The notes under the pieces: model-generated | Database searches by the model: none | Told to the model about the DNA's origin: nothing | What the model saw: only the letters and a program-made list of their open reading frames with translations | DNA from: Actinomycetota bacterium | GTDB lineage: Bacteria > Actinomycetota > Thermoleophilia > Miltoncostaeales > Miltoncostaeaceae | Length of the DNA: 33,874 nt | Reading direction: 5' to 3' | NCBI GenBank assembly: GCA_963169235.1 | Contig: CAUJCX010000045.1 | Location: forward strand, 1 to 33,874 | Translations under genes and position numbers: made by a program | Shown: positions 1 to 33,874 of the stretch, one piece after another | Position numbering within the stretch: the first letter of the stretch is position 1 | Layout of the letters: each line of letters begins with the position of its first letter

Positions 1-653
1 CGGCGCGTCGGGGCGGCGGGGCACGTCGCCGGGATGGGCGCAGGCGACGGCGGTGCGGCGATGCGCACCACGAGCTGCGACACCGTGCCCCGCGTCTCGA
101 TGCGCAGCCGCCAGCAGCCCTCCCGGGACGGCATCGCGCCGACGGCCCGTCCCGACGTGGTGGAGCGCTCCTCGCGCCCGTCCCCCGCCAGCGTCGCGGT
201 CACGGTCACCGGGGCACGGTCGTCGAGGTCGGCCCGGTCGGTGGCCCACAGCACGCCCGTGCCCGCAGGGATCTCGGTGACCGGACCCGGCAGCCCCGGG
301 AGGATGGCGGTGAGGCCCGCCGGGTTGGGGTCGGGGCGCATCCACGGCCCCATGCGGGTGGAGGGGACGCCCGGCAGGCGCCCGGAGCGGATGGGGGCGA
401 CGGCACACGGAGCGCCGGCGGTGGTGGCCGCGCCGCCTCCCGCCTGGCGCCCGTCGCGGACCACCTGCGCCGCCGTCACCCCGGCACCTACCGCGAGCGC
501 CGCCCCGGCGACGCCCACCGCCACCCGGCGGGCCCGCGCCCGGCGGCGTCCGCCCGCCAGCGCCCCGAGCGCGTCGTCGCACAGGCCGGGCGGCGCACCG
601 GCGTCGCCCTCGGCGCGCCACAGCCGGCGCAGGTCGTCGTCGAGCGGGCTCAT
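1..653 (-). CDS. Putative anti-sigma / membrane protein paired with ECF sigma factor (partial, runs off left edge)
   Basis: Open frame on the minus strand from an ATG at 653 to the window edge, about 217 codons with no stop. The product begins MSPLDDDLRRLWRAEGDAG, has a basic stretch (GRRRARARR) and then one hydrophobic segment at about residues 43-60, followed by a long extracytoplasmic region with Pro/Gly-rich parts and a few Cys. This layout (short cytoplasmic head, one membrane helix, exported tail) and its place directly after an ECF sigma gene suggest an anti-sigma factor or a co-regulated surface protein. I do not see a zinc-binding anti-sigma HxxxCxxC motif, so the role is inferred from position. 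The reading AGGAGTGCCGCG-ATG gives a good ribosome-binding site. The C-terminus is missing. Confidence 0.72.
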   Translation of the reverse strand, partial: MSPLDDDLRRLWRAEGDAGAPPGLCDDALGALAGGRRRARARRVAVGVAGAALAVGAGVTAAQVVRDGRQAGGGAATTAGAPCAVAPIRSGRLPGVPSTRMGPWMRPDPNPAGLTAILPGLPGPVTEIPAGTGVLWATDRADLDDRAPVTVTATLAGDGREERSTTSGRAVGAMPSREGCWRLRIETRGTVSQLVVRIAAPPSPAPIPATCPAAPTR

Positions 654-665
654 CGCGGCACTCCT

Positions 666-1160
666 TCAAGGGCCTGGCGCAGGTCGTCGAGCGCGCGCCA
701 GGCGGCTCTTCACCGTGCCGACGGGCACGTCGAGCGCGTCGGCGATCTCGTCGGGGGTCAGGTCGCGCCCGTAGCGCAGGCCGATCACCACGCGGCGGTC
801 GGGGCTCAGCTCGGCCACAGCGTCCCACAGGGCGCCCAGGCCCTCCGGGGCGGGCTGCGGCGGGGCGGCGACGTGCGGCCACAGGGGCGCCAGGCGACGC
901 GGCGAGCGGCGCACGTTGAGCGCCTCGTTCACCACGATGCGGCGCAGCCAGGCCCGGAACGGGCGCCGGCCGTCGAACCGCGGTAACGCCCGGAACGCCT
1001 TCAGCAGGGCGGTCTGGGCCACGTCGTCGGACGCCGCCGAGCCGGCGACCGCGCGGGCCGTCGCCGCGGCCTCCGGCCACGCGACGCGGAAGAGCTGGGC
1101 GGCCGCGGCCTCGTCGCCCCCGCGGGCCCTGCGCACCAGCTCGGCATCGGGATCGTCCAT
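666..1160 (-). CDS. ECF-family RNA polymerase sigma factor (C-terminus probably frameshifted)
   Basis: 164 residues from the ATG at 1160 (MDDPDAELVRRARGGDEAAA). Sigma region 2 spans about residues 20-86 (DDVAQTALLKAFRALPRF, then FRAWLRRIVVNEALNVRR). Region 4 spans about 108-157 (LSPDRRVVIGLRY, then LTPDEIADALDVPVGTVKSRLARA, the helix-turn-helix that reads the -35). ECF sigma factors direct transcription of stress or envelope regulons and are usually held by an anti-sigma encoded next door, as seems true here. As sequenced the frame ends RRPAPGP and stops at 666. One frame over, the same DNA reads ALDDLRQALEGVPR and stops at 650, overlapping the next gene as ATGA. That tail is much more typical of the family, so a small indel in the GCGCGCGC run at 691-698 is likely. 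Upstream in-frame extension beyond 1160 is not coding-like. Confidence 0.9.
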   Translation of the reverse strand: MDDPDAELVRRARGGDEAAAAQLFRVAWPEAAATARAVAGSAASDDVAQTALLKAFRALPRFDGRRPFRAWLRRIVVNEALNVRRSPRRLAPLWPHVAAPPQPAPEGLGALWDAVAELSPDRRVVIGLRYGRDLTPDEIADALDVPVGTVKSRLARARRPAPGP

Positions 1161-1212
1161 CGGACGGTCAACACCCTGACAGGCCGACCGGATCCCGCCG
1201 GTGGGCCCGTGG

Positions 1213-1243
1213 GCGCGGGGCGCACCCCATGAGCGCCCCGCGC
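1213..1243 (-). terminator. Strong GC hairpin downstream of the secreted-protein gene
   Basis: Perfect 11-bp inverted repeat: GCGCGGGGCGC at 1213-1223 and GCGCCCCGCGC at 1233-1243, with a 9-base loop. It begins 15 bases past the stop codon of the minus-strand gene at 1259-1753 and lies before the sigma gene. There is no T-tract, as is common for high-GC actinobacterial terminators. Probable terminator that isolates the sigma gene. Confidence 0.6.
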
Positions 1244-1258
1244 GGACCTGCAGCCCTG

Positions 1259-1753
1259 CTACTTCTTGGCGGTACGGATGACCGGGCCCTTGCCGGTGAG
1301 GTTCCACTGGTGGCGCACGGTCACCTTCTTGCCCTTCTCGGTGCGCGTCAGCACCGTGCTGGCCCGCCGGTAGTGCACGGACGCCTCGCCGTTGGTGCGC
1401 TGCGTCACCGTGAACGTGACGTTGTAGCGCGCGCCCTTCGTGCTGGCGCACTCGCCCTCGCAACCGCCGTACATCGCGATGCCCGTGGCCGTCGCCGTCT
1501 TGGCGCCCCAGTTCTTCCAGCGCAGGTTGCGCAAGGTGTAGCTCTGGTTCTGGCAGCTCATCGCGAATGTGCGCGGCGACCGCACGCTTTCGCCCTTGCA
1601 GTTGGTGAGGAACGTGACGCCCCGCGTCGCGGACTCACCGGGCGACGTGGCCAGGGGAGCGGCGCTCGCCTGGGCGTGCGCGACGCCCAAAAGGCCGGCC
1701 ACGACGGCGCCCGAGACGGCCATCTGACGGATGGCGGAACGGGTGGACTTCAT
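1259..1753 (-). CDS. Small secreted protein with four conserved cysteines
   Basis: 164 residues. The start is the ATG at 1753, chosen because AGGAG lies 7 bases upstream and because it gives a clean Sec signal peptide: basic MKSTRSAIRQ, a hydrophobic core, and a likely cleavage after AQASA near residue 31. The mature part has four Cys in two pairs (TNCKGES, SCQNQS, GGCEGECAS) and the pattern RWKNWGAKTATATG before the second pair. A W..WG..A.A.G...C...C arrangement of this kind occurs in small exported actinobacterial proteins of unknown function, as I recall them. The C-terminus is Lys/Arg-rich. Likely a disulfide-stabilised extracellular domain; no enzyme motif is visible. Separated from the sigma gene by a strong hairpin, so probably its own transcript. 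Confidence 0.8.
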   Translation of the reverse strand: MKSTRSAIRQMAVSGAVVAGLLGVAHAQASAAPLATSPGESATRGVTFLTNCKGESVRSPRTFAMSCQNQSYTLRNLRWKNWGAKTATATGIAMYGGCEGECASTKGARYNVTFTVTQRTNGEASVHYRRASTVLTRTEKGKKVTVRHQWNLTGKGPVIRTAKK

Positions 1754-1897
1754 TGGAGCTTCTCCTTGGCGAAAAGATGAGGACGCGGCCAGACTCTCGC
1801 ACACGCCCCTCGGACGGGACACGCGCATGTCACGACTGCGTCACGGGTCGGTGCCCGCGAGATGACGACGCCGCCGACGCGCACGCGCCGGGTGGTC

Positions 1898-1903
1898 TAG
1901 GGT
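1898..1903 (+). promoter_or_regulatory. Predicted -10 box (TAGGGT) of a leaderless promoter
   Basis: TAGGGT lies exactly 7 bases before the GTG at 1911. That spacing puts the transcription start on the start codon, as in leaderless actinobacterial transcripts. No clear -35 is visible. Confidence 0.5.
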
Positions 1904-1910
1904 GCCGCGC

Positions 1911-2822
1911 GTGACGACCCAGACCCCCGTGGGCAGCGCGTTGCGGCTGCGAGGCGTGCGCAAGTCGTTCGGCGACGTGCACGCGGTCACCGGACTCGAC
2001 CTCGACGTGCCCGAGGGCACGTGCGTGGGCCTCCTGGGCCCGAACGGGGCGGGCAAGAGCACCACGGTGAAGATGCTGACGGCCCAGTGCATCGCCGACG
2101 CCGGCACCATCGAGGTGCTGGGCTATCCCCTCCCGGCGGCGTCCAAGTCGGCGCGCGCGCAGATGGGCGTGGTGCCCCAGCAGGACAACCTCGACGTGAC
2201 CCTGACCGCGCGCCAGAACCTGATCGTGTTCTCGCACCTGTACCGCGTCCCGCGTGCCGGGCGCCGCGACGCGGTCCAGCGCGCCCTCGAGCTCGCCCGC
2301 CTCACCGACCGGGCCGACGAGAAGGTGACCGCCCTGTCGGGAGGGATGCGCCGGCGCCTGTTGATCGCCCGCGCCCTCATCCACCGTCCCCGGCTGGTGG
2401 TGATGGACGAGCCCACCGTGGGCCTCGACCCCCAGGTGCGGCAGGAGATCTGGGCCCTCATCGACGCGCTGCGCACCGACGGCGTGTCGATCCTGATGTC
2501 GACCCACTACATCGAGGAGGCCGCCCGCCTGTGCGACACCGTGGTGATCGTGTCGCACGGCACGGCCGTCGCCGGGGGCTCGCCCGCCGACCTGGTGACC
2601 GAGCACGCGGGGGCCGAGGCCCTGGAGGTGTACGGCCCGCCCGCGGTGCTGGCGGAGGCCGAGCGTCAGGCCGCCGCGTGCGGCGTCACCACCCGGCGCA
2701 CCGGCACGTCGGTGTCGCTGCTGCGCCTCGACCGCGCCACCGGCCCGCTCCCCGAGGGCGTGCGCCGCGACCCCAACCTCGAGGACGTGTTCGTGCTGCT
2801 GACCGGCGAGGAGATCGCGTGA
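1911..2822 (+). CDS. ABC-2 type exporter, ATP-binding subunit (DrrA/NodI-like)
   Basis: 303 residues. Walker A GPNGAGKST is at about 43-51, the Q-loop near VVPQQDNLD at 88-95, the signature LSGGM at 142-146, Walker B LVVMDEP at 162-168, and the H-loop in STHYIEEA. The C-terminal third, with a conserved DPNLEDVFVLLTG ending, is typical of the daunorubicin-resistance (DrrA) and NodI group of drug or lipid exporter ATPases. It energises the permease encoded next, with which it overlaps by 4 bases (GTGA). Two GTG starts are possible, 1902 and 1911. I prefer 1911 because a TAGGGT box sits 7 bases before it. The substrate cannot be told from sequence. Confidence 0.93.
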   Translation: MTTQTPVGSALRLRGVRKSFGDVHAVTGLDLDVPEGTCVGLLGPNGAGKSTTVKMLTAQCIADAGTIEVLGYPLPAASKSARAQMGVVPQQDNLDVTLTARQNLIVFSHLYRVPRAGRRDAVQRALELARLTDRADEKVTALSGGMRRRLLIARALIHRPRLVVMDEPTVGLDPQVRQEIWALIDALRTDGVSILMSTHYIEEAARLCDTVVIVSHGTAVAGGSPADLVTEHAGAEALEVYGPPAVLAEAERQAAACGVTTRRTGTSVSLLRLDRATGPLPEGVRRDPNLEDVFVLLTGEEIA

Positions 2823-3625
2823 CCGCCCCCGCCGCTCCGTCACGGCCGCCGCGGCGCCTGGGGCGGCTGGAGCCCAGCGCCATCGCGGGCGTGCTGGTGC
2901 GCGAGATCATCAACTTCTCGTCCTACTGGCGCTCGGTGACGTTCTCATCCACCGTCGAGCCCACCATCTACCTGCTGGCGTTCGGGTTCGGCATCGGCGC
3001 GCTGGTGTCGAAGGTGGGCGGCCTCGACTACGTGCAGTACGTGGGCACGGGCACCGTCGCGACGGCCGTGATGTTCGCGTCGGTGTTCACCACGATGTTC
3101 GGCACGTTCGTCAAGCGCGAGTACCAGCACACGTACGACGCCATCCTGTCGGCCCCCGTCGACACCGAGGAGCTGGTCACCGCGGAGGTGCTGTGGGTGG
3201 CGTTCCGCGCCGGCGTGTACGGCTCGGTGCCGCTGCTGGTGGCGATGGGGTTCGGCCTGTCGCCGTCGTGGGGCATGCTGGTGGTGCCCGCCATCGGCAT
3301 CGCCACCGGCTTCGGCTGGGCCTCGTTCGGCATGGTCATCTCGGCCGTCATGAAGTCGCTCGACAGCTTCTCGTACGTCACCAGCATCGTCATCACCCCC
3401 GTGATGCTGGTGGCCGGCACGTACTTCCCGCTCGACGGGCTGCCGTCGTGGGCGCAGGTCGCCGGGCGGTTCAACCCGCTGTTCCACTGCGTGCAGCTGG
3501 TGCGCCACGCCGTGTTCGGATGGCACCCGCTGGCCGACCTGGGGCACCTGGGCGCGCTGATCGTCTTCGGCGTCGTGATGTGGCGGCTGGCGGTGTGGAC
3601 CACCCGCCGGCGCCTCATCACGTGA
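2819..3625 (+). CDS. ABC-2 type exporter, membrane permease subunit (DrrB/NodJ-like)
   Basis: 268 residues from the GTG at 2819, which overlaps the stop of the ATPase gene and indicates translational coupling. A basic cytoplasmic head (SRPPRRLGRLE) is followed by about six membrane helices. The first includes TIYLLAFGFGIGALV, and later ones cover MLVVPAIGIATGFGWASFGMVI and YVTSIVITPVMLVAGTYFPL. The last stretch (FPLDGLPSWAQVAGRFNPLFHCVQLVRHAVFG) is the conserved ABC-2 membrane signature near the C-terminus. Two subunits of this kind normally pair with two ATPases to export drugs, lipids or glycans. The broken bleomycin-resistance-like gene that follows fits a drug-tolerance cluster, but that is inference. 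Confidence 0.92.
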   Translation: MTAPAAPSRPPRRLGRLEPSAIAGVLVREIINFSSYWRSVTFSSTVEPTIYLLAFGFGIGALVSKVGGLDYVQYVGTGTVATAVMFASVFTTMFGTFVKREYQHTYDAILSAPVDTEELVTAEVLWVAFRAGVYGSVPLLVAMGFGLSPSWGMLVVPAIGIATGFGWASFGMVISAVMKSLDSFSYVTSIVITPVMLVAGTYFPLDGLPSWAQVAGRFNPLFHCVQLVRHAVFGWHPLADLGHLGALIVFGVVMWRLAVWTTRRRLIT

Positions 3626-3636
3626 GGGACGACGCC

Positions 3637-4013
3637 GTGCCCGACCGCGCCACGCCCAACCTCCCTTCCCGCGACCTGGAGGAGACCGCCCGGTTCTACG
3701 CGCGCCTGGGGTTCGCGCAGGCGTTCCGCGACGACGGCTGGATGGTGCTCGTGCGCGGGGCGCTGACGCTGGAGTTCTTCCCTGGCCCGACCTGGCCCCG
3801 GCCGCGAACCCGTGCAGCTGCTGCCTGCGCCTGGACGACGTCGACGCGTTCGCCCGGGTCTGCCGCGACGCGGGCGTACCGGAGGCCACCACGGGCTTCC
3901 CCCGCCTCCACCCCCCGCGCCGCGAGCCGTCGGGACTGCGCATCGGCGCGTTGCTCGACCCTGAGGGGTCGCTGTTGCGCCTGGTCGAGAACCCCACGGA
4001 CGGCGCCGGCTAG
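3637..4013 (+). pseudogene. Bleomycin-resistance / glyoxalase (VOC) family protein, frameshifted
   Basis: From the GTG at 3637 the frame reads VPDRATPNLPSRDLEETARF, then YARLGFAQAF and LTLEFFP, a VOC-fold N-terminal half close to bleomycin-resistance proteins. At about 3781 the match jumps to the next frame, which continues WPDLAPAANP, CCLRLDDVDAFARVC and LLDPEGSLLRLVENP to a TAG at 4011-4013. The joined product would be about 125 residues, the normal length for the family. In the original frame the sequence after EFFPGP becomes Arg/Ala/Thr-rich nonsense. A 1-base insertion or 2-base deletion near 3781-3785 explains it (relatives read EFFPHPD or similar). It is either a real pseudogene or a sequencing error. 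The stop overlaps the stop of the opposite-strand MFS gene in a shared CTAG. It follows the ABC exporter by 11 bases. Confidence 0.8.
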
Positions 4014-5176
4014 CGGGCGCCCCGCCGCCCGCCCGCCACGAGCATCAGCGCGACCACGGCGAGGGCGGGCACCAGCCCGAACGCGCGCCGGGGGCCGACG
4101 GCGTCGGCCAGGGCCCCCAGCACGAACGGCGCGGCCAGGATCGCCAGCGACGCCCCCACCGCCGCCCGCGTCGTGGCCGGGGCGGCCAGGTTGGGCGGCG
4201 CCGCGCCGATCGCCAGCGACAAGCACATGGGGTACACCACCGACACCCCCAGGCCCAGAAGCGCCAGGCCCGCCACGCTGCCCGCGGGCGTCGCCCACGC
4301 CCAGAACACCAGCGCCCCCGCCAGCAGCATCGCGAACGACGCGCCCACCAGCGCGGACGGCGCCCGGGTGACCGCCAGCCGGCCGCCCACCAGGCGCCCC
4401 ACGCCGATGCCTGCGACGAACACCGTCAGCAGGCCGCTGGCCGACGCGTCGCTCAGCCGCACCTCGCTGGACAGGTAGTCGACGGCCCAGAAGCTGACGC
4501 AGAACTCGGCCGCGACGCCGCACACCAGCGCGCCGAACCAGCGCCAGTACGGTCCTCCCAGGCGGCTGCCGTCGGGCGCATCGTGCGCCTCGGCCACCGC
4601 CGTCACGTGCGGCGCCGGGGGCAGCGTGCGCCCCAGCGCCACCACCCCCGCTGCCGCGACGGCCCCCACCAGCAGCCCGGTCCACCACGGCGCGCCCCCC
4701 GCGATCGCCGCGCCGATGGCCAGCGGCGCCACCGCCCCCAGCAGCCCGGCGACGCAGTTGGCCTCGGTGAGGGCCACGGCGCGGGCGTACGGCTGGCGCG
4801 CCTGGATGACCAGGGGCACCACGATGGTGGCCAGCGAGCCGCCCGCCCCCAGCACGGCCGCGACGGCCAGCACCCACCCCAGGCCGGGTGCGACGGCGAA
4901 GCCGACGGCCGCGACGCCGATGGCCGCGCACGCCCCGCACAGAAGCGCCCGCTGCGACCACCGCACCAGCAGCCGCGATGCCGCCAGGCTGGCGGCCAGC
5001 GAGCCCAGCGCCAGGGCCGTCCCCACAGCCCCGATCTGGGTGCGGCTGACGTCCAGTTCGTCGCGCAGGGCGGCCAGCGTGGGACCCATCGAGTAGAGCA
5101 CGTAGCCCCACAGGCCGACCGTCGCGTACGCGATCCACACGGCCCGGTCGCGCGTCAGCGTGGTGCTGGCCGTCAC
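4010..5176 (-). CDS. Major facilitator superfamily transporter
   Basis: 388 residues from the GTG at 5176, with GGAG 8 bases upstream. Twelve hydrophobic segments run through the protein. The first is AVWIAYATVGLWGYVLYSMG, and the MFS loop 2-3 region lies near AASRLLVRWSQRALLCG (a degenerate G..aDr.GrR). A central hydrophilic break (PPAPHVTAVAEAHDAPDGS) separates the two six-helix halves. The second half repeats the pattern with GVGRLVGGRLAV. The substrate is unknown. It is divergent from the ROK kinase with only 40 bases between the starts, so the two promoters must overlap. A sugar-importer plus sugar-kinase pairing is possible. The frame is open far upstream of 5176, but that part is antisense to the kinase and not coding-like. 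Confidence 0.9.
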   Translation of the reverse strand: MTASTTLTRDRAVWIAYATVGLWGYVLYSMGPTLAALRDELDVSRTQIGAVGTALALGSLAASLAASRLLVRWSQRALLCGACAAIGVAAVGFAVAPGLGWVLAVAAVLGAGGSLATIVVPLVIQARQPYARAVALTEANCVAGLLGAVAPLAIGAAIAGGAPWWTGLLVGAVAAAGVVALGRTLPPAPHVTAVAEAHDAPDGSRLGGPYWRWFGALVCGVAAEFCVSFWAVDYLSSEVRLSDASASGLLTVFVAGIGVGRLVGGRLAVTRAPSALVGASFAMLLAGALVFWAWATPAGSVAGLALLGLGVSVVYPMCLSLAIGAAPPNLAAPATTRAAVGASLAILAAPFVLGALADAVGPRRAFGLVPALAVVALMLVAGGRRGAR

Positions 5177-5216
5177 GGCGTAGGCTCCAAAGGAAGGGAT
5201 ACGGATCGGGGGCGCG

Positions 5217-6113
5217 ATGATACTGGCGGGCATCGAGACCGGTGGCACCACATGCCGTCTCGCGCTGTGGCGTGACGGCGAGGTGGTGCGCCGCGCCGTG
5301 GTGCCCACGACGAGTGCCGACGGCACCATCGTCACCATGGCGAAGTTCTTCGCGCCCGGACCGCAGGTGGACGCCGTGGGCCTGGCCGCGTTCGGGCCCA
5401 TCGACCTCCGCCCCGGACCCGGCCACGGCACGCTGCTGGCCACGCCCAAGCCCGGCTGGTCGGGCGCCCCGCTGGTGGCGCGCCTGCGCGAGGCCATCGG
5501 CGCCCCGGTGTACGCCGACACCGACGTCAACGCGGCCGCCCTGGCCGAGGCCCGGTGGGGCGCAGCGCGCGGGCACGGCAACGTCGCCTACCTCACCATC
5601 GGCACGGGGGTCGGGGCGGGCATCCTGCACGACGGCGTCGCCGTGCACGGGCTGGCGCACCCGGAGGTCGGGCACCTGCGCGTGGGGAAGGCCGCCGGCG
5701 ACACGTTCCCCGGCACGTGCCCGTACCACGGCGACTGCCTGGAGGGGCTGGTGTCGGCCCCCGCCATCACGGCCCGGTGCGGCGCCGCGCCCGACGAGAT
5801 CGACGCCGCCACCCGCGCCCGCGTGGTACCGCAGATCGCGGCTCCCGTGGCCGACGGCCTGCGTTCGCTGGTGTACGCCGCCGCCCCCGAGGTGATCGTG
5901 ATGGGCGGTGGCATCTCGCGCATGGAGGGCCTGTACGACGCCACCCGCGAGCTGCTGGCCCAGTCGCTGGCCGCGTTCCCGGGGCTGCCCGAGCACCAGG
6001 ACCCCGGGTTCCTGGTGCGGCCGGGGCTGGGAGACGACGCAGGGCTGATGGGCGCGCTGGTGCTGGCCGGCGTGGACACCGAGCACCCCCCGCGGGTGGC
6101 CGGCGTGGCGTAG
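5217..6113 (+). CDS. ROK-family sugar kinase, fructokinase-like
   Basis: 298 residues. The N-terminal phosphate loop is GIETGGTTCRLAL (residues 5-17). The catalytic Asp is in DTDVNAAALAE (Asp103). The ATP-binding glycine loop is TIGTGVGAGI. The zinc site follows the fructokinase/mannokinase branch of ROK proteins: HPEVGH, then FPGTCPYHGDCLEGL, giving His153, Cys168, His171 and Cys174. It should phosphorylate a hexose such as fructose at C6 with ATP in the cytoplasm. There is no N-terminal helix-turn-helix, so it is a kinase and not a ROK repressor. TACGGA at 5200-5205 may be its -10. The length matches one-domain fructokinases. Substrate preference is inferred from the zinc motif only. Confidence 0.92.
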   Translation: MILAGIETGGTTCRLALWRDGEVVRRAVVPTTSADGTIVTMAKFFAPGPQVDAVGLAAFGPIDLRPGPGHGTLLATPKPGWSGAPLVARLREAIGAPVYADTDVNAAALAEARWGAARGHGNVAYLTIGTGVGAGILHDGVAVHGLAHPEVGHLRVGKAAGDTFPGTCPYHGDCLEGLVSAPAITARCGAAPDEIDAATRARVVPQIAAPVADGLRSLVYAAAPEVIVMGGGISRMEGLYDATRELLAQSLAAFPGLPEHQDPGFLVRPGLGDDAGLMGALVLAGVDTEHPPRVAGVA

Positions 6114-6175
6114 GACGCCCACCCCCGCGCCGGGGCCGACCGTCCCTTCCGGCCTCCGTCACCCCCCTGTCTACC

Positions 6176-6192
6176 TATGCTTCGCCTATGCT
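6176..6192 (+). promoter_or_regulatory. Tandem TATGCT motif at the mod operon promoter
   Basis: CCTATGCTTCG is followed at once by CCTATGCTCGC, an 11-base step, giving TATGCT at 6176-6181 and again at 6187-6192. Either copy could be the -10 of modA. The second copy would start a leader of about 24 bases holding the GGAGGAG ribosome-binding site. The one-turn repetition also makes it a candidate operator for the mod regulator. No match to the E. coli ModE site is claimed. Confidence 0.45.
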
Positions 6193-6223
6193 CGCCGTGC
6201 AACCACCACGGAGGAGTCACCGC

Positions 6224-6985
6224 ATGCGCGGCACGCCCGTCATCATCTCGACCGCGGTACTGGCCGCGTCGCTGGTCGCCACCGGCACGGCGGCCCGGAA
6301 GCCGCCCCCGCTGAAGGCGAACGCGACGCTCAACGGCATCACGGTGTTCGGCGCGGCGTCGCTGGCGCAGGCGTTCCCGGCCGCGATGCCGAAGGTGCGC
6401 TACAGCTTCGCGGGCTCCGACCAGCTGGCGTTCCAGATCGAGCAGGGCGCCCCGGCCGACGTGTTCGCGTCGGCCAACGTGAAGTACCCCGACGCCCTGT
6501 ACCGCAAGGGGCTCGTGGAGCAGCCCCACATCTTCGCGTACAACGTGCTGGTGGTGATCGTGCCGAAGGCGAACCCGGCGCGCATCCGCACGGTGAGCGA
6601 CCTGGCCCGCCCCGGGGTGAAGCTCGTCATCGGAGACGAGACCGTGCCGGTCGGCACGTACACGCGATCGGTGTTCAAGAAGCTCGATCTCAACGCCGCG
6701 CTCGGCAACGTGGTCAGCAACGAGCCCGATGTGCGGGGCGTCGTCACCAAGGTGGCCCTGGGCGAGGCCGACGCCGGCGTCGCGTACTGGACCGACTTCG
6801 TCAACCAGCGCGCGCGGGTGAAGTTCATCGCGATCCCCGCGTCCGCCCAGCCCACCGTCGCGTACTCCATCGCGGTGTCCAAGAGCGCCAAGGACCCGGC
6901 GAAGGCGCGCGCGTTCGTCCGCTACCTCGGCACGCCCATGGGCAAGCGCTGGCTGGTGAAGTTCGGCTTCCGGGTGCCGCGGTGA
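6224..6985 (+). CDS. modA: Molybdate ABC transporter, substrate-binding protein
   Basis: 253 residues, start ATG at 6224 behind a strong GGAGGAG site. A signal peptide covers about residues 1-24 (VIISTAVLAASLVATGTAA); there is no lipobox Cys. The mature domain opens TVFGAASLAQAF and continues with YSFAGSDQLAFQIEQGAPADVFASA, the ModA oxyanion-binding pattern (Ser/Gly loop, then ADVFASA). GDETVPVGTYTR matches the ModA VPxGxY motif. A late Tyr in EADAGVAYWTDF is also typical. It binds molybdate or tungstate outside the membrane and delivers it to ModB/ModC. It is first gene of a tight operon. The signal peptide could equally export a soluble or membrane-tethered form. Confidence 0.94.
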   Translation: MRGTPVIISTAVLAASLVATGTAARKPPPLKANATLNGITVFGAASLAQAFPAAMPKVRYSFAGSDQLAFQIEQGAPADVFASANVKYPDALYRKGLVEQPHIFAYNVLVVIVPKANPARIRTVSDLARPGVKLVIGDETVPVGTYTRSVFKKLDLNAALGNVVSNEPDVRGVVTKVALGEADAGVAYWTDFVNQRARVKFIAIPASAQPTVAYSIAVSKSAKDPAKARAFVRYLGTPMGKRWLVKFGFRVPR

Positions 6986-7001
6986 GCGCGCGCCGCCGGC
7001 C

Positions 7002-7820
7002 GTGAGGCACGTCTTCTGGGTGGTGGCGGCCGTGTTCCTGGCCGCCGTCCTGGCGTTCCTGATGCTGCCGGTGGCGGCGATCTTCCTCAACGTGCCGCCC
7101 ACCGAGGCGTACACGTCGACGGTGGCCACCGACGCGCTGTGGGTGACGGTCAAGACCAGCGCCATCGCCAACCTCGCGTTCCTCGTCGTGGGCACGCCCG
7201 CCGCGTACGTGCTGGCCACCACCCGCATCCCGGGCCGGGCGCTGCTGGTGACACTGTGCGAGCTGCCGCTGGTGATGCCGCCGGCGGTGGCCGGCATCGG
7301 CCTGCTGGCCGCGTTCGGGCGCGTGGGCCTCTTGGGCGAGCAGATCGAGGCGCTGGGCCTCACCATCGCGTTCAGCGAGGCCGCCGTGGTACTGGCGGTG
7401 GCGTTCGTGGCCGGGCCGCTGTACCTGCGCGGCGCCGTCGCCGCGTTCGCCGCCGTCGACCGTGACTGCACGGAGGCCGCGCGCACCCTGGGAGCGGGTC
7501 CCGCCCGCGTGTTCGCCCGGGTCGCCGTGCCGATGGCGGCCGGCGGGCTCGGCACCGCGTGGGCGACGGCGTTCGCCCGCGGCGTGGGAGAGTTCGGGGC
7601 CACCATCATCTTCGCGGGTTCGCTGCAGGGCATCACGCAGACCCTGCCGCTGGCCGTCTACTCGCAACTGGACGCCGACTTCGACCAGGCCCTCGCCATC
7701 GGGGCGCTGCTCATCCTGTTCGCGGCCGCCATCCTCATCACCGTCAGGCTCATCCCCGCATGCCACCGCTACTTCACGCGCACCTCCGCGTCCCGCGCCG
7801 CGACTTCGACGTCGCCGTAG
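7002..7820 (+). CDS. modB: Molybdate ABC transporter, permease
   Basis: 272 residues from the GTG at 7002, 16 bases after modA. About six membrane helices: VFWVVAAVFLAAVLAFLML, then LWVTVKTSAIANLAFLVVGTPAAYVL, LLVTLCELPLVMPPAVAGIGLL, and others to the end. The EAA coupling loop reads DRDCTEAARTLGAGPARVFARVAVPMA, followed by GVGEFGATIIFAGS, both characteristic of ModB/CysT permeases. The last 60 bases overlap the start of modC, so the C-terminal tail after ILITVRLIPA is encoded in an overlapping frame and may be loosely constrained. Forms the channel for ModA-delivered molybdate. Confidence 0.93.
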   Translation: MRHVFWVVAAVFLAAVLAFLMLPVAAIFLNVPPTEAYTSTVATDALWVTVKTSAIANLAFLVVGTPAAYVLATTRIPGRALLVTLCELPLVMPPAVAGIGLLAAFGRVGLLGEQIEALGLTIAFSEAAVVLAVAFVAGPLYLRGAVAAFAAVDRDCTEAARTLGAGPARVFARVAVPMAAGGLGTAWATAFARGVGEFGATIIFAGSLQGITQTLPLAVYSQLDADFDQALAIGALLILFAAAILITVRLIPACHRYFTRTSASRAATSTSP

Positions 7821-8473
7821 AGCTCGACGCCGGCCCGCAGACCGTCGCGATCGTGGGACCGTCGGGATCGGGCAAGACCACCCTGTTGCGCGCCGTGGCC
7901 GGGCTGGAGCGGCCCGTGGACGGCGAGATCACGGTGCAGGGCGAGACGTGGTTCCGAGCGCGGCCGCGCACCTGGACGCCTCCGGAGCGGCGGTCGGTGG
8001 GGCTGGTCTTCCAGCAGTTCGCGTTGTTCCCCCACATGACCGTCAGGCAGAACGTGGCGTTCGCGCGCGGGGACGACCCGGACGCGCTGCTCGAGCGCCT
8101 GGGGGTGCTGCACCTGGCCGACGCGCGGCCCGCGGCGATCTCGGGCGGTGAGCGCCAGCGGGTGGCCCTGGCGCGTGCCCTTGCGCGCCGTCCCCGGGTG
8201 CTCTTGCTGGATGAGCCCATGGCGGCGCTCGACCCGTTCACGCGTCAGGGGGTGCGGCGCGAACTCGCCGCGGTGCTCAGGATCCTCGCCCTGCCGACCC
8301 TGCTGGTGACGCACGACCGGGACGACCTGGCGCTGGCCGACCGGGTGGTGACGCTGGAGGCGGGCCGCGTCACCCAGGACGGCACGCTCGAGCAGCTCGC
8401 GTCCCGTCCCGCGACGCCGTTCGTGGCCACGCTCACCGCGCACGCGGCATCCCCATTAGGCTCCTCCGCATGA
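7760..8473 (+). CDS. modC: Molybdate ABC transporter, ATP-binding protein without TOBE domain
   Basis: 237 residues from the ATG at 7760, inside the end of modB. Walker A GPSGSGKTT is at about 33-41, the Q-loop in VFQQFALFPHMTV, the signature ISGGE at 127-131, Walker B VLLLDEP at 147-153, and the H-loop in LLVTHDRDD. These fit the ModC group. E. coli ModC is about 350 residues with a C-terminal TOBE/Mop domain; this one stops just after the ATPase domain. A Mop/TOBE domain is instead found in the protein encoded next, whose ATG overlaps the modC stop (ATGA). Earlier in-frame codons exist but belong to modB. The start used gives the usual short strand before Walker A. Confidence 0.92.
   Translation: MPPLLHAHLRVPRRDFDVAVELDAGPQTVAIVGPSGSGKTTLLRAVAGLERPVDGEITVQGETWFRARPRTWTPPERRSVGLVFQQFALFPHMTVRQNVAFARGDDPDALLERLGVLHLADARPAAISGGERQRVALARALARRPRVLLLDEPMAALDPFTRQGVRRELAAVLRILALPTLLVTHDRDDLALADRVVTLEAGRVTQDGTLEQLASRPATPFVATLTAHAASPLGSSA
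8457..8462 (+). promoter_or_regulatory. Predicted internal -10 box (TAGGCT) for the HTH-Mop regulator
   Basis: TAGGCT ends 7 bases before the ATG at 8470, the spacing of a leaderless promoter. It lies inside the last codons of modC, so the regulator could be made both from the operon and from its own promoter. Confidence 0.45.
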
Positions 8474-8859
8474 GCACCGAACGCACCCTCACCGCCGGCG
8501 AGGCCGCCCGCGCGCTCGGCATCAGCCTCGACACCCTGCGGCGCTGGGACCGTCAGGGCCGCATCGCCGTGCGCCGCGACGCCGCCAACCGGCGGGTGGT
8601 GACGGCCGACGAGGTCGCCCGGCTGCGGGGCGAGCGCGAGACCGGCCTCAGCACCCGCAACCGCTTCCCCGGCGTGGTGCGCAGCGTCACCGTCGACGGG
8701 CTGATGGCGCAGGTGGAGATCGACGTCACGGAGCCCACCCGCGTCGTGGCCATCATCACCGCGGCCGCGGCGGAGGACCTGGGCCTGCGCGTGGGGAGCC
8801 CGGCGACGGCGCTGGTGAAGTCGACGTCCGTGGCGGTCAGCACGAGGCCGCGGGAGTAG
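8470..8859 (+). CDS. MerR-type HTH + Mop/TOBE molybdate-binding protein, probable regulator of the mod operon
   Basis: 129 residues. Residues 6-45 are a MerR/excisionase-type helix-turn-helix (LTAGEAARALGISLDTLRRWDRQGRI, then RRVVTADEVARL). Residues 62-125 form one Mop/TOBE domain: STRNRFPGVVRSVTVDGLMAQVEIDV, then VVAIITAAAAEDLGLRVGSPATALVKSTSV. Mop domains bind molybdate or tungstate, often as oligomers. A DNA-binding head joined to a Mop domain is the logic of ModE but with a different DNA-binding fold. It overlaps modC by 4 bases. Expected role: molybdate-responsive control of modABC, possibly at the tandem TATGCT motif, and perhaps also molybdate storage or regulation of ModC, which lacks its own TOBE domain. 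The role in control is inference from domains and position. Confidence 0.9.
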   Translation: MSTERTLTAGEAARALGISLDTLRRWDRQGRIAVRRDAANRRVVTADEVARLRGERETGLSTRNRFPGVVRSVTVDGLMAQVEIDVTEPTRVVAIITAAAAEDLGLRVGSPATALVKSTSVAVSTRPRE

Positions 8860-8866
8860 CGGCTCG

Positions 8867-8881
8867 GCGCCCTACGGGCGC
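8867..8881. terminator. Short hairpin between convergent genes
   Basis: GCGCCC-TAC-GGGCGC is a perfect 6-bp stem with a 3-base loop between the HTH-Mop gene (plus) and the 40-residue membrane protein (minus), covering the latter's stop codon. No T-tract on either strand. Possible bidirectional terminator. Confidence 0.35.
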
Positions 8882-8994
8882 AGCACCTCGAGCAGGCCGG
8901 CGAGGTCGGCGATGAGCATCAGCACCAGCACGAGCGCCGGGATGACGTACCACTTCCATGCGTTCGTCCAGCTCTGTGCGCGGGTGTCAGCCAT
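8872..8994 (-). CDS. 40-residue single-helix membrane protein coupled to the FMN glutamate-synthase-like gene
   Basis: Reads MADTRAQSWTNAWKWYVIPA, then ALVLVLMLIADLAGLLEVLRP, and stops at TAG 8872-8874. One membrane helix at about residues 16-35, preceded by a Trp-rich amphipathic head. The ATG at 8994 overlaps the stop of the upstream gene by 8 bases, so translation is very likely coupled. Codon use is fully coding-like (third positions mostly G/C). The partner protein also has a single N-terminal membrane helix, so a small subunit or anchor for that enzyme is a reasonable guess. I know no named family for it. Its small size explains why automatic annotation could miss it. Confidence 0.7.
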   Translation of the reverse strand: MADTRAQSWTNAWKWYVIPALVLVLMLIADLAGLLEVLRP

Positions 8995-10510
8995 GCGCCA
9001 AGGGTATCGCCTGGTCCATCAGCTCGGTCACGTCCCGAATGTCCTTCTCGCCGGGGAGCGACCATCCCTTCTCGTACCGGAACCGGGCCCACGGGTTCTG
9101 CGGCACGCCGTGGTCGAGCAGCTCGATGTGCTCCAGCGTGAGCAGCCCGGGGTGGGCGACGCCGCACGCGTTGGCCAGCTTGAGCAGCTCCGAGCGCAGC
9201 ACCCGCACGTACGTACCCGCCCGCTGCCCCTTGGACTGGGGTTCGAGGCCCCTCTGGAGCCACTGTGACTGGGTGGTGACGCCCACCGGGCAGTGGCCGG
9301 TGTGGCAGCGCTGCGCCTGGATGCAGCCGATCGACAGCATCGCCTCGCGGGCGATGTGCACCATGTCGACGCCCAGCGCCAAGGCCAGCGCGGCCCGGTC
9401 GGGCAGCCCCAGCCGGCCCGAGCCGATGAACGTGACCTTCTGCTGCAGCCCGCGCTCGGCGAACGCGCTGAACACGCGGGCGTGGGCGGCCATGAACGGC
9501 AGCGAGACGTGGTCGGCGAACACCAGCGGCGCGGCGCCCGTGCCCCCCTCCCCTCCGTCGACGGTGATGAAGTCGACGCCGCGGGTGCCCGACTCCATCT
9601 CGGCCGCGAGGCTGTCCCAGAAGCGGCGCGATCCGATGGCCGCCTTGATGCCCACCGGCAGCCCGGTGGCCTCGGCGATGCGCTCCACGAAGTCGAGCAT
9701 GCTGTCGATGTCGCTGAACTCCGCGTGGCGGGACGGGCTGATGCAGTCGACGCCCTCGGGCACGCCGCGGGCCGCCGCGATCTCGGCCGACACCTTGGCC
9801 GCGGGCAGCACGCCACCCTGGCCGGGCTTGGCGCCCTGCGACAGCTTGATCTCGATGGCCTTCACCGGATCGCGCTGGCAGGCCTCCACCAGCCGCTCCA
9901 GCGAGAAGCGCCCGTCGGCGTCGCGGCAGCCGAAGTACGCGGTCCCCAGCTGCAGCATCAGGTCACCGCCGTGGCGGTGGTACTTCGAGATGCCGCCCTC
10001 CCCGGTGTTGTGCATGCATCCCGCCAGCGCCGCGCCCCGGTTGAGCGCCTCGACGGCATTGGCCGACATCGAGCCGAAGCTCATGCCCGAGATGTTCACC
10101 AGCGAGGCGGGCCGGAACGCGTGCCGCCGGCCGCGGGCCTCCCCCATCACCTTCGCGGACGGCACCGCCTCCACCGCGGGGGCCGCGGCCGGGTACGGGA
10201 ACGCGGCGGGGCGCAGGATGATGTAGCTGGCCCGGGCATCCATGTGGCTGTCGGAGCCGAAACCGAAGTAGTTGTTCTGACGCTTGGACGACGCGTACAC
10301 CCAGCGCCGCTCGTTGCGGTTGAACGGCCGCTCCTGGTCGTTGCCCGTGACGATGTACTGCCGCAGCTCCGGGCCGATCTTCTCGAGCAGGTAGCGCAGG
10401 TGCCCGACGATGGGGAAGTTGCGCAAGACGGCGTGGCGCGGCTGCACCACGTCGTACAGGGCGACGCCAACCAGCACGGCAACGACGACACCGAGGATCC
10501 ACCACCACAC
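8987..10510 (-). CDS. Membrane-anchored FMN-binding glutamate-synthase-domain protein
   Basis: 507 residues. I place the start at the GTG of 10510 because GGAGG lies 6 bases upstream and a -10 box (TAGCGT, 10549-10544) would start the transcript after the alternative ATG at 10543. An N-terminal membrane helix (VWWWILGVVVAVLVGVALYDVV) leads into the glutamate-synthase FMN domain: FRPASLVNISGMSFGSMSANAVEALNRGA, ISKYHRHGGD, IEIKLSQGAKPGQGGVLP, FITVDGGEGGTGAAP, and the iron-sulfur pattern CIQAQRCHTGHCPVG. It has the ammonia-donating chemistry core of GltS but no amidotransferase domain, as in the stand-alone FMN-binding glutamate synthase family found in many bacteria. Its real substrate is not known to me; these proteins should not be read as true glutamate synthases without test. 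Confidence 0.92.
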   Translation of the reverse strand: MWWWILGVVVAVLVGVALYDVVQPRHAVLRNFPIVGHLRYLLEKIGPELRQYIVTGNDQERPFNRNERRWVYASSKRQNNYFGFGSDSHMDARASYIILRPAAFPYPAAAPAVEAVPSAKVMGEARGRRHAFRPASLVNISGMSFGSMSANAVEALNRGAALAGCMHNTGEGGISKYHRHGGDLMLQLGTAYFGCRDADGRFSLERLVEACQRDPVKAIEIKLSQGAKPGQGGVLPAAKVSAEIAAARGVPEGVDCISPSRHAEFSDIDSMLDFVERIAEATGLPVGIKAAIGSRRFWDSLAAEMESGTRGVDFITVDGGEGGTGAAPLVFADHVSLPFMAAHARVFSAFAERGLQQKVTFIGSGRLGLPDRAALALALGVDMVHIAREAMLSIGCIQAQRCHTGHCPVGVTTQSQWLQRGLEPQSKGQRAGTYVRVLRSELLKLANACGVAHPGLLTLEHIELLDHGVPQNPWARFRYEKGWSLPGEKDIRDVTELMDQAIPLAHG

Positions 10511-10543
10511 GCCGCACCTCCACGGGGACACACCGTGATGCAC

Positions 10544-10549
10544 ACGCTA
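10544..10549 (-). promoter_or_regulatory. Predicted -10 box (TAGCGT) of the FMN glutamate-synthase-like gene
   Basis: On the minus strand TAGCGT reads from 10549 to 10544. A start about 7 bases later gives a leader of roughly 27 bases containing GGAGG before the GTG at 10510. It argues against the upstream ATG at 10543. Confidence 0.4.
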
Positions 10550-10594
10550 CGCCACGGCGGCCGATTCGCCTGCATCGGTTCTCCCCGCGTCTCG

Positions 10595-10600
10595 TACACT
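10595..10600 (+). promoter_or_regulatory. Predicted -10 box (TACACT) of the AAA ATPase gene
   Basis: TACACT at 10595 predicts a transcript start near 10608 and a short leader carrying GAGGAG four bases before the GTG at 10632. Divergent from the promoter at 10544-10549. Confidence 0.4.
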
Positions 10601-10631
10601 CGGTCGGGTTACCGTCGCCTCGAGGAGCGCT

Positions 10632-12062
10632 GTGCCGCAGGATCGCCTGTCCATCGTGACCCACAGCGTCGACCGCGCGCTGCTCGAGAGCCGCATGGCC
10701 GACGCCCGCGCCGCCGTCGAGCGCCTGGACGGGGCCACGCTGACACCCGTGGAGGCGGCGGGCCTCCTGCGCCTGAAGGGCCGCATCGCCATCGCCGACG
10801 GCAACCTGGCCGAGGGCGCCGCCATGCTGGCCGACGCGGTGGCGGGCGCCCGCACGGCCGGGCGGCTCGACCTGCTGGCCGACGGGTGGCTGACCGACCT
10901 GGGCGCCGCCCGCACCGCGGCGGGACTGCCCGACCAGGCGCTGGTGTCGCTGCGCGAGGCCGCCGAGCTGACGCTGCGGCTGCGGGGCGCGGCCGACTGG
11001 GCCACCGTCCGCGCGCATCGCCTGCTGGGCGCGGCCCTGGCGGCCGCGGGCGACCGGGACGGGGCCGCGGACGCCCTCACCGTCGCCGCGGACGGGGCCG
11101 AGCAGGCCGTCCCGGCCGACCCGGACGTGCGCGCCGCCGTCTCCACCGAGCGCACGGGAGCCCTGCGGGCCGCGGGCCGTTCTTCCGGGTCGCCGGGAAC
11201 GGACGGCGCGGCGACGGAGGCCACGGCCGAGGAGATCGCCGCCGACCTCACGGCCGCCCGCCACGAGCTGGACGAGCTGGTGGGGCTCACCGCCATCAAG
11301 TCGCAGATCACGGCCCTCACCGACCTGCTGGCCGTGCAGGCGCGCCGCAAGGCCGAGGGGCTGCGCATCCCCGAGGTCTCGCTGCACCTGGTGTTCACGG
11401 GCCCGCCCGGTACCGGCAAGACCACCGTCGCGCGCCTCATCGGCCGCATCTACCGGGGCCTCGGGCTGCTGAAATCGGGCCACCTCGTGGAGGTCGACCG
11501 GGCCGGCCTGGTGGCCGGCTACGTCGGCCAGACCGCCCAGAAGGTGGACGAGGTGGTGACCAAGGCCCTCGACGGGGTGCTGTTCGTCGACGAGGCGTAC
11601 GCGCTGGCCCAGGGGGGCGAGTCCGACTTCGGGCCCGAGGCCCTCGCCGCGCTGCTGAAGCGCATGGAGGACCACCGCGACCGCCTGGCGGTCGTGCTCG
11701 CCGGGTACGACGAGCCCATGCAGAAGCTCTTGTCCTCCAACCCCGGCCTCCGCAGCCGCTTCCCCACCGTGCTGGCGTTCACCACGTACTCGGCGGACGA
11801 GCTGGCCGAGATCTTCCGCTCGACGGCCGCGAAGTACGACTACCGGCTGACCCCCGAGGCCGACGCCGCGATGGTGGAGGTGGTGGCCGACATGCGCGCC
11901 CACGCGGGCCCCGACTTCGGCAACGCGCGGGCCATGCGCAACCTGTTCGAGGACGCCATCGCGGCGCACGCCACCCGCGTGGTCAACGAGGCCGACGCCG
12001 ATCTGTCGCTCCTGGACGCGGACGACATCCGCTCGGCCGCCAAGCCCGACGGCACCCGCTGA
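10632..12062 (+). CDS. TPR-like + CbxX/EccA-type AAA ATPase
   Basis: 476 residues from the GTG at 10632 (GAGGAG four bases upstream). Residues about 15-180 are Ala/Leu-rich helical repeats in TPR style (LLRLKGRIAIADGNLAEGAAML, then LVSLREAAELTLRLRG). The AAA domain follows: ELDELVGLTAIKSQI before Walker A GPPGTGKT (257-264), the pore-loop region with GYVGQTAQK, Walker B LFVDEAYAL (317-325), and the arginine-finger segment GLRSRFP (372-378). The fold and motifs are those of the CbbX/CfxQ and EccA family, which remodel protein complexes (Rubisco activation, type VII secretion). No Rubisco or ESX genes are near, so the client is unknown. About 100 residues shorter than mycobacterial EccA as I recall it. 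Cytoplasmic. Confidence 0.9.
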   Translation: MPQDRLSIVTHSVDRALLESRMADARAAVERLDGATLTPVEAAGLLRLKGRIAIADGNLAEGAAMLADAVAGARTAGRLDLLADGWLTDLGAARTAAGLPDQALVSLREAAELTLRLRGAADWATVRAHRLLGAALAAAGDRDGAADALTVAADGAEQAVPADPDVRAAVSTERTGALRAAGRSSGSPGTDGAATEATAEEIAADLTAARHELDELVGLTAIKSQITALTDLLAVQARRKAEGLRIPEVSLHLVFTGPPGTGKTTVARLIGRIYRGLGLLKSGHLVEVDRAGLVAGYVGQTAQKVDEVVTKALDGVLFVDEAYALAQGGESDFGPEALAALLKRMEDHRDRLAVVLAGYDEPMQKLLSSNPGLRSRFPTVLAFTTYSADELAEIFRSTAAKYDYRLTPEADAAMVEVVADMRAHAGPDFGNARAMRNLFEDAIAAHATRVVNEADADLSLLDADDIRSAAKPDGTR

Positions 12063-12081
12063 CGCGCACGGCCCGCGCGTC
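12061..12081 (+). terminator. Hairpin after the AAA ATPase gene
   Basis: GACGCGC (12061-12067) and GCGCGTC (12075-12081) form a perfect 7-bp stem with a 7-base loop, starting within the stop codon. It sits between convergent genes (the next stop is at 12090), so it may serve both. Confidence 0.45.
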
Positions 12082-12089
12082 GCTCCCCG

Positions 12090-12398
12090 TCAGGCCCCGG
12101 AGGCCCCGCGCAGGAACGAGGTGAACACCTGGCGCACGCCAGGGCGGCGCGGCGCCGCCCGCTCGATGCGGGCGATCTCCTCCTCGAGGGCCTCCAGGCG
12201 GTTCATGCGCACGCACAGATCGTCGGTGGGCCCGGACGAGATCGCCTCGGCGCACACCCGCTGACGCTCGCGGCGCAGCACGCCGCGGAGGGTCCGCAAC
12301 TCACCCGGCGCGAGCGTGCGCAGGTACTGGGGATGCGCCGCCGCGATCACCGCGGTGGCGTCGGACGAGCGCAGGGCAAGGGAGGGGACGTACGTCAT
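12090..12398 (-). CDS. Hypothetical protein, helical, 102 residues
   Basis: Begins MTYVPSLALRSSDATAVIAAA. The middle is rich in charged helix (ELRTLRGVLRRERQRVCAE, then MNRLEALEEEIARIERAA), which could form a short coiled coil. The tail is RQVFTSFLRGASGA. No signal peptide, membrane helix or catalytic motif. Codon use is clearly coding-like. TATGAC at 12415-12410 may be its -10, giving a very short leader. It is convergent with the AAA ATPase gene and 75 bases away from the dehydrogenase-like gene. I do not recognise a family. Confidence 0.7.
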   Translation of the reverse strand: MTYVPSLALRSSDATAVIAAAHPQYLRTLAPGELRTLRGVLRRERQRVCAEAISSGPTDDLCVRMNRLEALEEEIARIERAAPRRPGVRQVFTSFLRGASGA

Positions 12399-12474
12399 GG
12401 TTCATGCGTGTCATAGCACCCCCACGGGGCAGATTCCAGCCGCGCCTCTTGCGTTTTCGCCGTCCCATTCGCGC

Positions 12475-13566
12475 TCAACGGGGAGAGAACCGCACCACCG
12501 CGCCGGACTGCCACAGCGTGAGGTAGATTCGGCCCCGCGCGTCGGACGTCATGCCCAGCGGATCGAAACGCCGAAAACCCCAGGCGAATCGTGAGATCCG
12601 GCCGCGGTAGCCGGACGCGGTGCGGGTGAGGCGCACGCGATCGACCGTGCTGGTGACCGGGCGCGAGAACAGCGTCGACCCGTTGTTGGCCACGAACGCC
12701 GTCAGGCGGCGATCGCCGAACCCCCGCACCACCGCGACGCCGTCGGTGGACGCGTGCGGGTGCGTGCGGGCGACGGCGGGGACGCGGCCGCGGCACGGCG
12801 CACCCCCCTGCCCCCAGCAGCCGGGGAAGCCGTAGTCGCGGGCCGCGCGCGACGTGTCCACCACGTTGACCTCGTCCGGGGGCGCCGTGAGGCCCAGGTC
12901 GTCGCGGCCGTTGTCGGTCACGACCAGGTGCCGGGTGCCGGGAATGAACGCCAGCCCGAACGGGTTGCGAAGCCCACGGGCCACCACGCCGACCCGCCGG
13001 GTGCGCGGGTCGACCCGCAGCACGGACGCCGAGAAGCGCGCGGGCCCGCGCGCCGTGTCGGCCACGCTGCCGAGCCCCACGTAGAGCATGCCGTCGGGTC
13101 CGGCGACCACGTTGTCGATGGTGTGGCGCCCCACCGGCAGGTCGCCCACCAGCACCCGGCGTGACCGGAAGCGCCGCCCGTCGAACCCGCGCAGCGCCAG
13201 CACCTGGCCCCGGCGCGCCGCCACGTCGGCGTCCGACCCGCCGGAGGGCGTGACGTTGGTGGCGTACAGCACGCCCCCGTGCCAGGTGAGCCCGAGCGCC
13301 AGGAACATGTCCGACACCACCTGCCGGGGGCGCGCCCCCGCGGACGGCGCGTACCAGATGCCGTCGCTGGCCAGGTGGTAGTTGCCCGAGCTGGCGATCC
13401 ACATGCCGCCGCGCGCGTCCAGGGCGATGGCGGTGGGGCGCGGCACGCCCGTCACCACCGTCTGGGTGCGCACCCCCGGGACGGTGGTGATGGCCGCCGC
13501 CGGCGCCGCGGCCGCCAGGGCCGTCACCACCGCCGCCGCGAGGGAACACCGCCTCACGCCGGCCAC
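12475..13566 (-). CDS. Secreted glucose/sorbosone-dehydrogenase-like beta-propeller protein
   Basis: 363 residues from the GTG at 13566; a second GTG at 13557 is equally possible and neither has a clear ribosome-binding site. The signal peptide is CSLAAAVVTALAAAAPAAA. The propeller carries the GSDH (PQQ-dependent sugar dehydrogenase) marks: GRHTIDNVVAGPDGMLYVGLG, LRNPFGLAFIPG (the Arg-Asn pair that contacts the cofactor in soluble glucose dehydrogenase), HLVVTDNGRDDLG, PDEVNVVD and YGFPGCWG. It should act outside the membrane, oxidising a sugar or related alcohol if PQQ is bound. The cofactor and substrate are inferred from family only. It follows the VWA gene in the same direction, with a perfect 10-bp hairpin between, so co-transcription may be partial. 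Confidence 0.88.
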   Translation of the reverse strand: MAGVRRCSLAAAVVTALAAAAPAAAITTVPGVRTQTVVTGVPRPTAIALDARGGMWIASSGNYHLASDGIWYAPSAGARPRQVVSDMFLALGLTWHGGVLYATNVTPSGGSDADVAARRGQVLALRGFDGRRFRSRRVLVGDLPVGRHTIDNVVAGPDGMLYVGLGSVADTARGPARFSASVLRVDPRTRRVGVVARGLRNPFGLAFIPGTRHLVVTDNGRDDLGLTAPPDEVNVVDTSRAARDYGFPGCWGQGGAPCRGRVPAVARTHPHASTDGVAVVRGFGDRRLTAFVANNGSTLFSRPVTSTVDRVRLTRTASGYRGRISRFAWGFRRFDPLGMTSDARGRIYLTLWQSGAVVRFSPR

Positions 13567-13571
13567 CGCAC

Positions 13572-13602
13572 CGGTGGCCCGCCCGCGCGGGACGGGCCAC
13601 CG
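13572..13602 (-). terminator. Stem-loop between the VWA gene and the dehydrogenase-like gene
   Basis: CGGTGGCCCG (13572-13581) and CGGGCCACCG (13593-13602) are perfect 10-bp inverted repeats, and the 11-base loop can pair further (CCC with GGG). It starts 9 bases after the VWA stop and ends 6 bases before the next GTG. Terminator, attenuator or mRNA-processing hairpin. Confidence 0.5.
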
Positions 13603-13610
13603 GGACGCGC

Positions 13611-15203
13611 TCACTTGGGCGTGGTGATGGTGACCTTGCCCGTGTCCTTCGGACCCGTCATGCGCTTGTTCTGCACCATGATGCGCCACTTGCCCGCGGC
13701 GGGCTTGTTGATGCGGTAGAACGCGAACGTCGCGCCGTGGCGGTAGTTCACGCCCTTGCCGGGCTTCTTCGCCGTGTGCCGCTTGCCCTTGGGGTCGATC
13801 AGCGTGACCGTGTAGATGCCGTTGCCCCAGTTGGCCATGAAGGTCGCCTGCTTGAGCTTGCGCGGCACCTTCTTGATCACCTGCTTCGTCACGCGCGGCC
13901 GGAACACGATGGTCTTGCTGAACACCGTGCGCTGCGCCGCCACCAGGTTGAAGCAGCTGGCGTAGATGTCGGTCAGGCGCCCTGCCGTCGGGGCCGCGAA
14001 GTACTTGCCGCCCGTCTCGGTCGCGATGCGCTTCAGGCGGGCCACGTCCTCGGGCTTGAACGACTTGGGGTCGCCCAGCTGCACGGCGCACACGGGCCAC
14101 GAGCGGCCCGTCGCGTTGAGCGCCAGCCGCAGGTGCGAGTTGTAGTACGTGCCGCTGTGGGCGCCGTCGGTGAGGAACACCACGGCCTTCTGCCGGTTGG
14201 GGTCGACGCCCGGCGTGGACGACAGCGCCGTGTACCCGTCGGTCAGGCCGATGTCGTAGTCGGTGCCGCCGTCGTTGACGATGCCGCGCCGGGCCGCGCC
14301 CTTGATGATGTTCGCGTTGTTGGTGGTACCGGTGATCTCGGTGAGCGGCACGATGGGCTTGCTCGAATCATCGAAGCCCGTGACGCCCAGCTTGTCCCCC
14401 TTGCGCATCAGGTCCACCAGCAGGCTGATGGCGTCCTTGCGGATGAACTTCGGGTCGTTGCCGGACATGCTCCCGGACACGTCCACGACCGCCTCGATGT
14501 CGATGGGACCGGGGATCGACGGCGTCGGGACGATGGCGCGCGCCGTCATGGTGCCCGCGTTGTACGACGCCGCGGCGCCGTTGTACGTGAACGCGACCGT
14601 CAGCGGGCCGGTGTACCCGGCTGCCGGCGCCGCGACACGGACCGTCGACGAGTCGACCGGCCCCCCGATGGGGGTGCCGCCGGCCAGGACGGTCACGCCG
14701 GTGGCCGAGTACGGCACCGTGACGTTGAGGTCGACGGTGCCGCCGGGCACAGCCAGGACGGACTGCGTGGGGACGTCGAAGATGCCCGTCGCATCCGGCT
14801 GGCCGGACGGTGCGTATCCCGAGCACAGGAGCGGGAGGGTCGAGACGAGGGTGCCGGTGCCGCCGTCGGCGATGCCCGCCAGCGCCGGTTCCTGGCTGCT
14901 GGGCTCGGCGCAGCTGGACGAGACGCTCAGCCGGGTCGACGCCGTGTACGGGCCTGCGGGCGGGCGCGTGCTCAGCGTCAGCACCACGTTGCCGGCCGCG
15001 TCCGTGGTGCCAGACGTTGCGTACGTACCGTCCGCCCCCCTGAGGGTGACGGACTGGCCCGCCAGCGGCGCCCCGCCGGGGCCCTGCACGTTGACGGTGA
15101 TGGCCGCCTGGGCCGTGGCCGCCAGAGTCACGCCGGCGGCCCCCGTGGCCAGGACGATCCCGAGGCGCCGGGCGACGGCGGGCCGGGTCCGGACTGCGTT
15201 CAT
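13611..15203 (-). CDS. Secreted von Willebrand factor A domain protein
   Basis: 530 residues from the ATG at 15203, with GAGGGA eight bases upstream. Signal peptide to about residue 33 (GIVLATGAAGVTLAATAQA). Residues about 35-95 look like an Ig-like/CarboxypepD-type domain (NVQGPGGAPLAGQSVTL, GTTDAAGNVVLTL). The VWA domain starts near 234 with a complete MIDAS opening DVSGSMS (Asp241, Ser243, Ser245), then NDGGTDYDIGLTDGY and AVVFLTDGAHSGT. The C-terminal 110 residues are Lys/Arg-rich with a beta-sandwich look (VFRPRVTKQVIKKVPRKL, then YTVTLIDPKGK). Metal-dependent adhesion or protein binding at the cell surface is the usual role. No LPXTG or C-terminal membrane anchor is seen, so it is probably secreted free. 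Confidence 0.9.
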   Translation of the reverse strand: MNAVRTRPAVARRLGIVLATGAAGVTLAATAQAAITVNVQGPGGAPLAGQSVTLRGADGTYATSGTTDAAGNVVLTLSTRPPAGPYTASTRLSVSSSCAEPSSQEPALAGIADGGTGTLVSTLPLLCSGYAPSGQPDATGIFDVPTQSVLAVPGGTVDLNVTVPYSATGVTVLAGGTPIGGPVDSSTVRVAAPAAGYTGPLTVAFTYNGAAASYNAGTMTARAIVPTPSIPGPIDIEAVVDVSGSMSGNDPKFIRKDAISLLVDLMRKGDKLGVTGFDDSSKPIVPLTEITGTTNNANIIKGAARRGIVNDGGTDYDIGLTDGYTALSSTPGVDPNRQKAVVFLTDGAHSGTYYNSHLRLALNATGRSWPVCAVQLGDPKSFKPEDVARLKRIATETGGKYFAAPTAGRLTDIYASCFNLVAAQRTVFSKTIVFRPRVTKQVIKKVPRKLKQATFMANWGNGIYTVTLIDPKGKRHTAKKPGKGVNYRHGATFAFYRINKPAAGKWRIMVQNKRMTGPKDTGKVTITTPK

Positions 15204-15391
15204 GCGCGCTCCCTCATGATGAGTGGTCGCAGGTGCACGCGTGCGATGACGCACCTGCGAGACTGTTGGCCGGATGGTAACCCGGCCGCCCCGAAGGGCG
15301 TAACCAGACGATCGCCCAGGCCCGGCGCGGCCGATCGGCCGAAACTGCCCGTAACCTCAAGCGGCCGAACCCGGAAGCCGACCCTTACGGA
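15204..15391. promoter_or_regulatory. Divergent intergenic region with inverted repeat and palindrome
   Basis: Separates the VWA gene (minus) from the EAL gene (plus). Contents: a perfect 10-bp inverted repeat TCGCAGGTGC (15227-15236) / GCACCTGCGA (15251-15260); a palindrome GCACGCGTGC (15235-15244) that overlaps its left arm, so the two folds exclude each other; a 14-bp palindrome CGGCCGATCGGCCG (15328-15341); and GTAACC three times (15277, 15300, 15351). TAACCT at 15352 could be the -10 of the EAL gene. Confidence 0.5.
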
Positions 15392-17662
15392 GTGATGCGC
15401 AGGACCTCCACACCCCTTATCGCTCCGGCGATCTTCGTGATCCCCACCGCGGCGGCCGCCGCGCTGGCGATCGCGGTGAACACGGGCCGCATCACGCACA
15501 GCGCGGGCATCGCCTCCGCCCTCGTGGTTCTGGGGCTCGCGTACCACTCCGCGGCCCTGGTGCTGTGGGCGGCCTCCCTGCGGCTGGCGGCGCGACAACG
15601 GCAGGTGTGGCGCCTGCTCGCGGCCGGGTGCATGTTCGGCGGGGTGGGCTGGTTCCTGTACGCGTGGCTGATGACCCGGGGGCTGTCGTTCACCGACGCT
15701 CCCCCGACGTGGCTGGGCGTGCCCCGCGCCGGGATGTACGTCTGCTGGTTCTACGCCCTGTGGCTACTACGCCAGCCCCTGGTGTCCGCAAGCCGCCGCA
15801 CGCGCATCATGACGGTGGCCACCGAGCTCGCGGCGCTCGGCCTCGTGGGGGTCGTCGTGCTGGAGCTGCTGTGGCAGCACGAGCTGACGCTTCAGGTCAA
15901 TCTGATCGCGCTCGGGCCCGTGGCCATGGACCTGCTGCTGATCGCGGCCGCCTACCACGCCGTGCGCCGCGCGTCGCTGGAGCTGGACGGTGCCCACGTG
16001 TGGCTGGTGATCGGCTTCATCCTCGCCCTCGGCGCCCACATCGCGAGCGGGTTCGTGATGGCCCACGGCCTGGTGGTGGTGGGCGCGCTCACCGTCATCC
16101 TGATGGCGGGGGCCCTGGCCTCGTTCGCCGTGGCGTCGGGACGCAAGCTCCTCATGCGCGAGACCATCCTGGGCAACGAGCGCGTCACCGGGTTCATCGC
16201 GACCATCGGCCTGGCGGTGTCGGCCCCCGCCGCCGCCGTCTCCCAGCCGTGGCTTCTGCCCATCGTGTTCGGGCTCGGCAGCGTGCTCGCGTGGCGCGTC
16301 TACAGCCTCATCAGCGCGCAGGGCCAGTCCGAGATCGATCCCCTCACCGGGTTGCACGACAACCGCTCGATCCAGCGCCACATCTCGAGCGTCGCCGTCG
16401 CCGCCACGCGGCTGGAGCCCATCGCCGTGGTGGGCGTCGACCTGGACGGCTTCGGGCGCTGGAACGCCGAGCACGGGTTCGCGGCCGGGGACCAGCTTCT
16501 GACCCAGGTCGCCGAGCGCTGCGTCGCAGCCCCCATCGGCCCCGGCGTGTGGGGCCGCATCGGCCCCGACCGCTTCTACTGGGTCGGCCACGTCGCCGAC
16601 GGCCCCGAGGCCTCCGCGTGGGCCGAGCTGATCGCCGTCGCCGCCGCCGACCCCGCCGCAGCCGTGTCCGCCCGCTGCGGCGTGGTCATGTGCCCCACCG
16701 ACGCCGCCACCGCGGCCAACGTGATCGCCGCGATGGACGAGGCCCTGGAGGCCGCGGCCCGTTCCGGCACCCGCATCGTGGCGTTCGACCGTGGTCTGCT
16801 GGACGGCTACGCCGTGGACGGCACGTACTCGGCCTCGTTCCGCTCGCGCCGCGAGCGCATCGCCCAGATCATCCAGAGCCCCACCGCGATCCGGCCCGTG
16901 TTCCAGCCGATCGTGCGGCTGGGCGACTTCGGGGTGGTGGGCCACGAGGCCCTCACCCGCTTCGACCTCGAGCCCCGCCGGGGGCCGGACGAGTGGATCG
17001 CCGAGGCCCACCAGCTGGGGCTGGGCCTCGAGATGGAGTCCGAGTGCATGCGCCGGGCGCTGTCGCACGTCGCCAGCCTGCCCGACCACACGTACCTGTC
17101 GCTGAACTGCAGCCCCCAGCTGATCCTGTCGGGTCTGCTCGACCGCGTGGTGCCCGACGGATCGCTGCACTGGCTGCTGATCGAGCTGACCGAGCACGAC
17201 CAGGTGGCCGACTACGGCGAGCTGGCGGCGAGCCTGGCGCCGCTGCGCGCACGCGGCGCCCGCGTCGCGGTGGACGACCTGGGCGCGGGCCACTCGACGC
17301 TGCGCCACGTGGTGCGCCTCGATCCCGACTACGCCAAGCTCGACCGGTCCATCGTGGAGTCCATCGACGCCGACCCCGCCCGACGGGCGCTGGTGCGCTC
17401 GATGCTGGCGTTCAGCACCGAGATGGGCTGCCCCCTGGTGGCCGAGGGCGTCGAGCGTGACGAGGAGCTTGAGACGCTGCGCGAGATCGGCGTCGACTAC
17501 GGGCAGGGCTACCTGTTCCAGCGGCCGGGTCCCGCCATGGTGCACGCGGTCGACGCGCCCGGCGCCCGCAGCCGCCCCCGCCCGGCCGGCCCGGGGCCCG
17601 TCACCCCACCGGTGGTGCGACGCGTGGTGGGCAACGGCACCAACGTCGGCGTGGGCGACTGA
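15392..17662 (+). CDS. Membrane GGDEF-EAL protein: degenerate GGDEF, intact EAL c-di-GMP phosphodiesterase
   Basis: 756 residues from GTG 15392 (ATG at 15395 is the alternative). About eight or nine membrane helices fill residues 8-305, a sensor-like membrane domain. The GGDEF domain (about 315-465) has LTGLHDNRS but reads RIGPDRF at 389-395 where GGDEF should be, so cyclase activity is unlikely. The EAL domain (about 485-725) keeps the metal and catalytic residues: EAL at 519-521, Asn572, Glu601, DDLGAGHS at 628-635, Lys649 in AKLD, Glu685 in VAEGVE and Gln705. It should hydrolyse c-di-GMP. The degenerate GGDEF may bind GTP as an activator, as known for some relatives. The tail after 725 is a Pro/Arg/Val-rich linker without a domain. 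Confidence 0.93.
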   Translation: MMRRTSTPLIAPAIFVIPTAAAAALAIAVNTGRITHSAGIASALVVLGLAYHSAALVLWAASLRLAARQRQVWRLLAAGCMFGGVGWFLYAWLMTRGLSFTDAPPTWLGVPRAGMYVCWFYALWLLRQPLVSASRRTRIMTVATELAALGLVGVVVLELLWQHELTLQVNLIALGPVAMDLLLIAAAYHAVRRASLELDGAHVWLVIGFILALGAHIASGFVMAHGLVVVGALTVILMAGALASFAVASGRKLLMRETILGNERVTGFIATIGLAVSAPAAAVSQPWLLPIVFGLGSVLAWRVYSLISAQGQSEIDPLTGLHDNRSIQRHISSVAVAATRLEPIAVVGVDLDGFGRWNAEHGFAAGDQLLTQVAERCVAAPIGPGVWGRIGPDRFYWVGHVADGPEASAWAELIAVAAADPAAAVSARCGVVMCPTDAATAANVIAAMDEALEAAARSGTRIVAFDRGLLDGYAVDGTYSASFRSRRERIAQIIQSPTAIRPVFQPIVRLGDFGVVGHEALTRFDLEPRRGPDEWIAEAHQLGLGLEMESECMRRALSHVASLPDHTYLSLNCSPQLILSGLLDRVVPDGSLHWLLIELTEHDQVADYGELAASLAPLRARGARVAVDDLGAGHSTLRHVVRLDPDYAKLDRSIVESIDADPARRALVRSMLAFSTEMGCPLVAEGVERDEELETLREIGVDYGQGYLFQRPGPAMVHAVDAPGARSRPRPAGPGPVTPPVVRRVVGNGTNVGVGD

Positions 17663-17663
17663 C

Positions 17664-17692
17664 GGTCGACTAGTGTCCCCGGGCCGTCGACC
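17664..17692 (+). promoter_or_regulatory. Inverted repeat flanking a -10 box (TAGTGT)
   Basis: GGTCGAC (17664-17670) and GTCGACC (17686-17692) are perfect inverted repeats 15 bases apart. TAGTGT (17671-17676) lies just inside the left arm. A transcript starting near 17684 would carry GGGAG eight bases before the GTG at 17707. The arrangement resembles a repressor site over the promoter core. Confidence 0.45.
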
Positions 17693-17706
17693 TGGGAGCC
17701 CCGGAA

Positions 17707-18870
17707 GTGACCGAGCGTTGTGACGTGCTGGTGGTCGGAGCGGGCCCGGCGGGCTCGAGCACGGCGCACCGCCTGGCCGCCGCGGGCGCCCGCGTCGTGA
17801 TGATCGACCGGGCTCGTTTCCCCCGCGACAAGCCGTGCGGAGGCGGCGTGACCACCCGCGGGCTGGGGCTCGTTCCCGCCGACATCACGCCCGTGGTCGA
17901 GCGCACGGTGCACCGCGTCGACCTGCGGCTGGGGTATGACCGCCCGGTGCTGCCCATCACCAGCGACGTGGCCATGGTGCACATGACGCAGCGCCGCCGG
18001 CTGGACGCCCACCTGGCCGAGGCGGCCGTCGCCCGCGGCGTCGACTTCCGCGACGGCGTGCGCCTGCGCGCCCTGCGCCACCACGACGCGGGCGTCACGG
18101 CCACCACCGACGCGGGCGACGTCACGGCCCGGGTGGTGGTGGTGGCGGACGGCGCCAACGGCGCCGGACGGGCCGCGCTGGGCGTGCCCGAGCCGGCGTT
18201 CGCCGTGGCCCTCGAGGGCAACCTGCCGCGCGGCACCGGTGGGTTCGACGACCGCGCGTTCACCGACACGGCGGCCCTGGTGTTCGGCACCGTCCCCGGC
18301 GGCTACGCCTGGATCTTCCCCAAGGGCGACCACGTCAACCTGGGCGTCGGCGGCTACCTGCACGAGGGACCGCGCCTACGTGAGCACCTCGACGCGCTGT
18401 GCCGCGCCCACGCCGCCGACCCGGCCGCCCTGGAGGCGGTGCGCGGGTATCGCCTGCCCATCCGCCGGCCCGGCACCGCGGTGGCGGTGGGGGCGTGCGT
18501 GCTGGTGGGCGACGCCGCGGGCCTGGTGGACCCGTTCAGCGGCGACGGCATGTACGAGGCGTTCATGTCGAGCGCCATCGCCGCCCGCGAGATCGCGGCG
18601 TACCTCGGTGGGCAGGCCGCCGACCTTTCGGCCTACCCCGCCGCGCTCGGCACGGCCCTGGGCGCCCACCGCGCCGGTGCCTGGCTGGGCAAGCTGACGA
18701 CCGAGCGCTCGCCCGCCCTCACCCAGAGGATCCTCACCCCCGGCTGGGTGCGCCGGGGCATCGCGTCGCGCATGTGCCACGGCGGGACTCCCCCCTCCGC
18801 GCCGGTCTCCACGCTGGCGGTGGCGGTGGGACGCGCCGCCCGCCGCGCGCTGGGCCCGGCCGCGGCCTGA
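17707..18870 (+). CDS. Geranylgeranyl-reductase-family FAD oxidoreductase
   Basis: 387 residues from the GTG at 17707 with GGGAG eight bases upstream. The N-terminal FAD-binding loop is VVGAGPAGSSTAHRLA, followed by an acidic strand end (VVMIDRA) and the PCGGG motif (DKPCGGGV) typical of the geranylgeranyl reductase group. The second FAD motif reads VLVGDAAGLVDPFSGDGMYEA. Members reduce isoprenoid double bonds in archaeal lipids, chlorophyll or menaquinone, or act on other lipids and natural products. Some are halogenase- or hydroxylase-like. No isoprenoid gene is nearby, so the substrate is open; reduction of a quinone or lipid tail is a fair guess. Probably cytoplasmic and membrane-associated. 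Confidence 0.88.
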   Translation: MTERCDVLVVGAGPAGSSTAHRLAAAGARVVMIDRARFPRDKPCGGGVTTRGLGLVPADITPVVERTVHRVDLRLGYDRPVLPITSDVAMVHMTQRRRLDAHLAEAAVARGVDFRDGVRLRALRHHDAGVTATTDAGDVTARVVVVADGANGAGRAALGVPEPAFAVALEGNLPRGTGGFDDRAFTDTAALVFGTVPGGYAWIFPKGDHVNLGVGGYLHEGPRLREHLDALCRAHAADPAALEAVRGYRLPIRRPGTAVAVGACVLVGDAAGLVDPFSGDGMYEAFMSSAIAAREIAAYLGGQAADLSAYPAALGTALGAHRAGAWLGKLTTERSPALTQRILTPGWVRRGIASRMCHGGTPPSAPVSTLAVAVGRAARRALGPAAA

Positions 18871-18898
18871 CCGCGCTCGGCCCCGTCCGGTGGCGTCG

Positions 18899-18919
18899 GC
18901 CGATCGGCGCCCGTAGGAT
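18899..18919 (+). promoter_or_regulatory. Palindrome plus leaderless -10 of the metallopeptidase gene
   Basis: GCCGATCGGC (18899-18908) is a 10-bp palindrome lying just before TAGGAT (18914-18919). The -10 is 8 bases from the ATG at 18928, so the message is probably leaderless. A related longer palindrome precedes the EAL gene at 15328-15341. Confidence 0.5.
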
Positions 18920-18927
18920 TCCGTGCC

Positions 18928-19836
18928 ATGGCCGACTTTGACGACGATGTCCAGCTCGACACCTCGCAGGTGGAGGACCGCCGGGGCGCAGGTGGCGGGC
19001 GCCTGGGGCCGGGCGGCGTGTCCGTCGGCGGCCTCGGCATCGTCGGCATCATCATCCTCGTGCTGATGCAGGTGCTCGGGGGAGGCGGCGGCACGCTGCC
19101 CAACCTGGACGACCTCAACGGCACCCAGATGGGCGGCGGCGCGGCCGACAACAGCAACATCGCGCAGGAATGCCGCACGGGGGCCGACGCCGACAAGAAG
19201 GAAGCCTGCCGCATCGTCGGCTTCACCAACAGCATCCAGAAGTACTGGACGGGATACTTCAAGGCGCAGGGCCAGCAGTACACGCAGGCCCGCACGGTGT
19301 TCTTCTCGGGCCAGGTCAGCACGCAGTGCGGCGTCGCGTCGTCGGCCGTGGGCCCGTTCTACTGCCCGCCCGACCAGCGCGTGTACCTCGACCTCGGCTT
19401 CTTCCAGGAGTTGCAGTCGAAGTTCGGCGCCAAGGGCGGCGACTTCGCCGAGGCGTACGTGATCGCGCACGAGTACGGCCACCACGTGCAGAACCTCAGC
19501 GGCATCCTCGACAAGGTGGCGCGCGACCGCTCCACCGGCCCGCAGAGCGCGGCCGTGCGCAGCGAGCTGCAGGCCGACTGCCTGGCCGGCGTCTGGGCCA
19601 AGCACGCGGTCGACACCGGCTTCATCACCAACCTCACCCAAGAGGACATCGACGAGGCGCTCGACGCGGCCAGCGCGGTGGGCGACGACCGCATCCAGGA
19701 GCGCATGCAGGGACGCGTCACCCCCGAGAACTGGACGCACGGCTCGTCGGCCGCGCGCAAGAAGTGGTTCGGCACCGGGTTCTCCTCGGGCGACCCCAAC
19801 GCCTGCAACACGTTCAGCGTCCCCACCGTCGAGTAG
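18928..19836 (+). CDS. YpfJ/KPN_02809-type neutral zinc metallopeptidase, membrane-anchored
   Basis: 302 residues. An acidic N-terminal head (DFDDDVQLDTSQVEDRRG) precedes a Gly-rich linker and one membrane helix at about 36-50 (GLGIVGIIILVLMQVLGG). The rest is outside. The metal site is HEYGHH at 181-186, with a later Glu in ELQADCLAGVWA near 213. This matches the neutral zinc metallopeptidase family known from E. coli YpfJ, including the conserved YFKAQGQQY, GPFYCPPDQRVYLD and DDRIQERMQGRV segments. Cys pairs at 82/94 and 134/146 probably form disulfides. Substrate unknown. Leaderless promoter predicted at 18914. Confidence 0.93.
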   Translation: MADFDDDVQLDTSQVEDRRGAGGGRLGPGGVSVGGLGIVGIIILVLMQVLGGGGGTLPNLDDLNGTQMGGGAADNSNIAQECRTGADADKKEACRIVGFTNSIQKYWTGYFKAQGQQYTQARTVFFSGQVSTQCGVASSAVGPFYCPPDQRVYLDLGFFQELQSKFGAKGGDFAEAYVIAHEYGHHVQNLSGILDKVARDRSTGPQSAAVRSELQADCLAGVWAKHAVDTGFITNLTQEDIDEALDAASAVGDDRIQERMQGRVTPENWTHGSSAARKKWFGTGFSSGDPNACNTFSVPTVE

Positions 19837-19893
19837 CGCCCGCGGCGCGTTGGTGTCGACCCGGGACTGACGCGGTTCCCCCGGCGACGTCCG

Positions 19894-19899
19894 TACGCT
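19894..19899 (+). promoter_or_regulatory. Predicted -10 box (TACGCT) of the P-type ATPase gene
   Basis: TACGCT ends 7 bases before the ATG at 19907; leaderless spacing. No ribosome-binding site is visible upstream, which agrees. Confidence 0.45.
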
Positions 19900-19906
19900 G
19901 CACCCG

Positions 19907-22333
19907 ATGAGCACCTGGGATCCCACACTGCCCATGGGGGCGTCCGGCGCCGCACCGGGCCAGGTGGGCCTCACCGACGAGCAGGCCGCCCGCGTGCTGG
20001 CCTCGCGCGGTGGCCCTCCGGAGCCTCCCGAGTCGAGCCGCAGCGTCGCCAGCATCGTCCGCGCCAACACGCTGACGCTGTTCAACCTGATCCTGGCGGG
20101 CTTCGGCGTCGTCACGCTGGCGATGGGCGACTGGCGCGACGCCGTGTTCCTGGCCATCCTGGTGGGCAACTCGGGCATCGGCATCCTGCAGGAGCTGCGC
20201 TCCAAGCGTTCGCTCGACCGGCTGGCCGCCCTGGTGACGCCCCACGCCCGCGTGCTGCGCGGCGGCATCGAGCGCACCGTCGGCGTGGGGCACGTGGTGC
20301 CGGGAGATCTCCTGTTGGTGTCGCCCGGCGAGCAGGTGATCGCCGACGGTACCGTGCATCGCAGCGAGGGGCTGGCGGTCGACGAGTCGGTGCTCACCGG
20401 CGAGTCGCTGCCCGTCTCGCGCGGCCCGGGCGAGGAGCTGCGCGCCGGGTCGTTCTGCTCGGAGGGGTCCGGCAGCTACGTCGCCACCGCCGTGGGCCCC
20501 GACAGCTACGCCCAGCGGGTGGCCGGCGAGGCGCGCGAGTTCCGCCATCCCCTGTCCCCCCTGCAGATGCAGGTGAACAAGCTGCTGGTGGCGATGGTCG
20601 CGCTGATGATCCCGCTGGGCACCGCGTTCGCGGTGGTGCTCATCCGCAAGGACCACGGCCTGCGCGAGTCGGTGTCGAGCGCCACCGCGGGCGTCGTGAC
20701 GCTGGTGCCCGAGGGCCTCATCCTGCTGGTGAGCGTGGCGTACGCCATCTCGGCGCTGCGCATGTCGCGCCGGGGGGCGCTGGCGCAGCAGCTGTCGGCC
20801 ATCGAGTCGCTGAGCTCCACCGACGTGCTGTGCCTCGACAAGACCGGCACGCTCACCGAGGACGCGCTGCGCGTCGTCGAGCTGGTACCCGCCCCGGGCT
20901 ACGAGCGCGAGCAGGTGGCCTACACCGCCGCGGTGTACGGCCGGGCGTCGTCCGAGCGCGACACGCTGCTTGAGGCCCTGGGCGAGATCACCGACGCGCC
21001 CGCCACCGTGCCGGACGCCGTGGTGCCGTTCTCGTCGCGCTGGATGTGGAGCTCGATGACGCTGGCGGGACGCCCGTTCGTGCTGGGCGCGCCGGAGGTG
21101 GTGCTGGCGTCCGCGCGCCCCGGTCACGGCCTGGACGCCGCCGTGGAGGCCCACCAGGCCGCGGGGCGCCGCGTGCTGGCGCTGGCCGAGGCCGGCTCGC
21201 CGACGCGGACGCCCGACCCGGCGCACCCGGCCCCGCCCGCCGACCTGCAGGCGCTGGGGCTGGTGGTGCTGGCCGAGCAGATGCGCGAGGGGGTCGCCGA
21301 CGCCATCGCGTTCCTGCGGCGCGAGGGCGTCCGCCCCGTGGTGATCTCGGGCGACGACCCCGTGACCGTGGCCGCCATCGCCCGCGACGCGGGCATCCCG
21401 GTGGAGGGCGAGCCGCTCGACGGGCGCCGCCTGCCCCAGGACCCGGTGCAGTTGCGCGCCGCGGTGCTGACCGCGGGCGTGGTGGGCCGCACGCCCCCGG
21501 AGGGCAAGAAGCGCATCGTGGAGGCCCTGTCCGACGGACGCGACGTCGCGATGATGGGCGACGGCGTCAACGACGTGCCCGCCCTGAAGGCCGCCCGCGT
21601 GGCGGTGTGCCCCGGCAACGCCGCCGACATGGCCCGCACCATCGCCGACCTGGTGCTGGTGAAGGGCGGGTTCGAGTCGATCCCGCCGATGATCCGCGAG
21701 GGGCGCATGGTGCTGCGCAACCTGCAGCGCGTGGCCAAGCTGTTCGTCGCCAAGTCGATCCTGGCGGCGTTCCTCATCCTCACCATCGGCCTCAGCCCCG
21801 AGGCGTACCCGTTCCTGCCGCGCCACCTGACCCTGGCGTCCGCGCTCACCGTGGGCATCCCGGCGTTCATCCTGGCCCTGTCGCCAAGCGACGGGCCGTG
21901 GCGCAGCCGTCACTTCATCCGCGAGGTCACCCGCTTCGGCGTGCCGGCGGGCGTCGCCACGGGCCTCGGCGTCGTATCGGCGTTCCTGATCGCCAAGAAC
22001 GTGCTGGGCACCGACCTCACCGAGGCCCGCACGGTGGCGACCATGGCGCTGGTGATGATCGGCCTGTACCTGGTGCTGCTGCTGGAGGGCTCGGCGGCCT
22101 CGCCCCGGCGCACCAACTGGACGCTGGCCCTGGTGGGCGTGCTGATGCTGTTGTTCGTCGTGGTGCTCACGCTGGCCAGTTGGCGCGCGTTCTTCGACCT
22201 GCGCATCACCAGCGTGCTGTCCGTCGTGGCGGCGGTGTCCGGCACCCTGCTCGCGGTGGCCGGCATGTGGGCCACCGACGCGCGCTTCGCGCCACCGTTT
22301 CCCGCTCTACGCAGGCTCGCGCAACGAATCTGA
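19907..22333 (+). CDS. P-type cation ATPase, CtpE-like
   Basis: 808 residues. Actuator domain motif LTGES at 163-167; phosphorylation site DKTGTLT at 311-317; hinge GDGVNDVPAL at 551-560; membrane metal-site motif VPEGL at 267-271, the PEGL signature of calcium-type pumps. The nucleotide domain is short and reads LGAPE where most pumps have KGAPE. There are about ten membrane helices, with a 6-helix C-terminal block. No N-terminal heavy-metal Cys domain. This set resembles mycobacterial CtpE, reported to take part in calcium uptake, so calcium is the likeliest ion, but the ion is inferred. The next gene encodes a protein of a calcium-dependent enzyme family. Confidence 0.92.
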   Translation: MSTWDPTLPMGASGAAPGQVGLTDEQAARVLASRGGPPEPPESSRSVASIVRANTLTLFNLILAGFGVVTLAMGDWRDAVFLAILVGNSGIGILQELRSKRSLDRLAALVTPHARVLRGGIERTVGVGHVVPGDLLLVSPGEQVIADGTVHRSEGLAVDESVLTGESLPVSRGPGEELRAGSFCSEGSGSYVATAVGPDSYAQRVAGEAREFRHPLSPLQMQVNKLLVAMVALMIPLGTAFAVVLIRKDHGLRESVSSATAGVVTLVPEGLILLVSVAYAISALRMSRRGALAQQLSAIESLSSTDVLCLDKTGTLTEDALRVVELVPAPGYEREQVAYTAAVYGRASSERDTLLEALGEITDAPATVPDAVVPFSSRWMWSSMTLAGRPFVLGAPEVVLASARPGHGLDAAVEAHQAAGRRVLALAEAGSPTRTPDPAHPAPPADLQALGLVVLAEQMREGVADAIAFLRREGVRPVVISGDDPVTVAAIARDAGIPVEGEPLDGRRLPQDPVQLRAAVLTAGVVGRTPPEGKKRIVEALSDGRDVAMMGDGVNDVPALKAARVAVCPGNAADMARTIADLVLVKGGFESIPPMIREGRMVLRNLQRVAKLFVAKSILAAFLILTIGLSPEAYPFLPRHLTLASALTVGIPAFILALSPSDGPWRSRHFIREVTRFGVPAGVATGLGVVSAFLIAKNVLGTDLTEARTVATMALVMIGLYLVLLLEGSAASPRRTNWTLALVGVLMLLFVVVLTLASWRAFFDLRITSVLSVVAAVSGTLLAVAGMWATDARFAPPFPALRRLAQRI

Positions 22334-22619
22334 CACATCTGCGGGTTTCTACGGATGCCTTGGAGCCTCCGCCTGTGGATGAACCTGTGGGGTCTGTGGA
22401 TCGTTTTCCGTACCGCCCGTCCCAGAACCGCGTCGCGGCGCGTCGCGCGCAGGATGGTCTGTCCACTCCGGACGGGCTCGTCCGCCCCCGCGGGAGGGAC
22501 CGCGCCACGCCGTGACGACCGCCGCCGTGCCGGGTCGTGCGCCGACGCCACGCGCTGACATCGTCCCGCCGCCGAATCGTCATGTTCGCGTGCCACGCGC
22601 GTGACGAGGGGGTGCTTTC
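22334..22619. other. Gene-free stretch with TGTGG-rich patch and hairpin
   Basis: 286 bases with no convincing gene. The first part is less GC-rich than its surroundings. It holds TGTGGAT at 22374 and 22395 and TGTGGGG at 22386, plus CTGTCCACT at 22459, resembling DnaA boxes (TTATCCACA or its complement) with one or more mismatches. CGGACG-GGCT-CGTCCG at 22469-22484 is a 6-bp hairpin. TACGGA at 22350 could be a -10. The 67-codon frame starting at 22355 is Arg-rich and low-quality. It could be a long leader for the deiminase gene, a small RNA, or plain spacer. Confidence 0.4.
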
Positions 22620-24389
22620 GTGGGATGCATGTCACGCCCACTCGCCACCGCACTCGCGCTCACCGCCCTCGCGACCGCGGGCGCCCACGCCGCCGTCGCC
22701 GCTCCCACCCCCGCGCCGGACCCGCTGATCGTGCTGCCCAACCTCGACGACGACTCCCGCCGCTGCCCCGCAGCCACCGAGGACGCCAAGTTCTTGCTGC
22801 GCGACGCGCGGGGGCGCCGCATCGCGCGCACCGCGGTCACCCGCTGCAACGACGCGGCGGACGACCGCTCCAACGGCTCCGCGGACATGCTCGACATCAC
22901 CCCCGTGCGCGTCGGCGCCCAGGCCCGCGTTGCGGCCGGCGCCCGCGTGAACGTGCGCGTCATCGGCGGGCCCAAGGGCGTGTTCCGGGTGATGGTGCGA
23001 CGCGGCGCGGAGTACGTGGGCGTCGACCGCAGCCCCCTGACGGGCGCCGACCTGCGCCGCCCCGTCACGCTGGGCGTCGAGGGCACCGACATCCGCCGCA
23101 GCGGATGGGACGGCCGCGCGACGCTGCGCGTGACGGCGCCGGGCATGCGCGCGGTGGACGCGCCGATCGTGTTGGCGCCCATCATCTACCAGCACGACCT
23201 CACCCCGGTGCGGACGCTCATCACGGCGGGCACCGTGGCGGGCACCTCCGCGACGAACCCGGAGCAGTCGCGCGGCGCCCGCCGCTTCGCGCGGGAGGCG
23301 GCCGCCGCCGCGGCGCCCATCGGCGCGCGCACCACCTCGCTGCCGTCCCCGGTGGGCGACGTGTACGTGCAGGACGCGTTCGAGCCCACCCTCGCCACCC
23401 GTCCCCTCCCCGGCGGCCGGGTGCAGTCCATCCGGCTGCTGGTGCGCCGCACCGACCTGGTGCGCCCCAACGCCCCGGCGGCCCTCGGCGGCATCTCGCT
23501 GGAGCTCTTCAACCGCCTGCGCGGCCCCGGCGTGGGGGTGGTGTCCACGCCCGTGTCGCGGGGTGCCGGTGCGGCGCAGCGCCTGGGAGACAACGCCGGC
23601 GGCAACTGGAGCGTGGTGCCGCCCTACCGCACCGCCACCGCCTCCTACCCGCTGGGTCGCATCATCTACGGCGGCCGCCCGGACGCCCGTCTGCGGGCCA
23701 TCGCCCAGGCCCAGGGCCTGCAGGCGCCGTTCAGCGTCGACGTCGGCTGGGCCGGCGTGGGCCACCTGGACGAGATGATCACGTTCCTGCCCGCCCGCAA
23801 CGCGCGCGGCTGGATCGTGGGCATCGCCGACCCGCAGGCGGGCCTGGCGCTGGTGCGCGACGCGGTCTCCCGCGGGCAGGGCGACGGGACGGTGCTCACC
23901 GGCATCACCCGCAGCGACGGCGGCGGCCGCGCGGTCAGCGTCGCCGAACGCCTCACCGACCTGCTGGCCGACCCGGACGTGCTGAAGGGCACCGCCGACG
24001 CCCAGCGCGTGATCGACAGCCAGGTGGACGTGCTGCGGCGCGAGCTGGAGCTGCGTGACGACGAGATCGTGCGCCTGCCCATCCTGGTGCGCAGCCCCGC
24101 GGGCTCGGGCGGCGGCGTGACCGTCATCCCCAGCGTCGTCAACTCCCAGTATCTGGGCGACGGCGTGCTGCTGTCACCGCACCAGCACGGGCCGGTGGTG
24201 GGCGGCCGCGACGTGTTCGAGGCCGAGGTGGAGCGCCTCCTGACCCCGCACGGGCTGAAGATCCGCTGGATCGAGGACTACCACCACGCCCACGCCGGTG
24301 GCGGCGAGGTGCACTGCACCACCAACGTGTTCCGCGCGGTGCCGCCCCAGGTGCTGCGGTGGTGGACCGCCCCGGGCGCGCTCCGGTAG
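22620..24389 (+). CDS. Secreted peptidylarginine deiminase (vertebrate-type PAD)
   Basis: 589 residues from the GTG at 22620, whose GAGGGGG site is 7 bases upstream; an ATG at 22629 is the alternative. Signal peptide to about residue 28 (ATALALTALATAGAHAAVAA). Residues 35-180 fit the PAD middle (Ig-like, calcium-binding) domain, with N41, D43, D45 in an NxDxD run like that of human PADs. The catalytic PAD_C domain follows: Asp252 in VQDAFE, YPLGRIIYG at 343-351, His382 and Asp384 in VGHLDEM, GPVVGGRDVFE near 524-534, and Cys566 in GEVHCTTNV, with WW just before the end as in animal PADs. All four catalytic residues are present. It should convert peptidyl-arginine to citrulline outside the cell, probably needing calcium. 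The vertebrate N-terminal PAD_N domain is absent. Confidence 0.9.
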   Translation: MGCMSRPLATALALTALATAGAHAAVAAPTPAPDPLIVLPNLDDDSRRCPAATEDAKFLLRDARGRRIARTAVTRCNDAADDRSNGSADMLDITPVRVGAQARVAAGARVNVRVIGGPKGVFRVMVRRGAEYVGVDRSPLTGADLRRPVTLGVEGTDIRRSGWDGRATLRVTAPGMRAVDAPIVLAPIIYQHDLTPVRTLITAGTVAGTSATNPEQSRGARRFAREAAAAAAPIGARTTSLPSPVGDVYVQDAFEPTLATRPLPGGRVQSIRLLVRRTDLVRPNAPAALGGISLELFNRLRGPGVGVVSTPVSRGAGAAQRLGDNAGGNWSVVPPYRTATASYPLGRIIYGGRPDARLRAIAQAQGLQAPFSVDVGWAGVGHLDEMITFLPARNARGWIVGIADPQAGLALVRDAVSRGQGDGTVLTGITRSDGGGRAVSVAERLTDLLADPDVLKGTADAQRVIDSQVDVLRRELELRDDEIVRLPILVRSPAGSGGGVTVIPSVVNSQYLGDGVLLSPHQHGPVVGGRDVFEAEVERLLTPHGLKIRWIEDYHHAHAGGGEVHCTTNVFRAVPPQVLRWWTAPGALR

Positions 24390-24399
24390 GGGCGCTACC
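24385..24399. terminator. Tiny hairpin formed by two convergent stop codons
   Basis: GGTAG-GGGCG-CTACC: a 5-bp stem whose arms contain the deiminase stop (TAG) and, on the other strand, the glycosyltransferase stop. Only weak terminator potential. Confidence 0.2.
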
Positions 24400-25729
24400 A
24401 GGACGCCGGCGGTTCTCCCAGCCAGCCGCCGTCCGCGCGTGAGCGCAGGAGGATGCGCCCGGGCGTGGTGCCCGGGTCGGTGATCGCGACGACATCCACA
24501 TCCTCAATGCCGTTGCCCTCGAGGGCCCGGGCGAGGTCATCGATGTCATCGTCCGGCTCCATCGCCACGATCAGCGACGTGGTGTCGCCACGGGCCGTGG
24601 CCAGGTACTGCGCGACGGGCGCCCCGGGCGAGGTCAGCCGGCCCGCCAGGACGATGTATGCGTGCTCCCGCACCGCCGGTTCCTGCAGGAGGTTGTCGGG
24701 CGCGGGTGCCGCCATGCCCGGCCTGGCACTGGGGAGGCCGCCCTCGAGGTCGGCGAGGGCGCGATCGTGCCACGGGTTGTGGCCGTATGCCATCACCAGG
24801 TCTCGCGTGGCCAGGTCCGGCCGCGATCCCGCGCGCGCCACCGCCCGGGCGTAATGCCACTCCGCGCGTTCCTCCGCCTCAGCGGTCGGCGTGTAGAGCT
24901 CACGCGGCGTGCGGCCGCGCGCGGCGGCGACGCTCGTCATCAGCCCGCGCGTGTTGTAGAGGGCCGCCCTCAGCTCGCCGATCCCAAGCCACGGAGCACC
25001 CGCGAGGTTCGCCAGCATCCACTGCCGCCACGGGACCTCCCGCTCGTGCGCGCGCAGGACGCCTTCGTCACCCGTGTCGAGGCCCATGTTCGCCTCGTGG
25101 CGGCGGTACCGGTTGGCGCAGCCGGGCACGAGCGCGATGGGGGCGACCGCCGCGACGTTCGCGGCGATCCACCAGTCGGGATAGGGGGCCTGCGGCGCCA
25201 GGGGCAGCAGCATCGGCAGAAGCGACGCCCGAAACGTCGCGGCCCCACCCGACACGAAGTTACGGGCCATGAGGCGCCCCAGCACCCAGCCGTCGGTGGC
25301 ATCGACGTCCCAGGCCGCGAAGAACGACGGGTGCACCGTCGCGCCCCGGTCGTCGATGATCTCCATGTCGCCATGCACCAGACCCAGCTCGGGACGCTCC
25401 TCAAGCATCGTCACGTGACGGTGGACGCGGTCCGCGGGCCACTCGTCGTCGGCATCGAGGAGCGCCACGTAGTCGCCGCGGGCTTCGCCCAGCCCACGCG
25501 CGGCGGCGGCGGGCAGCCCCGCGTTGTCCTGCCGGATCACCGTCACCCGGTCCCGGTACCGCTCCAGCACCGCGGGCGTCTCGTCCGTCGAACCGTCATC
25601 GACCACGATCACCTGCACCGCGTCACGGGGCCAGTCCTGCCCCAGCGCGCTGTCGAGCGCCGTCGGCAAGAACCGCGCCAGGTTGTACGCCGTCACCACC
25701 ACCGAAACCACGGGCGCTGCCCTCAACAC
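24395..25729 (-). CDS. Family 2 glycosyltransferase with long C-terminal region
   Basis: 444 residues from the GTG at 25729; a TTG one codon later fits the AGGAGG site slightly better. The GT-A domain covers about 1-230: VSVVVTAYNLARFLPTALDSAL, VDDGSTDET (DDGSTD at 44-49), the DXD metal motif in LLDADDEWP (92-95), then acceptor-side motifs GLVHGDMEIID and YRRHEANM. It should transfer a sugar from a nucleotide-sugar to a surface polysaccharide or glycolipid. Residues 240-444 continue with helices and a last alpha/beta part (EHAYIVLAGRLTSPGAPV, then VDVVAITDPGTTPGRILL) that I cannot assign. No membrane helix. Divergence and a GGGTACCGTCGTG stretch upstream suggest its own promoter. Confidence 0.9.
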   Translation of the reverse strand: MLRAAPVVSVVVTAYNLARFLPTALDSALGQDWPRDAVQVIVVDDGSTDETPAVLERYRDRVTVIRQDNAGLPAAAARGLGEARGDYVALLDADDEWPADRVHRHVTMLEERPELGLVHGDMEIIDDRGATVHPSFFAAWDVDATDGWVLGRLMARNFVSGGAATFRASLLPMLLPLAPQAPYPDWWIAANVAAVAPIALVPGCANRYRRHEANMGLDTGDEGVLRAHEREVPWRQWMLANLAGAPWLGIGELRAALYNTRGLMTSVAAARGRTPRELYTPTAEAEERAEWHYARAVARAGSRPDLATRDLVMAYGHNPWHDRALADLEGGLPSARPGMAAPAPDNLLQEPAVREHAYIVLAGRLTSPGAPVAQYLATARGDTTSLIVAMEPDDDIDDLARALEGNGIEDVDVVAITDPGTTPGRILLRSRADGGWLGEPPASW

Positions 25730-25798
25730 TTCCTCCTCACGACGGTACCCGCGACGTCTTCGGCGGCGTCACGGGATTCTTGAGCGCCGTGCGGGTGT

Positions 25799-26317
25799 CT
25801 ACGAGGCCGCGCGGCGCAGCACCGGCAGCGCCGGGATCGCCGGCCGCTCACGCCCCATCAGCCGCGCCGCGCACGTGGCGACGCGCTCCAGGTGCCGCCC
25901 CAGCAGCACCGCGTTGAGCGCGTCGGCCTGGTGCCCGCCGTGCTGGGCGATGTGGTCGATCATCATGCGCAACGTCACCGACACCACCGCCGCGCGCGCC
26001 CGGCCGCCGATGAGGGCGTGGGTGTCGTCGAGGGGCACGGCCAGCGCGGCGTGCAGGGCGTCCACCGCGGCCTGGGCGGCCGCGTCGAGGTACTCGTCGA
26101 GCTCCCGCTGCCCGGCGGGACGGCGCCGCGCCCGCGTCGCCTGCGCCACGGGCCCCACCAGGCCGGCCAGCACCAGCAGCGTGGCGTGGGCCTCCCCTCC
26201 CGCTGCGGGCTGGGCACGCAGCTGCTGGCGCAGGCGCTCGCCGCGCCGGGTGCACGCCTGTGCGGCCACCGCGTCGCCGGGCGCGACGGCCAGCGCGCGC
26301 TCCACCGCCACCAGCAC
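25799..26317 (-). CDS. PhoU-like helical protein (start uncertain)
   Basis: 172 residues if begun at the GTG of 26317. The frame is open up to an ATG at 26512. Coding-like third positions continue to about 26368 (reading ITPNLAHDARSTPLSGQ) and end there; an ATC at 26368 has GGGAG eight bases before it, so a rare start is possible. The protein is all-helical with two related halves. The end, LGRHLERVATCAARLMGRERP, matches the PhoU pattern (GRyLERiaDhA.ni.e), and MMIDHIAQHGGHQADALNAVL precedes it as in PhoU repeats. PhoU proteins restrain phosphate uptake and the PhoR/PhoB system. No pst or pho genes are in view. The metal-binding E/D clusters of PhoU are poorly kept, so call it PhoU-like only. 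Confidence 0.7.
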   Translation of the reverse strand: MLVAVERALAVAPGDAVAAQACTRRGERLRQQLRAQPAAGGEAHATLLVLAGLVGPVAQATRARRRPAGQRELDEYLDAAAQAAVDALHAALAVPLDDTHALIGGRARAAVVSVTLRMMIDHIAQHGGHQADALNAVLLGRHLERVATCAARLMGRERPAIPALPVLRRAAS

Positions 26318-26390
26318 CTGCCCCGACAGGGGGGTCGAGCGGGCGTCGTGGGCGAGGTTCGGCGTGATCGGGGGCGCTCCCGGGAGTGGT

Positions 26391-26411
26391 GTGACAGGCC
26401 GTGACAGGCTA
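26391..26411 (-). promoter_or_regulatory. Direct repeat CTGTCAC next to a -10 box before the PhoU-like gene
   Basis: On the minus strand TAGCCT (26411-26406) runs into CTGTCAC GGC CTGTCAC, two identical 7-mers 10 bases apart (plus-strand GTGACAG at 26391-26397 and 26401-26407). Pho boxes of E. coli use CTGTCAT-like repeats 11 bases apart. The resemblance is suggestive given the gene it precedes, but position and spacing are not exact. Confidence 0.4.
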
Positions 26412-26467
26412 GGCGCGCCGCCGGACGCCCCCGGCGCGGGCCGCGCGGGCCGCGGCGGCCGCGGCGC

Positions 26468-26473
26468 TAGAGT
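26468..26473 (+). promoter_or_regulatory. Predicted -10 box (TAGAGT) of the DUF1737-metZ operon
   Basis: TAGAGT predicts a leader of about 30 bases before the ATG at 26511, with CGAGG as a moderate ribosome-binding site. The leader is too short for a SAM or other riboswitch. Confidence 0.4.
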
Positions 26474-26510
26474 GGATGGCCCCGCCCACCCCGTCCGCAC
26501 GAGGCCCGCC

Positions 26511-26702
26511 ATGACCGAGACCGCGCCCGCACCGCTGCCGTACCGCTTGCTGTCGGGGCCGGACGACCGATCGTTCTGTGAGCGCGTCAGCGCCGCGCTG
26601 GCCGAGGGCTACCGCCTGCACGGCTCGCCCGCCATGGCGTTCGCCGGCGACCGCGTGGTGGTGGCGCAGGCCGTCGTGCTGCCGGAGTTCGCGGGTGCCT
26701 GA
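26511..26702 (+). CDS. DUF1737 domain protein
   Basis: 63 residues. After a short Ala/Pro head it reads YRLLSGPDDRSFCERVSAAL, then AEGYRLHGSPAMAF and VVVAQAVVLP. This matches DUF1737: YrLltGpdd..Fc.rVs.aL..Gy.LhGspa. The family has no known function; it is small, soluble and often found as a stand-alone protein. Its stop overlaps the GTG of the sulfhydrylase gene by 8 bases, so the two are translated together. A regulatory or accessory role for the sulfhydrylase is possible but unproven. Confidence 0.88.
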   Translation: MTETAPAPLPYRLLSGPDDRSFCERVSAALAEGYRLHGSPAMAFAGDRVVVAQAVVLPEFAGA

Positions 26703-27897
26703 CAACGCGCGTGGCCTCCCCGGCACGGCGCGTCCCGCCACCCGCGCGGTGCGGGCCGGGCACGACCGCAGCGACTTCGCCGAGACCTCCGAGGCGCTCT
26801 TCCTCACGCAGGGGTACGTGTACGACACCGCGGCGCAGGCCGAGGCCGCGTTCGCCGGCGAAGCCGAGCGCTACATCTATTCGCGGTACGGCAACCCCAC
26901 GGTGTCGGTGTTCGAGAAGCGCCTGGCGGCCATCGAGGGGGCCGAGGCGTGCTACGCGACGGCCAGCGGCATGGCCGCGGTGTTCAACAGCCTGCTGGCG
27001 CTGGTGCGCTCGGGCGACCGCGTGGTGGCTCCCCGCGCCCTGTTCGGCTCGTGCACGGTGATCCTGGCCGAGATCCTGCCCCGCTTCGGCGTCAGCACCA
27101 CGTTCGTCGACGGCCACGACCTCGACCAGTGGCGCGAGGCCCTGGCGACGCCCACCGCCGCCGTGTTCTTCGAGTCGCCGTCCAACCCCATGCAGGACCT
27201 CATCGACGTGCCCGCCGTGTGCGAGATGGCGCACGCCGCGGGCGCCAAGGTGATCGCCGACAACGTGTTCGCCACCCCGGTGCTGTCGCACCCGCTGCAG
27301 ATGGGCTGCGACATCGTGGTCTACTCGGCGACCAAGCACATCGACGGCCAGGGGCGCGTCCTGGGCGGCGCCATCCTGGGCCCCACGCGCTACATCCGCG
27401 AGGACGTGCAGCTGTTCATCCGCCACACGGGGCCCTCCATCAGCCCGTTCAACGCGTGGGTGCTGCTGAAGGGCCTTGAGACCATGGGCTTGCGCGTGGA
27501 GCGCCAGTCGGCGGCCGCGCTCGACCTGGCGGCGTGGCTCGAGCAGCACCCGGCGGTGGCCGACGTGCGCTACCCGCACCTGCCCAGCCACCCTCAGTAC
27601 GACCTGGCCCGGCGGCAGATGTCGGCGGGTGGCAGCGTGGTGACGTTCCGGCTGGCCGACGACACCAAGGACGGCGCATTCCGCGTGCTGGACGCCCTGC
27701 GCATCATCGACATCAGCAACAACCTCGGCGACGCGAAGTCGCTGGTGACGCATCCCGCCACCACCACCCACCGGCGCCTGGGGCCCGACGGGCGCGCGGC
27801 GGCCGGCATCAGCGACGGCGTCATCCGCCTGTCGGTGGGGCTGGAGGACGTGGAGGACCTGCGCGAGGACCTCGACGCCGCCCTGAGCGGCGCGTAG
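26695..27897 (+). CDS. metZ: O-succinylhomoserine sulfhydrylase (Cys/Met metabolism PLP enzyme)
   Basis: 400 residues from the GTG at 26695, with GGAG 7 bases upstream. The fold-type I PLP core of the cystathionine gamma-synthase family is clear: RAGHDRSDF, YSRYGNPTVSVFEKRLAAIEG, ATASGMAAV, FFESPSNPMQDLIDV, VIADNVFATP, and the PLP lysine in SATKHIDGQGRVLGG (Lys214). The HIDGQGR loop is what I expect of MetZ, which joins sulfide to O-succinylhomoserine to give homocysteine, and differs from the YLNGHSD-like loop of MetB/MetC. C-terminal segment SLVTHPATTTHRRL and LSVGLEDVEDL complete the family pattern. Cytoplasmic methionine synthesis. Confidence 0.92.
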   Translation: MPDNARGLPGTARPATRAVRAGHDRSDFAETSEALFLTQGYVYDTAAQAEAAFAGEAERYIYSRYGNPTVSVFEKRLAAIEGAEACYATASGMAAVFNSLLALVRSGDRVVAPRALFGSCTVILAEILPRFGVSTTFVDGHDLDQWREALATPTAAVFFESPSNPMQDLIDVPAVCEMAHAAGAKVIADNVFATPVLSHPLQMGCDIVVYSATKHIDGQGRVLGGAILGPTRYIREDVQLFIRHTGPSISPFNAWVLLKGLETMGLRVERQSAAALDLAAWLEQHPAVADVRYPHLPSHPQYDLARRQMSAGGSVVTFRLADDTKDGAFRVLDALRIIDISNNLGDAKSLVTHPATTTHRRLGPDGRAAAGISDGVIRLSVGLEDVEDLREDLDAALSGA

Positions 27898-27906
27898 GCG
27901 GCGGAC

Positions 27907-28254
27907 GTGCGTTATCTGGGCCTGGTGCTCGCGGGTGCCGTCGCGGGAGCGGCCATCTGGTGGGCGACGCTGTCGTGGGGCGAGGGCACGTCGCGCTACC
28001 CCGCGCAGGTGGCGGTGGCCGCGCTGGCCATCGTGGCCGTCGGCGTCGCCGCGCGCGTGCGCGCCGGCGAGCGCTACATCATGGCGCCCCCCATCGGCCT
28101 GACGCTGGGCTTCTGCACGGCCTGGACGGCCCATGCCGCCGCCACCGACGAAACGGGCCTCTTCCTCGTGGGGACGGTGCTGCTGGGGCTCGGCATGCTG
28201 GCGGGCACAGCGGTGCTGGAGTGGGTGACGCTGCTCGTGATGCGACGCAGGTAG
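27907..28254 (+). CDS. Small hypothetical membrane protein, four helices
   Basis: 115 residues from the GTG at 27907, nine bases after metZ and probably in the same operon. Helices at about 3-22 (YLGLVLAGAVAGAAIWWATL), 33-50 (QVAVAALAIVAVGVAARV), 59-79 (IMAPPIGLTLGFCTAWTAHA) and 85-110 (LFLVGTVLLGLGMLAGTAVL). Ends MRRR, a cytoplasmic positive cap. No conserved catalytic or transport motif. Fluoride-channel (CrcB)-like size and helix count were considered, but no Asn/Phe-box motif was found. Family unknown. Confidence 0.75.
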   Translation: MRYLGLVLAGAVAGAAIWWATLSWGEGTSRYPAQVAVAALAIVAVGVAARVRAGERYIMAPPIGLTLGFCTAWTAHAAATDETGLFLVGTVLLGLGMLAGTAVLEWVTLLVMRRR

Positions 28255-28277
28255 TGCTTGCGGGTACGCCCACGCGG

Positions 28278-28283
28278 TACGGT
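28278..28283 (+). promoter_or_regulatory. Predicted -10 box (TACGGT) of the 141-residue protein gene
   Basis: TACGGT ends 6 bases before the ATG at 28290; leaderless spacing with no ribosome-binding site upstream. Confidence 0.4.
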
Positions 28284-28289
28284 GTCGAA

Positions 28290-28715
28290 ATGGACTCACC
28301 TCACCACGACGTGATCTCCCGTGAGCTGGGCAAGCTGGGCCGCTCGGGCGCGGCCACGGTGGCGGCGACGCTGCCCCGGGGCGCGTGCTCGCGCGACGTC
28401 GATATCGCCCTGGCGGCCGATGCGGCGCTGGGACGCTGCGCCGACGTGCTGTCCGACGCGGGCGAGCTGTTGCCCGACGAGGCCGAGTACGCCGAGTCGG
28501 TGCCCGACGCCGCCACGCACCCCACCGTGGCCGCCATGGTCGGCTCCGGGTTCTTCGGCATGAACCCCACGCTGGTGGCGTGCAGCGTGGTGGCCACCGA
28601 GGGTGCGTCCACCACCGTGCGGTTGTTCGCCAGCGCCGCCGAGGGCCTCATCCCGCAGAAGAGCGCGCAGAAGGCCGTGCGGCGCCTGGCGCCGCGCGTG
28701 CGCGGCGAGGGCTGA
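28290..28715 (+). CDS. Hypothetical protein, 141 residues
   Basis: Begins MDSPHHDVISRELGKLGRSG. It has mixed alpha/beta character: a helix, a basic RGACSRD turn, a long acidic helix (LSDAGELLPDEAEYAESVPDA), then VAAMVGSGFFGMNPTLVACSVV and a strand-turn TTVRLFASAAEGLIPQKSAQKAV. The mid part (THPTVAAMVGSGFFGMNPTLV) looks like a buried hydrophobic strand-helix, not a membrane helix. No signal peptide. No family recognised. Codon use matches the neighbours. Its own leaderless promoter separates it from metZ and the membrane protein. Confidence 0.75.
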   Translation: MDSPHHDVISRELGKLGRSGAATVAATLPRGACSRDVDIALAADAALGRCADVLSDAGELLPDEAEYAESVPDAATHPTVAAMVGSGFFGMNPTLVACSVVATEGASTTVRLFASAAEGLIPQKSAQKAVRRLAPRVRGEG

Positions 28716-28824
28716 GCCCCAGACGTCCCGCGTCGGCATGGGGCCCGCCCATGTGACGCGAAGGGGTACGTCCCGGCGCGGCATCACAGGGCTCGCACGC
28801 CGATACGCGCGGAGACCCGCCGTC

Positions 28825-30495
28825 ATGCCCGCGACCCCCGCCCACACGCCGCTGCGCCGCCGCCATCGGGCGATCACGCTGATGCTCATCGGCCTGCTGG
28901 CGATCCAGGCGGTGACGCTGGGCGTGTTCGGGGTGATGCTCTGGAACGACCGCAGCCGGGCCGCCGGCGACTCGGCCGAGCGCACCATCAACCTGGCCGG
29001 CCAGGCGGCGACGGCCCGGGTGGCGGCGTTCACGGGCCAGGTGGAGAGCACCGTCGGGCTCATCGTGCGGGCCCAGCGCACCGGGATCCTGGGCGGCGTG
29101 GCCGACGCGCGCACGGCCCGGTTCCTGTTGCTGACGCTGCGCTCCAACGCGGCGTTCGACGCCGTGTACGTGGGCTACCCGGACGGTTCGTTCGTCGACG
29201 CCAGCCGTGACGACGCGTATCCGGGTGCCGCGTACCGCCTGAAGACCATCGTGGGTGCCCGCAGCGGCGTGCGGCGCGTGGTGCGGGCGACGTACCTCAC
29301 GTCCGCATTCCGCGTACTGGTGCGGGAGCAGGTGCACGGCGACCGGTACGACCCGCGCGCGCGGCCGTGGTACCGCGCTGCCCTGGCCCGGGGTGGCACG
29401 GTGTGGACCGACCCGTACCTCTTCTTCACCGATCAGGCCGCGGGCATCACCGCCGCGCGGGCCACCGGGACGGATCGGCGACGGGTGGTGATCGGGATCG
29501 ACCTGCGCCTCACCGAGCTGGAGCGCTTCGCCGGTGATCTGCGGGTGGGCGATCACGGCGGCGCGGCCCTGATCGGCCCCGGCGACACGGTGCTGGCCGG
29601 CGGGTCGCCCGATGCCATCCGCAACGCGCGTCCCGGCGAGATGCCGGCGCTTCCCGACGCCGGGACCCTGCTGGGGGCGCCGGACGTCGTGCGCGACCTG
29701 CTGGCGGCCGCCCGCCGGTCGGGCGGCACCAGCGTGACGACGTTCGGGTCGGGTGCGCGCCGCACCACCGTCGCCCTCGCGCCCGTGCAGGTGGGCGGCG
29801 ACCGGTGGGTGGTGGCGCTGCACGCGCCCACCGACGACCTCTTGGGGCCCGAGCACGCGCGTGCCCGCAGCCTGCGCGGCATCGCGGCCCTTGGGCTGGT
29901 GTCGATGCTGCTGGCGATCGGAGTCGCGGTCGCGATGCGCCGGCCGCTGGGTGACATGTCGGACGCCGCGGGACGGGACCCTCTCACCGGCCTGTTGACG
30001 CGCCGCGAGCTCGTGCACATGGGCGAGCGTCACTTCCAGCGCGCCCGCCGCGACGGCGACCTGTCGGTGCTGCTGGTGGACGTGGACCACTTCAAGCGCG
30101 TCAACGACAGCCACGGACACGGCGCGGGTGATGAGGTGCTGCGGTCGGTGGCGGACGGCCTGCGCGCGGCATCGCGCCCCACCGACGCCGTGGGACGCTA
30201 CGCGGGCGACGAGTTCATGGTGCTGCTGCCGGGCGCCCCGGCGCACGAGGCCCGGTACATCGCCGAGCGGGTGGTGCATCACGTGCGCCGCGCGGCGGAG
30301 CGGCGCGGCACCACCGTCAGCGTCGGCGCGGCCACGCTGGGGACACACGCCGCGTTCGCCGACCTCGTGGCCTGCGCCGACCGGGCGTTGTACCGCGCGA
30401 AGGACGCGGGGCGTGACCGCGCGGTGTTCGACGACGGCGAGGAGCCCTCCCCCGCCGAGCCCGTGGGCCCCGGCTCGGGAGGGGACGGGGGTTGA
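28825..30495 (+). CDS. Cache-GGDEF diguanylate cyclase
   Basis: 556 residues from the ATG at 28825 (GGAG ten bases upstream; in-frame codons further up are not coding-like). Helix 1 at about 17-40 and helix 2 at 351-371 bracket a periplasm-side double Cache sensor domain, marked by DPRARPWYRAA (177-187) and VWTDPYLFFTDQ. The GGDEF domain starts at DPLTGLLTRRE (385-395), with DVDHFKRVNDSHGHGAGD (419-436), active site AGDEF (460-464), and an I-site RPTD (451-454) five residues before it. It should make c-di-GMP in response to an outside ligand, with product inhibition. It is the likely counterpart of the EAL protein at 15392. The tail is Pro/Gly-rich. Confidence 0.93.
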   Translation: MPATPAHTPLRRRHRAITLMLIGLLAIQAVTLGVFGVMLWNDRSRAAGDSAERTINLAGQAATARVAAFTGQVESTVGLIVRAQRTGILGGVADARTARFLLLTLRSNAAFDAVYVGYPDGSFVDASRDDAYPGAAYRLKTIVGARSGVRRVVRATYLTSAFRVLVREQVHGDRYDPRARPWYRAALARGGTVWTDPYLFFTDQAAGITAARATGTDRRRVVIGIDLRLTELERFAGDLRVGDHGGAALIGPGDTVLAGGSPDAIRNARPGEMPALPDAGTLLGAPDVVRDLLAAARRSGGTSVTTFGSGARRTTVALAPVQVGGDRWVVALHAPTDDLLGPEHARARSLRGIAALGLVSMLLAIGVAVAMRRPLGDMSDAAGRDPLTGLLTRRELVHMGERHFQRARRDGDLSVLLVDVDHFKRVNDSHGHGAGDEVLRSVADGLRAASRPTDAVGRYAGDEFMVLLPGAPAHEARYIAERVVHHVRRAAERRGTTVSVGAATLGTHAAFADLVACADRALYRAKDAGRDRAVFDDGEEPSPAEPVGPGSGGDGG

Positions 30496-30510
30496 AGGGC
30501 CCGCGTGGCG

Positions 30511-33165
<2,655 letters not shown>

Positions 33166-33171
33166 CGCCCG

Positions 33172-33177
33172 AGCCTA
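33172..33177 (-). promoter_or_regulatory. Predicted -10 box (TAGGCT) of the UvrA-like gene
   Basis: Minus-strand TAGGCT (33177-33172) is 6 bases before the ATG at 33165, leaderless spacing. Confidence 0.45.
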
Positions 33178-33246
33178 CGGGCAGGCGCAGTGAGCGTCAG
33201 GCCGGAGCATCGATACGCACGCGCCACCGCGGCAGATCGCTACTTT

Positions 33247-33285
33247 CGGGGGATCGCCCGCGATACGTACGGGGGATTGCCCGCG
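33247..33285. repeat. Tandem 16-base repeat in the UvrA / secreted-protein promoter region
   Basis: CGGGGGATCGCCCGCG (33247-33262) and CGGGGGATTGCCCGCG (33270-33285) differ at one base and lie 23 bases apart start to start, with ATACGTA between. They are within the 198-base divergent gap, about 80-120 bases before either start codon. Candidate operator. A later TACCGT (33301) could be the -10 of the secreted protein gene. Confidence 0.55.
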
Positions 33286-33363
33286 CCGAGGCAGGCGGGG
33301 TACCGTCGTGCGGGCCCGCTTGCCGTCCGGGCCGTCATCACGTCCGAAGCGAGGCCTCCCGCC

Positions 33364-33874
33364 ATGGCTCGAATCGTCCGCGCGCTCCTTCCCGGCATGC
33401 TCGCCACCGTCGCCATGGCAGTGGTGGCACCCGCGGCCCACGCCGCGGGCACGGCGACGATCACCAACGGCACGCTCTACTTCCTCGGGACGTCCGGATC
33501 CGACAAGGTCGCGATCACCAACACCGCCAACCCGAGTTTCTCGGTGAGGATCAGCCCGGTGAGCAACGATCCGGATGGGGCTGCCACCGGCTGCACGCTT
33601 GACGGGACCCAGACGCTGACGTGCGGCGACGCCGCCGGGTTCCGGCACGTCGAGGTGTATACGGGCACGGGCGGGCCGGGGGCGGGTGCACCCGGTGGCA
33701 CCGGTGCGGGCCCCGCCCCGGGTGCGCGGGTGGCGGCGACGCTGCCGAGGCTCTACGTCAGCGCCGGCTCCCTGGTGTTCAACCGGTTCGCGGTGTCGGT
33801 CACGCGCCGCGGGGCGAAGTGCCCGCGCGCGGTGACGATGCGCACGGCGTTCCGCCGCACCGTCAAGGGCCGCA
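33364..33874 (+). CDS. Secreted protein of unknown function (partial, runs off right edge)
   Basis: 170 codons from the ATG at 33364, with no stop before the edge. Signal peptide to about residue 28 (VRALLPGMLATVAMAVVAPAAHA). The mature start (TATITNGTLYFLGTSGSDKVAITN) resembles the opening beta-repeat of exported RTX-like calcium-binding proteins as I recall them, but no GGxGxD repeats are seen here. Two Cys (GCTLDG, LTCGD) frame a turn. A Gly/Pro/Ala-rich linker then leads to a basic beta-rich section (RLYVSAGSLVFNRFAVSVTRRG) with another Cys. The function cannot be told from this part. GAGG nine bases upstream supports the start. Confidence 0.8.
   Translation, partial: MARIVRALLPGMLATVAMAVVAPAAHAAGTATITNGTLYFLGTSGSDKVAITNTANPSFSVRISPVSNDPDGAATGCTLDGTQTLTCGDAAGFRHVEVYTGTGGPGAGAPGGTGAGPAPGARVAATLPRLYVSAGSLVFNRFAVSVTRRGAKCPRAVTMRTAFRRTVKGR

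Follow-up and report, generated by a model that had tools for sequence, protein, structure and literature searches.

CydX and YohP are tiny single-pass membrane proteins of bacteria. Related literature includes a YohP paper (PMC12719787) and a small-protein census (PMC11955535). The peptide described here is of the same kind: it is shorter than 50 residues, has one helix and no catalytic domain, and is easily overlooked. It differs from CydX and YohP by its own W-x-W-Y and G-x6-P motifs and by another gene setting, a distinction drawn on motifs and setting, and it has no family match in the libraries searched. Pfam, NCBIfam, PHROGs and PDB sequences yielded no convincing match for 15 members of the family; the best E values over the four libraries were 0.051, 0.017, 0.057 and 0.46, no library family matched more than 3 of the 15, and no significant match was shared among them. 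Nothing on this peptide was found in the literature, as judged by titles and abstract openings.

Two further described families bear on the locus. The FMN-binding glutamate synthase family (PF01645, short form) adjoins the small gene in 8 of 15 genomes; it differs in being an enzyme of about 500 aa, and the small gene occurs without that enzyme. CcmD resembles the peptide in that both are small single-helix proteins of organisms with a Ccm system, yet the peptide has no CcmD match and its charge pattern suggests an orientation opposite to that of CcmD. The small gene represents a new lineage-specific family within a known kind, the tiny single-pass membrane proteins that are often start/stop-coupled to a neighbour.

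The small gene and its product

The window, that is the whole stretch of 33,874 nucleotides that was analysed, carries the small gene on its reverse strand, together with the neighbours listed in Table 1. The gene runs from ATG to TAG over 40 codons and its product is MADTRAQSWTNAWKWYVIPALVLVLMLIADLAGLLEVLRP. Its ATG (8994-8992) lies within the gltS-like frame, whose TGA occupies 8989-8987, and its 3' end stops short of the convergent MerR/TOBE gene. The window sequence confirms the 40-residue frame of the preliminary description with its start eight bases inside the end of the enzyme gene, and the membrane helix proposed there for the small protein is seen both as one hydrophobic stretch and as a one-helix AlphaFold2 model. 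The gene is easily overlooked. Given that the ORF listing of the window has 56 frames of 30 aa or more touching positions 5000-12500, a 40-aa frame by itself says little here; the small gene rises above chance because it is conserved.

Table 1. Features of the window around the small gene
Feature	Coordinates	Strand	Basis
Small gene (40 aa; W-x-W-Y N-part, one membrane helix, D-L-A-G-x6-P tail)	8872..8994	-	frame, homologues and helix model
Overlap of small-gene ATG with gltS-like TGA (ATGGCTGA), 8 nt	8987..8994	-	window sequence; equal length in G001
gltS-like FMN glutamate-synthase-like protein, up to 518 aa	8987..10543	-	PF01645 at 2.9e-79; relatives; G001 start
MerR-type HTH + TOBE/Mop protein, convergent, downstream bound of unit	8470..8859	+	PF00376 and PF03459 over cut-off; TIGR00638 just under cut-off
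AAA ATPase (SpoVK/EccA/CbbX-like), divergent	10632..12062	+	PF00004, PF17866; NCBIfam matches below cut-off

The start called in the relative of the same genus, G001 (MWWW...), suggests that the true gltS-like start here is a GTG near 10510. The hydrophobic, Trp-rich N-terminus of the enzyme (VWWWILGVVVAVLVGVALYDVV) is visible in the translation and would be the membrane helix that the preliminary description ascribes to the enzyme. In G001 and G015 a similar AAA ATPase likewise points away from the gltS-like gene, and this gene order is therefore old; besides the window copy, the arrangement in genera g1 and g6 is found at L073:3495-4931 and L076:4554-6020. On the other side, window positions 6200-8859 hold by eye the modA, modB and modC-like genes of a molybdate ABC transporter, up to the MerR-HTH + TOBE/Mop gene, whose product is possibly a small molybdate-sensing regulator.

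The window peptide has a single hydrophobic stretch, its best 18-residue Kyte-Doolittle mean being 2.57. Across the family the peptides measure 37-44 aa, with 18-residue means of 2.12-2.74 in all 15 copies; by length and hydropathy every copy is thus a protein of fewer than 50 residues with one hydrophobic helix, the helix itself having been modelled for the window copy. AlphaFold2 places that helix at residues 3-38 (mean pLDDT 79, pTM 0.41). Aligned, the 15 copies share an invariant start, W13, W15, Y16, G33 and P40: common to all are a W-x-W-Y within residues 10-17, one hydrophobic stretch, and a G followed by a P seven residues on (G-x6-P). In every one of the 15 copies the N-part exceeds the C-part in net charge (0 to +4 against -1 to -4, termini included). 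By the positive-inside rule these charges suggest an N-in, C-out orientation.

Inheritance within the Miltoncostaea family

A search of 101 relatives with the window peptide gave a strong match in G001 (5.9e-12), of the window's own genus, with weaker matches in further genera. In G001 the frame is open and has the 8-nt overlap of the window, the two copies being 59% identical in the peptide search and 62% in the alignment. Homologues occur in 15 of the 42 genomes examined from the family, the window's included, and in 9 of its 12 genera; this family (f1), of the class Thermoleophilia, includes Miltoncostaea oceani. Alignment-based searches of 399 genomes of the class and 396 of the phylum returned strong matches (E 1e-14 or better) in this family only, scoring at most 18 candidates per genome, so that a diverged copy could escape. 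Beyond the family the class search gave 14 rows, the best at 4.9e-5, in open frames of 95 to 1115 aa, and one weak row (0.0037) is a family genome of g9.

The profile used for the class search includes the 15 copies themselves, which makes its E values circular, and therefore profiles were rebuilt for each copy without the target's whole genus and run against all six frames of the DNA surrounding that copy (4.4 to 34 kb). Each of the 15 copies was recovered as the top frame, with E values from 4.7e-9 to 1.8e-18; over these 15 stretches the second-best frame never fell below 0.08 and the best reversed-peptide control reached 0.023. The pattern of substitutions points the same way. We find that dS exceeds dN in all eight within-genus pairs, mildly in three of them (0.63 vs 0.34 for G000/G001, 0.55 vs 0.37 for G012/G019 and 0.44 vs 0.28 for G012/G025), and that over all pairs third codon positions differ most (0.53 vs 0.40 and 0.36). 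At most 8 nt are shared with the upstream neighbour, and in 15 of 15 copies the frame is open and the cross-genus conservation extends beyond the gene overlap. Judging by this conservation, the small gene is genuine and inherited in one actinobacterial family.

A CcmF tree bears on the history of the gene; of its 36 rows, 31 are from the family and 14 have the small gene, and five changes were counted on it. It is consistent with an old gene that has been lost from g7 and from a group of g9 and g10, whose support (86/92) is below the starred level. Two genomes scored without the small gene, G013 and G022, may be assembly gaps: the contig of the former ends within an oxidoreductase-like gene, with a gltS-like piece at another contig end, and the latter is 86% complete and has no yjbQ that was found. 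As far as found, 27 of the 42 family genomes are without the small gene, which is therefore dispensable for the lineage. A tblastn search of plasmids with the peptide gave nothing beyond two chance-level Pseudomonas matches (E 9). A 6-kb piece of contig 3 of G025 is 100% identical to the Miltoncostaea oceani plasmid NZ_CP064358.1.

Gene settings and candidate partners

The setting of the small gene varies among the 15 genomes, and no gene is linked to it in every carrier. In eight it lies directly after a gltS-like gene (G000, G001, G002, G006, G008, G015, G020 and G023), a pairing that spans four genera (g1, g2, g6, g8) with overlaps of 8 or 4 nt or gaps of 10-20 nt. It stands directly before yjbQ in G004, G005, G011 and G014, between yjbQ and an acuC-like gene in G012, between a STAS-like gene (144 nt off) and an acuC-like gene in G019, and, in G025 (G025:C1:1351563-1351676), ahead of an acuC-like gene with a PAS-like gene on its other side. 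Upstream start/stop overlaps measure 8 nt in G000 and G001 and 4 nt in G006, G008, G015 and G025; downstream ones occur in G004, G006, G011, G015, G020 and G023, an oxidoreductase-like gene being the overlapped next gene in G006, G015, G020, G023 and probably, by eye, G002. The names oxidoreductase, AcuC, STAS, PAS, CcmE and CcmH come from reading the translations by eye, and the YjbQ and CcmF calls rest on the profiles PF01894 and PF01578.

Several candidate partners of the peptide may be weighed. It might work alongside CcmE/CcmF as a small accessory protein in cytochrome c maturation (Ccm system I), a reading that we consider rather unlikely. Its appeal lies in linkage: 13 of the 15 carriers have yjbQ and ccmF on one contig, with the small gene inside the stretch in 12 of these, and in genera that are without the small gene (g7, g9, g10) the two lie on separate contigs wherever both were found, these being draft contigs on which the distance is unproven. 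However, the thirteenth genome is the window's own, where yjbQ and ccmF stay together on another contig, apart from the small gene; no ccm gene immediately adjoins the small gene in the 15 genomes read; ccmF is retained in genera without it; and common descent of the locus may by itself account for the linkage. Several genomes, moreover, have separate weak CcmD-like frames after CcmC (G005, G012, G014 and G025; E 0.0016 to 0.5), none of which passes the Pfam cut-off in 61 genomes. Those frames lie elsewhere than the small gene and the 15 members give no match to Pfam CcmD (PF04995) at E 1, and on these grounds we reject an identity of the peptide with CcmD. Two of the frames right after CcmC, G025:C1:338034-338138 (L233) and G012:C1:242144-242257, are possibly diverged CcmD genes of the family.

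That the peptide serves the gltS-like FMN enzyme as a dedicated membrane anchor or small subunit, translationally coupled to it and packing against its putative N-terminal helix, we regard as unlikely. The preliminary description had raised such a small-subunit idea from the window alone, and the eight genomes in which the small gene directly follows the enzyme gene, together with the Trp-rich hydrophobic stretch with which the enzyme likewise opens, speak for it. Yet three carriers of the small gene, G004 (93% complete), G005 (97%) and G025 (100%), have no gltS-like orthologue that was found, their enzyme matches lying only within the large glutamate synthase, in frames of 1571 to 1618 aa. 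In G011 and G012 the two genes are present and unlinked. G008 and G011 have in common, at their left edge, a divergent pyridoxamine-oxidase-like gene (by eye), after which G008 shows the gltS-like gene and then the peptide, and G011, with a listed contamination of 7%, the peptide alone, its gltS-like gene being on another contig. G014 (80% complete) holds, besides the large enzyme, only more distant gltS-like relatives (41-42%); G019 has a 51%-identical piece of the enzyme at a contig end and was not scored as lacking it.

The converse holds as well. Of 30 gltS-like loci read, 22 have no copy of the small gene behind the enzyme gene, one of these, L029, being cut off by its contig end, and among the loci of 80 named relatives, from many phyla, the peptide is found only in L114-L116, which are the G001, G006 and G015 contigs, leaving 77 without a copy, L174 and L191 being among the few with little sequence there. 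At E 1e-60 the enzyme is present in 10 of the 15 family genomes with the peptide and in 20 of the 27 without, so the two genes do not track each other. Given the three carriers without an orthologue, the unlinked genes of G011 and these proportions, the peptide does not always accompany the enzyme gene and is not a dedicated subunit, and this is rejected as the main reading, although the peptide may yet contact the enzyme in genomes where the two are coupled. What stands of the preliminary description is the real small membrane protein and a pairing kept in eight genomes; a short frame after the enzyme gene, which it proposed to look for in relatives and whose absence from close relatives would have counted against it, is present in the genus mate G001 and, this one included, in 8 of the 15 carriers, and absent behind most of the gltS-like loci read.

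An association with yjbQ itself is improbable. This gene, UPF0047, which we take to encode a side enzyme with thiamine-phosphate synthase activity, is the commonest linked gene: 13 of 15 carriers have it no more than about 5 kb from the small gene on one contig, and in five (G004, G005, G011, G012 and G014) it immediately adjoins the small gene. The exceptions are G000, where it is on another contig, and G002, 99% complete, which has the small gene and in which yjbQ was not found. Besides G002, it speaks against the association that 12 of the 22 surveyed family genomes lacking the small gene have yjbQ and that YjbQ proteins are generally soluble. An isocitrate-lyase-like gene near ccmE was likewise dropped as a travelling partner in a survey of 42 genomes, 26 of them from the family, because its pattern of presence does not match: genomes of g9 and g10 and a single one of g7 have it but not the peptide, and in three g12 genomes that have the peptide it was not found. 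In the window's genome an antitoxin-like and PIN-domain-like gene pair, named by eye (L242:4779-5455), separates the isocitrate-lyase-like gene from yjbQ; the matching stretch of G001 leaves only about 60 nt between the two. That the small gene is nothing but a chance open frame of a G+C-rich genome, as its shortness and the many spurious frames nearby might suggest, is hardly tenable and is rejected on the recovery by leave-genus-out profiles, at 4.7e-9 or better, with conservation over nine genera and in varied gene settings.

A putative accessory peptide of a membrane partner

We return to the reading that we favour, with somewhat better than even confidence, in which the small gene truly codes for a micro-protein crossing the inner membrane once, is vertically inherited in the Miltoncostaea family, and yields an accessory or regulatory peptide that would bind a membrane partner. 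Of this, the frame, its conservation and its close packing against adjoining genes are established by the sequences. In the window, ribosomes finishing the gltS-like gene would restart at the overlapping ATG of the small gene. To judge from its charges, the peptide would insert so that the end carrying R/K stays inside, W-x-W-Y sits at the inner face of the membrane and the acidic tail points outward. Presumably without catalysis of its own, it would bind a membrane partner through its helix, a partner that would not be exclusively the gltS-like enzyme. Since the peptide is without a catalytic motif, an accessory or regulatory role is the likeliest, and the peptide is probably an accessory or regulatory peptide of a membrane partner; the AlphaFold2 model, a lone helix, is uninformative on any partner, which we count against this reading together with the 27 family genomes in which the gene was not found, the lack of a gene linked to it in every carrier and the only mildly low dN/dS of three of the eight pairs. 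Because the gene is usually kept with gltS-like, oxidoreductase-like, yjbQ, ccmE, ccmF and ccmH genes, a membrane component near the locus is the first place to look. More tentatively, the peptide could be the founding member of a new Miltoncostaeaceae family of membrane accessory proteins controlling or stabilising a membrane complex at or near yjbQ-ccmEFH, with W-x-W-Y making contacts at the inner face and G-x6-P at the outer.

With the small gene, a little-studied lineage of actinobacteria, of which Miltoncostaea oceani is in culture, gains a conserved gene family that has no model in the libraries searched. The case also illustrates how the adjacency of two genes, even with an overlap of 8 nt, may give a false impression of partnership, and that cross-genus comparison parts the peptide from the enzyme that adjoins it.

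Follow-up and report, generated by a model that had tools for sequence, protein, structure and literature searches.

The gene at 22620–24389 on the forward strand of the window, by which we mean the whole 33,874-nucleotide stretch of DNA analysed, encodes a member of the peptidylarginine deiminase (PAD or PADI) family, with matches well beyond chance. Its product is probably an exported two-domain protein-arginine deiminase, with activity, location and substrates predicted. PADs in actinobacteria are already known, from 136 species (PMC8826395), and the protein is a well-formed example of a family already described; its interest lies elsewhere than in the mere presence of the gene. Not noticed in the original prediction, two further PADs are encoded in the genome, and the three together do not make up a single clade. 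The gene and its principal parts are as follows.

22605–22612, forward strand: Shine-Dalgarno-like purine run GAGGGGG, read by eye from the sequence
22620–24389, forward strand: PAD gene, 589 aa, GTG start, from the open reading frame list, the Pfam PAD match and the PDB matches to PAD1 and PAD4
22629–22700, forward strand: Sec-type signal sequence MSRPLATALALTALATAGAHAAVA, probably cleaved after AVA or AAVAA, from inspection by eye and a simple hydrophobicity test
22731–23172, forward strand: Ig-like middle domain, the PAD_M equivalent, from the alignment of the model to PAD4, which starts at residue 136, and the residue table
23172–24365, forward strand: PAD catalytic domain, from the Pfam PF03068 match over residues 185–582

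The GAGGGGG run ends about 7 nt upstream of the GTG, a spacing that fits, and an alternative ATG lies three codons after the GTG, at 22629. The GC content at third codon positions is 0.968, similar to that of the neighbouring genes. No promoter or terminator was found in a search near the gene on its strand.

The protein matches the Pfam PAD family (PF03068) with an E-value of 4.6e-61 and a score of 207.4 bits, where the gathering cut-off is 25, and this is the only Pfam family matched at E ≤ 1; NCBIfam gave no match. A sequence search of the PDB returned human PAD1 and PAD4 with E-values of 4e-34 to 8e-32. The signatures YPLGRI, VGHLDE and GEVHCTTN, on which the original prediction of a PAD had drawn, were all read in the protein, and the final WW that it had also named is present as RWW near the C-terminus. 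An AlphaFold2 model, for which 60 relatives were aligned, reached a mean pLDDT of 89.2 and a pTM of 0.89. Foldseek matched this model to PAD4 with an E-value of 5.3e-41, the best solved matches all being human PADs, and a VIA comparison with PAD4 gave a Z of 45 and an rmsd of 2.5 Å for 481 residues, spanning PAD4 residues 135/146–663. The model thus has the PAD fold in its middle and catalytic domains, and the suggested superposition on human PAD4 agrees with the original prediction.

Since the model spans PAD4 residues 135–663, we conclude that the protein has both the middle and the catalytic domain and that PAD_N is absent, as had been proposed. Moreover, no profile match to PAD_N was obtained at E ≤ 1, and the approximately 38 residues that precede the LPNLDDD block are mostly signal sequence. 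The Ig-like middle domain that had been predicted is seen in the model, but the corresponding Pfam profile, PAD_M, stayed below threshold even at E ≤ 1, so that the suggested profile search succeeded for the catalytic domain and failed for the middle one. The protein was also said to be unrelated to the Porphyromonas enzyme PPAD, and this is upheld: PPAD belongs to a different family (PF04371), for which no profile match was found at E ≤ 1. PPAD citrullinates outside the cell, as the window PAD would.

To compare individual residues, we aligned the window protein with 86 bacterial relatives and with human PAD4, whose letters were taken from the PDB match. The numbers of the PAD4 ligands and functional residues are those that we take to apply from the PAD4 and PAD2 structures, and all 19 letters checked agree with expectation. 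The geometry of the active site is deduced from the sequence and fold alignments. The codons of the principal residues are:

23364–23366, forward strand: Tyr249, replacing the substrate residue Trp347 of PAD4 (W in 84 of 86 relatives, F in 2)
23373–23375, forward strand: catalytic Asp252, aligned with PAD4 Asp350 (D in 86 of 86)
23610–23612, forward strand: Ser331, replacing the Ca1 ligand Glu411 of PAD4 (E in 78 of 86)
23763–23771, forward strand: catalytic His382 and Asp384, aligned with PAD4 His471 and Asp473 (invariant in 86 of 86)
24315–24317, forward strand: nucleophile Cys566, aligned with PAD4 Cys645 (C in 85 of 86)

The four catalytic residues are therefore those originally named, and the equivalents of PAD4 Q349, E353 and V469 are likewise intact. 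The counterpart of a further substrate residue, PAD4 R374, falls within a poorly aligned insert, where R283 is the likely candidate.

The calcium residues are kept in part. In the middle domain, the blocks LPNLDDD (N41, D43 and D45) and CNDAADD...SADMLD (D78, D81, D89 and D92) supply calcium-loop residues, and E154 aligns with PAD4 E252; among these, N41, D43, D45, D89, D92 and E154 are retained. The Ca2 site is changed, with A253, R276 and R277 standing for PAD4 E351, D369 and S370, respectively, and at the switch position G304 replaces D388. Arginine at the D369 position is the rule among the two-domain relatives (79/86). On the alignment, Tyr249 and Ser331 are changes peculiar, or nearly so, to the window copy; its sister in the tree described below, L008, also lacks E411 and keeps the other residues. 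The protein thus shares with human PAD4, PAD1 and PAD3 the fold of the middle and catalytic domains and the catalytic residues, whereas PAD_N, the Ca2 site, the switch Asp388 and Glu411 are not kept. The earlier statement that it lacks only PAD_N holds for the missing domain but overlooks the differences at the calcium sites and at one substrate residue. Because the Ca2 ligands, the switch aspartate and one Ca1 ligand (E411) are lost, we expect calcium to gate the window protein less tightly than the human PADs, or in a different way.

Glycine at the calcium-switch position has been ascribed to actinobacterial and fungal PADIs (PMC8826395), a statement that drew on six sequences with an actinobacterial label. 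In our sequence alignment of 86 bacterial PADs, the D388 position, which lies in an indel-containing region, is occupied by Asp in 54, Gly in 27 and Asn in 5; motifs such as RGRDVGVV and RGPGVGVV nevertheless align without doubt. As judged from this wider sample, the claim does not hold: with G in only 27 of the 86 and D in 54, glycine does not define the two-domain group, and the residue difference used to divide PADIs into two kinds is not a sharp one. A triple-histidine linker motif has similarly been ascribed to two-domain PADIs (PMC8826395). The window protein reads IIYQHDL in this region, compared with LLTQHHL in Streptomyces, and the triple histidine occurs in none of the 13 bacterial two-domain rows viewed.

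Two kinds of PADI have been distinguished, one with three domains, found in animals and late-diverging cyanobacteria, and one with two, found in fungi, actinobacteria and other bacteria (PMC8826395). Among 47 sequences, none of them cyanobacterial, placed in a maximum-likelihood tree, a branch with support of 100/100 sets the window protein and 44 other bacterial PADs apart from PAD4 and L094, a putative three-domain bacterial PAD. This separation places the window protein with the two-domain PADIs. The label ‘vertebrate type’ in the original prediction is therefore dropped as too strong, the more so as the Ca2-site residues and the switch aspartate are absent; of the phylogeny that had been proposed, this tree covers the comparison with PAD4. 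The sister of the window copy is L008, from a Pseudomonadales metagenome-assembled genome, with support of 100/98. We regard this pairing as tentative because both branches are long, that of the window copy measuring 1.36 changes per column.

The window protein has the domain order of the two-domain PADIs of actinobacteria, myxobacteria, other bacteria and fungi (PF03068 with a divergent PAD_M; PMC8826395). It has in common with them the absence of PAD_N, the catalytic tetrad, the LPN.DDD and CND blocks, the arginine at the D369 position and export. Identities to members of this group are 27–40%, the highest, about 40%, being to an Actinophytocola protein. It differs from them in Tyr249, Ser331 and Arg277, in the lack of an N-terminal DxNRDGxVD loop and in its place on a long branch with the Pseudomonadales sequence. 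That it might instead be a true three-domain PAD of the animal/cyanobacterial type that has recently lost PAD_N is extremely unlikely: the general PAD motifs that it shares with the human enzymes would suit such an origin, but the 100/100 branch separates it from PAD4 and L094, the Ca2 ligands and the switch residue are missing, and its LPN.DDD and CND blocks have the form seen in the two-domain group.

L094 (739–2685; G113, contig C3, 295831–297777) is a PAD of the animal/late-cyanobacterial kind from the same class and another family. It matches Pfam PAD with an E-value of 3.9e-120 and PAD_M with 6.3e-17, and scores 370 bits against human PAD4. It carries the motif LDSFGNLEVSPPV, keeps E351, D369 and S370 of the Ca2 site together with the switch aspartate, and has no signal peptide. 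About 100 residues precede its PAD_M, the first 74 of which are below a pLDDT of 50 in the folded model, and its PAD_N is putative. The gene lies within a 722-kb contig of even GC, and no PAD of this kind was found among the 120 relatives searched. In the literature, three-domain PADIs are confined to animals and late cyanobacteria; the gene likely arrived by transfer from cyanobacteria.

The Sec signal peptide of the original prediction was recovered at the N-terminus of the window protein, in the stretch listed above. The test applied looks simply for a hydrophobic stretch following a basic residue, and by this test 82 of 86 sequences, the window protein included, have a signal-like start. 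Export thus appears to be a trait of the bacterial two-domain PADs as a family, not special to the window copy. The words ‘signal peptide’ and ‘secreted’ were not found in the main text of PMC8826395. An extracellular location is accordingly predicted for the window PAD, whereas the human PADs are cytosolic or nuclear.

The genome, a high-GC one of 2.94 Mb in 65 contigs, contains two further PADs, on contigs C33 (L002, 635 aa) and C4 (L003, 639 aa). Both are two-domain PADs with signal sequences, as is the window copy, and are 31 and 34% identical, respectively, to the mature window protein, but they keep E411 and W347, which the window copy does not. The signal sequence of both is followed by a motif resembling a calcium loop, DxNRDGxVD, that is missing from the window copy. 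A clade of the three PADs is rejected (AU p 0.0008); one of the window and C4 copies alone is not (AU p 0.14). Ten other PAD-bearing genomes comprise eight with one PAD, one with two and one with two pieces of a single frame. PADs occur in 6 of 399 genomes of the class and in 2 of 42 genomes of the order, both in the genus of the window. The second of these, the congener G011, carries a single PAD, placed in the tree with the C33 copy (97/66). Comparison with this congener defines one further feature:

19847–26465, no strand assigned: variable segment of 6.6 kb holding the PAD gene; the same flanking genes are about 1.2 kb apart in G011

The flanks are genes for a zinc peptidase and a Cys/Met enzyme. 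They are 77–82% identical in DNA sequence to G011, so the contig belongs to the genus; the PAD gene is accessory within it, gained here or lost in G011. By eye, the 1.2-kb interval of G011 encodes a GntR-like regulator; the gene for the P-type ATPase, near the PAD gene here, is on another contig there. A search for plasmid carriage with the C33 paralogue gave only four distant hits, to Streptomyces/Embleya plasmids. The neighbouring genes encode a P-type ATPase, a zinc peptidase, a glycosyltransferase and a GGDEF/EAL protein, among which we found no consistent link to a target and no operon partner. Proteins of cyclic di-GMP turnover are encoded on either side of the region, one of EAL/GGDEF type at 15392–17662 and one of Cache-GGDEF type at 28603–30495.

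Once the signal peptide has been cleaved off, the Ig-like domain and a five-bladed α/β catalytic domain would fold as in the human PADs. By homology with these enzymes, Asp252 and Asp384 would hold a peptidyl arginine while Cys566 attacks the guanidinium carbon; His382 would act as general acid/base, and ammonia would leave before water frees citrulline. The charge of arginine would be neutralised outside the cell, on the bacterium's own surface proteins or on cationic peptides of competitors, and such extracellular removal of charge seems the most likely role of the window PAD. Non-animal PADIs can be active: this has been shown for a three-domain cyanobacterial enzyme (PMC8826395), and active fungal PADIs are cited (PMC8826395, PMC9174705).

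Tyr249 (W347), Ser331 (E411), Arg277 (S370), the glycine at the switch and the long branch nevertheless argue against activity of the window PAD, which may possibly be weakened or lost. Taken further, the protein would retain the PAD fold without efficient catalysis or calcium response and serve another purpose, such as binding, or would be a decaying third copy. Mammalian PAD6 offers a parallel. The non-consensus residues at the W347, S370, D388 and E411 positions and the long branch suit this account, as does the accessory standing of the gene even within the genus, and activity could rest with the other two PADs of the genome. Against it, the four catalytic residues and the equivalents of Q349, E353 and V469 are intact, the reading frame is uninterrupted and the GC content at third positions is normal; moreover, the sister L008 also lacks E411 and keeps the rest, which looks like evolution of a subclade and not decay. 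We consider loss of catalysis quite improbable.

The same chemistry might alternatively serve a secreted scavenger of arginine, valuable for the ammonia or citrulline gained from peptides and not for the modification of chosen proteins. The extracellular location predicted by the hydrophobicity test would allow this, and the arginine deiminase family PF02274 was not found in the genome, so that this family does not deal with free arginine here. Human PADs, however, act poorly on free arginine, and no citrulline or carbamoyl-phosphate genes adjoin the PAD gene. On balance, scavenging seems unlikely to us. Similarly doubtful is a more specific version of the preferred reading of an exported two-domain deiminase, in which the window protein and its Pseudomonadales sister would form an exported subclade with little or no calcium gating, the genome keeping its three PADs, each of separate origin, for different targets.

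What PADs do in bacteria has been described as completely unknown (PMC9174705). The present case is of interest for a genome with three copies, for calcium residues that are altered and for an export signal that is almost universal. Nearly all the bacterial two-domain PADs examined have a signal-like start, which points to targets outside the cell and so narrows the search for them, and a genome with three distinct PADs predicted to be exported, one of which has altered calcium ligands, would provide a natural comparison of calcium gating.
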